From: Sulfurimonas sp. HSL3-7
GTDB taxonomy: Bacteria; Campylobacterota; Campylobacteria; Campylobacterales; Sulfurimonadaceae
Direction of reading: 5' to 3'
DNA: 64,000 nucleotides
Assembly: GCF_039645985.1 (NCBI RefSeq)
Contig: NZ_CP147919.1
Coordinates: forward strand, 124,001 to 188,000
In this document: piece by piece, positions 1-64,000 of the stretch
How positions within the stretch are numbered: position 1 is the stretch's first letter
Layout: every line of letters starts with the position of its first letter
Translations under genes and position numbers: made by a program
Notes under the pieces: generated by a model
What the model saw: the letters and a program-made list of their open reading frames with translations, nothing else
Databases searched by the model: none
What the model was told of the DNA's origin: nothing

Positions 1-31
1 GGATGTCCATATGGATAAAGGAGAATAATTA

Positions 32-781
32 ATGAAAAGAATAGTAAGTTTAATGGCTATAGCCGGCCTTGTTACAGGAGTGTCGGCAGCCGACGAAAAC
101 GTTCTGAAAACACATGCCGAACTGGGGTATACCAATACGGCGGGAAATACGCAGTCACAGGACCTTGCCGGTAATCTGAAAATGGATTACACGCTCTTTA
201 GCAACGGGCTCCGTTTTGTCGGCAACGTGCTTTATTCTACCAATAAAGATTTTGAGACAGACAAGACGGCTGCAACAAAAAACCGTTGGGACGCCGAGCT
301 GAACTATGACTACAACTTTAATAAGAACTGGGCCTTCAACTACCTTGCCGGAGGAAAGGGCGACAAGTTCTCAACCTACGTCTATCAGGCCTATACCGGG
401 CCGGGTGCGATCTGGAAAGCACTTAAGAGTGATACAAACAAGCTGAAATTCCAGGCCAATATTCTCTGGTCGTGGGACGAATACCGCGATGAGACCCTGA
501 CGGACGAGAACCCCGACCAGTACGCTTCATGGCAGGCTTCTTTGGATTATACGCTGCAAATGACAGAGACATCCAGGTTCATTCAGTATCTGATGTATCG
601 TAGTCAATTCTCAGACAGCTCAAACTATTTTGCAAAATCCAAAACAGCGGTCGAGAGCAAAATCAACAGTTCACTCTCGCTCGGTGTAAGCTATACGGTC
701 GATTACACCAATAACATAGCGGCTGATGTCCGCTCGCACACGGACCGTGTCTTCCTGGCAGCATTGATCGTCGACTTTTAA
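32..781 (+). CDS. DUF481-family outer-membrane beta-barrel protein
   Basis: A 249-residue exported protein. Residues 1-19 form a signal peptide ending near VSA-AD, and the rest alternates polar and aromatic residues as in an outer-membrane barrel, ending in VDF with a terminal Phe expected of BamA substrates. The opening GYTNTAGNTQSQDL stretch and overall length fit the DUF481 (YdiY-like, salt-induced outer-membrane protein) family, whose function is not established. An AAAGGAG ribosome site at 17-23 supports this start. A second DUF481-like gene follows 69 bp downstream after a hairpin. The family call is from remembered sequence style, not a search. Confidence 0.72.
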   Translation: MKRIVSLMAIAGLVTGVSAADENVLKTHAELGYTNTAGNTQSQDLAGNLKMDYTLFSNGLRFVGNVLYSTNKDFETDKTAATKNRWDAELNYDYNFNKNWAFNYLAGGKGDKFSTYVYQAYTGPGAIWKALKSDTNKLKFQANILWSWDEYRDETLTDENPDQYASWQASLDYTLQMTETSRFIQYLMYRSQFSDSSNYFAKSKTAVESKINSSLSLGVSYTVDYTNNIAADVRSHTDRVFLAALIVDF

Positions 782-788
782 TACCAAA

Positions 789-814
789 AACCCAAGCTCA
801 AAAAAGCTTGGGTT
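789..814 (+). terminator. Hairpin after the first barrel gene
   Basis: A perfect 10-bp stem (arms 789-798 and 805-814, loop CAAAAA) lies 8 bp after the stop codon at 781. There is no strong T run behind it, so it may attenuate or stabilise the 3' end rather than stop transcription fully. Confidence 0.5.
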
Positions 815-816
815 GC

Positions 817-822
817 TATAAT
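817..822 (+). promoter_or_regulatory. -10 box for the second barrel gene
   Basis: TATAAT starts 3 nt after the terminator-like hairpin and 28 nt before the ATG at 851. This suggests the second barrel gene can be transcribed on its own. Confidence 0.4.
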
Positions 823-850
823 TTGCTCAATTTTTAACTGGGCAGAATCT

Positions 851-1621
851 ATGTATAAACACTTTCTTTTTCTTACGCTTTTTCTTACCATACCTCTTTT
901 TGGTGTTGTTCAGATCGCACCGAATGAAGTGGGGCTTCGTCCGGGCATCGCAGGCCAGTTCTCGGCATCGAACAATACACAACGCGGCAATACCGACAAA
1001 GACGAGTTCGACCTAAGCGCGTCTGTCAGCTACGACAACAACAGAAGCTATGTGACCTGGCTTGACCTCTCTTACGCCTATGGGCAGGTTGCCGGTACAA
1101 AAAATGAGAACAAGGCTTATGCCCACTACCGTTTTCTCCATACGCTGCGGAGGCCGGAGTGGAACTGGGAGGTTTTTGCCCAGAACGAAGGGGATGACTT
1201 TCGCAGCATTCAGCGCAGACTTCTTGGCGGTGGCGGATTGCGGTGGCGCTTTTACGAAGCCGGCACTTTCGGACGCATCTACATCGGCCTCGGCGCTTAT
1301 TATGAGCACCTGAGCTACACAACGCAGAGCGACCCCGTCGAACGTAACACAAGGGTCAACAGCTATCTCTCCTATACCAAGAAGTTCGGAACGGACGCCC
1401 GTCTTTCACTGGGCATATATTATCAGCCCAAGACGGACGACTGGAACGACTACTACTTCAATCAGGCCGCCTCATTGAGTGTTTCCGTCTACAGAGAGCT
1501 TTTCGTAAAAATCGAGCTTACACACGCACACGACAGCCGGCCGGGGATCGGTGTCAACAAGACCGATTTTCAGCAGATCACCTCAATCGGCTGGAAATTT
1601 GGCGCCAAACCGGATCGATAG
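851..1621 (+). CDS. Second DUF481-like outer-membrane beta-barrel protein
   Basis: A 256-residue exported protein. Residues 1-18 are a hydrophobic signal peptide (FLFLTLFLTIPLFG), followed by about 230 residues of alternating beta-strand character with an N-terminal GNT..DEF..SASVSYD pattern like DUF481 barrels. The last strand is IGWKFG; the final residues GAKPDR extend past it and overlap the convergent transporter gene by 39 bp, so the C-terminus may have been lengthened by loss of an earlier stop. It is probably a divergent relative of the preceding gene; the specific cargo or role cannot be read from the sequence. Confidence 0.65.
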   Translation: MYKHFLFLTLFLTIPLFGVVQIAPNEVGLRPGIAGQFSASNNTQRGNTDKDEFDLSASVSYDNNRSYVTWLDLSYAYGQVAGTKNENKAYAHYRFLHTLRRPEWNWEVFAQNEGDDFRSIQRRLLGGGGLRWRFYEAGTFGRIYIGLGAYYEHLSYTTQSDPVERNTRVNSYLSYTKKFGTDARLSLGIYYQPKTDDWNDYYFNQAASLSVSVYRELFVKIELTHAHDSRPGIGVNKTDFQQITSIGWKFGAKPDR

Positions 1622-2686
1622 GAGTGCCGCAGCTGCGACAGCCGCGGCATAAAGAAAGAGTGCCGTAGGCCACAGCTCATAGATATACCCGGCTGTAACC
1701 GCCCCGATAAAGCCTCCCATCCCATAGCTGATCCCGAAAAAGAACTGCTGGGCAAGTTTGCGTTCGCTGTAGAGTTCGTAAAGATAGCTGATCGCTGCGG
1801 TATGAAAGAGGGCAAAACTGAAGGCATGCAGGCTCTGTGCAAAGAAAAGGAGGATGAGGTTGTCGGGAAAGAACGCCGTCAGCAGCCATCGGATGATAGT
1901 GATAAGCAATGCGAACTCGAGGAGTTTAAGCAGGTTTCGGCGCAGCAGCGGCCCTTGAAAGTAGAAGAGGATGATCTCGGCGATGACGCCAAAGCTCCAG
2001 AGGTAGATCGTCGTATCAAGAGAGACCCCATGTTCCGTCGCATAGATGGTAAAGAAGTTGTAAAAGGGGCCGAAACTGACCTGCATCAGCATCAACCCGA
2101 GCCAGAGCGGCCAGTGGGCAAACAGGTTGAGGTGCTTGCCTTGAATACTTTCAGGCTGCAGCTCTTTTTTGTTGTCAAGATGGGCAATGAGATAGCCGAC
2201 AAGTACCGTTGAGACGATCATGGCCAGCAGATAGAGCAGTGCGGTTGCGGGAACGTCGAGAAATTTTACGAGAACAAGGGCCACCAATATAAAGCCGATG
2301 GAGCCGAAGAGACGGACCTTTCCGTAAGACTCTTTGCCGATAAGCGAGAGCGCGATCACTTCAATATAGGGCAGGATAAGACTCATCCCGATGCCCATGG
2401 CAATATTACTAAAGAGCAGGGGCCAGAAGCTCTCGAGGGTGACAAAAAATGAGAGGCCAGCAATCAGTAGCAGCAGAAGCGCGCCGTTAAAGGTCGTTAA
2501 GTCGAGTTTGACCCCTCTGAGAAAGAGAAACGGAATGGCAAAACGCACCAAGGGACCTGCGGCAAAGATAATACCGATCTCAGAAGGGGTGTAGCCCACC
2601 ATGGAAAGTACTTTGGGCAAAAAAATGACATAGATGGCCACGATTGCAAAGTAGAAGAAGTAGAAGAGGGCGATAAGTGCAGTCAT
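1583..2686 (-). CDS. MFS transporter, HcaT-like (MFS_1-like)
   Basis: A 367-residue inner-membrane protein with about 12 hydrophobic helices. The N-terminus (FYFFYFAIVAIYVIFLPKVL, then GYTPSEIGIIFAAGPLVRF) has the layout of the MFS_1-like group that includes the phenylpropionate transporter HcaT and nucleoside-type permeases. The substrate cannot be inferred. It starts 5 bp after the RDD gene's stop codon, so the two are probably one leftward operon. Its 3' end overlaps the convergent barrel gene by 39 bp. Confidence 0.7.
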   Translation of the reverse strand: MTALIALFYFFYFAIVAIYVIFLPKVLSMVGYTPSEIGIIFAAGPLVRFAIPFLFLRGVKLDLTTFNGALLLLLIAGLSFFVTLESFWPLLFSNIAMGIGMSLILPYIEVIALSLIGKESYGKVRLFGSIGFILVALVLVKFLDVPATALLYLLAMIVSTVLVGYLIAHLDNKKELQPESIQGKHLNLFAHWPLWLGLMLMQVSFGPFYNFFTIYATEHGVSLDTTIYLWSFGVIAEIILFYFQGPLLRRNLLKLLEFALLITIIRWLLTAFFPDNLILLFFAQSLHAFSFALFHTAAISYLYELYSERKLAQQFFFGISYGMGGFIGAVTAGYIYELWPTALFLYAAAVAAAALLSIRFGAKFPAD

Positions 2687-2691
2687 TGAAG

Positions 2692-3201
2692 CTAGGCTGT
2701 TTTGTAAATAATGGCCGTGCGGCTGATAAGATCGTGAAGCATTCGTTTATCTTTGCGGAAGAGTCCCCAGAGGTAGCCAAAGAAAAAGATCGAGAAAATA
2801 TAGCTGAAAAAACGGGTGACAAGTTGCAGATAGGAAGGCCTTTTAAAACTTGATGCATCCACTATCTCAATATGTGCTATTTTCATGCCGGGGGTCTGTC
2901 CGGCCAGTTTCCATAAGAAAACAAAAGAAGCCATGAACAGGAGCAGTTGGACAACAGAAGCGAGAGGGTTGGGGGCATGCTCCTGTGCTTTTTGCGTCTG
3001 CATAACGGCATCAGTGAAACCGGCTGTCTGTGTCTGTTCGTAACCAAAAAAGATCATAATGATGATGGTGATAGGGATCCCGATCATAAAAACATCGGTT
3101 ATAAAGGCGAGTGTCCGGCTCCAAAACCCTGCATACTGTACTTTTGGTTTTTGGGGAGGAGTTGAAATGTTTTTTTTCTGTTTAATATCTCGCCATCGCA
3201 T
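2692..3201 (-). CDS. RDD-family membrane protein
   Basis: A 169-residue membrane protein. A charged, Lys-rich N-terminus (1-22) is followed by AGFWSRTLAFITDVFMIG, the Arg/Asp-bearing first helix that names the RDD family, then two or three more helices (about 75-90 and 130-150) and PGMKIAHIEIVD between them. RDD proteins are small membrane proteins, some linked to Na+/H+ exchange, mostly of unknown role. It is the first gene of a leftward pair with the MFS transporter. A TATAAT box at 3208-3213 sits only 6 nt before the ATG, so the mRNA may be leaderless. Confidence 0.75.
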   Translation of the reverse strand: MRWRDIKQKKNISTPPQKPKVQYAGFWSRTLAFITDVFMIGIPITIIIMIFFGYEQTQTAGFTDAVMQTQKAQEHAPNPLASVVQLLLFMASFVFLWKLAGQTPGMKIAHIEIVDASSFKRPSYLQLVTRFFSYIFSIFFFGYLWGLFRKDKRMLHDLISRTAIIYKTA

Positions 3202-3207
3202 CGTGCC

Positions 3208-3213
3208 ATTATA
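3208..3213 (-). promoter_or_regulatory. -10 box directly before the RDD gene
   Basis: Read on the minus strand this is TATAAT followed by GGCACG and then the ATG at 3201. Normal initiation about 7 nt after the box would start the transcript at or next to the start codon. No ribosome-binding site can fit upstream. Confidence 0.5.
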
Positions 3214-3258
3214 CCCATAAAGATAGAAAATATTTACAAATGGTTAACCTCAATAGCC

Positions 3259-3369
3259 TATAATTTTATTACCTCAATGATTGAGATTGTTGAGTTTTTC
3301 ATTTATACACTCCTTAAGTTCAAAGTGTGGCTCGGTGTTCCCCCGAGCCATCTATCCCTTTATTTTTAA
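3259..3369 (+). other. Orphan transcription unit: small RNA or 30-residue peptide
   Basis: A TATAAT box (3259-3264) is followed by a small palindrome (CTCAATGATTGAG) and ends with a GC-rich 8-bp hairpin (3328-3335 with 3343-3350) and a T-rich stretch (3359-3367), the plan of a short terminated RNA of about 95 nt. The same stretch holds an open frame 3277-3369 coding for 30 mostly hydrophobic residues beginning MIEIVEFF, but with no visible ribosome site. Neither reading is confirmed. Confidence 0.28.
3328..3350 (+). terminator. GC-rich hairpin with weak T tract
   Basis: Perfect 8-bp arms TGGCTCGG / CCGAGCCA with a TGTTCCC loop. About 9 nt later comes TTTATTTTT. It could end a rightward orphan transcript; the leftward side has no T run. 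Confidence 0.45.
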
Positions 3370-3417
3370 AATTCAAAAATTGTTTTATTCTCTGAAATTT
3401 TCGGGCTGCCGAGAAAC

Positions 3418-4740
3418 CTAATCCCGCACGCCAAAATAGAATTCGAGCAGCGCCTTCACGTAGTAGTTCGGTTGGAATTTATACTTGTCGTCATAGTACA
3501 GAATAGGCTGCAGCCGGTATACAATATATTTCCGTGGACCCTTTCTGCTCCAGTTAATGCCGGTGGCATAGCGGTATAGACCTCGTTTAGGGCGATAACC
3601 GTCTTTATCTTCGGGCTGCTTTTTGGTGCGCCCGTAGATGCCAAGATAGGGTGTGATATTTCCGTACCAGCCCATTCTAAAATTGACACTCGGCTGCATA
3701 AAGTACTCCATACCGTCGGTTCTGCTCTCTGTGGAGCGTTGAAACAGCATAGAGGACACTATTTTGTCTGAGAACCTGTGCCTGAAGTCCAGATTGGTCC
3801 ACTCCTCAAACTTGGCTTCAACAGAATATTTAAAAACTTGATGCGGCACAACCAACCAAGTGCCAAACAGCGCTTCGTAGTCAAAGGCAGCTTTTGCGTA
3901 AGGATTAGTTATGCCTGAGAACCCGACAAGTATCTTGCTCTTAACCGGCTCGATCATCGTAAAAACATCGTTCACCCCCAATGCGATACTTGTATTACGT
4001 TCTGCCTCGGTACCTTCCAGCGACAGATCCGAACTGTTCTTGGTCTCATCACCGATGACAAGATCAAGTTTCTCTTGCGTCCGAGGTATCAGTACTCGGG
4101 CGGTAATACTGTAGATGTAGCCGTTTTCTCCTCTGTAATCAAAGGCATATCCGCCACGCAGACGTATAAAACTAGGATTTTTTCTATCTAAATAGTCATG
4201 GTTTACATTGTCATACAACCATTGTGATAGAAAATAATCCTGTTCACTTTTGTCTTTTTTTTGTGAAATGCGTTGCTTCGCTAAGGGGACCTGGCCTTCT
4301 GGGGATGATATAAACTGCTCCATACTGTCATTATCTTCGCCGTCTTCGAACGCTTCGATCAGCTCGGTCATATTTACATCATCACCGGCCGTCAGGTTTA
4401 TATCTGTCTGTGTCGTAACATTCTTATCGGAGCTGAACAGACGATATATGGAGTAATCGATTCCTGACCCTAAAACGATAACGATATCTGTGCCATAAAA
4501 GTAGACCGTATCCATACCGCTCAGAAATCCATGGTAATACAACCAGCTTCTGCCGCTTATAAAGTCAGGTAAAGAGAACCATCTGGTACCGTTGATATCT
4601 TCTGAACTGTTGTTGTCGGAGTAAAAAAAGCTGCCATCAGATATGGGGCGCTCTATTGCGGTTTCGCTCTGATTGGTATCAGAGGCACAAAGCAAGGCGG
4701 TAGCGAGCATAAAAAAAACAGCATAGACAACTGGTCTCAA
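3418..4740 (-). CDS. Exported protein of unknown function, probably outer-membrane associated
   Basis: I do not recognise a family. The 440-residue product has a signal peptide (residues 1-19, FFMLATALLCAS), then an acidic Asn/Asp/Ser-rich region with many DINxT-type stretches (about 20-165), then from about 190 onward a beta-rich part (RLRGGYAFDYRGENGYIYSITARVLI) ending LLEFYFGVRD, which resembles an outer-membrane barrel or porin-like domain. The start is TTG at 4740, chosen because AAGGAG stands 6 nt before it and the only nearby ATG is out of frame. It is flanked by the tRNA cluster and appears monocistronic. Confidence 0.55.
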   Translation of the reverse strand: MRPVVYAVFFMLATALLCASDTNQSETAIERPISDGSFFYSDNNSSEDINGTRWFSLPDFISGRSWLYYHGFLSGMDTVYFYGTDIVIVLGSGIDYSIYRLFSSDKNVTTQTDINLTAGDDVNMTELIEAFEDGEDNDSMEQFISSPEGQVPLAKQRISQKKDKSEQDYFLSQWLYDNVNHDYLDRKNPSFIRLRGGYAFDYRGENGYIYSITARVLIPRTQEKLDLVIGDETKNSSDLSLEGTEAERNTSIALGVNDVFTMIEPVKSKILVGFSGITNPYAKAAFDYEALFGTWLVVPHQVFKYSVEAKFEEWTNLDFRHRFSDKIVSSMLFQRSTESRTDGMEYFMQPSVNFRMGWYGNITPYLGIYGRTKKQPEDKDGYRPKRGLYRYATGINWSRKGPRKYIVYRLQPILYYDDKYKFQPNYYVKALLEFYFGVRD

Positions 4741-4925
4741 ACATCGCTCCTTCTTGTAGTATCGGCATCGGAAAAGATCAAAGAAACCTAATGGTCACAT
4801 GGTAAGATGATTTTATACTATATTTGTTGAAAAACAAAAAATGGAAAATATAAAGCAGTTAAAGTGGACCCATGTCGATAATTGGGCAAGATAAAAGTAT
4901 TTTTTGTGAAGTTATTTTGTGCAGT

Positions 4926-5000
4926 TGGATGGGGTAGAGGGATTCGAACCCCCGAATATCGGTACCAAAAACCGAGGCCTTACCGCTTGGCGATACCCCA
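4926..5000 (-). tRNA. tRNA-Gln (anticodon TTG)
   Basis: The reverse strand folds as a cloverleaf with acceptor TGGGGTA/TACCCCA, D arm with AAGCGGTAAGG, anticodon loop TTTTTGGTA giving TTG, and T loop GGTTCGAATCC. CCA is encoded in the DNA (4926-4928). It is the last gene of the leftward tRNA array. Confidence 0.95.
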
Positions 5001-5031
5001 ATAGTTAATTTGAAAGTAATTTGTTTTGTTT

Positions 5032-5108
<77 letters not shown>

Positions 5109-5130
5109 ATACCTAATTGACTTATTGCTA

Positions 5131-5215
5131 TGGTGCGGACGAGAGGACTTGAACCTCCACACCGTAAGGCACCAGATCCTAAGTCTGGCGTGTCTACCAA
5201 TTCCACCACGTCCGC
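5131..5215 (-). tRNA. tRNA-Leu (anticodon TAG), copy 2 in transcription order
   Basis: An 85-nt class II tRNA with a long variable arm (TGCCTTACGGTGT), acceptor GCGGACG/CGTCCGC, anticodon TAG in CTTAGGA, and encoded CCA. The sequence is identical to the neighbour at 5269-5353. The flanks 5117-5130 and 5225-5241 are near-complementary and could pair around it. Confidence 0.95.
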
Positions 5216-5268
5216 GTGTGCTTTTAGCAATAATAAGTCAAAAAATAAAGTTAACAATAAACAATAAA

Positions 5269-5353
5269 TGGTGCGGACGAGAGGACTTGAACCTCCACAC
5301 CGTAAGGCACCAGATCCTAAGTCTGGCGTGTCTACCAATTCCACCACGTCCGC
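5269..5353 (-). tRNA. tRNA-Leu (anticodon TAG), copy 1 in transcription order
   Basis: Identical over all 85 nt, including CCA, to the copy at 5131-5215, pointing to tandem duplication or gene conversion. It is separated from the Arg tRNA upstream by 133 bp, much the largest gap in the array, which holds AT-rich inverted repeats. Confidence 0.95.
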
Positions 5354-5450
5354 ATGTGATTTGTTAACAATATTAAAATGCTTGATACTTCAGCAATAAA
5401 TTCTTTGCAAATATTTTTGCAAAAGCTTTAGTGACTCAGCGTCTAGCGTA

Positions 5451-5475
5451 GTTAAATGGATTTCGTTCATTTAAC
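5451..5475 (-). repeat. Inverted repeat inside the tRNA array
   Basis: Perfect 8-bp arms GTTAAATG (5451-5458) and CATTTAAC (5468-5475) just after tRNA-Arg(TCT) in transcription order. The gap 5354-5486 also contains TTGCAAAT..TTTTTGCAA. These may be processing or partial termination signals between the Arg and Leu genes. Confidence 0.4.
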
Positions 5476-5486
5476 GTTTAAAAAAG

Positions 5487-5563
<77 letters not shown>

Positions 5564-5573
5564 ACAATTAATG

Positions 5574-5650
5574 TGGTACGCCCGACAGGATTCGAACCTG
5601 TAACCGGCGGTGCCGAAAACCGCTACTCTATCCAGTTGAGCCACGGGCGC
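5574..5650 (-). tRNA. tRNA-Arg (anticodon TCG)
   Basis: 77 nt with encoded CCA, 10 nt upstream of tRNA-Arg(TCT) in transcription order. The anticodon stem GCGGT/ACCGC encloses TTTCGGC, giving TCG, which reads CGA-type codons. Confidence 0.93.
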
Positions 5651-5693
5651 ACACTGTAAAAATGTATTATTTCAAATTTTTGTCTTCTATAAA

Positions 5694-5771
5694 TGGGGTG
5701 AGATACGGGATTCGAACCCGCGACCCCCGGCACCACAAACCAGTGCTCTAACCAGCTGAGCTAATCTCACC
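5694..5771 (-). tRNA. tRNA-His (anticodon GTG)
   Basis: The acceptor stem GTGAGAT/ATCTCAC is preceded by an encoded extra G at position -1 opposite discriminator C73, the identity mark of tRNA-His. The anticodon is GTG in TTGTGGT, and CCA is encoded at 5694-5696. Confidence 0.95.
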
Positions 5772-5808
5772 ATCTGTACTAAAGAGAATAAAAATAAGAA
5801 ATAAAAAG

Positions 5809-5886
5809 TGGTCGGGGCGAAAGGACTCGAACCTTCGACCCCCTGGTCCCAAACCAGGTACTCTAACCATACTGAGCTACGCCCCG
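5809..5886 (-). tRNA. tRNA-Pro (anticodon TGG)
   Basis: First tRNA of the array. Acceptor CGGGGCG/CGCCCCG, anticodon stem CCTGG/CCAGG enclosing TTTGGGA gives TGG, and CCA is encoded. Its 5' end is 42 nt downstream of the -10 box of the array promoter. Confidence 0.95.
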
Positions 5887-5928
5887 ACCTGTTCATCTAA
5901 AATGATCATATCAAATTAGTGAGGCGGA

Positions 5929-5957
5929 ATTATAGAACAAATTTTATTTCTTGTCAA
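5929..5957 (-). promoter_or_regulatory. Consensus sigma-70 promoter of the tRNA array
   Basis: On the minus strand TTGACA (5957-5952), a 17-bp spacer, and TATAAT (5934-5929) match the consensus exactly. The bases that follow are TCCGCC, a GC-rich discriminator of the kind linked to stringent control of stable-RNA genes. It faces away from the sodium symporter gene. Confidence 0.8.
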
Positions 5958-5984
5958 TAGTAATTTGCTTAAAGTGTATTTGAT

Positions 5985-5990
5985 TATAAT
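5985..5990 (+). promoter_or_regulatory. -10 box for the sodium symporter gene
   Basis: TATAAT lies 29 nt before the ATG at 6020, preceded by T-rich DNA without a clear -35 box, as usual in Campylobacterota. A GAGGTAGGA ribosome site follows at 6004-6012. Confidence 0.5.
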
Positions 5991-6019
5991 GATTTGCAAG
6001 AATGAGGTAGGAATTTTGA

Positions 6020-7363
6020 ATGAAAATAGCACGTTTTAGCCGGGTAGGCTTCATTTTGGCAGCGGCAGGAAGTGCTGTAGGGTTGGGCAATATTTGGAAG
6101 TTTCCTTATATTACCGGTGAAAATGGCGGGGGTGCTTTTGTCTTTGTCTATCTCATCACGGTATTGGCGATCGGTTTTTCGGTTATGCTTGCCGAGATGC
6201 TGATCGGCTATTTGGGCCGCCGTGACAGCGTGACCAGTTTCGAAGAGCTGGCGCCCCGACACAAGGGTGCCTGGAAATACGGCGGCTTCATGAGTGTAGC
6301 CGGATTGCTGATCATGACCTTTTACTCGGTGGTGATCGGTTGGATATTTCACTACATCGCGGTGGCGGCTATAAAACTCCCTGACTCTGTGCCAGCCGCA
6401 GAGTCTGCATTTACGCATATGCTGCAAGAGGGGGTGCTAACGCAGCTCGTCTACCACACGATCGCCTTTTTAGTCGTCACGGCGGTTTTGGTTCGGGGGA
6501 TCAAAGGGGGGATCGAACGGCTTAACCTGATCCTGATGCCGATGCTCTTTCTTATTGTCGGCGGCATGTTCCTCTATGCGCTTAACCTGGACGGATTTTC
6601 CAAGGCGTGGGCGTTTATGTTCCAGCCGGAGTGGCACAAACTGACCTCAGACTCCTTTGTGACGGCTGTCGGACATGCCTTCTTCACCCTCTCTCTCGGG
6701 ATGGGGGCGATTCTTACCTATTCGGCTTCGCTTCCTAAAAAGAGCAGTCTGGTCAGAAGCGCGCTGGCCGTTGTTGCTCTTGATACCGGTATTGCGCTCC
6801 TGGCGGGGCTGATGCTGTTTACCTTTTTGTTTGAGTATGGTGCCGAGCCTTCTGCCGGTCCCGGACTTGTCTTCATCTCGTTGCCTGCAGTCTTCTATGA
6901 GATGGGCATATTGGGCAACTTTTTTGCCGTGATCTTCTTTATCGCGCTCGCCTTCGCGGGACTTACTTCGGCTGTTTCGCTTGTGGAGCCAATGGTCCAG
7001 TATATGATAGACCGCTTTAAGATGCCGCGTTTTTTGGCAGCGGTCACCGTGGGACTTTTTTTCTACTTTGTCGGGATCATCGCGCTGTTGTCAAATTCCA
7101 GCGAATACGGCCAGATGCTCACCTTCGGTTCGCGCAATTTCTTTGATTGGATCGACTTTATTACCGCGTCGATTATGCTGCCTCTGGGCGGTCTGATTAT
7201 GGCGATATTTGTCGGCCACATCATGGAGAAAGAACGTGTCGAATCGATACTGAAACCCCAGTTCGGGAAGCTGTTTGGAGTATGGTACTTCAGCCTGCGT
7301 TATATTGCTCCTGTCGGACTGGTGACTGTCATGTTGCATTTGATGGGGATACTTACCTTTTAG
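6020..7363 (+). CDS. Sodium-dependent transporter, NSS/SNF family
   Basis: A 447-residue inner-membrane protein of the neurotransmitter:sodium symporter family (LeuT fold), which carries amino acids or related solutes with Na+. The first helix holds the signature AAAGSAVGLGNIWKFPYI (about 14-31), including residues that line the Na+ and substrate sites in LeuT, and GENGGGAFVFVY follows. About 11-12 helices are visible, so it belongs to the shorter bacterial NSS branch. The substrate cannot be told from sequence. It appears monocistronic, with its own promoter opposite the tRNA promoter. Confidence 0.88.
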   Translation: MKIARFSRVGFILAAAGSAVGLGNIWKFPYITGENGGGAFVFVYLITVLAIGFSVMLAEMLIGYLGRRDSVTSFEELAPRHKGAWKYGGFMSVAGLLIMTFYSVVIGWIFHYIAVAAIKLPDSVPAAESAFTHMLQEGVLTQLVYHTIAFLVVTAVLVRGIKGGIERLNLILMPMLFLIVGGMFLYALNLDGFSKAWAFMFQPEWHKLTSDSFVTAVGHAFFTLSLGMGAILTYSASLPKKSSLVRSALAVVALDTGIALLAGLMLFTFLFEYGAEPSAGPGLVFISLPAVFYEMGILGNFFAVIFFIALAFAGLTSAVSLVEPMVQYMIDRFKMPRFLAAVTVGLFFYFVGIIALLSNSSEYGQMLTFGSRNFFDWIDFITASIMLPLGGLIMAIFVGHIMEKERVESILKPQFGKLFGVWYFSLRYIAPVGLVTVMLHLMGILTF

Positions 7364-7443
7364 AAGGTGCAGGATCTTCCGCAAGATAGAGACATAGTAA
7401 AGTTTGCAGCAGCTTGTCCTGGGACGCGGTCATCTTCTGAAAA

Positions 7444-7872
7444 TCACTTTTTTCTCTTTTTATAGAGGCTTTCCGCCTCTTTCAATGCATCGGCAAACTC
7501 GCTCTTTTTGACATAGCCGATTGTCTCCCAGAACTCCATATCATCGTTCGGATCGACAAAAAAGACCGTAGGAATACGCGGCGTCTGAAATTTTTTCGGG
7601 AAATTCTCCGCATCTTTGTTGCGGTCGACAATGACAGGAACAAATTTTGAGCGAACAGTGGTCGCGATTGTTTCGGATGCAAGGGTTTTGCGTTCAAACT
7701 TTCGGCACCATGGGCAGTAGGAGGTGACGACCAGGAGCATGATCGGTTTCTGCTCTTTTTTGGCAATAGCAACCGCTTTTTGATAGTCGGTCTGATAGCC
7801 AAGCTTCTGTGCAGTTTGCGGTGACGCTAAAAGGGAAAGCATAAGAATGAGTAAGAGTGAGACAATGCGCAA
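7444..7872 (-). CDS. Periplasmic thioredoxin-like protein (CPWC)
   Basis: A 142-residue exported thioredoxin-fold protein. Residues 1-17 are a signal peptide; the redox motif CPWC follows TS-Y at about 53-56 and the cis-Pro loop RIPTVFFVD is present. The layout (IAKKEQKPIMLLVVTSYCPWCRKF) is that of the thioredoxin_7/DUF255-like group. A role in periplasmic thiol reduction, perhaps cytochrome c maturation, is inferred. The start is TTG at 7872, with AAGGAG 5 nt upstream; no in-frame ATG is close. It appears to stand alone. Confidence 0.72.
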   Translation of the reverse strand: MRIVSLLLILMLSLLASPQTAQKLGYQTDYQKAVAIAKKEQKPIMLLVVTSYCPWCRKFERKTLASETIATTVRSKFVPVIVDRNKDAENFPKKFQTPRIPTVFFVDPNDDMEFWETIGYVKKSEFADALKEAESLYKKRKK

Positions 7873-8018
7873 TGCAGCTCCTTTTTTTCAATCATAAACT
7901 ATTGTTATGCGCAAAGAGCTTAAACATTCACACAGTTTGGATGTTTAAAGGAGGAGACGCTGTTAAGGCGGATAAATGGAGAAGAAGCGTTGTTAAGGAA
8001 AAGCAAATTCCTCGGTTT

Positions 8019-8038
8019 CGGAGAGTGTTTGCTCTCCG
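8019..8038 (-). terminator. Hairpin 3' of thiG
   Basis: A perfect 7-bp stem CGGAGAG/CTCTCCG (arms 8019-8025 and 8032-8038) lies 8 bp after the thiG stop. No T run follows on the minus strand, so it is only a candidate. Confidence 0.35.
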
Positions 8039-8045
8039 TGGAAAA

Positions 8046-8825
8046 TTAAAACTGTATCATTCCGTCGACAGGAGAGGACGCGGTTGCATAAGGACGTTTC
8101 GGGATGCGTCCGGCAAGGTAGCTCATACGGCCGGCGACGATCGCATGCTTCATCGCTTCGGCCATTACCATCGGGTTCTGCGCCTGGGCGATAGCAGTGT
8201 TTGTAAGTACGCCGTCGGCGCCGAGCTCCATCGCGTAGACGGCGTCGCTTGCACAGCCGATACCGGCATCCACGATGACCGGCAGGTTGACCGCTTCACG
8301 CACAAAGACGATGTTGTAGGGGTTCTGGACGCCGAGCCCCGAACCGATAGGTGCTGCCAACGGCATGATCGCTGCTGCGCCTGCGTCTTCAAGGCGTTTT
8401 GCCATGATCGGGTCGTCCGAGGTGTAGGCCATGATAGTAAAGCCCTCTTTGGCGAGGACCTCGCAGGCTTTGATCGTCTCCAGAACATCGGGGTAAAGTG
8501 TCTTCTGCGTGTCGCCGATCACTTCGAGCTTGATCAGATCGATACCGGTCGCTTCGCGTGTCAGGCGGAAGGTCGTGATCGCCTCTTCGGCGGTAACACA
8601 GCCTGCCGAGTTCGGCAGAAACTTTACATTGGTACCGGCAAACGTATCGCGCAGGTTCTCTTTGTTCGGATCAGTGATGTTCAGACGGCGGACAGCAACG
8701 GTGATCAACTCCGAACCCGAGGCCAGCGTTGCTGCTTTGGTTGTCTCAAAATCTGCATATTTCCCGCTGCCTACAATCAGGCGGCTGCCTAGTTCATATT
8801 TTCCGATTTTTAAAATATTATCCAT
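8046..8825 (-). CDS. thiG: Thiazole synthase ThiG
   Basis: A 259-residue TIM-barrel enzyme that builds the thiazole phosphate ring of thiamine from deoxyxylulose phosphate, dehydroglycine and ThiS thiocarboxylate. Visible are the N-terminal [11 protein letters not shown], Lys99 in LIKLEVIGD that forms the imine with the sugar phosphate, and phosphate-binding Gly-rich segments near PIGSGLG and DAGIG. I chose the ATG at 8825 because GGAG stands 7 nt before it; the frame stays open to 8852. No thiS, thiF or thiH is adjacent and I see no TPP riboswitch upstream, so partners must lie elsewhere. Confidence 0.93.
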
Positions 8826-8926
8826 AACTTCTCCAGGGTTTGCCAGGCGCATACCAATGATGCTCCCGAGTTAATGTTGGGTTTATAACATAGTGAGACT
8901 GTAAAATGACTTACTTTATTGAAGCC

Positions 8927-9490
8927 TCAAAGCGCTTTAAGTATCTGCACGATTGTCTCGGGAAGCAGTTTGTGTTCCAGTGCCCGGATCTTTGCCGTAA
9001 AGCTTTCGAGTGTCTCTCCAGCTTCTTTTTGAAAGCTTTCCTGGGCAATGATCTCACCGCCGTCGAGTTCGTTGCTGACCCAGTGTATGCTGATGCCGCC
9101 CGTCGGCTCTGAACTCTCAAAACTCTCCCGGATGGCGTTGCCCCCTTTGAATAGCGGTAGCAGGGAAGGGTGGACATTAATCGCCTTGATATTTTGGGTG
9201 ATAACGGGTGTCAGGATACGCATGAACCCTGCCAAAACGACGAGGTCGGGTGCGTAGGATCGGACCTGTTTTAAGAGGGCACGGTCGAAACTCTCCCGGT
9301 CGGCATACTTTTTGTGATCAATAATGTCGACCGGTATATGGTGTGCCCTTGCTTTGGCGATCCCTCCGGCATCGGGACGGTTGGTGATAGCGGCGACCAC
9401 CTCAAGCTCTTTATTGTGCAGTTTTTCGATGATATTGAGAAGGTTGGAACCTTCACCGCTGAAGAGTATGACGATTTTACGATTCAGCAT
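8927..9490 (-). CDS. purN: Phosphoribosylglycinamide formyltransferase PurN
   Basis: A 187-residue cytosolic enzyme of purine synthesis that moves a formyl group from 10-formyl-tetrahydrofolate to GAR. The phosphate-binding SGEGSN is at 11-16, the folate loop LAGFMRILTP at 86-95, catalytic Asn105 and His107 in NVHPSLLP, and Asp143 in ELDGGEII. The length is close to that of E. coli PurN. It is the second purine gene here with purM at 37.6 kb, but the two are not in one operon. Confidence 0.93.
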   Translation of the reverse strand: MLNRKIVILFSGEGSNLLNIIEKLHNKELEVVAAITNRPDAGGIAKARAHHIPVDIIDHKKYADRESFDRALLKQVRSYAPDLVVLAGFMRILTPVITQNIKAINVHPSLLPLFKGGNAIRESFESSEPTGGISIHWVSNELDGGEIIAQESFQKEAGETLESFTAKIRALEHKLLPETIVQILKAL

Positions 9491-9575
9491 TTTACGATTC
9501 CCAATTTAGTTGCTCCCATGTATGGGGCTTTAGCCCTGTAAGTACCTCTCTTCATTGAACTGTTGGTACCTGTTT

Positions 9576-10967
9576 TCATAGCGTCGTTACGGCTTCGATC
9601 AGATCATGCGGGGTGAGTGCGTATGTGTTTTTATCAAAGGCTTTTGCGGCAGCAGTGTGCGCCAAAGAGCCATTAAGTGCTGCCTGCAGCGGGGCATGCC
9701 CTTGTGCCAGCAGGGCACCGATAAAACCGGCCAGAACATCGCCGCTGCCCCCTTTTGCCAATACATTGGTGCCATGCGGATTGATGTAGTAGCTCTTGTC
9801 TTGGGCGATAATGACATTGGCGCCTTTTAGCAGGAGTGTCACATCTGTATAGCGGCTGCAGAAAAGTTCGACATAGTGAAAACGGTTTTTTTGCAGCTCC
9901 TGGACCGTAATATCGGCAAGACCGCATGCTTTTAAGAGCGTTGTGAACTCTTTTGGGTGCGGTGTGATGACGATGTCCTTGCGTGTAAGCAGCGAGGTTA
10001 ACAGCGGATGCGCGAAGATATCGGCATCGAGAAGAAGCGGCAGATCATTATCCAGCAGTGTCAGCAGCTCTTCGTTTGAAAATTCGGTTCCGAGCCCCAT
10101 GCCCAAAGCGATCGCGCTGGTCGAGGAGGGCAAGAGATGGGACTGCATCAGTTCGTGAGGGATCTGCTCCTGCGTGTTGCTGATGAGGGTGACGAGACCC
10201 GCTCCAAAATGGAGCGCTGCAGAGCCGGCCATGATGGATGCCCCCGGTTTTTCGCCGCAGATCACGCTTAAATGGCCATAGGTACCTTTATGGCTGTTGC
10301 GTTTAAAACGGTGTGGAAGACGAAGGTCTTCAGGATCCAATAACTTCCAGTTTGACGGCTTTTCATAGACCTTTCTGCTGACACCGAGATCGATGACATA
10401 GACACTGCCGATGACCTCTTTTGCGCTGTCGCTGAACATTCCGCGCTTAAGCGACCCCATCGTGAGTGTCACATCGGCGATAAAACTCTCTTCTTCCAAT
10501 GTGCCGTCAAGGTGAAGCCCCGAGGGCATATCGCAGGCGATCTTCTCGGCATTGAGATTGTTCATCTCTTCCAAAAGTGCTCGGGTCTCCTCGTCAAAAC
10601 TGCGGCTGAACCCGCTGCCAAAAAGGGCATCGACGAGTATGTCGCACTCCTGTAGCGCGTAAACGATGGTAACGCCAACAGCCTTTGCGCGTCTCTGCTG
10701 TAGTTTGGCCATCTCTGTTTTTGCGCCAAACGGCAGAAACAGCGAAACGTTGAAATCACGATGCAGAAGCCGGGCCAGGGCAATGCCGTCCGCACCGTTA
10801 TTGCCGGCACCGCAGACGATGCAGATGCTCTCATGCTCCTCATACTGATTATGGATGAAATCGGCCATACCGTCAGCGGCATGCTCCATCAGGATATCTT
10901 CACTCAGAGCAAATTCATTGTAGCAGCGCTGATCGAGTGAGCGCACCTCTTCAAAGAGATTTTGCAT
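9576..10967 (-). CDS. nnr: Bifunctional NAD(P)H-hydrate epimerase/dehydratase
   Basis: A 463-residue repair enzyme that epimerises and dehydrates damaged NAD(P)H hydrate. The N-terminal YjeF_N epimerase domain (about 1-210) has GAGNNGADGIALARLL; the C-terminal ADP-dependent dehydratase domain (about 220-463), a ribokinase-like fold, has the GGSGDVLAGFIGALLAQG catalytic and nucleotide motif. The ATG at 10967 has GAGGATAAG before it. A divergent pair of promoters separates it from kdsD. Confidence 0.92.
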   Translation of the reverse strand: MQNLFEEVRSLDQRCYNEFALSEDILMEHAADGMADFIHNQYEEHESICIVCGAGNNGADGIALARLLHRDFNVSLFLPFGAKTEMAKLQQRRAKAVGVTIVYALQECDILVDALFGSGFSRSFDEETRALLEEMNNLNAEKIACDMPSGLHLDGTLEEESFIADVTLTMGSLKRGMFSDSAKEVIGSVYVIDLGVSRKVYEKPSNWKLLDPEDLRLPHRFKRNSHKGTYGHLSVICGEKPGASIMAGSAALHFGAGLVTLISNTQEQIPHELMQSHLLPSSTSAIALGMGLGTEFSNEELLTLLDNDLPLLLDADIFAHPLLTSLLTRKDIVITPHPKEFTTLLKACGLADITVQELQKNRFHYVELFCSRYTDVTLLLKGANVIIAQDKSYYINPHGTNVLAKGGSGDVLAGFIGALLAQGHAPLQAALNGSLAHTAAAKAFDKNTYALTPHDLIEAVTTL

Positions 10968-10992
10968 GTCTTATCCTCTTACTGTTTTGGTA

Positions 10993-10998
10993 ATTATA
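10993..10998 (-). promoter_or_regulatory. -10 box for the NAD(P)H-hydrate repair gene
   Basis: TATAAT on the minus strand, 25 nt before the ATG at 10967, leaves room for a short leader with a ribosome site. It is back to back with the kdsD -10 box 29 bp away. Confidence 0.5.
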
Positions 10999-11027
10999 GC
11001 TTATTAGCCGGAGAAGCAATTATCAGA

Positions 11028-11033
11028 TATAAT
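11028..11033 (+). promoter_or_regulatory. -10 box directly before kdsD
   Basis: TATAAT, then ACCGTTT, then the ATG at 11041. Transcription would begin at about the start codon, and no ribosome site is visible, so this mRNA may be leaderless. Confidence 0.5.
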
Positions 11034-11040
11034 ACCGTTT

Positions 11041-12009
11041 ATGAAAAATGATTACACGGCAATCGTCAAAGAGACTTTACAGATTGAAGCCAACACCCTC
11101 CTGGATGCTGCAGAGAATATTTCACAGGATCTGGAAAAGATCGTTGAAGTGATCCGCCATTGCAAGGGCAAACTGATCGTTACCGGTGTCGGTAAATCGG
11201 GACTTATCGGTGCCAAGATGGCAGCGACCTTCGCCTCCACCGGTACACCGAGTTTTTTTCTTCACCCGACCGAGGCGATGCACGGCGATCTCGGAATGAT
11301 CGGCAAAGACGATGTGGTGCTGGCGATCAGCTACAGCGGTGAGAGTGCAGAGTTAAGCTCGATCCTGCCGCATGTCAAACGTTTCGATATCCCCCTGATC
11401 GGGATGACAAAAAACAACCAGTCGACGCTGGGGCGTTACAGTGATCTGCTGATCAGAATCGATGTAAAACGGGAGGCATGTCCTCTCGACATTGCGCCGA
11501 CCTCGTCGACAACATTGACGCTTGCTTTGGGTGATGCCCTGGCTGTCTGCCTGATGAAAGCCCGTGATTTCAAAAAAGAGGATTTCGCCTCGTTTCATCC
11601 CGGCGGAACTCTCGGGCGCCAGTTGTTCGTCAAGGTCAGTGACCTGATGCGGACAAAGAACCTGCCGGTGATCGGAATGCAGACGCCTGTAAAAGAGGCT
11701 ATCGTAACGATCAGCGAGGGTCGTTTGGGAACGGTTCTGCTGGTCGATGACGACGGAAAGTTTGCCGGTCTGATCAGTGACGGCGATATCCGCCGGGCCT
11801 TGATGGACGAGCGCTTCTCTTTGGAGCAGCCGGCATCAAGTTTCGCGACGCTGAACCCGAAAACAATAGATGACCCGTCGATGCTCGCGAGTGACGCACT
11901 GGTCTTGGTAGAAAAATATAAAATACAGCTTCTTGTGGTGCTTGACAGTGAGAGAAAAATTCTCGGTGTCCTGCATCTTCATGATCTGGTAGAAAAGGGA
12001 ATCGCATGA
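11041..12009 (+). CDS. kdsD: Arabinose-5-phosphate isomerase (KdsD/KpsF)
   Basis: A 322-residue enzyme that converts ribulose 5-phosphate to arabinose 5-phosphate, the first step towards Kdo of lipopolysaccharide. An SIS domain (about 35-180) carries GVGKSGLIGAKMAATF and SYSGESAEL; a CBS pair (about 205-322) begins VSDLMRTKNLP. It heads a three-gene rightward operon: its stop overlaps the pseudouridine synthase start (ATGA), and rarA follows 5 bp after that. Kdo synthesis fits the Gram-negative envelope. Confidence 0.92.
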   Translation: MKNDYTAIVKETLQIEANTLLDAAENISQDLEKIVEVIRHCKGKLIVTGVGKSGLIGAKMAATFASTGTPSFFLHPTEAMHGDLGMIGKDDVVLAISYSGESAELSSILPHVKRFDIPLIGMTKNNQSTLGRYSDLLIRIDVKREACPLDIAPTSSTTLTLALGDALAVCLMKARDFKKEDFASFHPGGTLGRQLFVKVSDLMRTKNLPVIGMQTPVKEAIVTISEGRLGTVLLVDDDGKFAGLISDGDIRRALMDERFSLEQPASSFATLNPKTIDDPSMLASDALVLVEKYKIQLLVVLDSERKILGVLHLHDLVEKGIA

Positions 12010-12893
12010 TGCGACTGAATAAATTTATTGCCCACTACTCCACCTATTCACGCCGCGAGGCCGACAGGGTGATAGAATCGGGGTATGTCTATGTCGACGG
12101 CGAACTGCAGACCAACCCTGCGACACAGGTGGATGAACGCCATGTCAAAGTGATCGTCAGCGGTAAGAAGATCGTACCGAGCGATCAGTTCACGGTCATC
12201 GTCTACAACAAGCCCAAAGGCGAACTTGTCACCAAAAGCGATCCGCGCGGCCGCCGTATTATCTATAATACGCTTGATAACAAGTTCAAACACTTCATTC
12301 CGGTCGGGCGGCTTGATTACGCGACAGAGGGGCTGCTTCTGCTAACGGATGCATCCCGTGTGGCCAATGTCCTGATGACGTCGAGTCTTGAACGTGTCTA
12401 TAAGGTGAAGATCAAAGGGCCTGTGACCGAGATGATGGAGCAGGCGATGCGAAAAGGACTGAGCCTGGAGGACGCCTCTGCCGGAGCCCATGAGCTAAGT
12501 GATATCTCCGCCATGGACTTCGCGCCGTTCTTCGCCTATCAGATCATTAAAAACAAGGAAGACTATTCGACGCTTAAAATCGCCATCGGCGAGGGGCGTA
12601 ACCGCGAGGTCCGCCGTTTTTTTGCCCATTTCGATGCGGAAGTGGTCGACTTGAAACGTCTGAGTTTCGGCGGGATAGAGCTGAACAATCTGCCGACAGG
12701 AAAGACACGCTATTTGGAGCGCAGCGAATATGTCCACCTGCGCGAATTTCTGGATACTGCAGCAAAAGAGCAAAAGAACAAAGCACCTGTTAAAGATAGG
12801 GCAGCTGGCGAGAAAAGCACCGAACGAGCTGAAAAAATCAAACCGGCCGCCAAGAAGAGAACCCCTTCCAAAAGTAAAGCATACAAGAAATAG
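12006..12893 (+). CDS. Large-subunit rRNA pseudouridine synthase (RluB-like)
   Basis: A 295-residue RsuA-family enzyme that isomerises uridine in rRNA. An S4 RNA-binding domain (about 2-60, RLNKFIAHYSTYSRREAD) precedes the catalytic domain with the nucleophile Asp in GRLDYATEGLLLLT and the family motif NKPKGELVT. A Lys/Ala-rich basic tail (about 255-295) probably adds RNA affinity. It overlaps kdsD by 4 bp. RluB is favoured over RsuA or RluE by length, but the exact target site is not certain. Confidence 0.88.
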   Translation: MMRLNKFIAHYSTYSRREADRVIESGYVYVDGELQTNPATQVDERHVKVIVSGKKIVPSDQFTVIVYNKPKGELVTKSDPRGRRIIYNTLDNKFKHFIPVGRLDYATEGLLLLTDASRVANVLMTSSLERVYKVKIKGPVTEMMEQAMRKGLSLEDASAGAHELSDISAMDFAPFFAYQIIKNKEDYSTLKIAIGEGRNREVRRFFAHFDAEVVDLKRLSFGGIELNNLPTGKTRYLERSEYVHLREFLDTAAKEQKNKAPVKDRAAGEKSTERAEKIKPAAKKRTPSKSKAYKK

Positions 12894-12898
12894 GCGCG

Positions 12899-14086
12899 AT
12901 GGCAGATTTCACCTATCTTTTACGTCCCAGTGATTTTGACAGTGTCCTAGGTCAGGACGCACTCTGCAAAAAAGATGCACCTTTGCGCAGGCTCTGCGAA
13001 GAGGGCAAGCTGGGCCACAGCTTTTTTTACGGCCCTCCCGGAAGCGGAAAGACCACCATCGCCCGGGTGATCGCCAAGGTGATGGACCTCCCTTTTTACG
13101 AGTTCAACGCCACCTCGCTTAAGATCGAGCAGCTGCGCAAGATCTTTGATCAGTATGCCAACGCTCTTCAAAAACCGCTGATCTTCATTGACGAGGTGCA
13201 CCGTCTGGCGAAGAACCAGCAGGAGGTGTTACTGCCGGTTATGGAAAATAACAGCGTGTTAGTCATCGGCGCTTCGACTGAGAACCCCTTTTTCTCGCTG
13301 ACCGCCGCGATGCGCTCGCGCTCGCTTCTCTTCGAGCTCAAACCGATCTCCGTCGAAGCCCTGAACACGCTTCTTGAGAAAGCGTTGGTATCCGAAGGGC
13401 TGGCCATTGAAGAAGACGCAAGAGAGTATCTTCTGCGCTCCTGCGGCGGCGATGCAAGGGGGATGCTGAAACTGCTGGAGTTTGCCTCTGTTTTAGAGAC
13501 AAACATCACCCTTGAGATGCTCCACTCTCTCCGCCCCAATGCACAGAGCGGCGGCAGCTCCGAAGCCGGTGTCCATTACGACCTTGCCTCTGCCATGATC
13601 AAGTCGATCCGCGGTTCCGACCCGGACGCGGCGATCTACTACCTTGCCCGCCTGATCGAAGGGGGTGAACCGCCCGAGTTCATTGCCCGGCGTCTCGTTA
13701 TTTTGGCCAGCGAAGATGTCGGCAATGCCAACCCGCAGGCACTGACCCTCTGCACCTCGGCGATGACCTCTGTGAAGATGATCGGCTACCCAGAGTCGCG
13801 CATCATCCTTGCCCAGGCGGTGATCTACCTCTGCGCCTCGCCGAAGTCTAATTCGGCGTATATGGCGATAAACGGAGCCCAGCAGGCCGTCCGGTCAGGT
13901 GAACTGCTTGATATCCCGAAAAACATACAGCAGCAGAACAGCGGCTACCTCTACCCGCATGACTTCGGCGGCTGGGTCGAGCAGCAGTACCTCTCTAAAC
14001 CGCTTCGGTTTGTTGATTTCAAGGCGATCGGCTATGAGAAGAAGATGAAAGAGTGGCTTGAGGCGATTAAAGGCACCGGCCGCTAG
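12899..14086 (+). CDS. rarA: Replication-associated recombination protein RarA (MgsA)
   Basis: A 395-residue AAA+ ATPase of the RarA/WRNIP1 family, acting at stalled replication forks. Walker A GPPGSGKTT is at about 42-50, Walker B LIFIDEVHR near 95, and sensor segment GASTENPFF follows; the C-terminal half (RLIEGGEPPEFIARRLVI, SAYMAINGA) is the tetramerisation region of the family. It starts 5 bp after the pseudouridine synthase stop and is the last gene of the kdsD operon. Confidence 0.93.
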   Translation: MADFTYLLRPSDFDSVLGQDALCKKDAPLRRLCEEGKLGHSFFYGPPGSGKTTIARVIAKVMDLPFYEFNATSLKIEQLRKIFDQYANALQKPLIFIDEVHRLAKNQQEVLLPVMENNSVLVIGASTENPFFSLTAAMRSRSLLFELKPISVEALNTLLEKALVSEGLAIEEDAREYLLRSCGGDARGMLKLLEFASVLETNITLEMLHSLRPNAQSGGSSEAGVHYDLASAMIKSIRGSDPDAAIYYLARLIEGGEPPEFIARRLVILASEDVGNANPQALTLCTSAMTSVKMIGYPESRIILAQAVIYLCASPKSNSAYMAINGAQQAVRSGELLDIPKNIQQQNSGYLYPHDFGGWVEQQYLSKPLRFVDFKAIGYEKKMKEWLEAIKGTGR

Positions 14087-14209
14087 ACCGCAACTCCAGT
14101 CCCTGGTTAAACACGATCTGGAATCTTCTGCTTTACTCTTTTCTACGACATCGAGGCCTCCGTAAACGACGAGTTAAATGCCTACTTTTCACCGCGAATC
14201 CGCACTTTA

Positions 14210-14277
14210 TGTACCTGTACAAATACACTGTATATATCCGAAGACTATAGCTTATGCTGTATGTTGTTAAACCAACA
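14210..14277 (+). promoter_or_regulatory. Three stacked palindromes upstream of the cytochrome gene
   Basis: TGTAC-CT-GTACA (14210-14221), ATACA-C-TGTAT (14223-14233) and TGTTG-N6-CAACA (14262-14277) lie in the 252-bp gap before the cytochrome, just upstream of its -10 boxes. The last resembles a CRP/FNR-type half-site arrangement. Which protein binds is unknown. Confidence 0.35.
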
Positions 14278-14300
14278 AAATATGATTAACTTATTTTTAT

Positions 14301-14323
14301 TATAATTTCAGATAATTTATAAT
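14301..14323 (+). promoter_or_regulatory. Twin -10 boxes for the cytochrome gene
   Basis: TATAAT occurs at 14301-14306 and again at 14318-14323. An AAGGTGA ribosome site begins at 14325; the second box almost touches it, so the first is the better promoter candidate. Confidence 0.4.
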
Positions 14324-14338
14324 CAAGGTGAGCATTTG

Positions 14339-15448
14339 ATGAAAAAGATATACCTACTGTTACTTTTGAGTACTGTTCTGTTCGGCAATAATAGTGCCCA
14401 TACCTTTGCAAAAAGCGAAGATTGTAAAGCGTGTCATACACAGATCTATAACGAGTTCTACGGTTCGGTCCATGCCAATTCGACACCGCAAAAAGACGTT
14501 ATCCATAATGCCGTCTGGGCGAAACACCCTCAAAACAAGAAGCTGCAACAGTACGGCTGCGGCAAGTGCCATACACCGGCTGCAGACGATCTTGACAAGA
14601 TGATCAGCAAAGGGCAGAAAGTGATGCCGGATCCTGATAACGTGACCCACCAGGAAGGGATCAGCTGTGCCTACTGTCACCGTATCGAATCGATAGCGCT
14701 GCATAAAAAGTCCAACATCAATATCATCTCGAAAGAGGAAAAAAAGTATTTCGGTACGCTTAAGGCACATGTGGCGTCACCCTACCACGCCATAGCGACA
14801 GAAGGCAATGACCATATGAAAAACGGCAATGTCTGCATAGGTTGCCACTCGCATAAAATGAATAAGTGGGGGCTGAATGTCTGTTCGACCAACATTGCCA
14901 ACGAGATGGACGGGGCCAATTGTGTCAGTTGTCACATGCCGAAGGTCGATGGGAGCGTCTCAGCCTTCCAAGATACGAAGAAGCATGCTTTTCACGGCTT
15001 TGCAGGCGCGCACTTCCACTCGGATATGCTGGAAAAATATATAGACATCTCCATGCTGCGGAACATCGACAACTTCATCGTCAACATCGACAACCGTACC
15101 TCGCACGCGCTGCTGCTTCACCCGCTTCGTCTGGCTCTTTTGAAAGTGAGCGTTACACGCGAGGGCAAATCCATACCGTTGAAAGATGAGACCTTTGTCC
15201 GTGTGATCGGTAAAAACGGTAAACCGGCAATGCCGTGGGCGGCTGACACAACGATCAAAGATACGATGATCCAGGCCAATGAAAAAAGAAGCGTGACTTA
15301 CGACTTTCAGCTTCGAAAAGGGGATAAGGTCGATCTTGTCCTAGGCTACTACCTGGTTAATCCCAAAGCAGTTGCGTCATTGCACCTTGACGATGACAAG
15401 GTGGCAACAGCGTTCCACATCTTAAAAAAAGCCGATTTTTCGTTCTAA
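14339..15448 (+). CDS. Pentahaem periplasmic cytochrome c
   Basis: A 369-residue exported c-type cytochrome. After a signal peptide (1-20) there are five CxxCH haem sites at Cys29, Cys74, Cys110, Cys166 and Cys195, plus an extra Cys182; spacing and many distal His residues fit cytochrome c554/NapC-like electron carriers. Residues about 215-369 have no haem sites and look like a beta-sandwich (FIVNIDNRTSHALLLHPLRL). The ATG at 14339 is preferred to the in-frame TTG just before it. The gene is followed by a small CxxC protein and a barrel, perhaps one unit. The electron donor and acceptor are unknown. Confidence 0.85.
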   Translation: MKKIYLLLLLSTVLFGNNSAHTFAKSEDCKACHTQIYNEFYGSVHANSTPQKDVIHNAVWAKHPQNKKLQQYGCGKCHTPAADDLDKMISKGQKVMPDPDNVTHQEGISCAYCHRIESIALHKKSNINIISKEEKKYFGTLKAHVASPYHAIATEGNDHMKNGNVCIGCHSHKMNKWGLNVCSTNIANEMDGANCVSCHMPKVDGSVSAFQDTKKHAFHGFAGAHFHSDMLEKYIDISMLRNIDNFIVNIDNRTSHALLLHPLRLALLKVSVTREGKSIPLKDETFVRVIGKNGKPAMPWAADTTIKDTMIQANEKRSVTYDFQLRKGDKVDLVLGYYLVNPKAVASLHLDDDKVATAFHILKKADFSF

Positions 15449-15496
15449 TGTCCTTCAGAGAGAGTTGTAATATGCAGCGGGGAAATAATCTATAAG

Positions 15497-15769
15497 ATGC
15501 GGCAAAAATTCCGATCTCTGTTTTTTGTATGTTTCTTTGTCGTCGCAATGCTTTCTACGGCCCTGCACGAGCTTGTGCCATCACATGAGGCAGATACGTG
15601 TCCCATCTGTGTTGTTGATGAGCACACTCTCTCGGCAGATGTCATAAGCAGGATTGTAGAAGATCTCTATACCCCCTTTTATACGCTTTTTATTTTTGAC
15701 GAAAGCTGTCAAAACACCCGTTTTGACAAAGCGTTGAACGCACGCGCACCGCCAAAACTTTTTTCCTGA
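15497..15769 (+). CDS. Small exported CPIC protein, DUF2946-like
   Basis: A 90-residue protein with one N-terminal hydrophobic segment (7-22) followed by HELVPSHEADTCPICVVDE, which puts His24, His30, Cys35 and Cys38 together as a likely metal or redox site, and a C-terminus ending RAPPKLFS. This plan resembles small DUF2946-type proteins found near metal-uptake barrels; the assignment is from memory of the style. It sits 48 bp after the pentahaem cytochrome and 35 bp before the barrel gene, suggesting a shared function. Confidence 0.5.
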   Translation: MRQKFRSLFFVCFFVVAMLSTALHELVPSHEADTCPICVVDEHTLSADVISRIVEDLYTPFYTLFIFDESCQNTRFDKALNARAPPKLFS

Positions 15770-15804
15770 CCACTTTCTACTATTTACTATTACTAAGGAA
15801 AATT

Positions 15805-16650
15805 ATGAAAAAGATCGCACTAGTAGTGTACTTTTTTTGTGCGTTCGCACAGGCATCGGAGAGCGGTGATGTTGTACGATTTCAATATGACTATTTGAAT
15901 TTTACAGACTCTAAACAGAAAGATTACGGCAGCAGAGGGACATTGCATTTAAAAAGCGGGTTTGACGACAAAACGCTACAGCTTGCCTATGAAAAGACAC
16001 TGACAGAAACCTATAAACCGCCACTGAAAAAAAATCTGAATGTGGACAAGCTGATCGCACGGTATGATCAAAAGCTCTTTGATCACGGCAAATACAATTT
16101 TGGCCTTATCCTGGTCAACGACAATCTTGTTCCGACAGACGGGGGCAAGGTGTTCAATCTCGGCTATGGCCATAAACTGACACCTGATATCGCATTGGAA
16201 GGCAACATCTACTACGGCTATTATGATATTATGAAAACCTACCAGTTTGATGCGGCAATAAAGCTTCACAAAAAGATCGGCGCCGTTGACACTGCCGTTA
16301 TCGGGGTACTCAAGGATATTGTTGTTGACGAGTGCAGTGATGTTTTCTGCGCCAATGCCGAACCCAACTATCTGACTGGAGGTCTCAAAGTAAAGCTCGA
16401 CTATAAGGGCTACTTCCTTCATGCCGGAGGATTTTACGGCAAGCGGGTATTTGCCGTCATGATGGACGGATTTGTGCTGCAGCATCATGCAATGGAGTTT
16501 GACAGGACCTATATGGCCGGTATCGGAAAAAGGTTTGAAGACATCGAGCTTAAACTGCGCTATGTGCATCAGCGTGCGAAAGAGCTGCCGCTGAACAACA
16601 GCGGTGTCAATGTGGATACCGTGTCATTACGGGTCGCGTACTTCTTCTAA
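15805..16650 (+). CDS. Outer-membrane beta-barrel protein of unknown function
   Basis: I do not recognise a family. The 281-residue product has a signal peptide (1-17, AQA-SE) and then roughly a dozen amphipathic strands with aromatic girdles (NIYYGYYDIM, YFLHAGGFYG, LKLRYVHQR), ending in RVAYFF with a C-terminal Phe. Two cysteines (ECSDVFC) could form a loop disulfide. AAGGA precedes the ATG. Its place after a multihaem cytochrome and CPIC protein raises the possibility of a porin that works with the cytochrome, or a metal-linked porin. Confidence 0.6.
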   Translation: MKKIALVVYFFCAFAQASESGDVVRFQYDYLNFTDSKQKDYGSRGTLHLKSGFDDKTLQLAYEKTLTETYKPPLKKNLNVDKLIARYDQKLFDHGKYNFGLILVNDNLVPTDGGKVFNLGYGHKLTPDIALEGNIYYGYYDIMKTYQFDAAIKLHKKIGAVDTAVIGVLKDIVVDECSDVFCANAEPNYLTGGLKVKLDYKGYFLHAGGFYGKRVFAVMMDGFVLQHHAMEFDRTYMAGIGKRFEDIELKLRYVHQRAKELPLNNSGVNVDTVSLRVAYFF

Positions 16651-16667
16651 ACAGAGTTCACTGTGGT

Positions 16668-18182
16668 CTATGGAGCACGTCGCCGATAGCTCAGGGCTTC
16701 GAGCAGATGATTTTTTGAGATAGCGGCCGCATTGTCAAGGTCTGCAATGGTGCGGGCGACCTTCTGTATCTTCTTGATGCTGCGAAACGAGAGCTGAAAA
16801 CGGGTGATGGCCTGATCGAGAATGGCTTTGGTCTCCTCATCCATAATACAGAACTTCTCTATTTCGCTGTCGCTGAGCTGACCGTTCATACTGCTTTGTC
16901 CCCTCTCTACCTGCCGTTTATGGGCATAAAGCACCTGTTTATGCAACTTTTCCGAGGTGTAAGACGCTTTATCGTCAGGGCTGATGTTCTGCATCTGAAC
17001 GTAGAGGTCGATCCTGTCTAGAAAGGGGTCGGAAAGGCGGTTTTTGTAGCGCTGGATCTCGCGTTCGGTGCAGCGGCAGTTCTGGGTGGTGCTCAAGAGG
17101 TTGCCACAGGGGCAGGGGTTCATCGCGGCGATGAAAAGAAAGGAGGTCGGGTACTCGACCTTTGAATTGACCCGGGAGATGCGGATCTTTCTGTCCTCCA
17201 GCGGTTCTCGGAGCGCTTCGAGCACAATCTTCTGAAAGTGGGGAAGCTCGTCGAAGAAAAGCAGACCGTTATGCGCGAGGCCGACCTCGCCGATCTGCGC
17301 TTTCTGACTGCCGCCGCCGAAGACCGAGGCAGGAGTCGAAGAGTGGTGGGGTGAGCGGAAGGGTCTGAGCGGGCTGAAGTGGGGTTCTATTCCCTCAAGA
17401 GAATCAAGTTTGGCGATGTCGAGAAGTTCGTCGCTTGTCACCGGGGGCAGGATATACCGGAGGCGTTTTGCGATCATCGATTTGCCGCAGCCTGGGCTCC
17501 CTTCGAGCAGAAGATTGTGAAAACCGCTTGCACTGATCAGGGCAGCACGTTTCGCGTTTTCCTGCCCTTTGATGTCGCGAAAATCAAGCGGATAGTGTTT
17601 TCGGAAATAGTAGTTCTGCCCGTTGACGAGGTAGTTCGGGTAGCCGATCTGCGCCGTATCCTGACGGACGATGTTTTCGCTGTCGCCTTTGAAAAATGCG
17701 ATCGCATCGTTAAGATGTTCAACCCCGATAAACTCGACGTTCGGAATATTTTGTACTTTTGTAAGGCTCTCTTTGGGAACGAGCACCTTGTTCATGTTGG
17801 CGCTGTTGGCCAGCGAGAGAACAAGTGGATAGAGCAGCGCGTTCTCCTTGACGCTGCCGTCGAGTCCGAGCTCGCCGAAGACATACCATTCCGATAGGTC
17901 GATCTCCATACTGTCAAGCGCGATCAGCAGGGCGATGCTCAGGTCGAAATGGGAGCCGTTTTTGCTCAGATCAGATGGGGAGAGGTTGATCGTGATCCGC
18001 TTGGGCGGGAAGACGAATCCGTTGGCCAGTAGGGCCGACTTGACACGTTCCCTTGCTTCCGTGATAGCCGTTGAGACCATACCGACGACAGTGAATGAGG
18101 GAAGCCCTTTGGTCAGGGTAGACTCGACGGAGACAGGAATGGCTTCGATCCCCTCGAGAGTGGCGCACTGCAATTTTTTCAT
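16668..18182 (-). CDS. comM: ComM/YifB-family Mg-chelatase-like AAA+ ATPase
   Basis: A 504-residue AAA+ protein, related to ComM, the helicase that promotes branch migration in natural transformation. An N-terminal Lon-like domain (about 1-165) precedes Walker A GSPGCGKS, Walker B LLFFDELPHF, and the Cys pairs NPCPCGN and NCRCT. The frame is open to 18275, but the first 31 codons encode a hydrophobic stretch foreign to the family; starting at the ATG at 18182 (or 18188) gives the length of E. coli ComM. Neighbourhood with tig, clpP and def recalls Helicobacter pylori. Confidence 0.9.
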   Translation of the reverse strand: MKKLQCATLEGIEAIPVSVESTLTKGLPSFTVVGMVSTAITEARERVKSALLANGFVFPPKRITINLSPSDLSKNGSHFDLSIALLIALDSMEIDLSEWYVFGELGLDGSVKENALLYPLVLSLANSANMNKVLVPKESLTKVQNIPNVEFIGVEHLNDAIAFFKGDSENIVRQDTAQIGYPNYLVNGQNYYFRKHYPLDFRDIKGQENAKRAALISASGFHNLLLEGSPGCGKSMIAKRLRYILPPVTSDELLDIAKLDSLEGIEPHFSPLRPFRSPHHSSTPASVFGGGSQKAQIGEVGLAHNGLLFFDELPHFQKIVLEALREPLEDRKIRISRVNSKVEYPTSFLFIAAMNPCPCGNLLSTTQNCRCTEREIQRYKNRLSDPFLDRIDLYVQMQNISPDDKASYTSEKLHKQVLYAHKRQVERGQSSMNGQLSDSEIEKFCIMDEETKAILDQAITRFQLSFRSIKKIQKVARTIADLDNAAAISKNHLLEALSYRRRAP

Positions 18183-18315
18183 CCACATAATATATCGGTA
18201 TAAAACTAAAAATAATATTATTTGTTGAAAATGAAGGCACGATGCAATATTTACAGAGGAGAGAAGCAAAATCATATAGTATGTGGATTATATTTAGCAG
18301 GAGTCGGAGGGTAGG

Positions 18316-18411
18316 ATGGTTGTGGTCAGTTTGCTTGGTATTGCACTTGCTGCCTTGGTCTTTTTAGAGATATACCGGCGGGCAAGCCGCAGATGGGGCG
18401 AAAACCCGTGA
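18316..18411 (+). CDS. Candidate 31-residue single-pass membrane peptide
   Basis: An open frame starting at an ATG with GGAGG 6 nt upstream encodes a helix of about 18 hydrophobic residues (VVVSLLGIALAALVFL) followed by a basic tail (EIYRRASRRWGENP), the classic plan of a small membrane protein with its C-terminus in the cytoplasm. It stands between divergent comM and the YceI-like gene. No family is recognised. Confidence 0.45.
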   Translation: MVVVSLLGIALAALVFLEIYRRASRRWGENP

Positions 18412-18439
18412 ATATAGCAACGCAAGAGGCGTTGTGCGT

Positions 18440-19027
18440 CTAGTTGTCTCCTGTGACAGGTTGCGGACAATTCGCTTTAATATCCATCGTAAAACCGATA
18501 TTGACATCGCTCCATGTTTTGCCTTGGTGTAGATCGTAACATGCGGTATTGATCGATTTAAGGGCATTTTCTGCTTTAAAATCGATGAGGTCGATCACGC
18601 CGTCAGCGCGCAGTTTTCCGTTGCTGAAACCGTATTTCATCGGGACATCGCGGGTAACACCGTTCATTGTGACCGCGACAGTGACAATGCCGCTCTTCTC
18701 TTCAAGTTTTACGATCTTGGCTTTGATGTCGGGGCCGGCCATTTGTTTGAAAAAGTTGTTCAGAAGTTTTTCGTCACGCCCTTTGTTCTTCGAATCGACA
18801 CTTGCCACGGCAATATTGACAGACGAACCGGTCAAAAGTGCGGAAAGAGTGTCCTCTTTTGCGGAGGTTGATTTGAAGTCGAGAGTGTTGAAGTGGCCGC
18901 CGACACCGATTTTAAGTGGTGTTTTATAGGCGGTCCAGCTTACATCAAGGTTCGACGGTTGAGAAAACGTACAGTCAGCCTGTGCCAGTCCGGCTGCCAG
19001 AAGCAGTGAAAGTGCAATTTTTTGCAT
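18440..19027 (-). CDS. Periplasmic YceI-like protein
   Basis: A 195-residue exported protein with a signal peptide (1-17, GLAQA-DC). The body (WTAYKTPLKIGVGGHFNTLDF, later VTVAVTMNGVTRDVPMKYGF and GVIDLIDF) follows the YceI lipocalin-like barrel, which binds isoprenoid lipids in known members. Three cysteines are present (C18, one in TACYD, one near the C-terminus), more than usual. The ATG at 19027 is favoured by GGAG 6 nt upstream. Confidence 0.68.
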   Translation of the reverse strand: MQKIALSLLLAAGLAQADCTFSQPSNLDVSWTAYKTPLKIGVGGHFNTLDFKSTSAKEDTLSALLTGSSVNIAVASVDSKNKGRDEKLLNNFFKQMAGPDIKAKIVKLEEKSGIVTVAVTMNGVTRDVPMKYGFSNGKLRADGVIDLIDFKAENALKSINTACYDLHQGKTWSDVNIGFTMDIKANCPQPVTGDN

Positions 19028-19126
19028 GAGAGACTCCATTTCATAATAGTTGCTGATATGGTAGCGTATCTCTATAAACAGGAAAAGGGCTTCAGAAGAG
19101 CCGGTTTGGCCGGATCCCCCGTCTGA

Positions 19127-19711
19127 TTAGTAACGGTTGCCCATCGGCGCATTGATAAGGTTGAAAAACTCGGCCCGTGTCTTCTCATCTTTTTTGAAGA
19201 GACCGCGCAGGGCACTGGAAGTGGTGGTGGAGTTGATCTTCTCGACACCGCGCATCTCCATGCACATATGACGTGCCTGGATCACGACGGCAACCCCTTT
19301 TGGGTCAAGCGCCTCCATAATCGCTTCGGCAATCTGCTCGGTCAGCTGCTCCTGGATCTGCATACGGCGTGAGAAGACATTGACGACGCGCGGTATTTTT
19401 GAGAGACCGACCACCTTTCCGTCCGGGATGTAGGCAACATGGGCCCGCCCGATGATCGGCAGCAGGTGGTGCTCACAGGTGGAGTAGAGCTCGATATCCT
19501 TGATGAGTACCATCTCATCATTGGAACTGGTAAAGGTGGCGGACTGCAGGATCTCTTTCGGATCCTCTTTATACCCTCCGTAGATAAACTCATACGCCTT
19601 GAAGACCCGTTCGGGCGTCTTTAAAAGACCCTCGCGTTCCGGGTCTTCACCCACGCTTCTCATCATCGTCTTTACGGCGGCCTCAAATGCTTCTTGTTCT
19701 TTATTTTTCAC
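19127..19711 (-). CDS. folE: GTP cyclohydrolase I (FolE)
   Basis: A 194-residue enzyme that opens GTP to dihydroneopterin triphosphate, the first step of folate synthesis. The zinc ligands are in [12 protein letters not shown] and [10 protein letters not shown], and the active-site region [20 protein letters not shown] is complete. It begins with GTG at 19711. It lies just upstream of the divergent tig operon, a neighbourhood also known from Campylobacter. Confidence 0.95.
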
Positions 19712-19825
19712 ATTAATACCTAAATAAATTTTTAAAACAATACCACGAGTTGACTGAGATAAATCCTTTGCAAATCAGTTACATAGAGATATAAGCATGT
19801 ATCAGTTCTCAGTGATAAGTTGCTC

Positions 19826-19831
19826 TATAAT
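19826..19831 (+). promoter_or_regulatory. -10 box for tig
   Basis: TATAAT, 74 nt before the tig ATG at 19906, in AT-rich DNA. It probably drives tig, clpP and def together. Confidence 0.45.
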
Positions 19832-19905
19832 AGAACTATTAGCACTTTTTCGCTATTATTGCCCAAATTTTTATCCAGCCACATGGCAAAATACAAAGGG
19901 ATTAG

Positions 19906-21210
19906 ATGAACGTTAAAGCTAATAAAATTGACGGTGCAAACGCTACGATTGAAGCACAGATTACAAATGAAGAGGTTGCTGCTAACGTAGACAAAATCGC
20001 TAAACAGCTTGCAAAAACAGCCAATATTCCAGGTTTCCGTAAAGGCAAAGTACCTGTATCTGCAGTGAAAAAACAGTACGGTGAACGTCTTGTTCAAGAT
20101 GCAGAAGCGGAAGCGCTTCGCGAGGTTCTTTCCGCAGGTCTTACTGAGATCGGTGTCGCAAACGAAGCGTTGATCGGTGAGCCGCAGATCAGCAAGTTCG
20201 ATAAGGGTGAAGCGAACATCGACGTTGAAGTCACCGTTGCTATTCGCCCGGAGATCGACCTGGGTGACTACAAGCAACTTGTCCCTGAGTTCAAAAAACC
20301 GAAGATCACGGCGGCAGCAGTAAAAGCGCGTATCGACGAACTTGCACTTGCGCAGGCACCATTTGAAACGGTCGAAGAGGATCGCGAACTGGTTGAAGGT
20401 GATACAGCGATGATCGACTTCGAAGGTTTTCTTGACGGTGTCGCATTCGAAGGCGGCAAAGCAGAAGGTTTTTCACTGACACTGGGTTCTAAACAGTTTA
20501 TCCCGGGTTTTGAAGACCAGGTGATCGGTATGAAAAAAGGCGAAGAGAAGACGATCAAAGTAACCTTCCCTGAAAACTACGGCGGTAAAGAGCTTGCCGG
20601 CAAAGAAGCTGAGTTCAAGGTCACAGTGCACGAGATCCAGACAAAGAAAAAACCTCGCCACGATGCGAAACTGGCGAAACAGATGCTTCCTGGTGAAGAA
20701 GAAGCGACAATGGACATGCTTAAAGAGAAGATCCAGCAACAGCTTGAAAGCGAAGAACTTACGAAGCTATACAACGAAGAGCTTAAACCGAAGATGCTTG
20801 AAACACTCGTTGAGAAGATCGATGTCGATCTTCCGAAGTTTGTTGTCGAACAAGAGATGGATATGGCACTGAACAAAAAAGCGCAGACCATGAACGAAGA
20901 TGAGATCAAAGAGCTTCAAGAGAGTGCAGAAAAAGTACAAGAGCTTCGTGAAGAGTTCCGTGAAGAGGCTTCCCGTTCAGTAAAAGCAACATTCATTATC
21001 GATGCACTTGCAAAAGCAGAAGGTATTGAAGTCGCTGAGCAGGAAGTAATGCAGACGATCTACTTCGAAGCGATGCAAATGGGTCAAGACCCCGCAGCAG
21101 TTTATAAGCAGTACCAGGAGTCTGGCTACCTTCCGGCAATCCAGATGGCGATGGTAGAGGACAAAGTGCTTTCTAAATTGCTTAACGATACGGTTAAAGA
21201 AGAGGCGTAA
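19906..21210 (+). CDS. tig: Trigger factor
   Basis: A 434-residue ribosome-bound chaperone that receives nascent chains. The N-terminal domain has the ribosome-docking signature GFRKGKVP at about 43-50; the FKBP-type peptidyl-prolyl isomerase domain (about 150-240) contains [14 protein letters not shown] and [11 protein letters not shown]; the C-terminal helical arms run to 434. Its stop codon overlaps the clpP start (TAATG), so protein folding and degradation genes are translationally coupled. Confidence 0.97.
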
Positions 21211-21803
21211 TGAGCTATATTCCTTACGTCGTAGAAAAGACGGGTCGTGGTGAACGCTCGTATGATATCTACTCCCGTCTTTTAAAAGACCGCATTATTA
21301 TGCTTAGCGGTGAGGTGAACGATCAGGTCGCCTCAACGATCGTGGCACAGATGCTGTTCCTCGAAGCAGAAGATCCGGATAAAGATATCTATTTTTACAT
21401 CAACTCTCCGGGCGGTGTTGTGACGGCGGGAATGGCGATATACGATACGATGAACTATATCCGTCCTCATGTTGCGACGATCTGTATCGGCCAAGCGGCC
21501 TCTATGGGTTCTTTTCTGCTCAGTGCCGGTGAAAAAGGGAAGCGCTTTGCACTGCCTCATGCACGAATTATGATCCATCAGCCGCTTGGCGGCGCGCAAG
21601 GGCAGGCAAGCGATATTGCTATCCAGGCACAAGAGATCCTGCGTATGAAAGCAGAACTTAATGCGATCCTGGCAAAAAACACAGGTCAAAAGATCGAGAC
21701 GATCGAAGCCGATACCGACCGCGATAACTTTATGAGTGCACAAGAGTCTGTGGAGTACGGTCTTATCGACGAAGTGCTAACCAAAAAAGAGAAAAGCGAG
21801 TAG
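21210..21803 (+). CDS. clpP: ATP-dependent Clp protease proteolytic subunit
   Basis: A 197-residue serine peptidase that forms the tetradecameric chamber fed by ClpX or ClpA. The catalytic triad is visible: Ser in [11 protein letters not shown], His in [11 protein letters not shown] and Asp in DTDRDNFMS. The N-terminus [23 protein letters not shown] is canonical. It is translated from the TAATG junction with tig and is followed 22 bp later by def. Confidence 0.97.
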
Positions 21804-21825
21804 GCTTTTCTTCTGAGAATTTAAC

Positions 21826-22350
21826 ATGATCCTTCCCATAGTAACCTATCCCGATAAACGTCTAAAGACCATCTCCGAACCGGTCACGGACTTCAATGAA
21901 GAGCTTCATACTTTTCTGGACGATATGTATGAGACAATGATAAAAACCAACGGCATCGGCCTTGCAGCAATTCAGGTCGACCGCCCGATTCAGGTGCTTA
22001 TCATCAACCTTCCGAATGATGATGAAGAGGGTCTGCAGGACAAGGTAAACCTGCTGGAGATCATCAACCCGAAGCTTACGCATAGTGAAGGTACGACGAG
22101 CTATCAGGAAGGGTGCCTGAGCGTGCCGAAATTCTACGAAGATGTCGAACGGTTTGAAAAGATCGCTATCACCTATCAGGACCGTCACGGCAATGCCTGT
22201 TCTCTAGAGGCTGATGAACTGTTGAGCATCGCTGTTCAGCATGAAATGGATCACCTGCAGGGTAAACTTTTTATCGAAAAACTCTCTTATGCCCGACGCA
22301 AGAAGTTTGAAAAAGAGTATAAAAAACTTCTTAAAGAGAAAAAGAGGTAG
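21826..22350 (+). CDS. def: Peptide deformylase
   Basis: A 174-residue metalloenzyme that removes the formyl group from new proteins. The three family motifs are present: GIGLAAIQV, EGCLSVP with the Cys ligand, and the HEMDHL metal-binding helix. It is the last gene of the tig - clpP - def unit. A short inverted repeat, AGGTA-GGCA-TACCT, overlaps its stop codon and may mark the transcript end. Confidence 0.95.
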   Translation: MILPIVTYPDKRLKTISEPVTDFNEELHTFLDDMYETMIKTNGIGLAAIQVDRPIQVLIINLPNDDEEGLQDKVNLLEIINPKLTHSEGTTSYQEGCLSVPKFYEDVERFEKIAITYQDRHGNACSLEADELLSIAVQHEMDHLQGKLFIEKLSYARRKKFEKEYKKLLKEKKR

Positions 22351-22397
22351 GCATACCTTCTTTGCTTCGACACTGCAAAACAGCTCTATTGATTCCA

Positions 22398-22493
22398 TTC
22401 CTTAAAGTAAAATTAGTATAAAAAAACCTTAAGGAAGCTATAACAACTCTTAGTCTATTATCTCACCATCGAATTAGGATAAAAATTGTCCTA
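22398..22493 (+). promoter_or_regulatory. Inverted repeats upstream of nifS
   Basis: Two inverted repeats occur in the 175-bp gap before nifS: TTCCTTAA (22398-22405) with TTAAGGAA (22429-22436), and TAGGA (22475-22479) with TCCTA (22489-22493). Either could bind a regulator of iron-sulfur assembly; the second is about 33 bp before the ATG. No match to a known operator is claimed. Confidence 0.3.
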
Positions 22494-22498
22494 TTTAA

Positions 22499-23743
<1,245 letters not shown>

Positions 23744-23771
23744 ACTGAAAAGAAAATAGAAAGGATATTTT

Positions 23772-24746
23772 ATGGCAAAAAATGATTTATTAGGCGGCTC
23801 TCTTTGGGACGCATATTCGAATAAAGTAACAACTTTGATGAACAACCCTCAGCACCAGGGCGAGATCACGGAAGAGGAAGCATCTGCAAACGGGCATAAG
23901 CTTATCGTAGCCGACTTCGGTGCCGAGTCTTGTGGTGATGCGGTTCGTCTATACTGGGAGATCGACCCGGCAACAGACAAGATCGTTAATTCAAAATTCA
24001 AAAGTTTTGGTTGCGGTACGGCGATCGCTTCGTCAGACGTAATGACAGAGCTTTGTATCGGTAAAACGGTTCAGGAAGCGGTAAAGATCACAAACATTGA
24101 TGTTGAGATGGCGCTGCGTGACGATCCGGATACACCAGCTGTTCCACCGCAAAAGATGCACTGTTCGGTCATGGCGTACGATGTTATCAAAAAAGCGGCA
24201 GGCCTCTATATGGGTGTTGACGCCGAGAGTTTCGAAGAGGAGATCATCGTGTGTGAATGTGCACGTATCTCTCTCGGAACACTTCAGGAAGTTATTCGCC
24301 TGAACGATTTGACGACGGTTGAACAGATCACTGACTATACGAAAGCGGGCGGATTCTGTAAATCATGTGTTAAACCTGGCGGTCACGAAGACCGTGAATA
24401 CTATCTTGTTGATATTCTTGAAGATACACGTAAACAGATGGATCAGGAGAAGATGGCCGCTGCAGCTGATGCCGGTGTAACGGGCGATTTCGAGACGATG
24501 ACACTGGTTCAAAAGATCAAAGCGATCGATGCGGTGATCGATGAGAGCGTACGCCAGTTCCTTGTCATGGACGGGGGTAACATGGAAGTTATCGATATTA
24601 AAGACTCTGACGAATACATTGATGTGTACATCCGCTACCTCGGCGCCTGTTCTTCATGTTCATCATCGACGACAGGGACACTTTATGCAATCGAGTCAAC
24701 ACTGAAAGAGAAGCTTTCAGGCAAGATCCGCGTTCTTCCGATCTAA
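23772..24746 (+). CDS. nifU: Three-domain Fe-S scaffold NifU
   Basis: A 324-residue scaffold that holds nascent clusters made with NifS sulfur. Three domains can be read: an IscU-like part (about 1-150) with ligands in ESCGD, FGCGTA and MHCSV; a central [2Fe-2S] BFD-like ferredoxin part with VCECARIS and FCKSCVKPGG; and a C-terminal Nfu domain with GACSSCSSS. All cluster-ligand cysteines appear intact. It is in an operon with nifS. Confidence 0.95.
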   Translation: MAKNDLLGGSLWDAYSNKVTTLMNNPQHQGEITEEEASANGHKLIVADFGAESCGDAVRLYWEIDPATDKIVNSKFKSFGCGTAIASSDVMTELCIGKTVQEAVKITNIDVEMALRDDPDTPAVPPQKMHCSVMAYDVIKKAAGLYMGVDAESFEEEIIVCECARISLGTLQEVIRLNDLTTVEQITDYTKAGGFCKSCVKPGGHEDREYYLVDILEDTRKQMDQEKMAAAADAGVTGDFETMTLVQKIKAIDAVIDESVRQFLVMDGGNMEVIDIKDSDEYIDVYIRYLGACSSCSSSTTGTLYAIESTLKEKLSGKIRVLPI

Positions 24747-24759
24747 TCTGCTCTTTGAC

Positions 24760-24774
24760 CCCGCGCTCAGCGGG
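24760..24774 (+). terminator. Hairpin after nifU
   Basis: A 5-bp GC stem CCCGC/GCGGG with loop GCTCA, 13 nt after the nifU stop codon. It has no T tract, so it is a weak terminator candidate. Confidence 0.3.
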
Positions 24775-24855
24775 TGTCTATAACCTCCAACACCACGATA
24801 TCTCTTCTGTACTTTTTTTATTCAATACATTTTTCATTATTTATAATTTTGTGGT

Positions 24856-24861
24856 TATAAT
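24856..24861 (+). promoter_or_regulatory. -10 box for the PIN-PhoH gene
   Basis: TATAAT, 73 nt before the TTG start at 24935. The leader contains the 12-bp palindrome CCTTTTAAAAGG (24883-24894), which may form a hairpin or bind a regulator. Confidence 0.4.
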
Positions 24862-24934
24862 TGATTAACGAGCACCAAAAGGCCTTTTAAAAGGGCGCTT
24901 CAGAGGTGACTCTACCTTAGTTGAAGGATTCGTT

Positions 24935-26404
24935 TTGAACGATGTACAAAGCTGCTACCTCCTCGATACTTCCGTTATTTTAGATGATCCACTGAATATT
25001 TTGAGAATTTCGGAAAACAATGAAAATATCGTTGTGATTACCGATATTGTTCTGGCTGAACTCAATAACAAGAAAGATGACATGCGCTCTGATGCGGGTT
25101 TCAGGGCCAGAGAGTTTTTCAGGCTCTCCGATAACGACAAGGGGTCAACGATCACGTTTGATGATCTGCCCGACTGCGTGAAGCGAGACAGCGATGCAGC
25201 GGCGTGCAGAGACGATCTCTATTACCGGCTGGTCCTGCCGTTTGAACCGTCGGTTCTCGGCAACCGGGATTTTGACAACGAGGTGCCGCTCTATATCGTC
25301 TATCGCAGTGACTACCGCATCAGCCGTGTATTCGACGAAAAAAAAGGGCTCAACGATGCGAAGATCGGTGAGATAGCCAAGGATTACGGCTTGACGCTCC
25401 TGACAAACGATATCTCCTTCAAGATCGCAGCCGAAGTGCAGGATATCGCTTCCGAGAGCATCCGCAACTCGCGCGTCGAAAATGCCGATGCGATAGAGTT
25501 CGCACACAGCTACTACTACAACGACGAACCTTTTGTTGATGATGAGAAGGAGCACAACGATTTTGAGCAGATGACCTTCATACAGAAAGCGAAGAGTGAA
25601 CAGAACGAGATATACGAGACCGGTATCCAGCGCTATGCGATAAATATGCATAACACGTTGGAATGGTGTGATTTTGACCGCCGTTTCGGGGAGTATTTTG
25701 ACGAAGAGCTGGTCCGCCCCATCAACCTGGAGCAGAAATTTTATTATACGATCCTGACCCATCCGCAAAACAGCGTTACGGTGGTCGCCGGCTCGACGGG
25801 TTCGGGCAAGACACTGATGGCGCTTCAGGCAGGCCTTGAGCTGGTTAAGGAGGGACTCGTCGAGGGGATCGTCTACGCACGTAACACGGTGACAGCAAGC
25901 GATCCCCAGGCGGAGCTTGGCTATCGCAAGGGGGACCAGGAACAGAAACTCGGTTATTTTATGTATCCGCTCTATTCAGCCATCAACTTTACGATCGAGC
26001 ACCAGACTAAGCGTTCTATAGAGGCAAAGGTAGAGTATACAGGCAACATCAACACCACGAAACGTGAAAACGCTACGGAACAGTTCATGGCCAAGTACAA
26101 TATCGAGGTGATGGATATTGCCCATATGCGCGGGACAACGATATCGCGCAAGTTTGTCATCATTGACGAGGTGCAGAACATGACCAATGCGACGATGAAG
26201 CTGATCGGTACCCGTATGGGGGAGGGGACACGCCTTGTCGTTATGGGTGATGCCCACCAGATCGACCACCCGTTCCTTTCCAAGCGCCGCAATGCTCTTG
26301 TCACACTGCTGCACAAGGCGCAGCATAGCGATTTTGTTGCCGGCATACAGCTGCGCCATGTGATTCGGAGCGAGGTGGCCAACTGGTTCGACAAAAATCT
26401 GTAG
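24935..26404 (+). CDS. PIN-domain/PhoH ATPase fusion
   Basis: A 489-residue protein. The N-terminal PIN nuclease domain (about 8-145) has acidic residues in LLDTSVILDDP and DIVLAELNNKK; the C-terminal PhoH ATPase (about 255-489) has Walker A AGSTGSGKT, Walker B FVIIDEVQNM and the GDAHQIDHP segment. PIN-PhoH fusions such as PhoH2 are RNA-acting ATPases/RNases in known cases. The start is TTG at 24935, which is the only start giving an intact PIN strand; the rare codon may keep levels low. It is followed by a lipoprotein gene with its own promoter. Confidence 0.88.
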   Translation: MNDVQSCYLLDTSVILDDPLNILRISENNENIVVITDIVLAELNNKKDDMRSDAGFRAREFFRLSDNDKGSTITFDDLPDCVKRDSDAAACRDDLYYRLVLPFEPSVLGNRDFDNEVPLYIVYRSDYRISRVFDEKKGLNDAKIGEIAKDYGLTLLTNDISFKIAAEVQDIASESIRNSRVENADAIEFAHSYYYNDEPFVDDEKEHNDFEQMTFIQKAKSEQNEIYETGIQRYAINMHNTLEWCDFDRRFGEYFDEELVRPINLEQKFYYTILTHPQNSVTVVAGSTGSGKTLMALQAGLELVKEGLVEGIVYARNTVTASDPQAELGYRKGDQEQKLGYFMYPLYSAINFTIEHQTKRSIEAKVEYTGNINTTKRENATEQFMAKYNIEVMDIAHMRGTTISRKFVIIDEVQNMTNATMKLIGTRMGEGTRLVVMGDAHQIDHPFLSKRRNALVTLLHKAQHSDFVAGIQLRHVIRSEVANWFDKNL

Positions 26405-26429
26405 CTGATGGAGTTTACCTACTCTTGTG

Positions 26430-26435
26430 TAGAAT
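26430..26435 (+). promoter_or_regulatory. -10-like box directly before the lipoprotein gene
   Basis: TAGAAT, then ATGTTT, then the ATG at 26442. The 6-nt spacing and lack of a ribosome site mirror kdsD and the RDD gene. Confidence 0.35.
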
Positions 26436-26441
26436 ATGTTT

Positions 26442-27056
26442 ATGAAACAGACAACTCTATTGACGCTTTTTACTGCTGCCGTGGTTCTCATCTTCGGCTG
26501 CAGCAGTGATGACCGCCAGCAGCCCTACATGATGGGCGAAAAACCGGCTGAACAGAAACGTATCTACAGCGTCCCCGCTTCCAAGACGGATAACACTGTC
26601 GCGATTGCTGAAATCGAAGCTGAGAGTCGCAAAGAGATCGCAAAGATCAACAAAGAACGCGATCTCGAACTGCAGAAGATGGAGCAGAATACGAAGCTTA
26701 TTGCCCTGCAAACCCAAAATGAGCTGGCCCTTAAAGAGCACAACCTCTCCAGCTTTGTGCAAGAGGGTGAATATGCCCTGAAAAAAAGCACACTGATCGT
26801 CATAGCCCTTTCTTTGACAGCTTTTTTTGTACTGAGTTTTTATATCTTTAAAAAGCGTCGCGAAGATAAGTTGAAGATGCACCAGGATGAGCTGGAAAAA
26901 GAGATGTATCTGCGAGAAAAAGAGCTTCAGGTCAAGATGGCGGAGAAGATCCTCGATACCATTGCAAGCGGCAAGCTCTCGAAAGAGGATGAACAGCATC
27001 TTTTGTCAACTCTGGATAAGACAAACCCCGGCATCTCCTACAAGAAGAACAAATAG
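26442..27056 (+). CDS. Lipoprotein with an internal membrane helix and coiled coils
   Basis: I do not recognise a family. The 204-residue product has a lipoprotein signal ending LIFGCSS (Cys near 20), an acidic/Lys-rich heptad region (about 50-105, IEAESRKEIAKINKERDLEL), a clear transmembrane helix (about 117-136, STLIVIALSLTAFFVLSFYIF) and a second charged helix (KMHQDELEKEMYLREKELQVKM). This predicts lipid anchoring outside the inner membrane, one crossing, and a cytoplasmic coiled coil. The in-frame ATG at 26436 is 6 nt upstream but 26442 better fits a lipoprotein signal. Confidence 0.55.
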   Translation: MKQTTLLTLFTAAVVLIFGCSSDDRQQPYMMGEKPAEQKRIYSVPASKTDNTVAIAEIEAESRKEIAKINKERDLELQKMEQNTKLIALQTQNELALKEHNLSSFVQEGEYALKKSTLIVIALSLTAFFVLSFYIFKKRREDKLKMHQDELEKEMYLREKELQVKMAEKILDTIASGKLSKEDEQHLLSTLDKTNPGISYKKNK

Positions 27057-27134
27057 AACGCTCTTGTCATTTGACTATGCGCATATTATGTTAAAAGCGT
27101 TACAATAGTTTAAAAAAGATTTGGAGTAATTGGT

Positions 27135-28469
27135 ATGAAGATAGTCATCATCGGTGGTGCCGCTGCAGGGATGAGTGCTGCTGCAAAAGCGAGACGCCTG
27201 TTGAAAGAGGGTTCGGTTACTATCTATGAGAGGGGAGAGATCATCTCATTCGGTGCCTGCGGACTGCCTTATTATGTAGGCGGTTTTTTTGATGACAGCG
27301 CGAAGATGGTCGTACGGAGTGTTGCACAGGCGAAAGAGAGCGGCATTGAGGTCTTTACCGGGTATCAGGTACTGCGTATAAATAGTGCTGAAAAGCTGCT
27401 TGAGGTCCAAAACCTCCAAAGCGGCGAAATATTTCATGACAGCTACGACAAGCTGATGATCGCGACCGGTGCCAATGCCATCATGCCGCCATTTAAAAAT
27501 AACAGACTTGGCAATATCTTTACATTGACAAAGCTGGAAGACGGTCTTGGACTTAAAACAGCGGCCGCCATGGAAAGTGTTCAAAATGTTACGGTCATAG
27601 GCGGCGGTTTTATCGGTATAGAAGTCGTTGAAACGATGATAAAACTGGGCAAGAAGGTTCGTATCATTGAACGAAATGAACGCATCTTCAACAGGGTATT
27701 TGATGAAAGGATCACAGCGCTTATGCAGGAAGAGCTGATAAGCCATGGCGTTGAACTGACCCGGGAAGAGAGTGTCTCCGGTTTTGAAGGGGTGGACAGT
27801 GTTGAGGCGGTTGTAACGGACAAAGGTCGATACCCAACGGACCTAGTTGTGATCGCGACGGGTTTCAGACCCAATACGGATTTTTTAGAAAAGAGCCCGG
27901 TTGAGCGTCTCTCTAACGGTGCGGTCATTGTCAACAACAGCGGTGAAACAAGCGTCACAGACATCTATGCCGCGGGCGATTGTGCCACGGTACCGCATAT
28001 CGTTAAAGAGGAAGATGTTTACATCCCTCTGGCAACCGGTGCCAACAAGCTTGGTCGCGTAGTCGGGGAAAACATGGCCGGCGTCGAGGCCTATTACCCC
28101 GGCTCGCTGGGGTCGGCATGCGTCAAAGTTATGGACTATGAGGCAGCATTGACAGGTATCAGCGAGTCAGATGCCGTGAAGATGGGAGTGGCGTACAAAA
28201 CTGTTTTTATTAAAGATAAAAACCATTCCGAATTTTATCCCGGACAAGAAGACCTTTACATCAAACTGCTGTACGATGCAACGACAGGCATAATTCTCGG
28301 CGGGGAGGTATTGGGTAAAGATGGGGCAGCGCTGCGTATCGACGTGATCTCAATGGCGATCAAAACAAAGATGACGGTAAAAGAGCTCGGGATGATGGAC
28401 TTTTGTTATGCGCCGCCTTTTTCAAAGGCATGGGACGCGCTCAACGTTGCCGGGAATGTAGCTAAATAG
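27135..28469 (+). CDS. FAD-dependent CoA-disulfide reductase/NADH oxidase-like enzyme
   Basis: A 444-residue flavoprotein of the pyridine nucleotide-disulfide oxidoreductase family. FAD site GGAAAGMSAAAKARR is at about 6-20, the single active cysteine in SFGACGLPYYVGG at about 43, the NAD(P)H site GGGFIGIEVVE near 156, and the FAD ribityl segment IYAAGDCA near 276. The lone Cys assigns it to the CoA-disulfide reductase/NADH oxidase/persulfide reductase branch; CoA persulfide or disulfide reduction fits a sulfur-metabolising host. GGAG stands 10 nt before the ATG. Confidence 0.85.
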   Translation: MKIVIIGGAAAGMSAAAKARRLLKEGSVTIYERGEIISFGACGLPYYVGGFFDDSAKMVVRSVAQAKESGIEVFTGYQVLRINSAEKLLEVQNLQSGEIFHDSYDKLMIATGANAIMPPFKNNRLGNIFTLTKLEDGLGLKTAAAMESVQNVTVIGGGFIGIEVVETMIKLGKKVRIIERNERIFNRVFDERITALMQEELISHGVELTREESVSGFEGVDSVEAVVTDKGRYPTDLVVIATGFRPNTDFLEKSPVERLSNGAVIVNNSGETSVTDIYAAGDCATVPHIVKEEDVYIPLATGANKLGRVVGENMAGVEAYYPGSLGSACVKVMDYEAALTGISESDAVKMGVAYKTVFIKDKNHSEFYPGQEDLYIKLLYDATTGIILGGEVLGKDGAALRIDVISMAIKTKMTVKELGMMDFCYAPPFSKAWDALNVAGNVAK

Positions 28470-28471
28470 AA

Positions 28472-29548
28472 TCAGCCCTCGTAATAGCTTTTTACACCGT
28501 CCATCGTCCGTCCCATATTCAGCAGGACCATATCGGCGACAACAAGGGCAGCCATCGCCTCGGCAACGACTGAACCTCGGATTGCGACACATGGGTCATG
28601 ACGTCCCTTTAGTGCAAAATCGACCTCTTCATCATGAGTCGTTGTCGTGTGCTGTTTGATAAAGATGGAGGGTGTCGGTTTGAAGTAGACATTCAGCCGT
28701 ACCTCTTCACCGTTGCTGATCCCGCCCAGGATCCCGCCGGAGTGGTTGGATTCGAACCCCTCTTTTCGGATCGGGTCGTTATTGGTCGAACCGAAAGCTC
28801 TGGCACTTTCATAACCGTCGCCGATCTCAACCGCTTTAACGGCGTTGATCCCCATCATCGCCTCGGCAAGGACACCGTCAAGTTTGTAATAAAGGGGTTC
28901 ACCCAGACCGATAGGCAGGTTATGCATCCTGATCTGGGCGACACCGCCGACAGAGTCGTGACGGTTTTTGGCTTCCAGAATGGCCTCTTTCTGGGCCTGC
29001 TCGACATTTCTGTCAAGCGCATAGATCTCGCTTCCGGCAGGGTAGCTGAAATCAAGCTCTTTGGCGTGAATGCCTGCGATCTCGATGATACCGCTCTCTA
29101 TGGTGATGCCGAGCTCATTGAGCATCAGTTTGGCCACGGCTCCTGCCGCGACGCGTGCCGCAGTCTCGCGAGCAGAAGAGCGTCCGCCGCCGCGGTAGTC
29201 GCGGATGCCGTATTTGTGCCAGTAGGTAAAGTCGGCATGCCCCGGACGGAAGGTGTCTTTGATGTTGGAGTAGTCTTTGCTCTTCTGGTTGGTGTTGTAG
29301 ATCACCATAGCGATCGGCGTGCCGGTGCTGACACCTTCAAAGACGCCGCTGAGGATTTCGACGCTGTCGGCCTCTTTACGCGCTGTCGCAAACTCGTTCT
29401 GGCCCGGTTTACGGCGGTCCAGCTGCGCCTGGATATAGGCCTCGTCTATAGTGAGTCCTGCCGGAACACCATCGATCAGACAGCCTATCGCTTTGCCGTG
29501 GGACTCGCCGAATGTTGAAAAGCTAAAACGGATGCCGAATCGGTTCAT
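28472..29548 (-). CDS. aroC: Chorismate synthase
   Basis: A 358-residue FMN-dependent lyase that makes chorismate from EPSP, the end of the shikimate pathway. The N-terminal [18 protein letters not shown], the [20 protein letters not shown] box and the FKPTPSI segment are present. It overlaps rnc by 4 bp (ATGA) and ends 2 bp from the convergent flavoprotein gene. The rnhA - rnc - aroC order is known from Helicobacter. Confidence 0.96.
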
Positions 29549-30225
29549 TTTTCATTTTCCTTTAGTATGTTGATAGCAAGAAATGCAGCCTCTTGTTGGG
29601 CAATCTTTTTGCTCTTTCCGCTGGCCCGGGCATACTCTTTGCCATCGACATGGACGGCGATCTCAAACTCTTTTTTATGGTCGGGCCCGTGGGAACCGAC
29701 AAGCTTGTATTCCGGGGTGGTTCCGAATTGCGCCTGGGTCATCTCCTGAAGGGTTGTTTTATAATCTTTAAAGAGGGTGTCAAGGGAGATGTCCGGATAG
29801 ACCTCTTCAAGCAATTTGATACTGATATCGCGGGCTTTCTCCAGACCGGCCTCAAGATAGAGTGCCCCGATGATCGCCTCAAAGGCATTTGAGAGCAGAG
29901 AGGGTTTGCTACGGCCGCCATTGTTCTCTTCTGCATTGGACAATAAGAGTTGTTTTCCCAGCCCGATATGGTTGGCTAAACGGGTAAACCCTTCCTCATT
30001 GACCAATGAAGCACGCATTTTAGAGAGTTTTCCCTCATCGTGATTGGGGAAGTTCTCAAAAAGGTATTCGCCGACGATAAGATCGAGCACCGCATCGCCT
30101 AAAAACTCTAAACGTTCATTATTGTAGGGCTGTTTGTAGCTCTTATGGGTCAGCGCTTCAATAATGAGCTTTTTGTTTTTAAAGCTATAGCCGAGTCGAT
30201 CCTCTAATGCTTTTATCTGTTCCAT
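29545..30225 (-). CDS. rnc: Ribonuclease III
   Basis: A 226-residue dsRNA endonuclease for rRNA and mRNA processing. The catalytic signature [13 protein letters not shown] is at about 38-50, the second acidic site is in [15 protein letters not shown], and a dsRNA-binding domain fills about 155-226 ([11 protein letters not shown] to [12 protein letters not shown]). AAAGGATAAAA precedes the ATG. It lies in the rnhA - rnc - aroC operon. Confidence 0.96.
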
Positions 30226-30242
30226 TTTTATCCTTTCGTAAT

Positions 30243-30674
30243 TCAGTTGGCGAGAGCTTTGAACTCTTCTGCCTTGGCCCGGGCGATATCGTCACACCTC
30301 TCGTTCTCTTCATGACCGACATGTCCTCTGACCCAGATCCCATGGATATGATGCGGTTTGGCAACTTCCATGTACTCTTGCCAAAGATCGGGGTTTTTGA
30401 CCTTTTTGAAGCCGCGTGCGATCCAGCTATCGAGCCACTCGTTGATCCCTTTGATCACATAGGAGGAATCCGAGACAATCTCGACCTCACAGGGCTCTTT
30501 TAGGGCCTTCAACCCTTCGATAACGCCGCGCAGCTCCATGCGGTTGTTGGTCGTGTGCAGTTCGCCACCGCTGATAATGCGCTCGTTGTTATGGTAACGC
30601 AAGATCGTCCCAAACCCGCCTGGCCCGGGGTTACCTAAGGCACTTCCATCACTGAAAAGAGTTATTTTCTTCAA
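30243..30674 (-). CDS. rnhA: Ribonuclease HI
   Basis: A 143-residue enzyme that removes RNA from RNA:DNA hybrids. The four catalytic acids are present: Asp in [14 protein letters not shown], Glu in NNRMELRGV, Asp in [11 protein letters not shown] and Asp in [11 protein letters not shown]. The start overlaps the end of the TPR gene by 26 bp, and rnc follows 17 bp later. Confidence 0.95.
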
Positions 30675-31692
30675 AGTGATCCTTTGTCAAAAGTGCTTCT
30701 GTGACGACCGAATCGATCTCATGGCAGTTTGGACATCGATGGAAGCTGAACGGATAGACCTGCTTGCAATGGTTGCACAGATAATCAAACTGCAAGGTGG
30801 CACCGCCTTGGTCTGCCATATTGAGCTTGATCAGGACATCAAACTCAAAGATGTTGCTCTCCTGGGCAGCAAAAGTTAAGCCTTTGGCGCTAAAGAGTTC
30901 GCGCAGATAACTGTTAGATGAAATTATATCCAAATTTGCCTCAGCTTCGCGGGCATTCCAGAGGAGGTCGATCATCCGTTCGCACTCTCCGAGATCGAGG
31001 TTTTTCCAGGCCAGATCCGGGGTGTGGCGAAAGAGATATTCAAAAATAAGGTAGCTTAAGAGGTGATGCTCCTGGTACAGAGCCAACAGCTTCTGCGCCT
31101 TCTCCTCTACTCCGAATTGACTGCTTCGAATGATGCCGACGGCGGCGAGATAGATACGGTCTTTCTTGTTATCGATACCCAGCTCCTCCAGCGGTTCCAG
31201 GACTTCAAGGGCTTTGTCAAACTGATGCATCTGTTCATAAATGATCAGCAGATAACGCAGGGCTTTAGGCGTACGGGGAAACTGTTTCAGGATCTGTAGA
31301 AATATCTCCTGTGCACGTTCCAAAAACCCTGCCTTGAAATAGGTCACCCCCAAAAGATAGAGGGTCTCTACTTTTTGGGCCGGCTCTTTTTGAAGTTCAA
31401 GCAGAATGAGATAGATCTCGATACACTTCTCGTAGTCGCCGTTTTGGAAATAGGTCTGTGCCATGATGAGTGCGGATTTTTCGGAGATCGCTTCGGAGTG
31501 CATGAGTGATTTCAGCTCCTGCTCCGTCGGCATAGAACTAAAAACATCAAGAAAACTGTTGAAATAACGCGACTCCTCCTTGTGTTTGATGCGACTCCAC
31601 CAATATGAAAAAAGCGCGATCACAAAGACAAGAGAAAAGAAGATGATGATGCCAAACAGCGGATCACGAAATTCTATAAATAAATCGTTCAC
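30649..31692 (-). CDS. LapB-like TPR protein with zinc ribbon
   Basis: A 347-residue membrane-anchored protein. One helix (about 13-32, IIIFFSLVFVIALFSYWW) leads to tetratricopeptide repeats (about 70-250) and a C-terminal rubredoxin-like knuckle, CNHC..CPNC (about 310-330). This is the plan of LapB/YciM, which controls LpxC degradation and lipopolysaccharide synthesis in E. coli; homology by architecture is clear, function here is inferred. The start is GTG at 31692 with GGAGAGG before it, and TATAAT lies upstream. It heads the operon with rnhA, rnc and aroC. Confidence 0.8.
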   Translation of the reverse strand: MNDLFIEFRDPLFGIIIFFSLVFVIALFSYWWSRIKHKEESRYFNSFLDVFSSMPTEQELKSLMHSEAISEKSALIMAQTYFQNGDYEKCIEIYLILLELQKEPAQKVETLYLLGVTYFKAGFLERAQEIFLQILKQFPRTPKALRYLLIIYEQMHQFDKALEVLEPLEELGIDNKKDRIYLAAVGIIRSSQFGVEEKAQKLLALYQEHHLLSYLIFEYLFRHTPDLAWKNLDLGECERMIDLLWNAREAEANLDIISSNSYLRELFSAKGLTFAAQESNIFEFDVLIKLNMADQGGATLQFDYLCNHCKQVYPFSFHRCPNCHEIDSVVTEALLTKDHFEENNSFQ

Positions 31693-31864
31693 ACCCTCTC
31701 CGTTTTTTATTATGATTATACCCCACCCTTACTTGTGTGAAGGCAAAGCAAGATAAAACTGTTGAAGCATCCAAAGAGCCATACACTGTTCAGGCAACAG
31801 GCACCCGTAAACGGATAAACTGTTTTTTCATCACGAAATCATCACAAATTAAGCTGAAAAGAGA

Positions 31865-31922
31865 TTTTTGACGAAAATAATCCATATATATATTGACTTT
31901 TAACGTCAAAAAGCTCTATAAT
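31865..31922 (+). promoter_or_regulatory. Promoter with nested inverted repeats before the recombinase-like gene
   Basis: TTGACT (31893-31898) and TATAAT (31917-31922) are spaced 18 bp apart. A 9-bp perfect inverted repeat, TTTTTGACG (31865-31873) and CGTCAAAAA (31904-31912), and an inner pair TTGAC/GTCAA (31893-31897, 31905-31909) cover the -35 box and spacer, the position expected of a repressor or autoregulatory operator. Confidence 0.55.
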
Positions 31923-31959
31923 GGTGATGAAAATAAAAATATCGGGGGTTTAATCGTCA

Positions 31960-32625
31960 ATGGCAATTAGTTACATACGCCCAGATAAATATTTTGATGG
32001 CGCTTTCGAGCAGCTCAAAAGCATTAATGCTTATGCGCAGGCCAGCGGAATAGATATTACGGAAGAATATGTTGATCACACCTCGCAAAACAACACACTT
32101 GACGAGCGTGAAGATGTTGTCAAGTTTTTTAGAAGCAACCAGGGCCGGGATCTCCTGATCTCCGACATCTGGGTCTTAAGCAGCAATATAACCGATCTTT
32201 TACAGATGGTTGCCTGTCTTTTAAAAAACGAGATGCGTATTCATGTCATCAGTGCGGGTGTCGTGATCGATCAGAATAGCGACGTAATGTTGGTTTTAGG
32301 TATAATTGATCAACTACGTCAGGTGTTGGAGAGCAGAGAGAAGAAGATGATCGGACGCCCGAAAGGGAGCCGTTCCTCTTCGAAGTTCGATCCTTATCTG
32401 GACCTGATCATCGGGTACATTCGTGATAATATGAGTGTCAGTGCTATGGCAAGAGAACTGAAGGTCAGCCGAAGCTCCTTAAAAGACTATATCGAGTCAC
32501 GTGAGCTCAAAGAGGTTGCTAAAGGGCTGGTTACACTGGATGTCCCGGTTGATGCAGAACAAAAAGTGATAGGGACGATTGTCTGTCCCCATTCAGATAA
32601 AATTCAAGAGGAGTCAGAAGCATGA
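31960..32625 (+). CDS. Catalytically dead serine-recombinase-like DNA-binding protein
   Basis: A 221-residue protein laid out like a resolvase/invertase: an N-terminal domain (1-128) beginning SYIRPDK where active enzymes have YARVS, then GRPKGS (132-137, AT-hook-like) and a helix-turn-helix (about 145-180, MSVSAMARELKVSRSSLKDYI). The nucleophile Ser is Asp9, and the Asp-Arg-x-x-Arg block of resolvases is Trp71-Val72-x-x-Ser75, so strand exchange should be impossible; Arg7 and Arg50 remain. It overlaps ccoG by 4 bp (ATGA). It is most likely a transcription regulator made from a recombinase; that is inference. Confidence 0.72.
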   Translation: MAISYIRPDKYFDGAFEQLKSINAYAQASGIDITEEYVDHTSQNNTLDEREDVVKFFRSNQGRDLLISDIWVLSSNITDLLQMVACLLKNEMRIHVISAGVVIDQNSDVMLVLGIIDQLRQVLESREKKMIGRPKGSRSSSKFDPYLDLIIGYIRDNMSVSAMARELKVSRSSLKDYIESRELKEVAKGLVTLDVPVDAEQKVIGTIVCPHSDKIQEESEA

Positions 32626-34076
32626 GTGAAACAGTTGCTGTCGAGAAAAAATCGACAAAAGATTATTTAAAAGGGTGGATTCCATTTCGTATTATGCGTT
32701 ACTGGTTTTTCGGTTTAATAACCGTTTTTGCCCTGGTCGCGCCGTGGATTACGATAGAAGGAAATCACCTCTTCCTACTTTCATTCGACAAGCTGAAACT
32801 ACACCTTGCATTCGTGCAGTTCGATATGCAAGAGATGTATTTGATGCCGTTTGTCCTGATGATCATGTTCATCGGAATTTTCGGGCTTACTGTTGTCGGT
32901 GGGCGTGTCTTCTGTGGATGGATGTGCCCGCAGACGATCTTCCGTGTCATCTACCGTGACCTGATCGAGACAAAGCTACTGAAACTGCGAAAGCGTATTA
33001 AGAACAAGCAGAATGAACCGGATATGTCCAAGACGGAGAACAAGGTTAAAAAAGTGATCGCTGTCTTGCTCTGGACACTTCTGGCGTTTGTCGCAGCGGC
33101 GGATTTTTTATGGTATTTCGTACCACCTGAAGACTTTTTCGCCTACATGGCCAACCCGCTTGACCATATGGTACTTCTCGGATCACTGATCGGTATTGCG
33201 GCCTTCATTATTGTCGATGTCGTTATGATCAAAGAGAACTTCTGTATCTATGTCTGTCCTTACTCTCGTATTCAGTCGGTGCTTTATGATGACGATACGG
33301 TCATGGCAATCTACGATCCGCACCGAGGCGGAAAGATCTATGACGAGCATACAAAACTGTACACAAAAGAGAAGGATATCCGCGCGGCTGAACCGAATTC
33401 CGAGTGTACGGCATGTGAGTCATGTGTAACGGTCTGTCCGACGCATATTGATATCCGCCAGGGTCTGCAGCTTGAATGTATCAACTGTCTGGAGTGTGTG
33501 GATGCCTGTACGGCGGTTATGGGTAAACTCGGTAAAGAGAGTCTTGTCCGCTGGTCAAGTGACAAAGAGGTTCTTTATCAGAAAGGCAAGACCCGCTATT
33601 TCCGTCCGAAGGTGATCGGCTATGCGGTTATCCTTGTTATTGTGGCGGTTGTCCTGGGTCTTATGGGAAGTACAAAAGAACATATGCTGCTAAACATCAA
33701 TAAAGAGAGCCGTCTTTATGATGTCAAGACAACAGTTGATGGCGGAAAAGTTGTCGATAATGCCTATATCTTCCTGCTCCAAAATACGGAAAATGAAGAC
33801 CATAAATTCTATTTTGATATTATTACGCCGAAAGAGTATGAAGGCAAGATCAAGATCCAAAAACCTTCTGCACCGTTTAAAGCGAAGCCAGGCATTAAAA
33901 AGAAAAAAGTGGTCGTCCTCTATACGGATGAGATGATCGTGGACGATGCGACCAAAGATACGATCATTCCGATCACAATCAGAGCCTACGCGATCGATGA
34001 TAAAGAGCGCATAGTGGTTGACCGCCATACGACCTTTATCTTCCCGCGAAAAGATGTCTATGAGGCTGCCAAGTAG
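32622..34076 (+). CDS. ccoG: Cytochrome c oxidase accessory protein CcoG (FixG/RdxA)
   Basis: A 484-residue inner-membrane ferredoxin-like protein needed for cbb3 oxidase assembly; in Rhodobacter it is a cupric reductase. Five or so helices lie in the first 350 residues, with CGWMCPQ and CIYVCPYSRIQ in membrane-proximal loops, a two-[4Fe-4S] ferredoxin unit (CTACESCVTVCP, CINCLECVDAC), and a periplasmic Ig-like C-terminal domain (about 370-484). The start overlaps the recombinase-like gene. The rest of the cco operon is not in the window. Confidence 0.94.
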   Translation: MSETVAVEKKSTKDYLKGWIPFRIMRYWFFGLITVFALVAPWITIEGNHLFLLSFDKLKLHLAFVQFDMQEMYLMPFVLMIMFIGIFGLTVVGGRVFCGWMCPQTIFRVIYRDLIETKLLKLRKRIKNKQNEPDMSKTENKVKKVIAVLLWTLLAFVAAADFLWYFVPPEDFFAYMANPLDHMVLLGSLIGIAAFIIVDVVMIKENFCIYVCPYSRIQSVLYDDDTVMAIYDPHRGGKIYDEHTKLYTKEKDIRAAEPNSECTACESCVTVCPTHIDIRQGLQLECINCLECVDACTAVMGKLGKESLVRWSSDKEVLYQKGKTRYFRPKVIGYAVILVIVAVVLGLMGSTKEHMLLNINKESRLYDVKTTVDGGKVVDNAYIFLLQNTENEDHKFYFDIITPKEYEGKIKIQKPSAPFKAKPGIKKKKVVVLYTDEMIVDDATKDTIIPITIRAYAIDDKERIVVDRHTTFIFPRKDVYEAAK

Positions 34077-34088
34077 CATCTCGAAGTT

Positions 34089-34112
34089 TTTCCGTGGCTT
34101 CGGCCGCGGGAA
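34089..34112 (+). terminator. UUCG-loop hairpin after ccoG
   Basis: CCGTGGC-TTCG-GCCGCGG (34092-34109) forms a 7-bp stem with a stable UUCG tetraloop, extendable by 3 pairs, 15 nt after the ccoG stop. No T tract follows, so it may protect the 3' end. Confidence 0.5.
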
Positions 34113-34263
34113 TGTTGTCTCCAGATGTAAGACCGGGCGGTTACACATCATGGGCGTTATTTACTAACCTCTTTTTCTATCCTAATTTTTTCATCCATTT
34201 TTCCTCTTGTTTCGATAATTTCATTGAAGATGTTATTGGTATCGTACAGAAATTGATCTGTCG

Positions 34264-34398
34264 ATGGTGGTCAATGCGCTTGCAGAAAGCAGCTATAGCC
34301 GTAAAGTCGGCCAGGATTGGATAGAGGTACAGAGAATATCTTGTACAAACCCGAAAATAAAGATTCAGGGTTTAAAGAGACTGGCAAAAGCCGCTTGA
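34264..34398 (+). pseudogene. Possible coding relic in the ccoG-EAL gap
   Basis: The 395-bp gap 34077-34471 has no convincing gene. In it, the frame open from about 34230 to the stop at 34398 encodes a natural-looking stretch with an in-frame ATG at 34264 (44 residues, MVVNALAESSYSRKVGQDW then EVQRISCTNPKIKIQGLKRL), but no ribosome site is seen. It may be the tail of a decayed gene or chance. The family is not recognised. Confidence 0.22.
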
Positions 34399-34471
34399 TT
34401 ACTGATAATAAAACGACTGCAGTCCAGCCGGCATCAAGCAGGAAAAGGTTCATGCATTGATAGGAAACCGT

Positions 34472-37018
34472 TTAGCCGTTAACCCTGTCCAGCAAGCCAT
34501 CGATCTCACTCTCGGGTACTGCTGGAGAGATCACAAAGCCCTGAGCGTAATCGATATGAAGCTCTTTTACGGCTAGCAGTGTCTTATCATCTTTGACAAA
34601 CTCTGCAATAGTCTGTGCACCCATCACTTTGGCAAACTCGCTAATACTTTTGGTAATAGCCAGAGAGTTTGGATTTTGCGTCATGTCTTTAATAAACTGA
34701 CCGTCTATCTTGATAAAATCCGCCTGCATCATAGAGAGGTTGGCAAAATTGGAGTGGCCCGTTCCGAAATCATCGATAGCGATGCCAAAGCCGGCACGCT
34801 TCAGTTCGGTAAAAAAACGGATGCTCCTTTGCGGATCGTCGATCGCTTCGGTCTCCAAAAGCTCGAATACGATCTGGTGCGCTTCGATGTCGAAGTGCTT
34901 GCAGCGCCCGATGATGTGATCAAGGAAAAGAGCATCCTGAATGTCTTTGAAGGAGAGGTTGATCGAAAAGGTAAATTTCGGGTAACGTGCCGCAACACCA
35001 AAGACTTTCTCGATCATCAGCAGGGTGATCTCATGCATCCGTCCCATCTTTTCGGCACTCTCCAGAAAGTGATACGGAGAGAGAATCTCGCCGTTCTCTT
35101 CCATGCGGACAAGCGCCTCAAACTTTTCGATCCTTTCGGTCCTGATATTGTAGATGGGTTGAAAGTAGGGCATGATACGGTCTTCTGCGATCGCCGCTTT
35201 AAGCCGCCCGGCCCAGAGCAGATTGGTCTGGACCTGTTCGCTTCTGTCAAACTCCTCTTTAAAATAGATGGGTGTCGAGATCTTGTTGTCAAGGGCGTTC
35301 TGCAGTGCCAGCGTCGCTTTTTCAAGCTCACTGCCGTCATTTTCTATCTTGCTGATACCGCCATAGATAAAGGGGTGAAGCTCGACGGTGTTGTAGGTGA
35401 CATGGAGTGCATTAAGCTGTTGCAACAGTGCTCTGAAATAGCTCTGTTGCCGGTATGGCAGAAACAGTGCCAGCTCATTATCGGCTATACGGTAGATCTC
35501 AATATCATCTTCATTCCTGAGGATAGCGATGATGCTCTCCAGCAGCGTCAGTACACCCTCTTGACCGTAATACTGTAAAAGCGCCCTATAGTTATGAATA
35601 TGCAATAACATCAGACAGTGTGCTTTTGTCTCCAGAAGATCACTTAAGAGCTTACGGCGATTAAAAAGCCCGCTCTCTTGATCTCTGATCAGCATATCAA
35701 GCAGTTCCTGATGCGTATAGTTGAGATTGGTATTGAGCGTTTCGAGTTCGGTGATCTTTGAGTTTTCAAGATGAAAGTCCTCTTCACGGCCAAGCTGCGA
35801 TGAGAAGGCAACAATGGCCTGCAGCGGTTGCGTAATACCTGCTGCGAGCCTTTTGAGTGACCCCAGATTGAACCAGAAGAAAAAAAGATAGAAGAACGCG
35901 ATAGCGATAATAAAGATGATCCCGACATGAACAGTGCGTTCACTTACCATTGTAATAGGTGCAAAAATGGCTGCCTTTTCAACATAGATGACGATTTTAA
36001 GATCGGTACCTTTGACCGGCATGGTGTACTCGATAAATCGGGAGGCTGCAAGGGTTTTCATGTTAATCGTCATCGAACCTGATGGGGCTGCTGTCTGCTC
36101 TTTATGCATCTGGTAAAAGGAGTGTGTTTTGAAATCCTTTTCAATGGCCGCCGGGTTGGATGAAGCGATCAGGGTGTTCTCTTTGTCCATCAGCATGGCC
36201 TGGGCTTCGAAAGGTAGGTCGAGTCCGTTGATCACATTGGCAATCTCTTTGACATTGAGGGTAAATCCCGCCACCCCGATAAAATGGTTATCAAGATAGA
36301 GCGGTTTGACATAGGTGCCGAGTTCGCCGTTTCGAAGTGCCCAGCTCTTCTTATAGAGCGGTACAAAAAGGCTGTTTTTGTCAGGATTATGTACAGGATC
36401 GGCATTACAATAAAAAGAGTGCTCGGTGACATCAAGCGTGGGTTTGAGCTCTTTGACAGGATTGATCGGAGGGTAGGCGAAGGCGTACCTTTTATCGATA
36501 TTGATCCATATATTGGTGATGAGCGAACGGGGGGTCTCGATGATCGTTTTAGCAATCGGTGCGAGCGGGACAAGCGAATTTAAAATACCGTAGTCATCGG
36601 GCTGAAGCTCTTTCAGATTGGTTGTATAGACAGTGGTGCTCTTTGGCTTTGTATACTTATAAAACCCCTTTTCAGAGACATGCGGCGGCGCATATTGAAA
36701 AAATCCGTCATAAAGTTGATAGTTTTGGGGATTTTCGGCCCGTTGAGCGCGCATGGTAAAAAATATCTCACTGGTGTCGGTGAGTTGATTAAGATCATTT
36801 TTTGCCTGGATAAAGTGCTGATTGATCCGTGCCGTTGTTTGGTGCGCGATCTCTATAAAAGCCTCTTTTGTAATCAACTCAAGGGCATTCTTATTTTGTT
36901 CGGATTGATAGTTATTGAGCAAAAACAGGGTGATGACAAGTGAGAATTCGATGAGCAGAATCGGCAGTAAGGCCTGTGCAAAAAAATGTCGTATGATTAG
37001 AGTGCTGATTGATCTCAT
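34472..37018 (-). CDS. dCache sensor with degenerate GGDEF and intact EAL domain
   Basis: An 848-residue membrane sensor and probable c-di-GMP phosphodiesterase. TM1 (about 15-35), a long periplasmic dCache-like domain (about 40-350), TM2 (about 362-385), a GGDEF-fold domain whose signature is replaced by ADNEL (so no cyclase activity), then an EAL domain (about 600-845). EAL residues look complete: FEALVR, SINLS, ELLETE, IDDFGTG, KIDGQFI, AEFV and QGF. It lies 109 bp after the PAS gene; a TATACT box at 37048-37053 on the minus strand could drive it separately. Confidence 0.85.
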   Translation of the reverse strand: MRSISTLIIRHFFAQALLPILLIEFSLVITLFLLNNYQSEQNKNALELITKEAFIEIAHQTTARINQHFIQAKNDLNQLTDTSEIFFTMRAQRAENPQNYQLYDGFFQYAPPHVSEKGFYKYTKPKSTTVYTTNLKELQPDDYGILNSLVPLAPIAKTIIETPRSLITNIWINIDKRYAFAYPPINPVKELKPTLDVTEHSFYCNADPVHNPDKNSLFVPLYKKSWALRNGELGTYVKPLYLDNHFIGVAGFTLNVKEIANVINGLDLPFEAQAMLMDKENTLIASSNPAAIEKDFKTHSFYQMHKEQTAAPSGSMTINMKTLAASRFIEYTMPVKGTDLKIVIYVEKAAIFAPITMVSERTVHVGIIFIIAIAFFYLFFFWFNLGSLKRLAAGITQPLQAIVAFSSQLGREEDFHLENSKITELETLNTNLNYTHQELLDMLIRDQESGLFNRRKLLSDLLETKAHCLMLLHIHNYRALLQYYGQEGVLTLLESIIAILRNEDDIEIYRIADNELALFLPYRQQSYFRALLQQLNALHVTYNTVELHPFIYGGISKIENDGSELEKATLALQNALDNKISTPIYFKEEFDRSEQVQTNLLWAGRLKAAIAEDRIMPYFQPIYNIRTERIEKFEALVRMEENGEILSPYHFLESAEKMGRMHEITLLMIEKVFGVAARYPKFTFSINLSFKDIQDALFLDHIIGRCKHFDIEAHQIVFELLETEAIDDPQRSIRFFTELKRAGFGIAIDDFGTGHSNFANLSMMQADFIKIDGQFIKDMTQNPNSLAITKSISEFAKVMGAQTIAEFVKDDKTLLAVKELHIDYAQGFVISPAVPESEIDGLLDRVNG

Positions 37019-37068
37019 GTTTTGCCGTTTATCGTAAGTGTTGTTTTAGTATAGCGGAAAAAAATGTT

Positions 37069-37136
37069 ACTTTAGTGTAAGTCTGCCGACAGAACGCTTC
37101 GTTTTCGGCTTTAGAATGCGGCTGACTTTAGTGTAA
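37069..37136 (-). repeat. 12-bp direct repeat before the EAL gene
   Basis: ACTTTAGTGTAA occurs at 37069-37080 and 37125-37136, the second copy running over the PAS stop codon. A looser copy (TTTTAGTATAG) overlaps the putative -10 box of the EAL gene. It could be a regulator site or duplication scar. Confidence 0.3.
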
Positions 37137-37622
37137 AGCAACCAGGGTAAGTATGGACCCTTTTAGAGGTTTAGGAAAGGGTGTGAGTGTGAAAGATGCT
37201 TCCAAAATATTAGCGCCGTCGGCGCTGATGAGGGGTGCATTGAATGTATGGATAACCTCTCTTGTATCCGCATGGCAGAGACGATGACTGATCGCAAGAG
37301 CCGCTTCGTCCGCAAGCAGTTTTTCGTACCACTTCTGACCTGTAAGCTGCTCTTTGGTGTAACCCGTCAACGCTTGCGCACTTTTGTTCAGATCACGTAT
37401 GATGCCCTTTGCGTCGATAAAAAGTGCTGCTGTCTTGGTGTGTTGAAAAAAGGTTCTGTATCTCAGCTTCTCTTCTTGGAGGTCTTTTAGATAGGCCGTC
37501 AAAGCGATGATAAGTGTAAAAAGAAGGAGGTAGAGGGTGGCACTCATAAAGAGGGTGCCGAAACTGTCTGCTTGCAAAAAGGAGTGTGCAAAGAGAAGAG
37601 AGAGAAAGAGCCGTATCTTCAC
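37128..37622 (-). CDS. Membrane-anchored stand-alone PAS protein
   Basis: A 164-residue protein: signal-like segment (1-18), one transmembrane helix (about 26-45, TLYLLLFTLIIALTAYL), then a PAS domain (about 55-160: FFQHTKTAALFIDAKGIIRDLNKSAQALTGYT). It stops after the PAS fold with no kinase, cyclase or EAL output, so it may pass a signal to the next gene's EAL protein, or be a truncated sensor. The start is GTG at 37622, 18 bp after purM's stop. Confidence 0.68.
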   Translation of the reverse strand: MKIRLFLSLLFAHSFLQADSFGTLFMSATLYLLLFTLIIALTAYLKDLQEEKLRYRTFFQHTKTAALFIDAKGIIRDLNKSAQALTGYTKEQLTGQKWYEKLLADEAALAISHRLCHADTREVIHTFNAPLISADGANILEASFTLTPFPKPLKGSILTLVALH

Positions 37623-37640
37623 AACCTTTCTGCGCTTTGC

Positions 37641-38636
37641 CTAGACGATAACCGCTTCGCGTTTGCCCTCTGTGATCTCGCCTATCTCATAGGCTTCTGA
37701 GTTCTCAAGGATTGTTGCCGCATCTTCGGGACGGACGACCAGGACCATACCGACACCCATGTTGAAGGCTCTGAACATCTCCTCTCTCGCAACATGCTGG
37801 CCGATCAGATCAAAGATAGGTAGAACACGGATACTCTCGTCTTTGATCACGGCGCGCATGTTCTCAGGAAGTACGCGGGGCAGGTTTTCTACCAGCCCGC
37901 CACCGGTGATGTGTGCCATCGCCTGGATCTGAGGTTTGAATTTCTTATAGCTCTTGACGTAGATATTGGTCGGGGTTAAAAGCGTCTCGATCAGCGGTTT
38001 GCCTTCGAAGGTGTCGTCAAACTTCATCCCCATTTTCTCAAAAAGCACCTTGCGTGCCAAAGAGAAACCGTTGGAATGCAGACCGGAACTCGGCAGTGCC
38101 AGAAGCTTGTCGCCGACACGGACGTTGCTGACCGTGTCGAGCTCAGACTTCTCCGCCACACCCACGGCAAAACCGGCCAGATCATAGTCGTCTTCGCTGT
38201 ACATACCCGGCATCTCAGCCGTCTCGCCGCCGATGAGCGCACATTCGGCTTGTCGACAACCTTCGGCGATCCCGGCGACAACCGCCGTTGCGACGTCGAC
38301 TTCGAGTTTTCCCGTTGCATAGTAGTCGAGGAAGAAAGACGGCGTACCGTTGTTGCAGATAAGGTCGTTGACGCACATCGCGACCAGATCGATCCCGACC
38401 GTATTGTGGATGCCTGAGTCAATGGCCAGTTTCAGTTTTGTACCGACACCGTCTGTAGCCGCGAGCATGACAGGCTCTTTGTAGCCTGTTGGGAGTTCAA
38501 AGGCACCAGCAAAAGAGCCGATACCGCCAAGTACACCTGGAATACGTGTCGATTTGACTAAGGGTTTGATGTTTTCGACAAAACTGTTGCCGGCATCGAT
38601 ATCGACACCGGCGTCTTTGTAGCTGATCTGGCTCAT
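37641..38636 (-). CDS. purM: Phosphoribosylaminoimidazole synthetase PurM
   Basis: A 331-residue enzyme that closes the imidazole ring (FGAM to AIR) in purine synthesis. GGIGSFAGAFEL, the ATP-site DGVGTKLKLA, GGETAEMPGMY and GGGLVENLPRVLP are all present. GGAGTTGCA precedes the ATG, and TATAAT boxes on the minus strand lie at 38651-38656 and 38671-38676. It is first in a leftward group with the PAS and EAL genes. Confidence 0.96.
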   Translation of the reverse strand: MSQISYKDAGVDIDAGNSFVENIKPLVKSTRIPGVLGGIGSFAGAFELPTGYKEPVMLAATDGVGTKLKLAIDSGIHNTVGIDLVAMCVNDLICNNGTPSFFLDYYATGKLEVDVATAVVAGIAEGCRQAECALIGGETAEMPGMYSEDDYDLAGFAVGVAEKSELDTVSNVRVGDKLLALPSSGLHSNGFSLARKVLFEKMGMKFDDTFEGKPLIETLLTPTNIYVKSYKKFKPQIQAMAHITGGGLVENLPRVLPENMRAVIKDESIRVLPIFDLIGQHVAREEMFRAFNMGVGMVLVVRPEDAATILENSEAYEIGEITEGKREAVIV

Positions 38637-38938
38637 TGCAACTCCGAGTTATTATAGTAATAGTAGCGCGATTATAACAGACTTGTCGTTATGACGGGAT
38701 TAATAGCGCTGAGGATTTATGGCAGGACTCTGAATCAGAAAAGAGAAAACCGAGGTTGAGAATCTGTAGATGCAGACCGTTAAAAGGTGCGGATCCTGAC
38801 GGGGAACCCGCTTAGGCGGTGTGAAAGCTTAGTTATAAAATTATTCTGACTTTTAGAGGAGTACTTAATATAAAGATGTTAAAATCGCGCCAATATATAC
38901 AGCAGATCAACTGATTGCAGCTAAGGAAATTATTGATT
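38637..38938. other. 302-bp divergent intergenic region
   Basis: It separates purM from the speE-like gene. Near purM are minus-strand TATAAT boxes. The middle has overlapping short hairpins (CGGG-GAA-CCCG and CCGC-TTAG-GCGG, about 38796-38819) and near speE are TATAAA-like boxes. I found no convincing reading frame and no riboswitch I can name. Confidence 0.4.
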
Positions 38939-39493
38939 ATGAAAGAGTTTATCTATCCGGAGATGATGGTCCATGTACCGCTTTGTACGGTAAAAGAACC
39001 TAAGAACGTACTTATTGTGAGCGACAATGCAGCCGCACTGGAGGCCGAGGTCGCACGTCATGATGCGATTGCATCAAAGACGGTCTCTGCATCGAACCTT
39101 CTGGAGTCACTTCGTAATGAAGCGGATGCATCTGCCGATGTTGTTCTGGTGGATACATTGACAGACGATGCGGCTGTTATGGCGCACATCAACCGTGTTC
39201 TAAATGAAGAGGGGCTTGTCGTTTTGAAACACCCTTCACTAGATGATGAAGCGGCGAACAAATTCCTTATGCAGATCATGGGGAACTACTTCAAGATCAT
39301 TATGCCATACAATGTCGGCAACGGCGAGACACTGCTGCTCGGTTCAAAAGCGTACCACCCGACTGCCGATATCATCCTCCACCGTGCCGATATGTTAGAC
39401 GGGCAGCAGTACTACAACTGCGATATCCACCCGGCGGCATTCGCGACGCCGAACTATATTCGCAAAGCTTACCTGGGCATCATCCGCAACTGA
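38939..39493 (+). CDS. Short SpeE-like spermidine synthase homologue
   Basis: A 184-residue Rossmann-type protein. The N-terminus MKEFIYPEMMVHVPLCTVKEPKNVLIVSD and the C-terminal block YYNCDIHPAAFATPNYI recall the divergent spermidine synthases of Campylobacterota, but the usual N-terminal beta domain of about 70 residues and the GGGDG motif are absent. It may be a trimmed SpeE or a related aminopropyltransferase-like protein without activity. The ATG at 38939 is preferred (AAGGA 13 nt upstream). Confidence 0.55.
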   Translation: MKEFIYPEMMVHVPLCTVKEPKNVLIVSDNAAALEAEVARHDAIASKTVSASNLLESLRNEADASADVVLVDTLTDDAAVMAHINRVLNEEGLVVLKHPSLDDEAANKFLMQIMGNYFKIIMPYNVGNGETLLLGSKAYHPTADIILHRADMLDGQQYYNCDIHPAAFATPNYIRKAYLGIIRN

Positions 39494-39606
39494 TGGCTTT
39501 TATTTTTTTTATAACGCCAACGAAACAAAGTCCCGTTGGCTACGTTAACACTAAGTTCTCTTCAGCAGAGAGCTCACGCCATCAAAAAGTATTCTGATGG
39601 CTTTTA
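39490..39606 (+). repeat. 13-bp direct repeats flanking a small insertion at the speE-like/coaE junction
   Basis: CTGATGGCTTTTA occurs at 39490-39502, containing the speE-like stop TGA, and at 39594-39606, containing the coaE start ATG. The spacer holds TGATGGC/GCCATCA ends (39491-39497, 39578-39584) and an inner inverted repeat GCCAACG/CGTTGGC (39516-39522, 39534-39540). It looks like a small insertion that split a TGATG stop-start junction. Confidence 0.5.
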
Positions 39607-40205
39607 AATACGCGATCGCACTGACCGGTGGTATTGCGACGGGCAAGAGTACCGTCGCTTCGCTTTTGGGTCTCAGCGGGCTGCGTATCATCGATGCTGA
39701 CGCGATTTCGCATACGATCCTTGATCAAAATGCGGCCTGGGTGAAAAAACACTTCGGTGAAGAGTTCGTCACTCCGCGCGGAAAGGTCGATAGGGCAGCC
39801 CTCGGCAAAGTCGTTTTTGCGGACAAAGAGAAGCGAAAAGAGCTTGAAGCGTTCCTGCACCCTTTGATCCGCGAAGAGATCGAACGCCAGAGCGAAAAAC
39901 AGGATAGCCTGGAGTACCCCTACCTGATCGATATCCCCCTTTTTTTTGAGAGCCAGGCCTACGATATAAAAGACTCCGTCGTCGTCTATACCCCGGCCGA
40001 TATACAGTTGAAGCGTTTCATGAAACGCAACGGTTATTCCGAAGAGGAGTCGAAGCGCCGCATCGCTTCACAGATGCCGATTGATGAGAAAAAAGCGCGC
40101 GCAACATGGGTGATCGATAACTCCGGCAACCTCAAACACCTCCAGAAAGAGTGCGCCAATTTCGTAGAAGCGATCAAAGCAAAATATCCCACCCCTAAAA
40201 AATAG
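39597..40205 (+). CDS. coaE: Dephospho-CoA kinase
   Basis: A 202-residue kinase for the last step of coenzyme A synthesis. The P-loop LTGGIATGKSTVAS is at about 8-21, followed by the RIIDADAISH substrate loop, and the lid region KRFMKRNGYSEEESKRRI. No ribosome site is obvious directly before the ATG, consistent with the disturbed junction upstream. dapF follows 48 bp later. Confidence 0.94.
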   Translation: MAFKYAIALTGGIATGKSTVASLLGLSGLRIIDADAISHTILDQNAAWVKKHFGEEFVTPRGKVDRAALGKVVFADKEKRKELEAFLHPLIREEIERQSEKQDSLEYPYLIDIPLFFESQAYDIKDSVVVYTPADIQLKRFMKRNGYSEEESKRRIASQMPIDEKKARATWVIDNSGNLKHLQKECANFVEAIKAKYPTPKK

Positions 40206-40211
40206 TATAAT
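40206..40211 (+). promoter_or_regulatory. -10 box for dapF
   Basis: TATAAT directly after the coaE stop codon, 42 nt before the dapF ATG, so dapF may have its own promoter. Confidence 0.35.
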
Positions 40212-40253
40212 CACACCAATAATCTACGCATACCACGCGCCAAGGAAACAGCA

Positions 40254-41000
40254 ATGATGATCGCAAAATACAGTGCCAACGGTAATGACTTTGTTCTCTT
40301 CCACACTTTTCTAAAAAGAGACCGTTCGCAGCTGGCAAGAGAGCTCTGCAACCGTCAGTCGGGCATCGGGGCCGACGGATTGATCGTGCTTGTGCCGCAC
40401 CCGGAATTTGATTTTGAGTGGCAGTTCTATAATGCGGACGGCTCAAGTGCGGAGATGTGCGGCAACGGTTCACGCGCCTGTGCCCACTACGCGGTTCGTT
40501 ACGAACTTGCGCCGAACAACATGACCTTCCTGACCCTTGCCGGCGAGATCAAAGCGCATGTCGACGGGCGGATGGTACAGAGCGACCTGACCCCGCCGCT
40601 GATCCTCAACAGAGATATCGAACATGACGGCAAGAAGTTCTGGCTGATCGACACCGGGGTACCGCACCTGGTCACCTTCGATGCGGACATCGATAATTTC
40701 AACATTATGGAAGCGCGGGAACTTCGCCATCACTACAATGCCAATGTGAATATCGCCAAGGTTCAGGAAGACGGCACGATCCGCGTGCGTACCTATGAAC
40801 GCGGTGTCGAAGACGAGACCTTGGCCTGCGGCACCGGGATGGCAGCCTGTTTCTACCGCGCCAATCAAGAGGGGTGGGTCAGTGACAATACCAAAGTCTA
40901 CCCGACAAGCGGTGAAAGGCTCTATCTTGGGCTTGTGGAGGGGACGATCACCTTCAAAGGGGAGGTCACACCGACATTTGTGACGGAGTGGGCGCAGTAA
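40254..41000 (+). CDS. dapF: Diaminopimelate epimerase
   Basis: A 248-residue enzyme that turns LL- into meso-diaminopimelate for lysine and peptidoglycan. The two catalytic cysteines are in MCGNGSRACAHY and LACGTGMAACFY, and the N-terminal SANGNDFVLF matches the family. At 248 residues it is shorter than the usual 270 or so, as in other Campylobacterota. AAGGAAACAGCA precedes the ATG. Confidence 0.95.
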   Translation: MMIAKYSANGNDFVLFHTFLKRDRSQLARELCNRQSGIGADGLIVLVPHPEFDFEWQFYNADGSSAEMCGNGSRACAHYAVRYELAPNNMTFLTLAGEIKAHVDGRMVQSDLTPPLILNRDIEHDGKKFWLIDTGVPHLVTFDADIDNFNIMEARELRHHYNANVNIAKVQEDGTIRVRTYERGVEDETLACGTGMAACFYRANQEGWVSDNTKVYPTSGERLYLGLVEGTITFKGEVTPTFVTEWAQ

Positions 41001-41015
41001 GACGTTTTGTCACGC

Positions 41016-41031
41016 CGTCTTGAATAAGACG
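41016..41031 (+). terminator. Hairpin after dapF
   Basis: CGTCTT-GAAT-AAGACG (41016-41031), 15 nt after the stop, with a short T run at 41038-41041. Probably a weak rho-independent terminator. Confidence 0.45.
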
Positions 41032-41142
41032 ATGCCCTTTTAGTTCAATGCGTACTGTTTATCCTCAATCAAAAAAACGTAACGCTGCTGCATAAAAGCT
41101 TGGAGCGATCGAGGCAGGCATACTGCTGACATCTGAAGCCGC

Positions 41143-41625
41143 CTATTTCTGTCTGTTCGGACAAGATTTCAGTCGCTGCTCTTTAAACCCTTTGACATAG
41201 GTCTGATGTGCAGACATGAGCTGGTGCAGTCTCTTTTTTTCGGCACTGTTCAAAACAGCATAGATCTCCTCAAAAAGCTTGACCTGAGCATTCACTTTTT
41301 TGGTGTGGGCACTGTTCCGCAGATAGAGCTCTTTGTCAAATTTACCGTCTTTGAAAGCGTGCGTGTCCATACCGCGTTGAATACCTGCTAAGTTCATCTG
41401 ATAGCTTTTGATCGCCATCCGGATCTCGGGTCTGTCCTGCATTTTCATAATATCAAGTGCGTAGTACAATGTTTCGCTGACACTGCCAAGGCGCTGTTTG
41501 CTGTTGCAATTTTGCGCTGTACACTGTTTGCCTGCGCCCTGGTTTGCCGCTTGCGGACAGTTTCCTTTTGGACAGGCAAGCAGTGTCGTACTCAATGCCA
41601 GTGCGAGAAGCATGGTCTTTTTCAT
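41143..41625 (-). CDS. Spy/CpxP-like periplasmic protein with Cys-rich N-terminus
   Basis: A 160-residue exported helical protein. After a signal peptide ending LLA, the mature part starts CPKGNCPQ and has two more cysteines (QCTAQNC) within 25 residues, then long charged helices (VSETLYYALDIMKMQDRPEIRMAI, LNSAEKKRLHQLM) like Spy/CpxP chaperones, including a final L..AEKKRLHQLM resembling the LTxxQ repeat. The Cys cluster suggests metal binding or lipid attachment. AAAGGA precedes the ATG. Confidence 0.6.
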   Translation of the reverse strand: MKKTMLLALALSTTLLACPKGNCPQAANQGAGKQCTAQNCNSKQRLGSVSETLYYALDIMKMQDRPEIRMAIKSYQMNLAGIQRGMDTHAFKDGKFDKELYLRNSAHTKKVNAQVKLFEEIYAVLNSAEKKRLHQLMSAHQTYVKGFKEQRLKSCPNRQK

Positions 41626-41753
41626 GGGTTTCCTTCAAAAAAAAATAGAGTGTCAGTATTCTAACGGCTTCTTATAAACGTGTTATTAATAGAAACCATT
41701 ATGCTACAATATTTAGATGTGCCCTTTAAAAATCGAATCGTGAAGGACAGAAG

Positions 41754-44015
41754 ATGGAATTCATAAAAAAACTCTTTAAGGCCCTAAACTCGGCCCAGCA
41801 TCCGTGGCAGGTGACGCTGGCGATCACCTTGGGAATGGTCGCCGGTCTGACGCCGATGAGCGGAACGCAGACACTGTTGATCCTGTTTGTGGTTTTTTTG
41901 CTCAACATCCATATCGGTCTCTTTTTTGCGGCATCGGCACTCTTCGCCGGTATCGCCTACATCTTCGATCCATGGATGGAGCAGCTGGGTTATATGCTGC
42001 TCACTTCGGAGAGCCTGAAAGAGCTCTATACGGCCTGGTATAACAACGGGCTGTTGCGTCTGAGTCACTTCAACAACACGCTTGTAATGGGGGCAACAGT
42101 GCTGAGTCTGCTTTTGGCCCTGCCGCTCTTTTTCGGACTTAACGTCACCATTTCGCTCTACCGCGACAGGATCGCCGCGTATCTAAACGGCAACAAATGG
42201 CTTTCGCGGCTGGGCATTTTCAAGGTCTCGACCAAAAAAGAGCCGATTATACGCTGGTGGGGTGCGGGGCTCTATATCGCCGTTGTCGGCGGTGTGGCGG
42301 TACTGTTGGTGCTGGTGATCGATCCCTTTTTGAAGTGGGGGATCGAGAAAAGCGCTTCGGGCATTTTACAGAGAGATGTGCGTGTCGGTTCGGTCAATAC
42401 GGAGCTTTTCAAAGGCTTTGTCGGCATTAACAGGATCGAGGTGGCAAGTGATAAAGAGGAGATTGATCTCTTCTCCATAGATAAGATCGCTTTTGACCTT
42501 GACATGAACGCCCTTCTACTCTCCAAGACCCATATTGAGAATATGCAGTTTCAAGGGGTGGGCTTCGGAACCGAAGCGACGATGAAGAAGCGGTACGGTG
42601 ATGCGGTAAAAGAGAAGGAGAAAGAAGCGGTTGCATCCAAGCAGCAGGTGAAGAGTTTTGAGATCCCATCCATCGATCTCCCGACCCCGAAAGAGCTTTT
42701 AGCCAAGGCGGACCTGAAGTCAAAAAAGATCTATGACAAAGCGAAAAAAGAGTATGAGACCCTTGATGCGAAGTGGCGAAAGATACAAAAAGAGCAGCTC
42801 TCCAAAGAGGTGCTCTTACAGTATCAGAACGATCTTAAAGTGATGCAGGAAGACGCCAGATCCAAAGACCCTCAGAAACTTCTCGCCCTTGCACAGAAGG
42901 TGACTGACTATCAGAAAAAACTCGATGAGCAGAAAAAAACGCTTCTTTCACTGAAAAAAGAGTTTACGGCGGACAAGAAGAGAGCAGCGGCACTCTTGGC
43001 AGAGATGAAAAATGCACCGCAGGAGGATTATGCCAGACTGCGCTCGAACTACACGCTTGATGCCAGCGGCGGTATCAACCTTTTTGGACTGCTCTTCAGC
43101 CAAAAGATCGCCCACTACCTGCATCTGGCCCGCGGCTACTATGCGAAGGCGGAGCCGTACCTGAAGAGCGATGAGGTGCCTCAAGAGCTGCCGCCGCGCG
43201 GTGAAGGGCGCTGGATCCGTTATGCTCAATACCTGCCGAGTCCCGATCTCTGGATAGCGCGCACCGAACTCAGCGGTGAAAAGAGTGCACAGCGGTTCGA
43301 GGGGATCATCAGCGATCTCTCCGACGATCAAAAAGCCCTTGGACGTGCACTGACCTTTGAAGCCAAAAGTGACGGACCACTGGTGAAAGGGCTGCAGCTA
43401 GAGGGTGAAGACAACCGTTTGGGTGAACAAACGGTCGACACCCTGCGATTCAAGGCGAATGCGATCGCGATGGAGCGCTTCGATCTCAACAAGATACAGA
43501 TCGATAACAGCAGGATCGGTTTTGACGGGAAGTTGATACTTTATGAGGGGCGTGATATCTCGGGTTCCGGACATGTCGTTTTCAAAGAGGCGCAGATCTC
43601 GCTTGAAGGGCTTAATGGCAAAGGTGCGCAGGTGATGAACGATATGCTTAGAGAGATCCGTCAATTCGGCGCCGATGTGGATGTTGAGGGCAATTGGCAG
43701 TCGCCGTCCGTAAAGGTCGCCTCCGATCTGGACAAAAAACTCTCTGCCGCGTTCAGGAAGGTGATGGCCAAAGAGGCCGAAAAATACAAAAAAGAGTTGA
43801 AGGTGCTGCTGGATGAGCAGCTCAAAGAACAGCTCGGCAAACTTAACGAGATGAGCGGGGGCATGGCCGATACCGGAAAACTTCTTGAGCAGCAGAACCT
43901 CTCTTTAGGGGCGTTGCAGCAGCAAGCCGAGGCCCTGCTTGGGGGTAAAAGCAGCCAGAAGCTGCTCAAAGACCAAAAGAGCCAGGAGAAGGTCAAGAAA
44001 CTTTTTGGCTTTTAA
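41754..44015 (+). CDS. Fused TIGR03546 and TIGR03545 membrane protein
   Basis: A 753-residue protein joining two uncharacterised families usually encoded by neighbouring genes. Residues about 1-165 are the DUF2062-like TIGR03546 part with hydrophobic helices (LGMVAGLTPMSGTQTLLILF, LFFAASALFAGIAYIF). From about 190, TIGR03545 begins with a helix (GLYIAVVGGVAVLLVLVIDPF), an AsmA-like beta part (VRVGSVNTELFKGFVGINRIEV), long coiled coils (about 285-430), and a C-terminal beta part. An envelope or lipid-transport role is a guess. A TACAAT box stands at 41705-41710. Confidence 0.72.
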   Translation: MEFIKKLFKALNSAQHPWQVTLAITLGMVAGLTPMSGTQTLLILFVVFLLNIHIGLFFAASALFAGIAYIFDPWMEQLGYMLLTSESLKELYTAWYNNGLLRLSHFNNTLVMGATVLSLLLALPLFFGLNVTISLYRDRIAAYLNGNKWLSRLGIFKVSTKKEPIIRWWGAGLYIAVVGGVAVLLVLVIDPFLKWGIEKSASGILQRDVRVGSVNTELFKGFVGINRIEVASDKEEIDLFSIDKIAFDLDMNALLLSKTHIENMQFQGVGFGTEATMKKRYGDAVKEKEKEAVASKQQVKSFEIPSIDLPTPKELLAKADLKSKKIYDKAKKEYETLDAKWRKIQKEQLSKEVLLQYQNDLKVMQEDARSKDPQKLLALAQKVTDYQKKLDEQKKTLLSLKKEFTADKKRAAALLAEMKNAPQEDYARLRSNYTLDASGGINLFGLLFSQKIAHYLHLARGYYAKAEPYLKSDEVPQELPPRGEGRWIRYAQYLPSPDLWIARTELSGEKSAQRFEGIISDLSDDQKALGRALTFEAKSDGPLVKGLQLEGEDNRLGEQTVDTLRFKANAIAMERFDLNKIQIDNSRIGFDGKLILYEGRDISGSGHVVFKEAQISLEGLNGKGAQVMNDMLREIRQFGADVDVEGNWQSPSVKVASDLDKKLSAAFRKVMAKEAEKYKKELKVLLDEQLKEQLGKLNEMSGGMADTGKLLEQQNLSLGALQQQAEALLGGKSSQKLLKDQKSQEKVKKLFGF

Positions 44016-44086
44016 AGCTTATAAATCTGTCTGAAAACTCTCTTAAATAAACAAAATATGTTATTATAGGTTTATTTCAGAGAAGT

Positions 44087-44749
44087 ATGATGAAAACAAT
44101 CGATGAACTGTATAAAGAGGACAAACCGCGTGAGAAGCTTCTTAAAAAAGGGGCACAGTCACTCAAAGAGTATGAGTTGCTGGCCGTGCTTCTCGGCAGC
44201 GGTGTGCAGGGCAAGGACGTGCTCAAACTCTCCAAAGAGGTTATTACCCTGTTTGAGAGCTCTTTCAATGAGCTGAGCATCAACCTTCTTGCCGAGATCC
44301 ACGGCCTTGGTGCGGCAAAGGCAGCGCAGATCATCTCCGCCATCGAACTCTCCCGCCGTTATCTCATCAAACAAAACAGCAAAATCAATTCAGCAGAATG
44401 TGTGCACGATGCGCTGAAAGAGTACGGCAGTAAAAAGCAGGAGTACTTTTTGGCGATGACGCTCGACGGGGCTTCGCATATCATTGAGACAAGGGTGATC
44501 TCCATCGGGACGCTCAACCAGAGTCTGGTGCACCCGCGCGAAGTCTTTGCGGATGCCATAAGCGACCGCGCTGCAGGGATCATCATTGCCCACAACCACC
44601 CTTCGGGACAGTTGATCGCTTCGCACGAAGACAGATCGGTTACAAAACGGCTTAAAGAGGTGGGACAGCTGATGGGGATAGAGCTGCTTGACCATGTCAT
44701 CTTGACGCGCGAAGGCTATTTGAGTTTCAGAGAAGAGGGTTTTTTGTAG
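44087..44749 (+). CDS. radC: RadC-family JAB/MPN protein
   Basis: A 220-residue protein historically called DNA repair protein RadC; its role is unproven. A helix-hairpin-helix region (about 10-90, LAEIHGLGAAKAAQI) precedes the JAMM metalloprotease-like domain with the complete zinc motif AHNHPSGQLIASHEDRSVT. It ends 8 bp from the convergent phosphatidyltransferase gene. Confidence 0.92.
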   Translation: MMKTIDELYKEDKPREKLLKKGAQSLKEYELLAVLLGSGVQGKDVLKLSKEVITLFESSFNELSINLLAEIHGLGAAKAAQIISAIELSRRYLIKQNSKINSAECVHDALKEYGSKKQEYFLAMTLDGASHIIETRVISIGTLNQSLVHPREVFADAISDRAAGIIIAHNHPSGQLIASHEDRSVTKRLKEVGQLMGIELLDHVILTREGYLSFREEGFL

Positions 44750-44757
44750 GAAAGCCT

Positions 44758-45312
44758 CTATTTTTTACGCAGTATATGCCAAAGCGAACGCACATTGGTC
44801 TGCGGTCTGCTCAAGCGCAGGGTTATGAGAATATTCTCAGCCGCCTCCAGGGCTAAAACGGCAATACCAAAATGAAACATAAGGCTGTTTTTTGTGAAAA
44901 GAAGTAAAATAATTCCCCCGCTCATAGCCACTGCCGTCACCTTGGTGAGCCATGTATGGTAAGCGACAGGCTGATGAAACTTCACCAAAGCAACTACGCC
45001 GGGCAGCAGGTAGATGACAACCGTAATCATGATATAGACGAATTCCGTTTTGATGATCTCAGGCCAGAGCCACCAGACAGACAGCGGCAGACTCAGGTAG
45101 GTCACAAAGTCGCCGATGCTGTCGAGCTTTGAGCCGATCTTGCTGCACTGATGGAGTTTTCGGGCAATGTAGCCGTCTAGTACATCGGAAACAAGCATCA
45201 GGCTGAAAAGCATAAAAAAGAGTTTTTCGCTCCCGTAATAAGCAGCCAGGATCAAAAAAGGTGCAGCCGCAATGCGAGAGAGGCTGAGAATGTTGGGAAT
45301 CGTCATTTTCAT
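44758..45312 (-). CDS. CDP-alcohol phosphatidyltransferase family protein
   Basis: A 184-residue inner-membrane enzyme. The family motif D-G-x2-A-R-x8-G-x3-D-x3-D is complete, at Asp46, Gly47, Ala50, Arg51, Gly60, Asp64 and Asp68, so it should transfer a phosphatidyl group from CDP-diacylglycerol to an alcohol. Five or six helices are visible. It is like PgsA (phosphatidylglycerophosphate synthase) in size, but the acceptor cannot be fixed, and a second, true PgsA may exist elsewhere. Confidence 0.85.
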   Translation of the reverse strand: MKMTIPNILSLSRIAAAPFLILAAYYGSEKLFFMLFSLMLVSDVLDGYIARKLHQCSKIGSKLDSIGDFVTYLSLPLSVWWLWPEIIKTEFVYIMITVVIYLLPGVVALVKFHQPVAYHTWLTKVTAVAMSGGIILLLFTKNSLMFHFGIAVLALEAAENILITLRLSRPQTNVRSLWHILRKK

Positions 45313-45401
45313 ACGAGTATCTTACAGCAATCTTTCTCGCTGTTGTATAAAACAGCGTTTCGGCATAAAGCAAGAAACTTGCAAACAGCAAAACAAAGTA
45401 T

Positions 45402-45407
45402 TATAAT
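45402..45407 (+). promoter_or_regulatory. -10 box for the AMMECR1 gene
   Basis: TATAAT, 44 nt before the ATG at 45452, with AAGGA (45441-45445) as ribosome site. Confidence 0.45.
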
Positions 45408-45451
45408 AGTCAAATACAGCGTCTTTTTTAACCACGACAGAAGGATTGAAA

Positions 45452-45994
45452 ATGGGACAGATCTATTTAGATATCGCAAAAAAAGCGATCGAAGATGCTC
45501 TGTATAGCAGGGATACGATAGAGCGGGAGAAGATCGTAGAAGTCTATCCTATGTTGGCCGAAAAAGGGGCGGTATTTGTGACCTTGAACCTGCACGGACA
45601 TTTGCGCGGCTGTATCGGTTCGCTAGTGGCGCACCGTCCTTTGATCGACGATCTCATCGACAACGCCTGCTCGGCCGCATTTAAAGATCCGAGATTTTTC
45701 CCTCTGTCGATGCAGGAACTTGACGATGTCGAGATCGAGGTCTCACTGCTGAGTCCTCCCGAGGTGTTGGAGTATAGCTCCATAGCCGACCTTAAAGCCA
45801 AAGTCCGCCCGGGCATCGACGGTGTGGTTCTGACTTTGTATGGGCGACGAGCGACCTTCTTGCCGCAGGTGTGGGATGAACTGCCTGATTTTGACCTCTT
45901 CTTTTCGCACCTTTGCCAAAAAGCGGGGCTGCAGAGTAGCTGTCTTGCAGAGCACCCGAAGATCGAGCTTTACCAGGTTGAGAAGATCAAGTAA
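45452..45994 (+). CDS. amrA: AMMECR1-domain protein (AmmeMemoRadiSam system protein A)
   Basis: A 180-residue protein filled by one AMMECR1 domain. The strongly conserved block LHGHLRGCIGSLVAHRPL is at about 46-63, and NACSAAFKDPRFFPL and EIEVSLLSPPE follow. The molecular function is unknown. The ATG at 45452 is chosen over the TTG 6 nt upstream because AAGGA is 6 nt before it. A MEMO gene follows 55 bp later; the radical SAM member often found with them is not here. Confidence 0.85.
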   Translation: MGQIYLDIAKKAIEDALYSRDTIEREKIVEVYPMLAEKGAVFVTLNLHGHLRGCIGSLVAHRPLIDDLIDNACSAAFKDPRFFPLSMQELDDVEIEVSLLSPPEVLEYSSIADLKAKVRPGIDGVVLTLYGRRATFLPQVWDELPDFDLFFSHLCQKAGLQSSCLAEHPKIELYQVEKIK

Positions 45995-46049
45995 AGGAAT
46001 ATGAGAAAGAACATAAGCGGTTCTGCCAGAGCGCATAGAGGAGGATTTT

Positions 46050-46856
46050 ATGAGTATTAGAGAGAATGCTGTAGCCGGGTCGTTCTACCCGGCATCATGC
46101 AGTGAGATAGAGCGCTATATTGCCCATTTCAATACGGTTTTGGATGAGAATAAGTTTAAAAGCGAAGCGGTTGAATTAGCCCCGAAAGCCATCATTGTTC
46201 CGCATGCAGGGTATATCTACAGCGGTTTTACGGCCAATGTCGCCTACAGAAGCGCCGCGCAAAAGAGAGCAGGGGTCAAACGCGTTGTCGTGATCGGACC
46301 GAGTCATAGGGTCTATATTGACGGTGCCTCTGTCGCCCTCTTTGACCGTTACGATTCCCCTTGCGGCGAGATGAAGATCGATCTCTCTTTGAGCAAGGCA
46401 CTAAAAGAGCGTTTCGGCTTTCTCCACTTTGCACCGGAGGCCCACCGTGAACATTCAACAGAGGTCCAGGTGCCTTTCCTACAGCACTACTTTCCCCGTG
46501 CAGAGCTTGTCGAGATCGTCTATGGCGACCTCGATGACAGAGCGCTCTCGACGCTTATCGACCAGGTACTCGAAGATGAGGAGACCCTGGTCGTCATCAG
46601 TACCGACCTGAGCCACTTTCATACCAAAGAGGTAGCACAGCACCTTGACAGTCTCTGCATACAGGGTATGGCCGATCTTAAAAAAGCCGAATTCGAAAGC
46701 GGCTGCGAAGCCTGCGGGATGATCGGTGTCAAAGCGGTGGTTGACGCTGCGAACAGGGCCGGTCTGCAAAGCCAGGTGCTGGACTATCGCACCAGTGCCG
46801 ATGCCACTGACGATGAGCAGAGCGTCGTGGGCTATGTCTCCTGCCTGATCGGGTGA
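46050..46856 (+). CDS. amrB: MEMO-family protein (AmmeMemoRadiSam system protein B)
   Basis: A 268-residue protein of the MEMO1 family, related in fold to extradiol dioxygenases. Putative metal-site residues are in IVPHAGYIYSG, HREHSTEVQVPFLQHYFP and STDLSHFHT. The human homologue binds iron or copper, and the bacterial role is unknown. GGAGGA precedes the ATG. Pairing with AMMECR1 defines the AmmeMemoRadiSam cluster. Confidence 0.87.
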   Translation: MSIRENAVAGSFYPASCSEIERYIAHFNTVLDENKFKSEAVELAPKAIIVPHAGYIYSGFTANVAYRSAAQKRAGVKRVVVIGPSHRVYIDGASVALFDRYDSPCGEMKIDLSLSKALKERFGFLHFAPEAHREHSTEVQVPFLQHYFPRAELVEIVYGDLDDRALSTLIDQVLEDEETLVVISTDLSHFHTKEVAQHLDSLCIQGMADLKKAEFESGCEACGMIGVKAVVDAANRAGLQSQVLDYRTSADATDDEQSVVGYVSCLIG

Positions 46857-46884
46857 CCCCGTCGCTCTTTTAAAATCAACGTAG

Positions 46885-46890
46885 TATAAT
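46885..46890 (+). promoter_or_regulatory. -10 box for the PhnA/YjdM gene
   Basis: TATAAT, 71 nt before the ATG at 46962. Confidence 0.35.
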
Positions 46891-46961
46891 ACGCCAAAAT
46901 TTATTCAGTGCATTTTTGAGGTTCGTTTTTGGGTTTCAGAAGTGCTCTCAAAGGAAACGAT

Positions 46962-47513
46962 ATGAGTATAGATAAGGTCCTGATGGAACGAAGCGGCGGT
47001 GTCTGCGAACTGTGCGGCTCAAGCGAGAACCTGAGCGAGTTTACCGTTGCGCCTAAAGATGAGAAGATCCTCGTCTGTGGTACCTGCAGTGAACAGCTCA
47101 ACGATGCGGATAAGGTAGACCCCAACCACTGGCGTTGTCTGAATGACAGTATGTGGTCGGTTGAGCCGGCAGTCCAGGTTGTTGTCTACCGAATGCTCAA
47201 TGCCCTCAAAGCAGAAGGTTGGCCGCAGGATCTTCTGGACCAGATGTATATGGAGCCGGAAGTGATCGAGTGGGCACAAGAGGGTATGGCGGATGAAAGC
47301 CGTGAGCCGACGAAAGACAGCAACGGCACTATCCTGGAGCAGGGCGACAGTGTTACCATCATCAAAGACCTTGAAGTGAAGGGCGCCGGTTTTACGGCAA
47401 AACGCGGGACCGTCGTCAAGAACATCGCTTTGACGGACAACCCGGAACAGATCGAAGGGCGTGTCAACGGCACCCGTATTGTACTGCTCTCAAAATTCCT
47501 CAAAAAGATGTAA
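46962..47513 (+). CDS. PhnA/YjdM-family zinc-ribbon protein
   Basis: A 183-residue protein with an N-terminal zinc ribbon (CELCGSSENL to VCGTC, about 13-35) and the C-terminal PhnA domain (about 110-183: DSNGTILEQGDSVTIIKDLEVKG), an SH3-like fold. The family is misnamed for phosphonate use; function is unknown. The frame is open to 46929, but the ATG at 46962 has AAAGGA 7 nt upstream and starts the family sequence. Confidence 0.85.
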   Translation: MSIDKVLMERSGGVCELCGSSENLSEFTVAPKDEKILVCGTCSEQLNDADKVDPNHWRCLNDSMWSVEPAVQVVVYRMLNALKAEGWPQDLLDQMYMEPEVIEWAQEGMADESREPTKDSNGTILEQGDSVTIIKDLEVKGAGFTAKRGTVVKNIALTDNPEQIEGRVNGTRIVLLSKFLKKM

Positions 47514-47608
47514 CCCCCGGCTCTCAGCAGCCGAGATTGACCGCAAGGCGTTCTAGCGCCTTGCCAAGATACCTGAAAATTTCCCGACCCTTTTCCTTTT
47601 AAACATGA

Positions 47609-48718
47609 TCAGAGCAGTGTTTCGAGCGCTTCATATTTCAGGCCGAGCGTTTCGGCGACGGCGCGGTTGGTGACCGCACCCTTGAAGAGGTTGACCCCGA
47701 GCGCGAGTGACGGGTCCTTCGCAATCGCATTTAGACTTCCTTCCTTGGCCAGTTTACGCATATAGGGAAAGGTGGCATTGGTCAGCGCGACCGAGGCGGT
47801 CTTCGGATAGGCTCCCGGCATGTTGGCCACGCAGTAGTGAAGCACGCCCTCTTCGATGAAAACCGGGTCGGTATGGGTCGTCGGCCGCGAGGCTTCGGAG
47901 CTGCCGCCCTGATCAATAGGTATATCGACGAGAACGGCCCCTTTTTTCATCTGACGCAGCATCTCCCGGGTGATCAGCTTCGGCGCGGTCGCTCCCCCGT
48001 GGATCAGCACCGTGCTGATCACGATGTCGGTCTTCTGCAGCAGCCCGCGGAGCACTTCGGGCGAGTAGACGGCTGTCTTGACGCCGGGAAGCACTCTCTG
48101 AAGCTGTTCGAGTTTGGGTGTGGAACGGTTCACAACGGTCACATCCGCGCCCATGCCGGCGGCTGTTTTTGCCGCATTGAAACCGGCATTGCCGGCGCCG
48201 ATGACCAGAAGTTTCGCCGGGGCTACGCCGACGGCACCGCCTATCAGTACCCCCTCACCGCCCTGGTATCGGCTGAGGTGGTGGGCCGCGACCGAAGGGC
48301 CCATCTTACCGGCTATCTCGCTCATCGGTTTGAGCAGCGGCAGCTCTCTGCCCGAGGCGACGGTCTCGTAGGCGATGGCGCAGACCTTTTTTTCGGCCAG
48401 TACCGCGACCAGCTCCGGTAGCGGTGCAAGATGGAGGTAGCAGAAGAGGGTATGGCGTTCATCCAGAAGTCCGTACTCGCTCGGCTGCGGCTCTTTGACC
48501 TTGACGATCAAAGTTGCGCGGCCGTAGAGCACTTTGGGGCCGCTTACGATCTCCGCGCCGGCCTCGCGGTAGAGTGCATCGCTGAAGCCGCTTCCTTCTC
48601 CGGCGCCGCTCTCGACAAGGACACTGTGCCCCTCCCCGACAAGGGTCGCGACATTGAAAGGTGTCGCACCGACACGGAACTCGTCTGTTTTCACCTCTTT
48701 AGGTATGCCGACTGTCAT
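47609..48718 (-). CDS. ald: Alanine dehydrogenase
   Basis: A 369-residue NAD enzyme that interconverts alanine and pyruvate plus ammonia. The substrate Lys is in LIVKVKEPQ, the active-site His in FCYLHLAP, and the NAD fold has LLVIGAGNAGFNAAKTAAGMGADVTVVN. GGAGAGAAG precedes the ATG. It stands alone between two unrelated genes, with no Lrp-like regulator nearby. Confidence 0.93.
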   Translation of the reverse strand: MTVGIPKEVKTDEFRVGATPFNVATLVGEGHSVLVESGAGEGSGFSDALYREAGAEIVSGPKVLYGRATLIVKVKEPQPSEYGLLDERHTLFCYLHLAPLPELVAVLAEKKVCAIAYETVASGRELPLLKPMSEIAGKMGPSVAAHHLSRYQGGEGVLIGGAVGVAPAKLLVIGAGNAGFNAAKTAAGMGADVTVVNRSTPKLEQLQRVLPGVKTAVYSPEVLRGLLQKTDIVISTVLIHGGATAPKLITREMLRQMKKGAVLVDIPIDQGGSSEASRPTTHTDPVFIEEGVLHYCVANMPGAYPKTASVALTNATFPYMRKLAKEGSLNAIAKDPSLALGVNLFKGAVTNRAVAETLGLKYEALETLL

Positions 48719-48854
48719 CTTCTCTCCTTATGCTGCATAACTTTCTCGTCTGTCTGTTAATAATACTTCATAATATCTTACATCTGATAGAGAGGGGAAG
48801 CGGCGGTTTTCAAAAAGGTTGATATCCGGCGGGACAATAGGGCATAATGGTCTT

Positions 48855-49637
48855 ATGAAGATCCCGAAAAGCGGCAGGATGATGTTCTCGATAATAGCGA
48901 TACCGGTGATCGCCTACGGAGCGATCTGTCTTCTCTTTTATATGTTTCAGCGCCAGATGCTCTATTACCCGACGCCCGAGGTAAATGTCCCGGGTGTGGC
49001 GCACATCATACTCGACAGAGGGAAGGTGCGCATCAAGGTCTGGACCATTAACACAGGCAGGCAGAAGGCGCTGATCTATTTCGGGGGCAATGCCGAGAAC
49101 GTCGCCTACAACATCGATGATTTCAGGACGCTCTTCCCCGACCGTACTGTCTACCTCGTCAACTACCGCGGTTACGGCGGCAGCAGCGGATCGCCTAGCG
49201 AAAAGGGGTTCCAGAGAGATGCCCTGCTGGCGTATGACCACTTCTCCAAATACCACAGCGCGGTTTCGGTGATGGGACGAAGCGTGGGTGCGGCGGTCGC
49301 GACCTATCTGGCCTCGCAGCGCCGCGTAGAAAAGCTTGTCCTTATCACCCCTTTCGACAGCGCCGTGAGTGTCGGCAGAAAGATCTACCCGTTTTTGCCG
49401 ATGGGATTGATTGTGCAGGAGAAGCTGGATGCGGCAGCTATGGCAGGGAAGATCACCGCAGCGACACTGATCGTAGCTGCAGCTGATGATGAGATCATCC
49501 CCTACGAGAACACCCGTAACCTGGCAGAGGCTTTTACCGGGGTGCGTCCGGAATTTGTCTCACTCAGCGGGGTGGGGCACAACACCGTGCAGCTGCACCC
49601 CGACTACAAGAAGCAGATCTCCTCGTTTTTGCAGTAG
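48855..49637 (+). CDS. Membrane-anchored alpha/beta hydrolase
   Basis: A 260-residue serine hydrolase. An N-terminal helix (about 11-32, FSIIAIPVIAYGAICLLFYMF) is followed by the fold: oxyanion strand LIYFGGNAEN, YRGYGGSSG, nucleophile Ser in GRSVG, Asp in AADDEIIPY, and His in GVGHNTVQLH. It resembles ABHD13/ABHD17-type (Bem46) hydrolases. The frame is open to a TTG at 48819; the ATG at 48855 is chosen as it begins just before the helix, though no strong ribosome site is seen. Confidence 0.78.
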   Translation: MKIPKSGRMMFSIIAIPVIAYGAICLLFYMFQRQMLYYPTPEVNVPGVAHIILDRGKVRIKVWTINTGRQKALIYFGGNAENVAYNIDDFRTLFPDRTVYLVNYRGYGGSSGSPSEKGFQRDALLAYDHFSKYHSAVSVMGRSVGAAVATYLASQRRVEKLVLITPFDSAVSVGRKIYPFLPMGLIVQEKLDAAAMAGKITAATLIVAAADDEIIPYENTRNLAEAFTGVRPEFVSLSGVGHNTVQLHPDYKKQISSFLQ

Positions 49638-49654
49638 CCGTTCGGCAGGTCAGA

Positions 49655-50383
49655 CTACTCCATTGTGATAACGCGGCCGAGACCGCCTTTGATACAGCGC
49701 TCTGAAAACGTCTCCTGAAACAGCTCTATCGCCCTTTCACCGCTGCAGTGGGTCGGGCAGAGATAATCGATCTTCATCTTTTTGAGTTCATCTATGACGT
49801 TCAGGATCTGCGTCTCTTCTTCCTGCACAAGATGAAATCCGCCGACCAGAAGGGCTATCTTTTTGTTCAGCATCGCCTGCGCTTTTGCTGCGATCGCGAC
49901 GATACCGCTGTGGGCACAACCGGTAACGATGATCAGCCCCGCATCGCTGTCGATGACGATAGCTTGTTCTGTTATGTCATCGCCCATCATCCCGGTTGAA
50001 TAAAGGTCATCACCTATAAGGGTTTCTTTCTCTCCGATAACCGTAACGCTTCTGACCATCGATCTCAGATCACGGACATAACGTTTCGAGAGCGAGTCGG
50101 GGGCGATGATGTCGACATTAGGATTCAGTTCGATGAGGGAGTCGACGCCGCCTATATGGTCCCAGTGATGATGTGATAGAAAAAGGGTGTCGATCTTTTT
50201 GATACTTTTGTTCAGCTTATTCATATTTTCCAGAAGCACTCTTCCGTTGCTTCCGGTGTCAAAGAGAATGGTCTTTTTCGGGGTCTCGATATAACAGGAG
50301 AAACCCCATAATGTCTTCAGTCCGTCTAAAAAAAGGTAGTTGTCAAAAACGATGCTAAGTGTTATGCCGCCGCTCTTCATCAT
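49655..50383 (-). CDS. Metallo-beta-lactamase-fold hydrolase, COG1237 type
   Basis: A 242-residue MBL-fold protein. The metal motif SHHHWDHIGG is near 70-79, with further ligands in TGCAHSGI and GGFHL, and CPTHCSGE at the C-terminal end. This pattern fits COG1237 enzymes, which include the methanogen ribofuranosylaminobenzene phosphate synthase-like group. Its substrate is unknown. AAAGGAG precedes the ATG. It follows the split permease genes in the same direction. Confidence 0.82.
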   Translation of the reverse strand: MMKSGGITLSIVFDNYLFLDGLKTLWGFSCYIETPKKTILFDTGSNGRVLLENMNKLNKSIKKIDTLFLSHHHWDHIGGVDSLIELNPNVDIIAPDSLSKRYVRDLRSMVRSVTVIGEKETLIGDDLYSTGMMGDDITEQAIVIDSDAGLIIVTGCAHSGIVAIAAKAQAMLNKKIALLVGGFHLVQEEETQILNVIDELKKMKIDYLCPTHCSGERAIELFQETFSERCIKGGLGRVITME

Positions 50384-50414
50384 GGCAGATCACTCCTTTT
50401 GTCAATGTATATAT

Positions 50415-50942
50415 TCAGAGGTGTGTCCTGTTTTTTGATGCCATTTTATCGGCGAGCAGACCCTGAATCCATGCGCCCAGCAGAATATAGAAGATCAATA
50501 CCAGGGTAAATGCAATGCCGAAATAGCCGACCATGACCGGCAGCCAGGGCAGCTTGATGGCACGCGCGTATAAAAAGGCGATAATCAGCCCGTCGCGCGC
50601 ATTATGGTCTCGCAGTTCGCTGAGCATCGGGTACCAGATATAACCCGGCCCGTGGCTGATAACACCGCCTGCCAGCGCGAAAAACCATCCCTTGAGACCG
50701 CTCTCTCTTCCCAGATGTTTGGCAATGCTTTTGGGCTTGATAAAGGTGTTCAGCAGGGCCATCAGAAAAAAGACGATCAACAGGATCGGCGCGATCATTT
50801 TGAGTACACCGAGGCTTTTGCCGAGTGCAGCGCGTGCTGTAGAGGCGTCTAAAAATGCGGTGACACCATAGAGGATGATCGTAACACCCAGTAGGATCCA
50901 CCCGCTGAGGTTTGCCGGTTTGGAACGCTGCTCCTTTTTCAT
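50415..50942 (-). CDS. Half-size permease, second subunit (PF03773-like)
   Basis: A 175-residue membrane protein with about four helices and the motif ALAGGVISHGPGYIWYPMLSELRD. It resembles one half of the YraQ/ArsP-type permease fold (PF03773). The start overlaps the partner's stop (ATGA), so they are translated together and probably pair. The upstream frame is open to 51047 but encodes an Arg/Ser-rich shadow. Confidence 0.68.
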   Translation of the reverse strand: MKKEQRSKPANLSGWILLGVTIILYGVTAFLDASTARAALGKSLGVLKMIAPILLIVFFLMALLNTFIKPKSIAKHLGRESGLKGWFFALAGGVISHGPGYIWYPMLSELRDHNARDGLIIAFLYARAIKLPWLPVMVGYFGIAFTLVLIFYILLGAWIQGLLADKMASKNRTHL

Positions 50943-51373
50943 GAGAGTGCCCCCAAGGTCGCTGCGGCAGCGAAGGCGATCAGAAGGGCAAAGAGAATGC
51001 TGAGAAGGTTGCGAACGACGGTGAAACGGCCGCCGAAAAGGGCCCACTCAAGCGGCAGCTGTGTGATGCCGAGCGTCACCCAGGCCAGGATGAATGCAGT
51101 GACGGCAGAGAGCGAAATGCCCTCTTTGAGCAGTTCGCCGCCGATAATGTAGCTCAAAAACGGCTGTCCGACGGAGACTCCGCCGACGAGCGTACCGGCA
51201 AGGGTGTCATGCAGCACGTCGCCGTTAAAGAGGGCATGGAGCATCTGCGGGGTGACAGCGGCCTGAAAGAGCCCGACAAGCCCGAAAACGGCAAGCAGCA
51301 TCGGCAAGAGGGTATAGAGCGATTTGAACGATCCGGCAAGGGCCTCTCTGAAACGTTTCGATAGCGGCGGCAT
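50939..51373 (-). CDS. Half-size permease, first subunit (PF03773-like)
   Basis: A 144-residue membrane protein with about four helices and the motif LVGGVSVGQPFLSYIIGGELLKEG, which lines up with LAGGVISHGPGYIWYPMLSEL of the partner. The ATG at 51373 is preferred over the open frame to 51442 because AAAGGAGA is 4-5 nt before it. The cargo is unknown; the neighbouring feoAB operon hints at metals or metalloids. Confidence 0.68.
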   Translation of the reverse strand: MPPLSKRFREALAGSFKSLYTLLPMLLAVFGLVGLFQAAVTPQMLHALFNGDVLHDTLAGTLVGGVSVGQPFLSYIIGGELLKEGISLSAVTAFILAWVTLGITQLPLEWALFGGRFTVVRNLLSILFALLIAFAAAATLGALS

Positions 51374-51425
51374 GAACTCTCCTTTGTGACATTGTATCGC
51401 AGATGCACAGCAGAGGCAGAGAAGA

Positions 51426-51998
51426 TTACCTGTAATCTGCAAGCACTCCTTTCAACTTGCGATAATTTTTTATCAACACGGCTTTCATAGAGTGATTATA
51501 GAGTACGGCGGCCGGATGCTGCAGAGGGATGATCTTTTTATTTCCGGCTGAAAAGACAGTGCCGCAAATTTTGTGAAACTCCGGTTTGGACGGCAGTGCA
51601 ATGGCATACTTCTCAAAGATATATCGGATAGCATAATAGCCCATCGGCGCCAATACCTCCGGGTTGATCAGTTCTATCTCTTTGTCGAGGTAGTGGCTGC
51701 AGCTTTCGATCTCGTCCTGTTTCGGCCTTCTGCATTTTGGAAGCATGCATTTGACCAGATTTGTCATGTAGATCTCTTTTCGGTCGATACCGGCCGTCTC
51801 CAACAGTTCATCCAGCACTTTTCCCGAAGGGCCGATAAACATTCTCCCTTCCCTATCCTCATTCTCTCCGGGGGCCTGGGCGATCAGCATGAGTTTGGCA
51901 TGCGGATCGCCCTCGCCGCAAAGCGCGTTTATTCTACTCTCGGAGAGCCTGCATTTTGTACACCGTTTTACCGCAACGTTTAGATCATTCATCTTCAT
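51426..51998 (-). CDS. Type 4-like uracil-DNA glycosylase with Fe-S cluster
   Basis: A 190-residue glycosylase that cuts uracil from DNA. Motif 1 IAQAPGENEDREGRMFIGPSG and the late IIPLQHPAAVLYN motif carry the active-site residues; [4Fe-4S] ligands are likely C11xxC14 near the N-terminus and two more in CMLPKC/SCSHYL. The frame opens at 52031, but ATG at 51998 (AAAGAG upstream) fits the family. It is 52 bp from the permease pair and 19 bp from feoB. Confidence 0.85.
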   Translation of the reverse strand: MKMNDLNVAVKRCTKCRLSESRINALCGEGDPHAKLMLIAQAPGENEDREGRMFIGPSGKVLDELLETAGIDRKEIYMTNLVKCMLPKCRRPKQDEIESCSHYLDKEIELINPEVLAPMGYYAIRYIFEKYAIALPSKPEFHKICGTVFSAGNKKIIPLQHPAAVLYNHSMKAVLIKNYRKLKGVLADYR

Positions 51999-52017
51999 GG
52001 CAACAGCTCTTTCCGCA

Positions 52018-53718
52018 TTACAGCAGCGCATTCAGAATGCTTCCGACCAGCAGGGTGGAGACCACCATAATGGCGGTGGCTTTGATCAGGTCTTTGGCCC
52101 CCAGCTCTTTGAACAGAACGACAAAGGTCGCAACGCAGGGAAAGTACATGGTCAGTACGACGCTGGCGACGATAAGCTGACCCATATCCAGCCCGAGCGG
52201 CAGCAGCATACCCACGGCTACATCTTTTCTCAGAAAACCGACGATCAGAGAGGCGACCGCTTCCTTCGGGAGCCCCAACATGCCGACGATGACAGGAGAG
52301 GCCGCCTCGCTGATCCATCCGATGATCCCGAAAACATACAAAATGTTGACGATGAGCACCCCAAGCAGTACAAAGGGGATCGCCTCGCGTAAAAACCCCC
52401 GCATCCGCATCCACAGTTTTTTTGAAAGGCTGCCAAAATAGGGGACCCGATAGGGCGGGATCTCCATAAAGGTCTCGGGCGTTTCGCCTTTGATCCCTCT
52501 GTTGAGCAGAAAACCCAGCGCAAGCCAGACAATAAAAAGCGTGAGAAAATAGATGCCCAACCCCTTGATGCCGTAGGGTCCCAACAGGGCAAATACCATG
52601 GAGGTCTGCGCCATACAGGGTACGGCTATGGCCATCAGGGTCGCCGCAATAAAACGCTGTTTCCTGGTTTCGAGTATTCGGGTGCTGAGTGCGCCCGGAA
52701 CATTGCAGCCGAATCCAAGAAGCGTCGGAATGATTGCCAGTCCGTGCATCCCGAGTTTGTGCAAAACCGCATCGACCAGTGTCGCCAGCCTCGGGAGGTA
52801 GCCGCTGTCCTCCATCACCCCCAGGACAAGGTAGAAGGCAAAGATATAGGGCAGGACCATGGCAAAAGGGACATAGAGGCCGGTCGTGAGCAGACCCATC
52901 GACTGGACATAATCGATCTTCCCCTCTATCAGGGTACCGATCAGGATATCATGGATAATGCCGCCGCGGCCGAGCATCTCACTCAAGTTGTTTATCACGG
53001 GAAGATAGAGTTTAAACAGAGGATCGAAGAGATAGGTTATCAGATTTTCGCCGACAAAGCGGACCGTCCAAAAGACAAAGGCCAGGATGAAGAGTGTCAT
53101 CGGGATTCCCGTCAGCGGTTTGACGCTCATATCCTCAAGGTTTTCCAAAAAGGTGTGTTTTTTCAGGGTCACCTTCTGTACTTTGCTGACGATCCTGCCG
53201 ATCTCTCCCCATCGGGCCTCTTCGCTGTAGCTGTTGGTATGGCTCCTTGCCTCGCGAAGCCTTGAGACCAGCGCTTTGATGCCCACCCCGGTCACGGCAA
53301 CCGCCGGCACAACCGGGACATCCAGATGGGCCTCAAGTTTTTCGGCATCGATCCGAATACCCAGATGGCGTATCTCATCCCAAAAATTGAGGACCACGAC
53401 AACGGGAATATTGCGCTCCAGAAGCTGCAGTGTCAGATAGAGGTTGCGCTCCAGGTTGGTCGCATCCACCACATTGATGACGATATCCTCCTCTTCGAGC
53501 ATGCCTACCGCGACCTCTTCAGCCTTTGATGTCGGCTCCAGCGTATAGGTCCCCGGTACGTCGATCACCTCTACGGTTCGGTCATCAAGCTTCATCTCCC
53601 CTTTTTTGAATTCGATCGTCGTGCCCGGATAGTTGGAGATAATGACATCCACGCCGGTCAGCCTTGAGAAAAGGGCCGATTTTCCGACGTTTGGATTTCC
53701 CATCAGAAGTATTCTCAT
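52018..53718 (-). CDS. feoB: Ferrous iron transporter FeoB (compact form)
   Basis: A 566-residue inner-membrane Fe2+ transporter. The cytoplasmic G domain has G1 GNPNVGKS, G2 YPGTTIE, G3 DVPGTY and G4 NFWDE; two Gate-like membrane halves follow (GFGCNVPGALSTR, CMAQTSMVFALLG). It is shorter than the E. coli protein (773 residues), with a small loop between G domain and membrane part and no C-terminal extension. feoA is 19 bp upstream in the same operon. Confidence 0.93.
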   Translation of the reverse strand: MRILLMGNPNVGKSALFSRLTGVDVIISNYPGTTIEFKKGEMKLDDRTVEVIDVPGTYTLEPTSKAEEVAVGMLEEEDIVINVVDATNLERNLYLTLQLLERNIPVVVVLNFWDEIRHLGIRIDAEKLEAHLDVPVVPAVAVTGVGIKALVSRLREARSHTNSYSEEARWGEIGRIVSKVQKVTLKKHTFLENLEDMSVKPLTGIPMTLFILAFVFWTVRFVGENLITYLFDPLFKLYLPVINNLSEMLGRGGIIHDILIGTLIEGKIDYVQSMGLLTTGLYVPFAMVLPYIFAFYLVLGVMEDSGYLPRLATLVDAVLHKLGMHGLAIIPTLLGFGCNVPGALSTRILETRKQRFIAATLMAIAVPCMAQTSMVFALLGPYGIKGLGIYFLTLFIVWLALGFLLNRGIKGETPETFMEIPPYRVPYFGSLSKKLWMRMRGFLREAIPFVLLGVLIVNILYVFGIIGWISEAASPVIVGMLGLPKEAVASLIVGFLRKDVAVGMLLPLGLDMGQLIVASVVLTMYFPCVATFVVLFKELGAKDLIKATAIMVVSTLLVGSILNALL

Positions 53719-53737
53719 CTTCGGATACCTTTCTGTG

Positions 53738-53977
53738 CTATTGGGCTTTCAATGGCTCTACGACGATTTTCTTTGCCATCTCCATGCCGATGGTCGCTTC
53801 GGTATTGCCGATCGCGATGACGACGGGACCGTGAAAAGGCTCTGCGGTGATCTTCCTGATGGTCTTTCCGGCCCTGATGTTAAGCGAAGCGAGTTTTTTA
53901 CGAAACTCTTCTCCTCCTTTGAGTTTTGTTATGGTCGCTTCTTTTCCTGATTCCAGGTCAAAGAGTGTCGTTTCCAT
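53738..53977 (-). CDS. feoA: FeoA-type SH3-like protein
   Basis: A 79-residue cytosolic partner of FeoB with the FeoA SH3-like fold: ITKLKGGEEFRKKLASLNIRAGKTI, EPFHGPVVIAIGNTEATIGMEMAKKI. It is the first gene of the feoAB operon, divergent from the ZIP transporter; the 115-bp gap between them has no Fur box that I can recognise. Confidence 0.9.
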   Translation of the reverse strand: METTLFDLESGKEATITKLKGGEEFRKKLASLNIRAGKTIRKITAEPFHGPVVIAIGNTEATIGMEMAKKIVVEPLKAQ

Positions 53978-54092
53978 GCTTTCCTCTTAAGAGTTGGTGT
54001 ATATTGATTGTACTATAGTTGAGTATAAGAAAGATGAAACCGATGGCAAAGATCCGTTTCAGATAAAAAGCAGGAGGCGGGAGGAGAAGCGT

Positions 54093-54824
54093 ATGGAAAA
54101 CAGTTTTTGGACCGCCTTGGGAGCCAGCTCGCTGGCCGCAGCGGTAACAACTGCCGGCATCTATACGATACGCCGGTTTGAGGGATGGGGGAGACGCAAC
54201 AGCATCTACTTTATCTGTTTTGCGGCGGGCGTACTGATCTCTGTCTCTTTTCTGCATATTATTCCAAAATCCTTCGAAATGAACCCGAATGCACCGGTAT
54301 TTCTGCTTATCGGGTTTTTAGGCATGCACCTCTTCAACCGTTTTGTGACCGCCTTTGTCTGCGAGAAGAGACCCGAAGGTGACTGCGGTATCGGACTGAC
54401 CCCTATGCTGGGCATCGGTATTCACTCCTTTATCGACGGGTTTATCTACTCCATCACCTTTACCGTCAGTATATTTACGGGTGTACTGGCTGCGACAGGC
54501 ATGGTGCTGCATGAGTTCCCCGAAGGGATCATCACCTACCTTCTGCTCCTGCGCGGGGGTTTTCGAGAGAGAACAGGGCTGCTGCTTGCTTTTTTCGCCG
54601 CAGCCCTGACGACACCGCTGGGGATGCTCGTCTCCTATCCTTTTATAAGCCGGATAGACAAGCCTCTTCTCGGGATTCTGCTCTCGCTTTCTGCCGGGGC
54701 TCTGGTCTACGTCGGTGCGACGCACCTTCTGCCCCAGGCGGAAAAGGAGCATGCGCGGTTCAGCTTCATCGCTTTGGGGGCAGGCATCATGGTGGCGGTT
54801 CTGATCATTTTGTCCAAGCAGTGA
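54093..54824 (+). CDS. ZIP-family metal transporter
   Basis: A 243-residue inner-membrane metal permease with about eight helices. The ZIP signatures HSFIDGFIY (TM4) and HEFPEGIITYLLL (TM5) supply the His/Glu metal site. GGAGGAGAAG precedes the ATG at 54093; the open frame to 53994 encodes no family sequence. It faces feoAB and overlaps nothing; zinc or iron is the likely ion. Confidence 0.85.
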   Translation: MENSFWTALGASSLAAAVTTAGIYTIRRFEGWGRRNSIYFICFAAGVLISVSFLHIIPKSFEMNPNAPVFLLIGFLGMHLFNRFVTAFVCEKRPEGDCGIGLTPMLGIGIHSFIDGFIYSITFTVSIFTGVLAATGMVLHEFPEGIITYLLLLRGGFRERTGLLLAFFAAALTTPLGMLVSYPFISRIDKPLLGILLSLSAGALVYVGATHLLPQAEKEHARFSFIALGAGIMVAVLIILSKQ

Positions 54825-54853
54825 AGAGCGATCGTTTAAAAAGGAGTGTGAAT

Positions 54854-55534
54854 ATGCCGAAGATAGAACCGTTTGAGAGGTTTCCGAACGCGTATGAAGC
54901 GTGGTTTGACAAACATTTAACGCTCTATGACGCCGAGATCGAGGCGATCAGAACATTGCTGCCCCCTTTTAAAAAGGGGATAGAGATCGGTGTCGGAAGC
55001 GGACGGTTCGCCCTGCCGTTCGGCATCACGACGGGGGTCGAGCCTTCGGCAAAAATGGCGGAGCTTGCCCGCTTTAAAGGGATCGAGGTGATCGAAGGTA
55101 TCGCCGAAGCGCTGCCGGTCGGAGACGAAAGCTTTGACTTCGTGCTGATGGTGACGACGATCTGTTTTGTCGACGACCCGCTGCTGAGCCTGCAGGAGAT
55201 CCACCGTATACTCAAACCTAAGGGATACGTGATCATCGGTTTTGTGGACAGGGATTCGGCCCTGGGGCAGCAGTATGAAAAAAACCGCGAAGAGAGCCGT
55301 TTTTACCGCGAAGCCCGCTTCTACAGCGCGGATGAGGTTGCCGGACTGTTGAAAAAGGCGGGTTTTTCCGGGATCGCCTCTGCCCAGACCCTTTTCGGAG
55401 AGAGTCTGGAAGAGATGGAGACCGGCGTAAAAAAGGGTTCCAGCGAAGGGGCCTTTGTCGCTATCCGTGCCCGCAAGGGGAGATCATCGCGGTCTCTATG
55501 CTCAAAAGAGCTTTCCGATCTTTCTGAAGCCTAA
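54854..55534 (+). CDS. SAM-dependent class I methyltransferase
   Basis: A 226-residue Rossmann-fold methyltransferase. The SAM motif GIEIGVGSGRFALP is at about 46-59, with VEPSAKMAEL and the post-I VTTICFVDDPL and EIHRILKPKGYVIIGF segments. AAGGAG stands 7 nt before the ATG at 54854. The last 10 or so residues overlap the convergent permease gene by 33 bp. The acceptor is unknown. Confidence 0.8.
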   Translation: MPKIEPFERFPNAYEAWFDKHLTLYDAEIEAIRTLLPPFKKGIEIGVGSGRFALPFGITTGVEPSAKMAELARFKGIEVIEGIAEALPVGDESFDFVLMVTTICFVDDPLLSLQEIHRILKPKGYVIIGFVDRDSALGQQYEKNREESRFYREARFYSADEVAGLLKKAGFSGIASAQTLFGESLEEMETGVKKGSSEGAFVAIRARKGRSSRSLCSKELSDLSEA

Positions 55535-56581
55535 GAGAAAAAAGAGGCTGCCCACCCCGATCACCCCGGCAAAATAGGGGAGAAGGTCGATGAAGGGGGT
55601 CCCTCTGAAAAAGATGCTTTCGCTCCCTTCGATGTAGTAGCGAAGCGGGGAGAACAGGGAGAGGTACTGCATAAACGGCTGCATGGCATGGACGGGTGTC
55701 CATGCCCCGCTTAAAAAGATAAGCGGCATCATGATCACGATGGAGAACTGGCCTACCTGTACCGTGTTCTGGGAGACGCTGGCCACAAAAAGACCGATGC
55801 CGGCACTGGTAAAGGCGTAAAAAAAGGTCAGCAGGAAAAAGGTCCAGAGCGAACCGTTAAGCGGCATGTCAAAAGCGCCGAAGAGCACGATACCGACACT
55901 CAGCATGACACCGAGCATGATGATGAACACCTGCGAAAGGCTTTTCGCCAGTATGGTCAGTTTCGGGTTGACCGGCATCAGCAGCATCATATCCCAGGTG
56001 CCGCTCTCTTTCTCCTTGACAAAGACAACGGCGGTGAGGATGACGCTTAAAAGGGTGATGACGGAGAGGAGTTCGGTCAGTGCCATAAAGTAGGCATTGG
56101 TCGTGTTCTGGTTGAAGAGCTTGTGTGTTTTGATTTCGAGCGGAATATCGATGGCGTTTACATCGAAGATGATGTTCTGCAGGTAGCTCAGGGCCATAAA
56201 ACTCTGTGCTGCCGCGGTGGAGTCCAGCAGTACATCGATATGGGGGTGCCGTCCTTTAAGATACTCTTTTTCGAAATCGCTTGCGAAGATGATCCCCAGC
56301 ATGATCTCCTTGTTGTAGATCGCCCGGTTGAGCTCTTTTTGTGATCGGTAAAACAGAGGCGTTTTGAATTCAGGCTGGTGCAGACGGGTGATGATCTTTT
56401 TGCTCAGTACCCCTTCGCTTCTGTCCACGACCCCGACACTGACATTTTTTGCATCGATCACAATACCGTTGCCGGCTATATAGATGTCCGCCGTAAAGAC
56501 AAGGACCACGACGGCGGCCAGTCCGTAAGAGCGTACGAAGAGCAGCAGCTCCTTACCAACGATCGCAAAGAAGCTTTTCAT
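55502..56581 (-). CDS. ABC-2 type permease, YbhS/YbhR-like (second)
   Basis: A 359-residue inner-membrane permease of the ABC-2 type. A first helix (GLAAVVVLVFTADIYIAG) leads to a large periplasmic loop (about 45-180) and five further helices, with VVFVKEKESGTWDMMLLMP and FLSGAWTPVHAMQPFMQYLS typical of YbhS/YbhR. AAGGAGAT precedes the ATG at 56581; the long upstream open frame is a shadow. It ends the exporter operon and overlaps its neighbour by 4 bp. Confidence 0.88.
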   Translation of the reverse strand: MKSFFAIVGKELLLFVRSYGLAAVVVLVFTADIYIAGNGIVIDAKNVSVGVVDRSEGVLSKKIITRLHQPEFKTPLFYRSQKELNRAIYNKEIMLGIIFASDFEKEYLKGRHPHIDVLLDSTAAAQSFMALSYLQNIIFDVNAIDIPLEIKTHKLFNQNTTNAYFMALTELLSVITLLSVILTAVVFVKEKESGTWDMMLLMPVNPKLTILAKSLSQVFIIMLGVMLSVGIVLFGAFDMPLNGSLWTFFLLTFFYAFTSAGIGLFVASVSQNTVQVGQFSIVIMMPLIFLSGAWTPVHAMQPFMQYLSLFSPLRYYIEGSESIFFRGTPFIDLLPYFAGVIGVGSLFFLLGFRKIGKLF

Positions 56582-57690
56582 CTGATCTCCTTTTTCAGGA
56601 AATGGTGCCCGAGGGAGAAGAGCGTCAGCGCATAAAGCAGCAGAATGACGAGGTAGAGAAGGATCTTGGGCGAACTGAAACCCTGGCCGATCAGGAAGGT
56701 GTCGTAGATGATGTGGTTGTAGTACATCACCGGGTAGAGGTGCGCTTCGATATAGGATGCGCTTTCCATGGAGGAGATCGGCATCAGCATGCCCGAATAG
56801 AGAAATCCGGGGATGATCGTAATGACCACCGTCAAGACGATGGCAACGATCTGGGTCGATGCGATGATGGAGACCAGCAGACCGATGGAGAGGCTGATCA
56901 GGATATAGATCTCGGAGGTGAGCCAATAGAGCAGGAAACTGCCGCGAAACGGCAGATCAAAGAGATAAGTGGCCCACAGAAACAGGATAAAGATGTTGAC
57001 GGAGTGCAGCAGTATGACCGGGATCAGCTTGGCGGCCAGAAACTCGCTTTTTCCGACCGGTGACGCATAGAAGTTGAAAATGGTCCCGTCCTCCTTCTCT
57101 TTGACGATCAGCAGTGCCGATAGAATCGCAGGGGCGACGAGGAGGACCAGCCCGATGATCCCCGGTATGATCATGTCCTGTGCACGCATCGCCTGGTTGA
57201 AGAGGTTGCGGTTGTTGATGGTGATAAGACTGCCGGCTGCCTCGGGGGCGGTTTCCATGGCCATATCAAGGACGACGCCCCGGACATAGGCTTCGAGGGT
57301 ATTGGCCCGGGTCGGAAAGGCCGCGTCGATGAAGACGCCGATCTCGCTTTTTACCCCTTTGAGCAGGTTTTTCTCGAAGGATTCTGGGATGATGACGATG
57401 AGGTCCGTTTCGGCCTTCTTGATGCGATCCAACGCCTCCCTCTCGCTGATATTGAGGAGTTCGGTATCAAAATATTTTGAATGCTCGAACTTCGAAACAA
57501 GCTTTTCCGCCAAAGGGGTGTTGTCGTAATTGAGGATGACGGTCCGGCTGTGCACCACCTCCATCGTGATGCCGTTGCCGAAGAGGATCATGATCAGACT
57601 CGGCATCAGATAGATCATTACAAAGATACGGGAGCGGAAGAGGTCTTTGAACTCTTTAAGCAGATAGGCCTTTAAAATAGTGAACCTCAT
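56578..57690 (-). CDS. ABC-2 type permease, YbhS/YbhR-like (first)
   Basis: A 370-residue paralogue of the next permease, with the same plan: one helix (IFVMIYLMPSLIMILFGN), a periplasmic loop (about 40-175), and five helices with IVKEKEDGTIFNFYASPV and LYSGMLMPISSMESASYI. Start at ATG 57690 overlaps the ATPase stop (ATGA). The two permeases probably form a heterodimer around the dual-domain ATPase. Confidence 0.88.
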   Translation of the reverse strand: MRFTILKAYLLKEFKDLFRSRIFVMIYLMPSLIMILFGNGITMEVVHSRTVILNYDNTPLAEKLVSKFEHSKYFDTELLNISEREALDRIKKAETDLIVIIPESFEKNLLKGVKSEIGVFIDAAFPTRANTLEAYVRGVVLDMAMETAPEAAGSLITINNRNLFNQAMRAQDMIIPGIIGLVLLVAPAILSALLIVKEKEDGTIFNFYASPVGKSEFLAAKLIPVILLHSVNIFILFLWATYLFDLPFRGSFLLYWLTSEIYILISLSIGLLVSIIASTQIVAIVLTVVITIIPGFLYSGMLMPISSMESASYIEAHLYPVMYYNHIIYDTFLIGQGFSSPKILLYLVILLLYALTLFSLGHHFLKKEIR

Positions 57691-59300
57691 TGGTAATACT
57701 CCAGAAAGATCTCCTCGAAATTCTTTGCTTTGGGGTGCATCCGGTAGAGCTCTTCCAGACGCTCGTCCGCCACTTTTCTCCCTTCTTTCAAAAGCACTAC
57801 CCTGTCGCAGTACTCCGCCTCGCTCATATAGTGCGTCGTAATAAGAATGGCGATTTTCCACTTCTGTTTCAGCTCTTTGAGCAGTTCCCAGAACTGCCCC
57901 CTGGCCATAGCGTCGACGCCGGATGTCGGTTCGTCGAGGAAGAGGACCACCGGCTCGTGCATGATGGCGGCCGCGATGGAAAAGCGCTGGTTGATGCCGA
58001 GCGGAATATCCTTCGGCATTTCGTCGAGATAGTCGGTAAAACCGAGTTCACGGGCATATTTGCCGATAAGCTCGCCCGTCTTCGCGACCGGTATCTTATG
58101 CATGGCGGCGAAGTAGGCAAGATTTTCGCGGACGCTCATATCCCGGTAGAGTGCAAAGTGCTGGCTGACATAGCCGATCTTGCTTTTTAGCTTTTGGCGC
58201 TCCCTGTCGCTTTTCACACGTCCGCCGAGGAGGTAGAGCTCGCCGTCGTCGACCGGCAAAAGTCCCAGAAGCATCTTGATAAAGGTGGTCTTTCCCGCAC
58301 CGTTGGCGCCCAGCAGCCCCAGTATCTCCCCCTGTCTCAGCACCATGTCGATATGGTCGTTCGCGGTAAAATCGCCGAAGGTCTTGGTCAGCCCTTTCGA
58401 CTCCATCACGATCTTGGGCGGATCCTCTTCGCGCTGCCTGGGTGATATGGAGAGCTGCGGGAACGTTCTCCTCTTTTTCAGGGCATTGACAAAAAAGAGC
58501 GCCTCCAGGCCGGGCTGCGCATGGTTTGCATCTATCCTCTCCAGAGAGTAGCTTCGGTTCTGGACATTCAGCGCTGTATTTTTCTCCGTTTTTTCATAGG
58601 TATAGGGGCGGGCACTTTCAAGCAGCTGCGCAACGCTTCCCTTGGCAATAATCTCTCCCTCGTCGAAAAGCAGGACACCGTCCATCTTTGCAGCTTCCTG
58701 CATATAGGCCGTACTGACCAGGATGATGGTCCCCTCCTGCGTTCTGATCTCATCAAGTATCTTCCACAGCTCTATACGGCTTAACGGGTCCACGCCGGTC
58801 GTCGGTTCGTCAAGGATCAGCAGCTTTGGGCGGTGGATCAATGTACAGATAAGCGAGAGTTTCTGCATCATGCCGCCGCTGAGGTCTCCCGCACGTCTCT
58901 CCCCGAACTTCTCCAGTCCGGCCATCTGGAGCAGACGGTTTTTATAGGCGGTGAACCACGGCTCTTTTTTCACGCTTCTGATGTCGGCAAAAAAGTCCAG
59001 ATGTTCGTTGGCCGTAAGGTTCTTATAGAGCACCAGTCCGATCCCCTGCGGCATGAAACCGATCTTCTCTTTGATCTTCTCGGCCTCCGGGGGCGAACGG
59101 TAGCTATGCCCCTGAAATGTTACGCTCCCTTCAAAGCGTTTTACCCCGGCGATTGCGTACATCAACGAGCTTTTGCCGGCACCGTCGGCCCCTATAAAGC
59201 CGATGATCTGACCGCGCCCGGCTTCAAAGCCGGCACGGCCTATGGCACGACTTTTCTTGTAGTAGACGCTGAGATCGTCGACGGAGAGGTCAGCCATCAT
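57687..59300 (-). CDS. Duplicated ABC ATPase, YbhF-like
   Basis: A 537-residue protein with two ABC ATPase domains. Domain 1 (about 5-215) has Walker A GADGAGKSS, signature LSGGM and Walker B LLILDEPTTGVD; domain 2 (about 300-537) has GANGAGKTT and LFLDEPTSGVD, but its signature is altered to PLGINQ, as in YbhF/RbbA relatives. Start taken at the ATG 59300 after GGAG; the frame opens further upstream. It lies 40 bp after the HlyD gene and drives export with the two permeases. Confidence 0.88.
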   Translation of the reverse strand: MMADLSVDDLSVYYKKSRAIGRAGFEAGRGQIIGFIGADGAGKSSLMYAIAGVKRFEGSVTFQGHSYRSPPEAEKIKEKIGFMPQGIGLVLYKNLTANEHLDFFADIRSVKKEPWFTAYKNRLLQMAGLEKFGERRAGDLSGGMMQKLSLICTLIHRPKLLILDEPTTGVDPLSRIELWKILDEIRTQEGTIILVSTAYMQEAAKMDGVLLFDEGEIIAKGSVAQLLESARPYTYEKTEKNTALNVQNRSYSLERIDANHAQPGLEALFFVNALKKRRTFPQLSISPRQREEDPPKIVMESKGLTKTFGDFTANDHIDMVLRQGEILGLLGANGAGKTTFIKMLLGLLPVDDGELYLLGGRVKSDRERQKLKSKIGYVSQHFALYRDMSVRENLAYFAAMHKIPVAKTGELIGKYARELGFTDYLDEMPKDIPLGINQRFSIAAAIMHEPVVLFLDEPTSGVDAMARGQFWELLKELKQKWKIAILITTHYMSEAEYCDRVVLLKEGRKVADERLEELYRMHPKAKNFEEIFLEYYQ

Positions 59301-59340
59301 GCTTCTCTCTCCTGCAAGCAGACCGATATGACGGCGGTTC

Positions 59341-60495
59341 TCATAGCGGGGGCAGCTCATCCAGGCTTTCGGGGAGCCCGTTGCCGTCTGTGGAGATGAC
59401 GCCGATGGCCGGGATGCCGAGTTTCAGCAGGGGATCGGGTCTCTCCGGTTTGAGATCAACGGCAAAGACCCGCTGGATCCTGTCGCTCCTGACGCTGACC
59501 TCTTTTGGCGTAAACTCCGCTTTCTGGGCGATCCTGACCACTTTGGCCGCGAAGGGGGTGTCGGGATAGGTATCTAAAAAGATGAGGGCTTTGTCACCGA
59601 GTTTGAGTTTTCCGTTTTGCATCGTATCGACAAAGATCTTCAAATAGAGCTTGTTCGGATCGATCAGCGAGGCCACCGGCATGCCGGCACCGACCACCTC
59701 GCCGGCCTCTGCTGTCCTGTCTACGACAAAACCGTCGATCGGGGAGGTGAGCGTCATCTCCGCAAGCATCGCCTCGGCCTCGCTTCGGGCGGCCTTGGCC
59801 GCTTTCAGGCGGTCCTCATCGGCTTTGAGCTTCTCCCTGTATATCTCTATCTTCAGCAGCGCGGTTTTGGCATCTTTAGTGTTCAGCGAGGCGATCTTCG
59901 CACTGCTTTGCGCCTGGTCCAGTTTCTGCTGCTGGGCGTGCAGCTGTTTGCGGCCGCTCTCATATTTGAGTTTGGACAATTCGACCTTGTGCTGTTCAAG
60001 GAGCTTCGCTTCATACATCGTCTGAAAACGCCGGTAATCTTTTTCATCCTGTTTCACGGTCAGTTTCAGGCTTTCGATGGCAGCCGTAAGCTCGGCGATC
60101 TGTGCCTCTGCTATCGTATAAGACTTATAGGCTTTTTGTACACTGTTAGGCAGGGTCCGCTCAAGCATCTCCAGCTCTTTTCGGCCGGCATTGAGCGCAC
60201 TTTGGAGTGCCTGCTGTTGTGCCGTCGCCTGGGCTACTCTCGCCTGCATCTCTCTGCTTCCGAGACGTGCGACGATATCACCTTTTTTGACCCGGCTGCC
60301 GTCTTCCACCCTTATCTCCTCGATGCGTCCGGGATATTTGGCGTTCAGGAGTATCAGGTCCCCGTCGATCCTGCCTGCAGACTCTATCAGGTTCTCGGGT
60401 AGCTCTTTCGGGTTGAGTTTCTGGTAGATGAAAAAAAGTGCGACACTCCCCAGCAGTGCCAGCACCCCGATAACGATATAGTTTTTAAACTTCAC
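59341..60495 (-). CDS. HlyD-family membrane fusion protein
   Basis: A 384-residue periplasmic adaptor, anchored by an N-terminal helix (about 7-24, VIGVLALLGSVALFFIYQ). It has biotinyl-lipoyl halves (IEEIRVEDGSRVKKGDIVARLG and SPIDGFVVDRTAEAGEVVGAGMP), a long coiled coil between (about 80-240), and a beta barrel. It starts with GTG at 60495 in the TolC stop junction (GTGA). It links the ABC transporter to the TolC channel, as YbhG does. Confidence 0.9.
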   Translation of the reverse strand: MKFKNYIVIGVLALLGSVALFFIYQKLNPKELPENLIESAGRIDGDLILLNAKYPGRIEEIRVEDGSRVKKGDIVARLGSREMQARVAQATAQQQALQSALNAGRKELEMLERTLPNSVQKAYKSYTIAEAQIAELTAAIESLKLTVKQDEKDYRRFQTMYEAKLLEQHKVELSKLKYESGRKQLHAQQQKLDQAQSSAKIASLNTKDAKTALLKIEIYREKLKADEDRLKAAKAARSEAEAMLAEMTLTSPIDGFVVDRTAEAGEVVGAGMPVASLIDPNKLYLKIFVDTMQNGKLKLGDKALIFLDTYPDTPFAAKVVRIAQKAEFTPKEVSVRSDRIQRVFAVDLKPERPDPLLKLGIPAIGVISTDGNGLPESLDELPPL

Positions 60496-61823
60496 TCTTC
60501 TCTCCTGATCTTTTCTGACTCTCGCCGAACCGGGTAGAGTGCATCCTGAAAGGTCTGCACGTCGACCTGCAGCAGCATGTGCGCATACGCGCCATAGGCA
60601 CGCGCCTGTGCAGCTGCAAGGGATGAACGGGCGGCTGCCAGCGAGGAGACGGCGCGGCTGAGCCGGTCGGCATCGGTGAGCTGATTGTCAAACTCGCCTT
60701 TAATAAAAGCATAGTAGGCCTGCCTTGCTTTGACCTGGGCCTTCTGGGCTTCGAGCTGGCTCTTCAACGATACAAAATTGAGGTAGCTCTCCTTTATCTC
60801 TTTTTTGATCTCCTCTTCATACGAGGTTATCATCCATCGGACCGAGAGTTCCTCCTCTCTGGCCGCTTCAACGGCGTATTTGCTTTTGAACCCCCCGAAC
60901 AGGTTGTAGTTGATCGTGAATCCCGCGGCACTGCGGTCTTTGTTGGTGTAGCCGTCGCCGTCGAGCCGCCAGTCATCACCGTGCTGCGCCAGTTGCGCAT
61001 AGAGGGTGACGGTAGGATAGTAGTCGCTTTTTTCCAGTTCGACACGGCTCTGCTGCATTGCAAGTATCTTTTTTAAGGCCTGAAGATCGGGGCGCTTTTG
61101 CAGTGCCATCGTCAGCAGCGCCTCTTCGCTGAGATCTTGGTATTGCGGCAGTGCCGACACCTCGGAGATCGTACTGTCAGCCAAAAAGGAGAGGGTGTTC
61201 AGTGCGATCCGGTACTGGTTCCTGGCCCGGATAACTGCGCTTTCGATCGCATGATAGCTCGCCTCAATGCGGTAGAGCTCGGAAGGCGGTGCCATGCCCT
61301 GCTCAAACATCCCTTTTGCCTTCTCATAACTCTTTTTTATCGCGTCGAGCGCCTCTTCCTGCGCCGATTGGAACTGCTCGGCTGCCACGGCCGTGGCATA
61401 GGCGTTGATCGTGCCGAGATAGAGATTTCGTCTTACGTCTTCGGCTTCGAGCAGGCTGCGCTGCATGGCAGATTTTGCCATATCGATTGCCGAGCTTGCC
61501 GCGAAGCCGGTAAAGAGCGGGTAGGTGAGTCTGAGAGCCCCGTCATACTGGTTCTGCGACTGGATCTGGACCTCTGCAGTAGGGGCTCCGGGAGTAGAAA
61601 GATAGACGACCGGTTTTTCGAAGAGGTAGGTGGCCGAATAGAGGGCATCAAGAGAGGGGTAGTTGGCTGACTGCTGGGATGCGTATCGTGCTGTTGAGGC
61701 TCTGCTCTTCTGTTCGGCGGTCTTGAGCTGGGGATTGGTATCGACCAGCTGCATGATCTCGCCAAGTGTCTGCGCCTGCGCCGCAGTCAATGTGAAGAGT
61801 ATGACAAAAAGAGTGGTTCTCAC
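60492..61823 (-). CDS. TolC-family outer-membrane channel
   Basis: A 443-residue outer-membrane efflux channel. A signal peptide (1-16, TLTAAQA) is followed by two repeated OEP units of long helices, each opening like QTLGEIMQLVDTNPQL and ending in barrel strands; GFTINYNLFGGFKSKYAVEAA is the family block in the second unit. Start: GTG at 61823, since AAAGGAG is 6 nt before it while the ATG at 61829 lies right against the ribosome site. It is first in the five-gene exporter operon. Confidence 0.88.
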   Translation of the reverse strand: MRTTLFVILFTLTAAQAQTLGEIMQLVDTNPQLKTAEQKSRASTARYASQQSANYPSLDALYSATYLFEKPVVYLSTPGAPTAEVQIQSQNQYDGALRLTYPLFTGFAASSAIDMAKSAMQRSLLEAEDVRRNLYLGTINAYATAVAAEQFQSAQEEALDAIKKSYEKAKGMFEQGMAPPSELYRIEASYHAIESAVIRARNQYRIALNTLSFLADSTISEVSALPQYQDLSEEALLTMALQKRPDLQALKKILAMQQSRVELEKSDYYPTVTLYAQLAQHGDDWRLDGDGYTNKDRSAAGFTINYNLFGGFKSKYAVEAAREEELSVRWMITSYEEEIKKEIKESYLNFVSLKSQLEAQKAQVKARQAYYAFIKGEFDNQLTDADRLSRAVSSLAAARSSLAAAQARAYGAYAHMLLQVDVQTFQDALYPVRRESEKIRREE

Positions 61824-61908
61824 TCGCATCTCCTTTGAGGGTTCTGTTCTATCGCAACAGAGGGGGACAGTGCAGGCAAAAGGTCCGTCACTTCGGAAAT
61901 CTCTGCTC

Positions 61909-62391
61909 TTACTGTGTCGGCGGGAAACCTATCATCTCGTATTCATACATCTTCTCTATCGAGAAGATGTCTTTATTCCTGACGGCAGCAAGAAACTGCT
62001 CCCTGGCGGCAGGGTTCTCGTTGCGGAACCAGATCTGCCCGTCCTCTATGAGTTCGTCGATAGGCCCGATCTTTCCCTTTATTGCCGCGGTTTTGATGAT
62101 ATGCAGGGTTATGGCATGAATGATGTCGCAGGCTTCACCGCCCTTGTGCCCGAGGTCTTCGGGGTGGGCTCCGTGGATAATAAGTGTCGCTGCGATCTCT
62201 TTCAGAAGATCTTCTTTGTCCCACTGCATATCCAGGATCGCAACATAAAGTTTTTCTGCGATCCTTTTCAAGGCGCTTTTTCCCTCTTCGTCAGGGGTAT
62301 TGGCATCGAATCCTTCTTCGAGCATCTCGTCAATGGTCGTTAGATTATTTGAAGCAACAGCCGAAAACCACTTCTCTCTTCTCTTTCCCAT
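61909..62391 (-). CDS. Ankyrin-repeat-like protein
   Basis: A 160-residue cytosolic helical protein. The first repeat (about 10-45: VASNNLTTIDEMLEEGFDANTPDEEGKSAL) is a readable ankyrin unit, and NKDIFSIEKMYEYEM near the end recalls the next unit, but the middle is not clean. Function unknown; protein-protein contact is the general role. AAAGGATC precedes the ATG. Confidence 0.6.
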   Translation of the reverse strand: MGKRREKWFSAVASNNLTTIDEMLEEGFDANTPDEEGKSALKRIAEKLYVAILDMQWDKEDLLKEIAATLIIHGAHPEDLGHKGGEACDIIHAITLHIIKTAAIKGKIGPIDELIEDGQIWFRNENPAAREQFLAAVRNKDIFSIEKMYEYEMIGFPPTQ

Positions 62392-62477
62392 ATCATGATC
62401 CTTTTTATATAATCTGACGTAATTAAAGTGTACCTTATTTTAAGCAACAAAGGCAAGTGTGACAATTAGGGGTATCC

Positions 62478-63428
62478 CTATAATTTCTCGATGAAACAGT
62501 CCCTGTCGAGATGATAGACGTCAAAATCTTCGGCGATAAACAGCTTTCCCTCATAGCAGTGTTTTATCTCATCGTAGATCATTTTGACATCCAGGGGACT
62601 CTCTTTGTTATAGCGAGGGTCGATGTGGTTGGCAATGAGATTTTTGACGCCTCTGCTTTGGAGCGCCTCGCCGAGCTCCATGGCGGTGGTGTGGAGCACT
62701 TTCCTGACCAGTTTATCGTACACTGCCTGCGTGTAGGTGCACTCGTGTACCAGCAGGTCGAGGTCTTCGAGATAATCGTCCAGGACGGCAGGTGTGCTGT
62801 TGTCGCCGGCGATGATGAGGGAACGCCCGATGACCGGCTTGAGCATGTACTCGGAGGGTTCGAGCTCTTTGCCCTCGAACCGTACGTTTTCTCCCCGCTT
62901 GAGTTCGCCGTAGAGCGGCGAGGGCTCCAGTCCGAGCGCTCTGAGCTTCGCTTCGTTTAGTCGGTCGGTGATGTCGTGCTCTTTGATATAGAAGGCGACA
63001 CTCTCTTTGGAGTGGACAAGGGGAAGTACTTTGAGTGTGAACCGATCAAAGAGAAAGCTCTCTCCGGCTCGGTACTCGATAATCTCGAGTCGATAGCCGA
63101 GATGCGTCTCCGATAGATCCATCGCACACTCCAGAAACGCTCTGATCCCCTGCGGTCCGTAGATGGTCAGCGGAGCCGTTATGCCGTCGAGCTTTTTCGT
63201 CGCCAAAAGTCCCGGCAGACCGAAGTAGTGGTCTCCGTGCAGGTGGGTGATAAAGACGGTGCCGAGGCGTCCGAAGGAGAGTTGGCTTTTCATGATCTGG
63301 CGCTGGGTCCCCTCGCCGCAGTCGAAGAGATACCACATGCTCTCCTGCTCGAGTGTGAGACCGAGCGCGGAGACGTTGCGCTCGCTGGTCGGTTTTCCGG
63401 CGCTTGTACCCAGAAATGTCAGCGTCAT
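62478..63428 (-). CDS. rnz: Ribonuclease Z
   Basis: A 316-residue MBL-fold endonuclease that trims tRNA 3' ends. The zinc motif THLHGDHYFGLPGLL is at about 62-76, with other ligands in IAGDNSTP, HECTY and ANHIDPRY. Since all eight tRNAs here encode CCA, its role may lie in other tRNAs or RNAs. AAAAGGAGAAG precedes the ATG. Confidence 0.93.
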   Translation of the reverse strand: MTLTFLGTSAGKPTSERNVSALGLTLEQESMWYLFDCGEGTQRQIMKSQLSFGRLGTVFITHLHGDHYFGLPGLLATKKLDGITAPLTIYGPQGIRAFLECAMDLSETHLGYRLEIIEYRAGESFLFDRFTLKVLPLVHSKESVAFYIKEHDITDRLNEAKLRALGLEPSPLYGELKRGENVRFEGKELEPSEYMLKPVIGRSLIIAGDNSTPAVLDDYLEDLDLLVHECTYTQAVYDKLVRKVLHTTAMELGEALQSRGVKNLIANHIDPRYNKESPLDVKMIYDEIKHCYEGKLFIAEDFDVYHLDRDCFIEKL

Positions 63429-63575
63429 CTCTTCTCCTTTTTGCTGGTGATTCTATTTTAGCACAGATGGCCCGGCCTCATGACGGAAACGGATCGTAGG
63501 AAGATCCCGAAGAGGTTGAAAATCACCGTCAAAAGAGGCTATACTGGAGGATTATCTACCTAAAAAGGGAACGGG

Positions 63576-64000
63576 ATGCAGACTCAATGGCTACTTGAAT
63601 ATCATCCGGTACTGCTGGCGCTCTTTGCGGCACTTTTCACATGGGCCATGACGGCGATGGGGGCTTCGATGGTCTTTTTCTTTAAGACCATCAATGCCAA
63701 AGTGCTCAACAGCATGCTCGGTTTTGCGGCGGGGGTGATGATCGCTGCAAGCTTCTGGTCGCTTCTGGAACCTGCGATAGCGATGTCGGAAGCAAGAGGA
63801 GAGAGTGGGTGGTTTCCTGCCGCTGTCGGCTTTCTGGCCGGAGGCGCTTTTCTGTTTTTGATCGATAAGATCCTGCCGCACCTGCATTTGGGTCTTCCGA
63901 TCAGTCAAAAAGAGGGCATAAAGACATCGTGGGAACGGAGCGTACTGTTGGTGCTGGCGGTTACCCTGCACAATATTCCCGAAGGGCTGGCGGTAGGCAT
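63576..64000 (+). CDS. ZIP-family metal transporter, 5' part (cut by the window edge)
   Basis: An open frame runs off the right end: 141 codons are visible, starting after GGG at an ATG. Three or four helices are seen, with [22 protein letters not shown] and the ZIP signature [10 protein letters not shown] at the cut end. It is a ZupT/GufA-like zinc or iron importer, distinct from the ZIP gene at 54.1 kb. It lies downstream of the divergent rnz. Confidence 0.8.

Follow-up and report, generated by a model that had tools for sequence, protein, structure and literature searches.

Small serine recombinases, including the gamma-delta/Tn3 resolvases (TnpR) and invertases such as Hin and Mpi, share a fold, a domain order, an arm and helix-turn-helix (HTH), and binding sites made of inverted half-sites. 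Resolvases are DNA benders, and TnpR, when bound to its sites, represses the promoter of its own gene. The persulfide sensors SqrR, BigR and CstR are repressors with conserved cysteines that act at sqr- and rhodanese-type genes. For the comparison with these sensors, BigR is taken from PMC5823870. The conversion of a recombinase into a repressor is represented by MrpR (YopR), the master repressor of the Bacillus prophage SPbeta, which has the fold of the tyrosine recombinases and has lost catalysis (PMC10516654). Serine recombinases have been recruited for inversion and excision, as described in a review of domesticated mobile elements, the passages of which considered here contain no dead serine recombinase acting as a regulator (PMC8987985). 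A review of respiratory regulation in the phylum mentions no recombinase or resolvase (PMC6682613), and searches of an open-access library gave no description of the family considered here.

The window, that is, the whole stretch of 64,000 nucleotides from Sulfurimonas sp. HSL3-7 that was analysed, carries on its forward strand a gene for a 221-aa protein (31960-32625) and, directly downstream on the same strand, ccoG (32622-34076; TIGR02745, E 6e-140), which encodes a membrane iron-sulfur protein and cupric reductase of cbb3 oxidase biogenesis. CcoG aids the delivery of copper to cbb3 oxidase (PMC8267372). The two genes overlap by ATGA, so that ccoG starts within the stop of the upstream gene. 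From comparison of sequences, we consider it likely that the 221-aa protein is a domesticated, catalytically dead serine recombinase which acts as an autorepressor and thereby as a repressor of ccoG, as well as of a gene related to sulfide:quinone oxidoreductase (SQR-like) and probably of a rhodanese gene, and that its cysteines are most likely the sensors of a thiol-reactive signal.

The origin of the predicted regulator is apparent at several levels. The single protein matches the Pfam Resolvase family PF00239 above the cut-off (E 2.3e-6); its matches to the Mpi invertase family and to HTH models are weak. A phmmer search of the PDB with the same protein gave chance-level matches only, so that a family profile was needed; this profile matched the Tn552 Sin-type recombinase (2r0q), gamma-delta resolvase (1gdt) and TP901-1 integrase. 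An AlphaFold model built with 8 sequences (mean pLDDT 59.7, below 50 in the C-terminal tail), usable for the N-terminal domain only, was matched by Foldseek to the catalytic domains of Tn3, gamma-delta, Sin and TP901-1, with an rmsd of about 2.5 A to Sin over about 100 residues.

The active site is lost. Compared with gamma-delta resolvase, Ser10 is replaced by Asp9, Asp67 by Trp71, Arg68 by Val72 and Arg71 by Ser75, and the window protein keeps the equivalents of Arg8 (R7) and Arg45 (R50) only. Among 93 aligned non-redundant orthologues, with identity down to about 30%, the equivalents of Arg8 and Arg45 are kept in 86 and 92, respectively, serine occupies the nucleophile position in none, Asp67 and Arg71 each have a counterpart in one, Arg68 has a counterpart in none, and the full set of Asp67, Arg68 and Arg71 occurs in none. 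A preliminary description of this locus had read the resolvase fold with its HTH, Asp9 in place of the catalytic serine, the Trp71-Val72-x-x-Ser75 block and the ATGA overlap directly from the DNA, and all of these are confirmed, by the profile and Foldseek matches with the conserved arm and HTH, by the gamma-delta alignment and by the coordinates of the open reading frames. It had also considered that a serine nucleophile might lie elsewhere in the protein or that homologues might have intact sites: the alignment of 93 sequences shows no other conserved nucleophile accompanied by a complete set of arginines, and the related recombinases with intact YxRVST and LxRLGRS motifs that do exist form a distinct group which is not linked to ccoG. 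Judged by these defining features, the protein would no longer function as a serine recombinase, yet it is descended from that family.

The residues that are invariant in all 93 orthologues are Q18, C86, the GRPxG motif, S139, S141, D144, R171, S173, D176, S180, R181 and C209. Cys86 (codon at 32215-32217, forward strand, as for the following features) belongs to the helix that follows the loop of the former active site. The arm motif GRPKGSRSSSKFD (residues 132-144; 32353-32391), a predicted minor-groove contact, contributes G132, R133, P134 and G136 along with S139, S141 and D144, and the HTH SVSAMARELKVSRSSLKDYIESR (residues 159-181; 32434-32502) contributes R171, S173, D176, S180 and R181. 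Cys209 (32584-32586) lies in the C-terminal tail, mostly within a Cys-Pro pair. Exactly two cysteines, C86 and C209, are present in 58 of the 93 proteins. Thus, with the catalytic residues lost and the DNA-binding and cysteine residues invariant, conservation has moved to the DNA-binding half of the protein and to two thiols. A further, divergent orthologue upstream of ccoG, in addition to the 93 (genome G531, family f14; L147/L175), has lost the tail with Cys209, and its upstream operator also looks degenerate.

With dN/dS of about 0.05 (within the genus, dN is 0.07-0.15 and dS is near saturation), the regulator is, by its substitution pattern, under purifying selection, and this value, together with conservation across the order, rules out a decaying pseudogene. 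A regulator gene split by a frame disruption beside an intact ccoG was seen in one genome (G269; L158, L174) and represents either a recent loss that is still under way or a mistake in the assembly. Cargo of a mobile element is likewise ruled out, given that there is no phage match and that plasmid resolvases are merely 22-26% identical.

The regulator is present once per genome in 109 of the 151 genomes of the window's family, a count that includes 3 weak or partial matches, and in 202 of the 399 genomes of the order, a group of mostly sulfur-oxidising bacteria, where weak matches to other recombinases are included; in the profile search, orthologues score at E of about 1e-50 or better and other recombinases at about 1e-23 or worse. 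The searched genomes are partly metagenome-assembled (MAGs), and the close relatives include MAGs deposited as Helicobacteraceae or Campylobacterales. In 100 of 100 loci from about ten families, picked by the recombinase and not by ccoG, the regulator immediately precedes ccoG in the same orientation, which is the synteny that the preliminary description had suggested looking for among homologues; seven of these loci (L002-L008) duplicate, for the most part, genomes that another collection contributed as L009-L015. Genomes without the regulator keep ccoG alone. The protein distances of the regulator and CcoG are correlated (Mantel r 0.85; 0 of 999 permutations), as expected for vertical co-inheritance. 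An ATGA overlap is the usual arrangement only in the window's genus and in a small number of others; outside those genera, the genes are adjacent and co-directional, with a spacing, as judged by homology, of about -46 to +152 nt.

Upstream of the regulator gene lies a predicted operator, an inverted repeat of TGACGAAAATA and TTTTAACGTCA that spans 40 bp from outer end to outer end (31869-31908, forward strand) and is conserved at 89 of the 93 orthologues. It is laid across a promoter (31893-31922, forward strand) with a -35 hexamer TTGACT (31893-31898), an 18-bp spacer and a -10 hexamer TATAAT (31917-31922), the top promoter match of the region at 11/12, which falls within the segment 31865-31922 that had been named earlier as a candidate binding region. 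The right half-site lies within the spacer and, across the orthologous promoters, ends 7-8 bp before the -10 hexamer. The consensus, TGACGAwAAAA...TTTTwTCGTCA, consists of symmetrical half-sites 38-40 bp outer to outer across the -35 and -10 hexamers, and in the 89 promoters the length is 39 bp in 66, 40 bp in 14 and 38 bp in 9. The operator core is found in 85 of the 93 promoters compared with 0.6% of shuffled sequences, the -35 element TTGAC is present in 77 promoters, and of the 81 orthologous promoters in which a TTGA hexamer occurs, 78 have a spacer of 17-18 bp. In the inspected genomes without the regulator, no operator was found upstream of ccoG. From this placement over the promoter, we infer a classical repressor site. 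In family f1 (e.g., L018 and L036), a third TGACG half-site, TAnAATGACGATGAAA, follows directly after the -10 hexamer, 12-13 bp past the operator; such a half-site is present in 40 of 89 aligned promoters, and the window has no exact copy of it.

Pattern searches of whole genomes delineate a small predicted regulon. The 2.87-Mb genome of the window contains exactly 2 strict composite sites, one at the regulator promoter and the other at 2518467-2518505, upstream of a 392-aa SQR-like flavoprotein. All 8 genomes examined in the genus, the window's and 7 others, have 2 strict sites each, and the reversed pattern has almost none. The second site recurs across genera: among 20 second sites from other genomes, 16 lie immediately before the SQR-like gene. 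At L271 and L272, the site is followed first by a NifX-like gene and further down by an SQR-like gene; at L274 it is followed by a NifX-like gene only, and the site at L269 is cut off by the end of its contig. Ten further sites are linked to SQR- or NifX-like genes; among them are NifX-like targets from another family (L318, L319). The SQR-like protein retains counterparts of Cys124 and Cys347 of Aquifex SQR and lacks the central catalytic Cys156, in the numbering of the Aquifex enzyme. The gene for this flavoprotein (region L195:7589-9740; counterparts in L258-L277 and L318-L328) often travels with the NifX-like gene and a conserved gene for a 130-aa protein. A rhodanese gene in the genus of the window is also preceded by a 39-bp TGACG/CGTCA inverted repeat, here without a -35 hexamer (L196:3004-3042; L308-L313); this repeat is degenerate in some relatives. 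Families f4, f6, f7 and f18 usually show the self/ccoG site only, so that the SQR link is lineage-specific.

The presence of SQR-like, NifX-like and, in the genus, rhodanese genes gives the predicted regulon a common theme of sulfur and copper redox. The preliminary description had proposed a recombinase turned into a regulator of cbb3 oxidase or copper delivery, and possibly of itself. The assignment to ccoG, copper delivery and autoregulation is strongly supported by the synteny, by an active site that was lost while the protein stayed under purifying selection, and by the operator at the regulator's own promoter. The two invariant cysteines, which do not figure in that description, hint at the chemistry of sensing. 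The cbb3 structural genes have to be dropped: there is no operator near ccoN (258199) in the window genome, so that control of ccoNOQP is not supported, and these genes are outside the predicted regulon.

We envisage a transcription factor that would have evolved from a small serine recombinase of the resolvase/invertase type and would no longer cut DNA. A dimer would use the resolvase arm and the HTH to bind a pair of TGACGAwAAAA half-sites in inverted orientation, whose outer ends are 38-40 bp apart, and, with the right half-site between -35 and -10, the bound protein should block RNA polymerase at its own promoter, resulting in autorepression. As the second gene of the operon, ccoG would be controlled through co-transcription with the regulator; the SQR-like flavoprotein with its NifX-like neighbours would be controlled additionally in the window's family, and the rhodanese probably also in the window's genus. 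C86 and C209 would most likely sense persulfide or sulfane sulfur, Cu(I) or an oxidant, releasing repression; that they form a thiol switch is the more speculative part of the scheme. Predicted targets such as CcoG, the SQR-like protein and rhodanese would suit alike a sensor that responds to reactive sulfur, to copper or to redox state.

Unlike TnpR, Hin and Mpi, this protein has lost the catalytic residues and has no associated mobile element and a fixed partner, ccoG, and it has two invariant cysteines, a C-terminal tail and a 39-bp operator on metabolic genes. The likeness to MrpR is that a recombinase fold without catalysis would here, too, have become a DNA-binding repressor, whereas MrpR has the tyrosine and not the serine recombinase fold and regulates phage lysogeny, not metabolism. 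The resemblance to SqrR, BigR and CstR would be a functional analogy, with the predicted operators at SQR-like and rhodanese genes and the two invariant cysteines, possibly a pair, in the regulator described here; those sensors have ArsR- or CsoR-type folds unrelated to recombinases, in contrast to the resolvase fold.

The strongest competing interpretation concerns the signal: the cysteines might bind a metal, such as Cu(I) or Zn, or sense oxygen or an oxidant rather than persulfide, making the protein a copper or redox sensor that would match the role of CcoG. With ccoG as the universal neighbour, the part that CcoG plays in supplying cbb3 oxidase with copper (PMC8267372) and two invariant cysteines, this is possible, and we place it on the doubtful side of even, because the recurrent second target is SQR-like and the genus adds a rhodanese, both of which point to sulfur, and because the 93-sequence alignment has no invariant histidine or further cysteine that would complete a metal site within the monomer.

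It is less probable that the same dead recombinase acts at the same operator as an activator or in an architectural role, by bending or bridging DNA. The SQR-like promoters L331-L334, from genomes with the regulator, keep the repeat and lack a -35 hexamer, and bending would be in line with the general behaviour of resolvases; we nevertheless judge this unlikely, given that the regulator's own promoter retains near-consensus -35 and -10 hexamers at 17-18 bp spacing with the operator across them, the look of a repressor target.

A regulator of ccoG and the SQR-like genes could control the recombinase gene too, and the 39-bp repeat would then be the operator of another transcription factor, with the dead recombinase merely one of its targets. 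Among genomes of the family that are at least 90% complete, the strict site is present in 68 of 82 with the regulator and in 1 of 37 without it (Fisher 8e-18, phylogeny ignored), and the sole exception in the latter group is a GC-rich match. A self-site can vanish trivially with its gene, so the promoter of the SQR-like gene, which is not linked to the regulator, provides a more telling test. Where the SQR-like gene is kept and the regulator is absent, an operator occurs within 220 bp in 0 of 17 genomes (four genera; phylogeny ignored), the best matches having 3-5 mismatches, as in shuffles. By comparison, 9 of the 11 genomes that have the regulator and no strict SQR-linked site show the repeat at two mismatches or fewer, 8 of them at one or none, with one of the nine (G016) probably a chance match; in the regulator-containing genomes G009 and G003, no SQR operator is recognisable. 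The lack of the operator at the unlinked SQR-like gene where the regulator is missing argues that the dead recombinase itself reads it in trans. In addition, a resolvase-type dimer whose arm carries GRPKG is well matched to half-sites that are inverted and have an A/T tract next to TGACG, and control by another factor appears quite improbable.

A surviving recombinase that uses another nucleophile on the inverted repeat, for which only the conserved Arg8 and Arg45 equivalents (86 and 92 of 93) speak, can be practically discounted, as Ser10 and Arg68 are absent from all 93 orthologues and the Asp67/Arg68/Arg71 set is complete in none, the repeat occupies one promoter-proximal position in every genome seen, and the related enzymes in which YxRVST and LxRLGRS are intact form a distinct group away from ccoG.

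If the repressor reading is true, this would be, to our knowledge, the first dead serine recombinase to serve as a chromosomal metabolic regulator, with MrpR as the nearest parallel. A concrete operator and regulon make sulfur and copper sensing in the order, and the tie of cbb3 copper delivery to sulfur metabolism, testable, and genes annotated as 'recombinase family protein' beside metabolic operons may conceal more such regulators. A broader proposal, to which we assign somewhat less than an even chance, is that these proteins represent an undescribed family of one-component factors, dead serine recombinases that, as two-cysteine sensors of reactive sulfur or copper, would couple respiratory copper delivery to sulfide oxidation across the order, and that a second, independent domestication controls rplI-hslVU in another family of the order.

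The latter case involves another resolvase-fold protein with a degraded active site in family f9 (L160, L161, L162 and L164; e.g., L160:2194-2832), which has Asn or Ser at the nucleophile position and LNVFGRT in place of LDRLGRD. Its assignment to the diverged orthologues of the ccoG-linked regulator was rejected in favour of a separate family, possibly an independent domestication. The two resemble each other in the resolvase fold, the degraded active site and the fixed position upstream of a housekeeping operon; the f9 protein differs in its partners, rplI-hslV-hslU, in lacking the cysteine pair, in keeping an arginine at the Arg71 position and in its upstream motif. It precedes rplI-hslV-hslU in 4 of 4 loci, which share an upstream motif around AACATTTTGTATAA.
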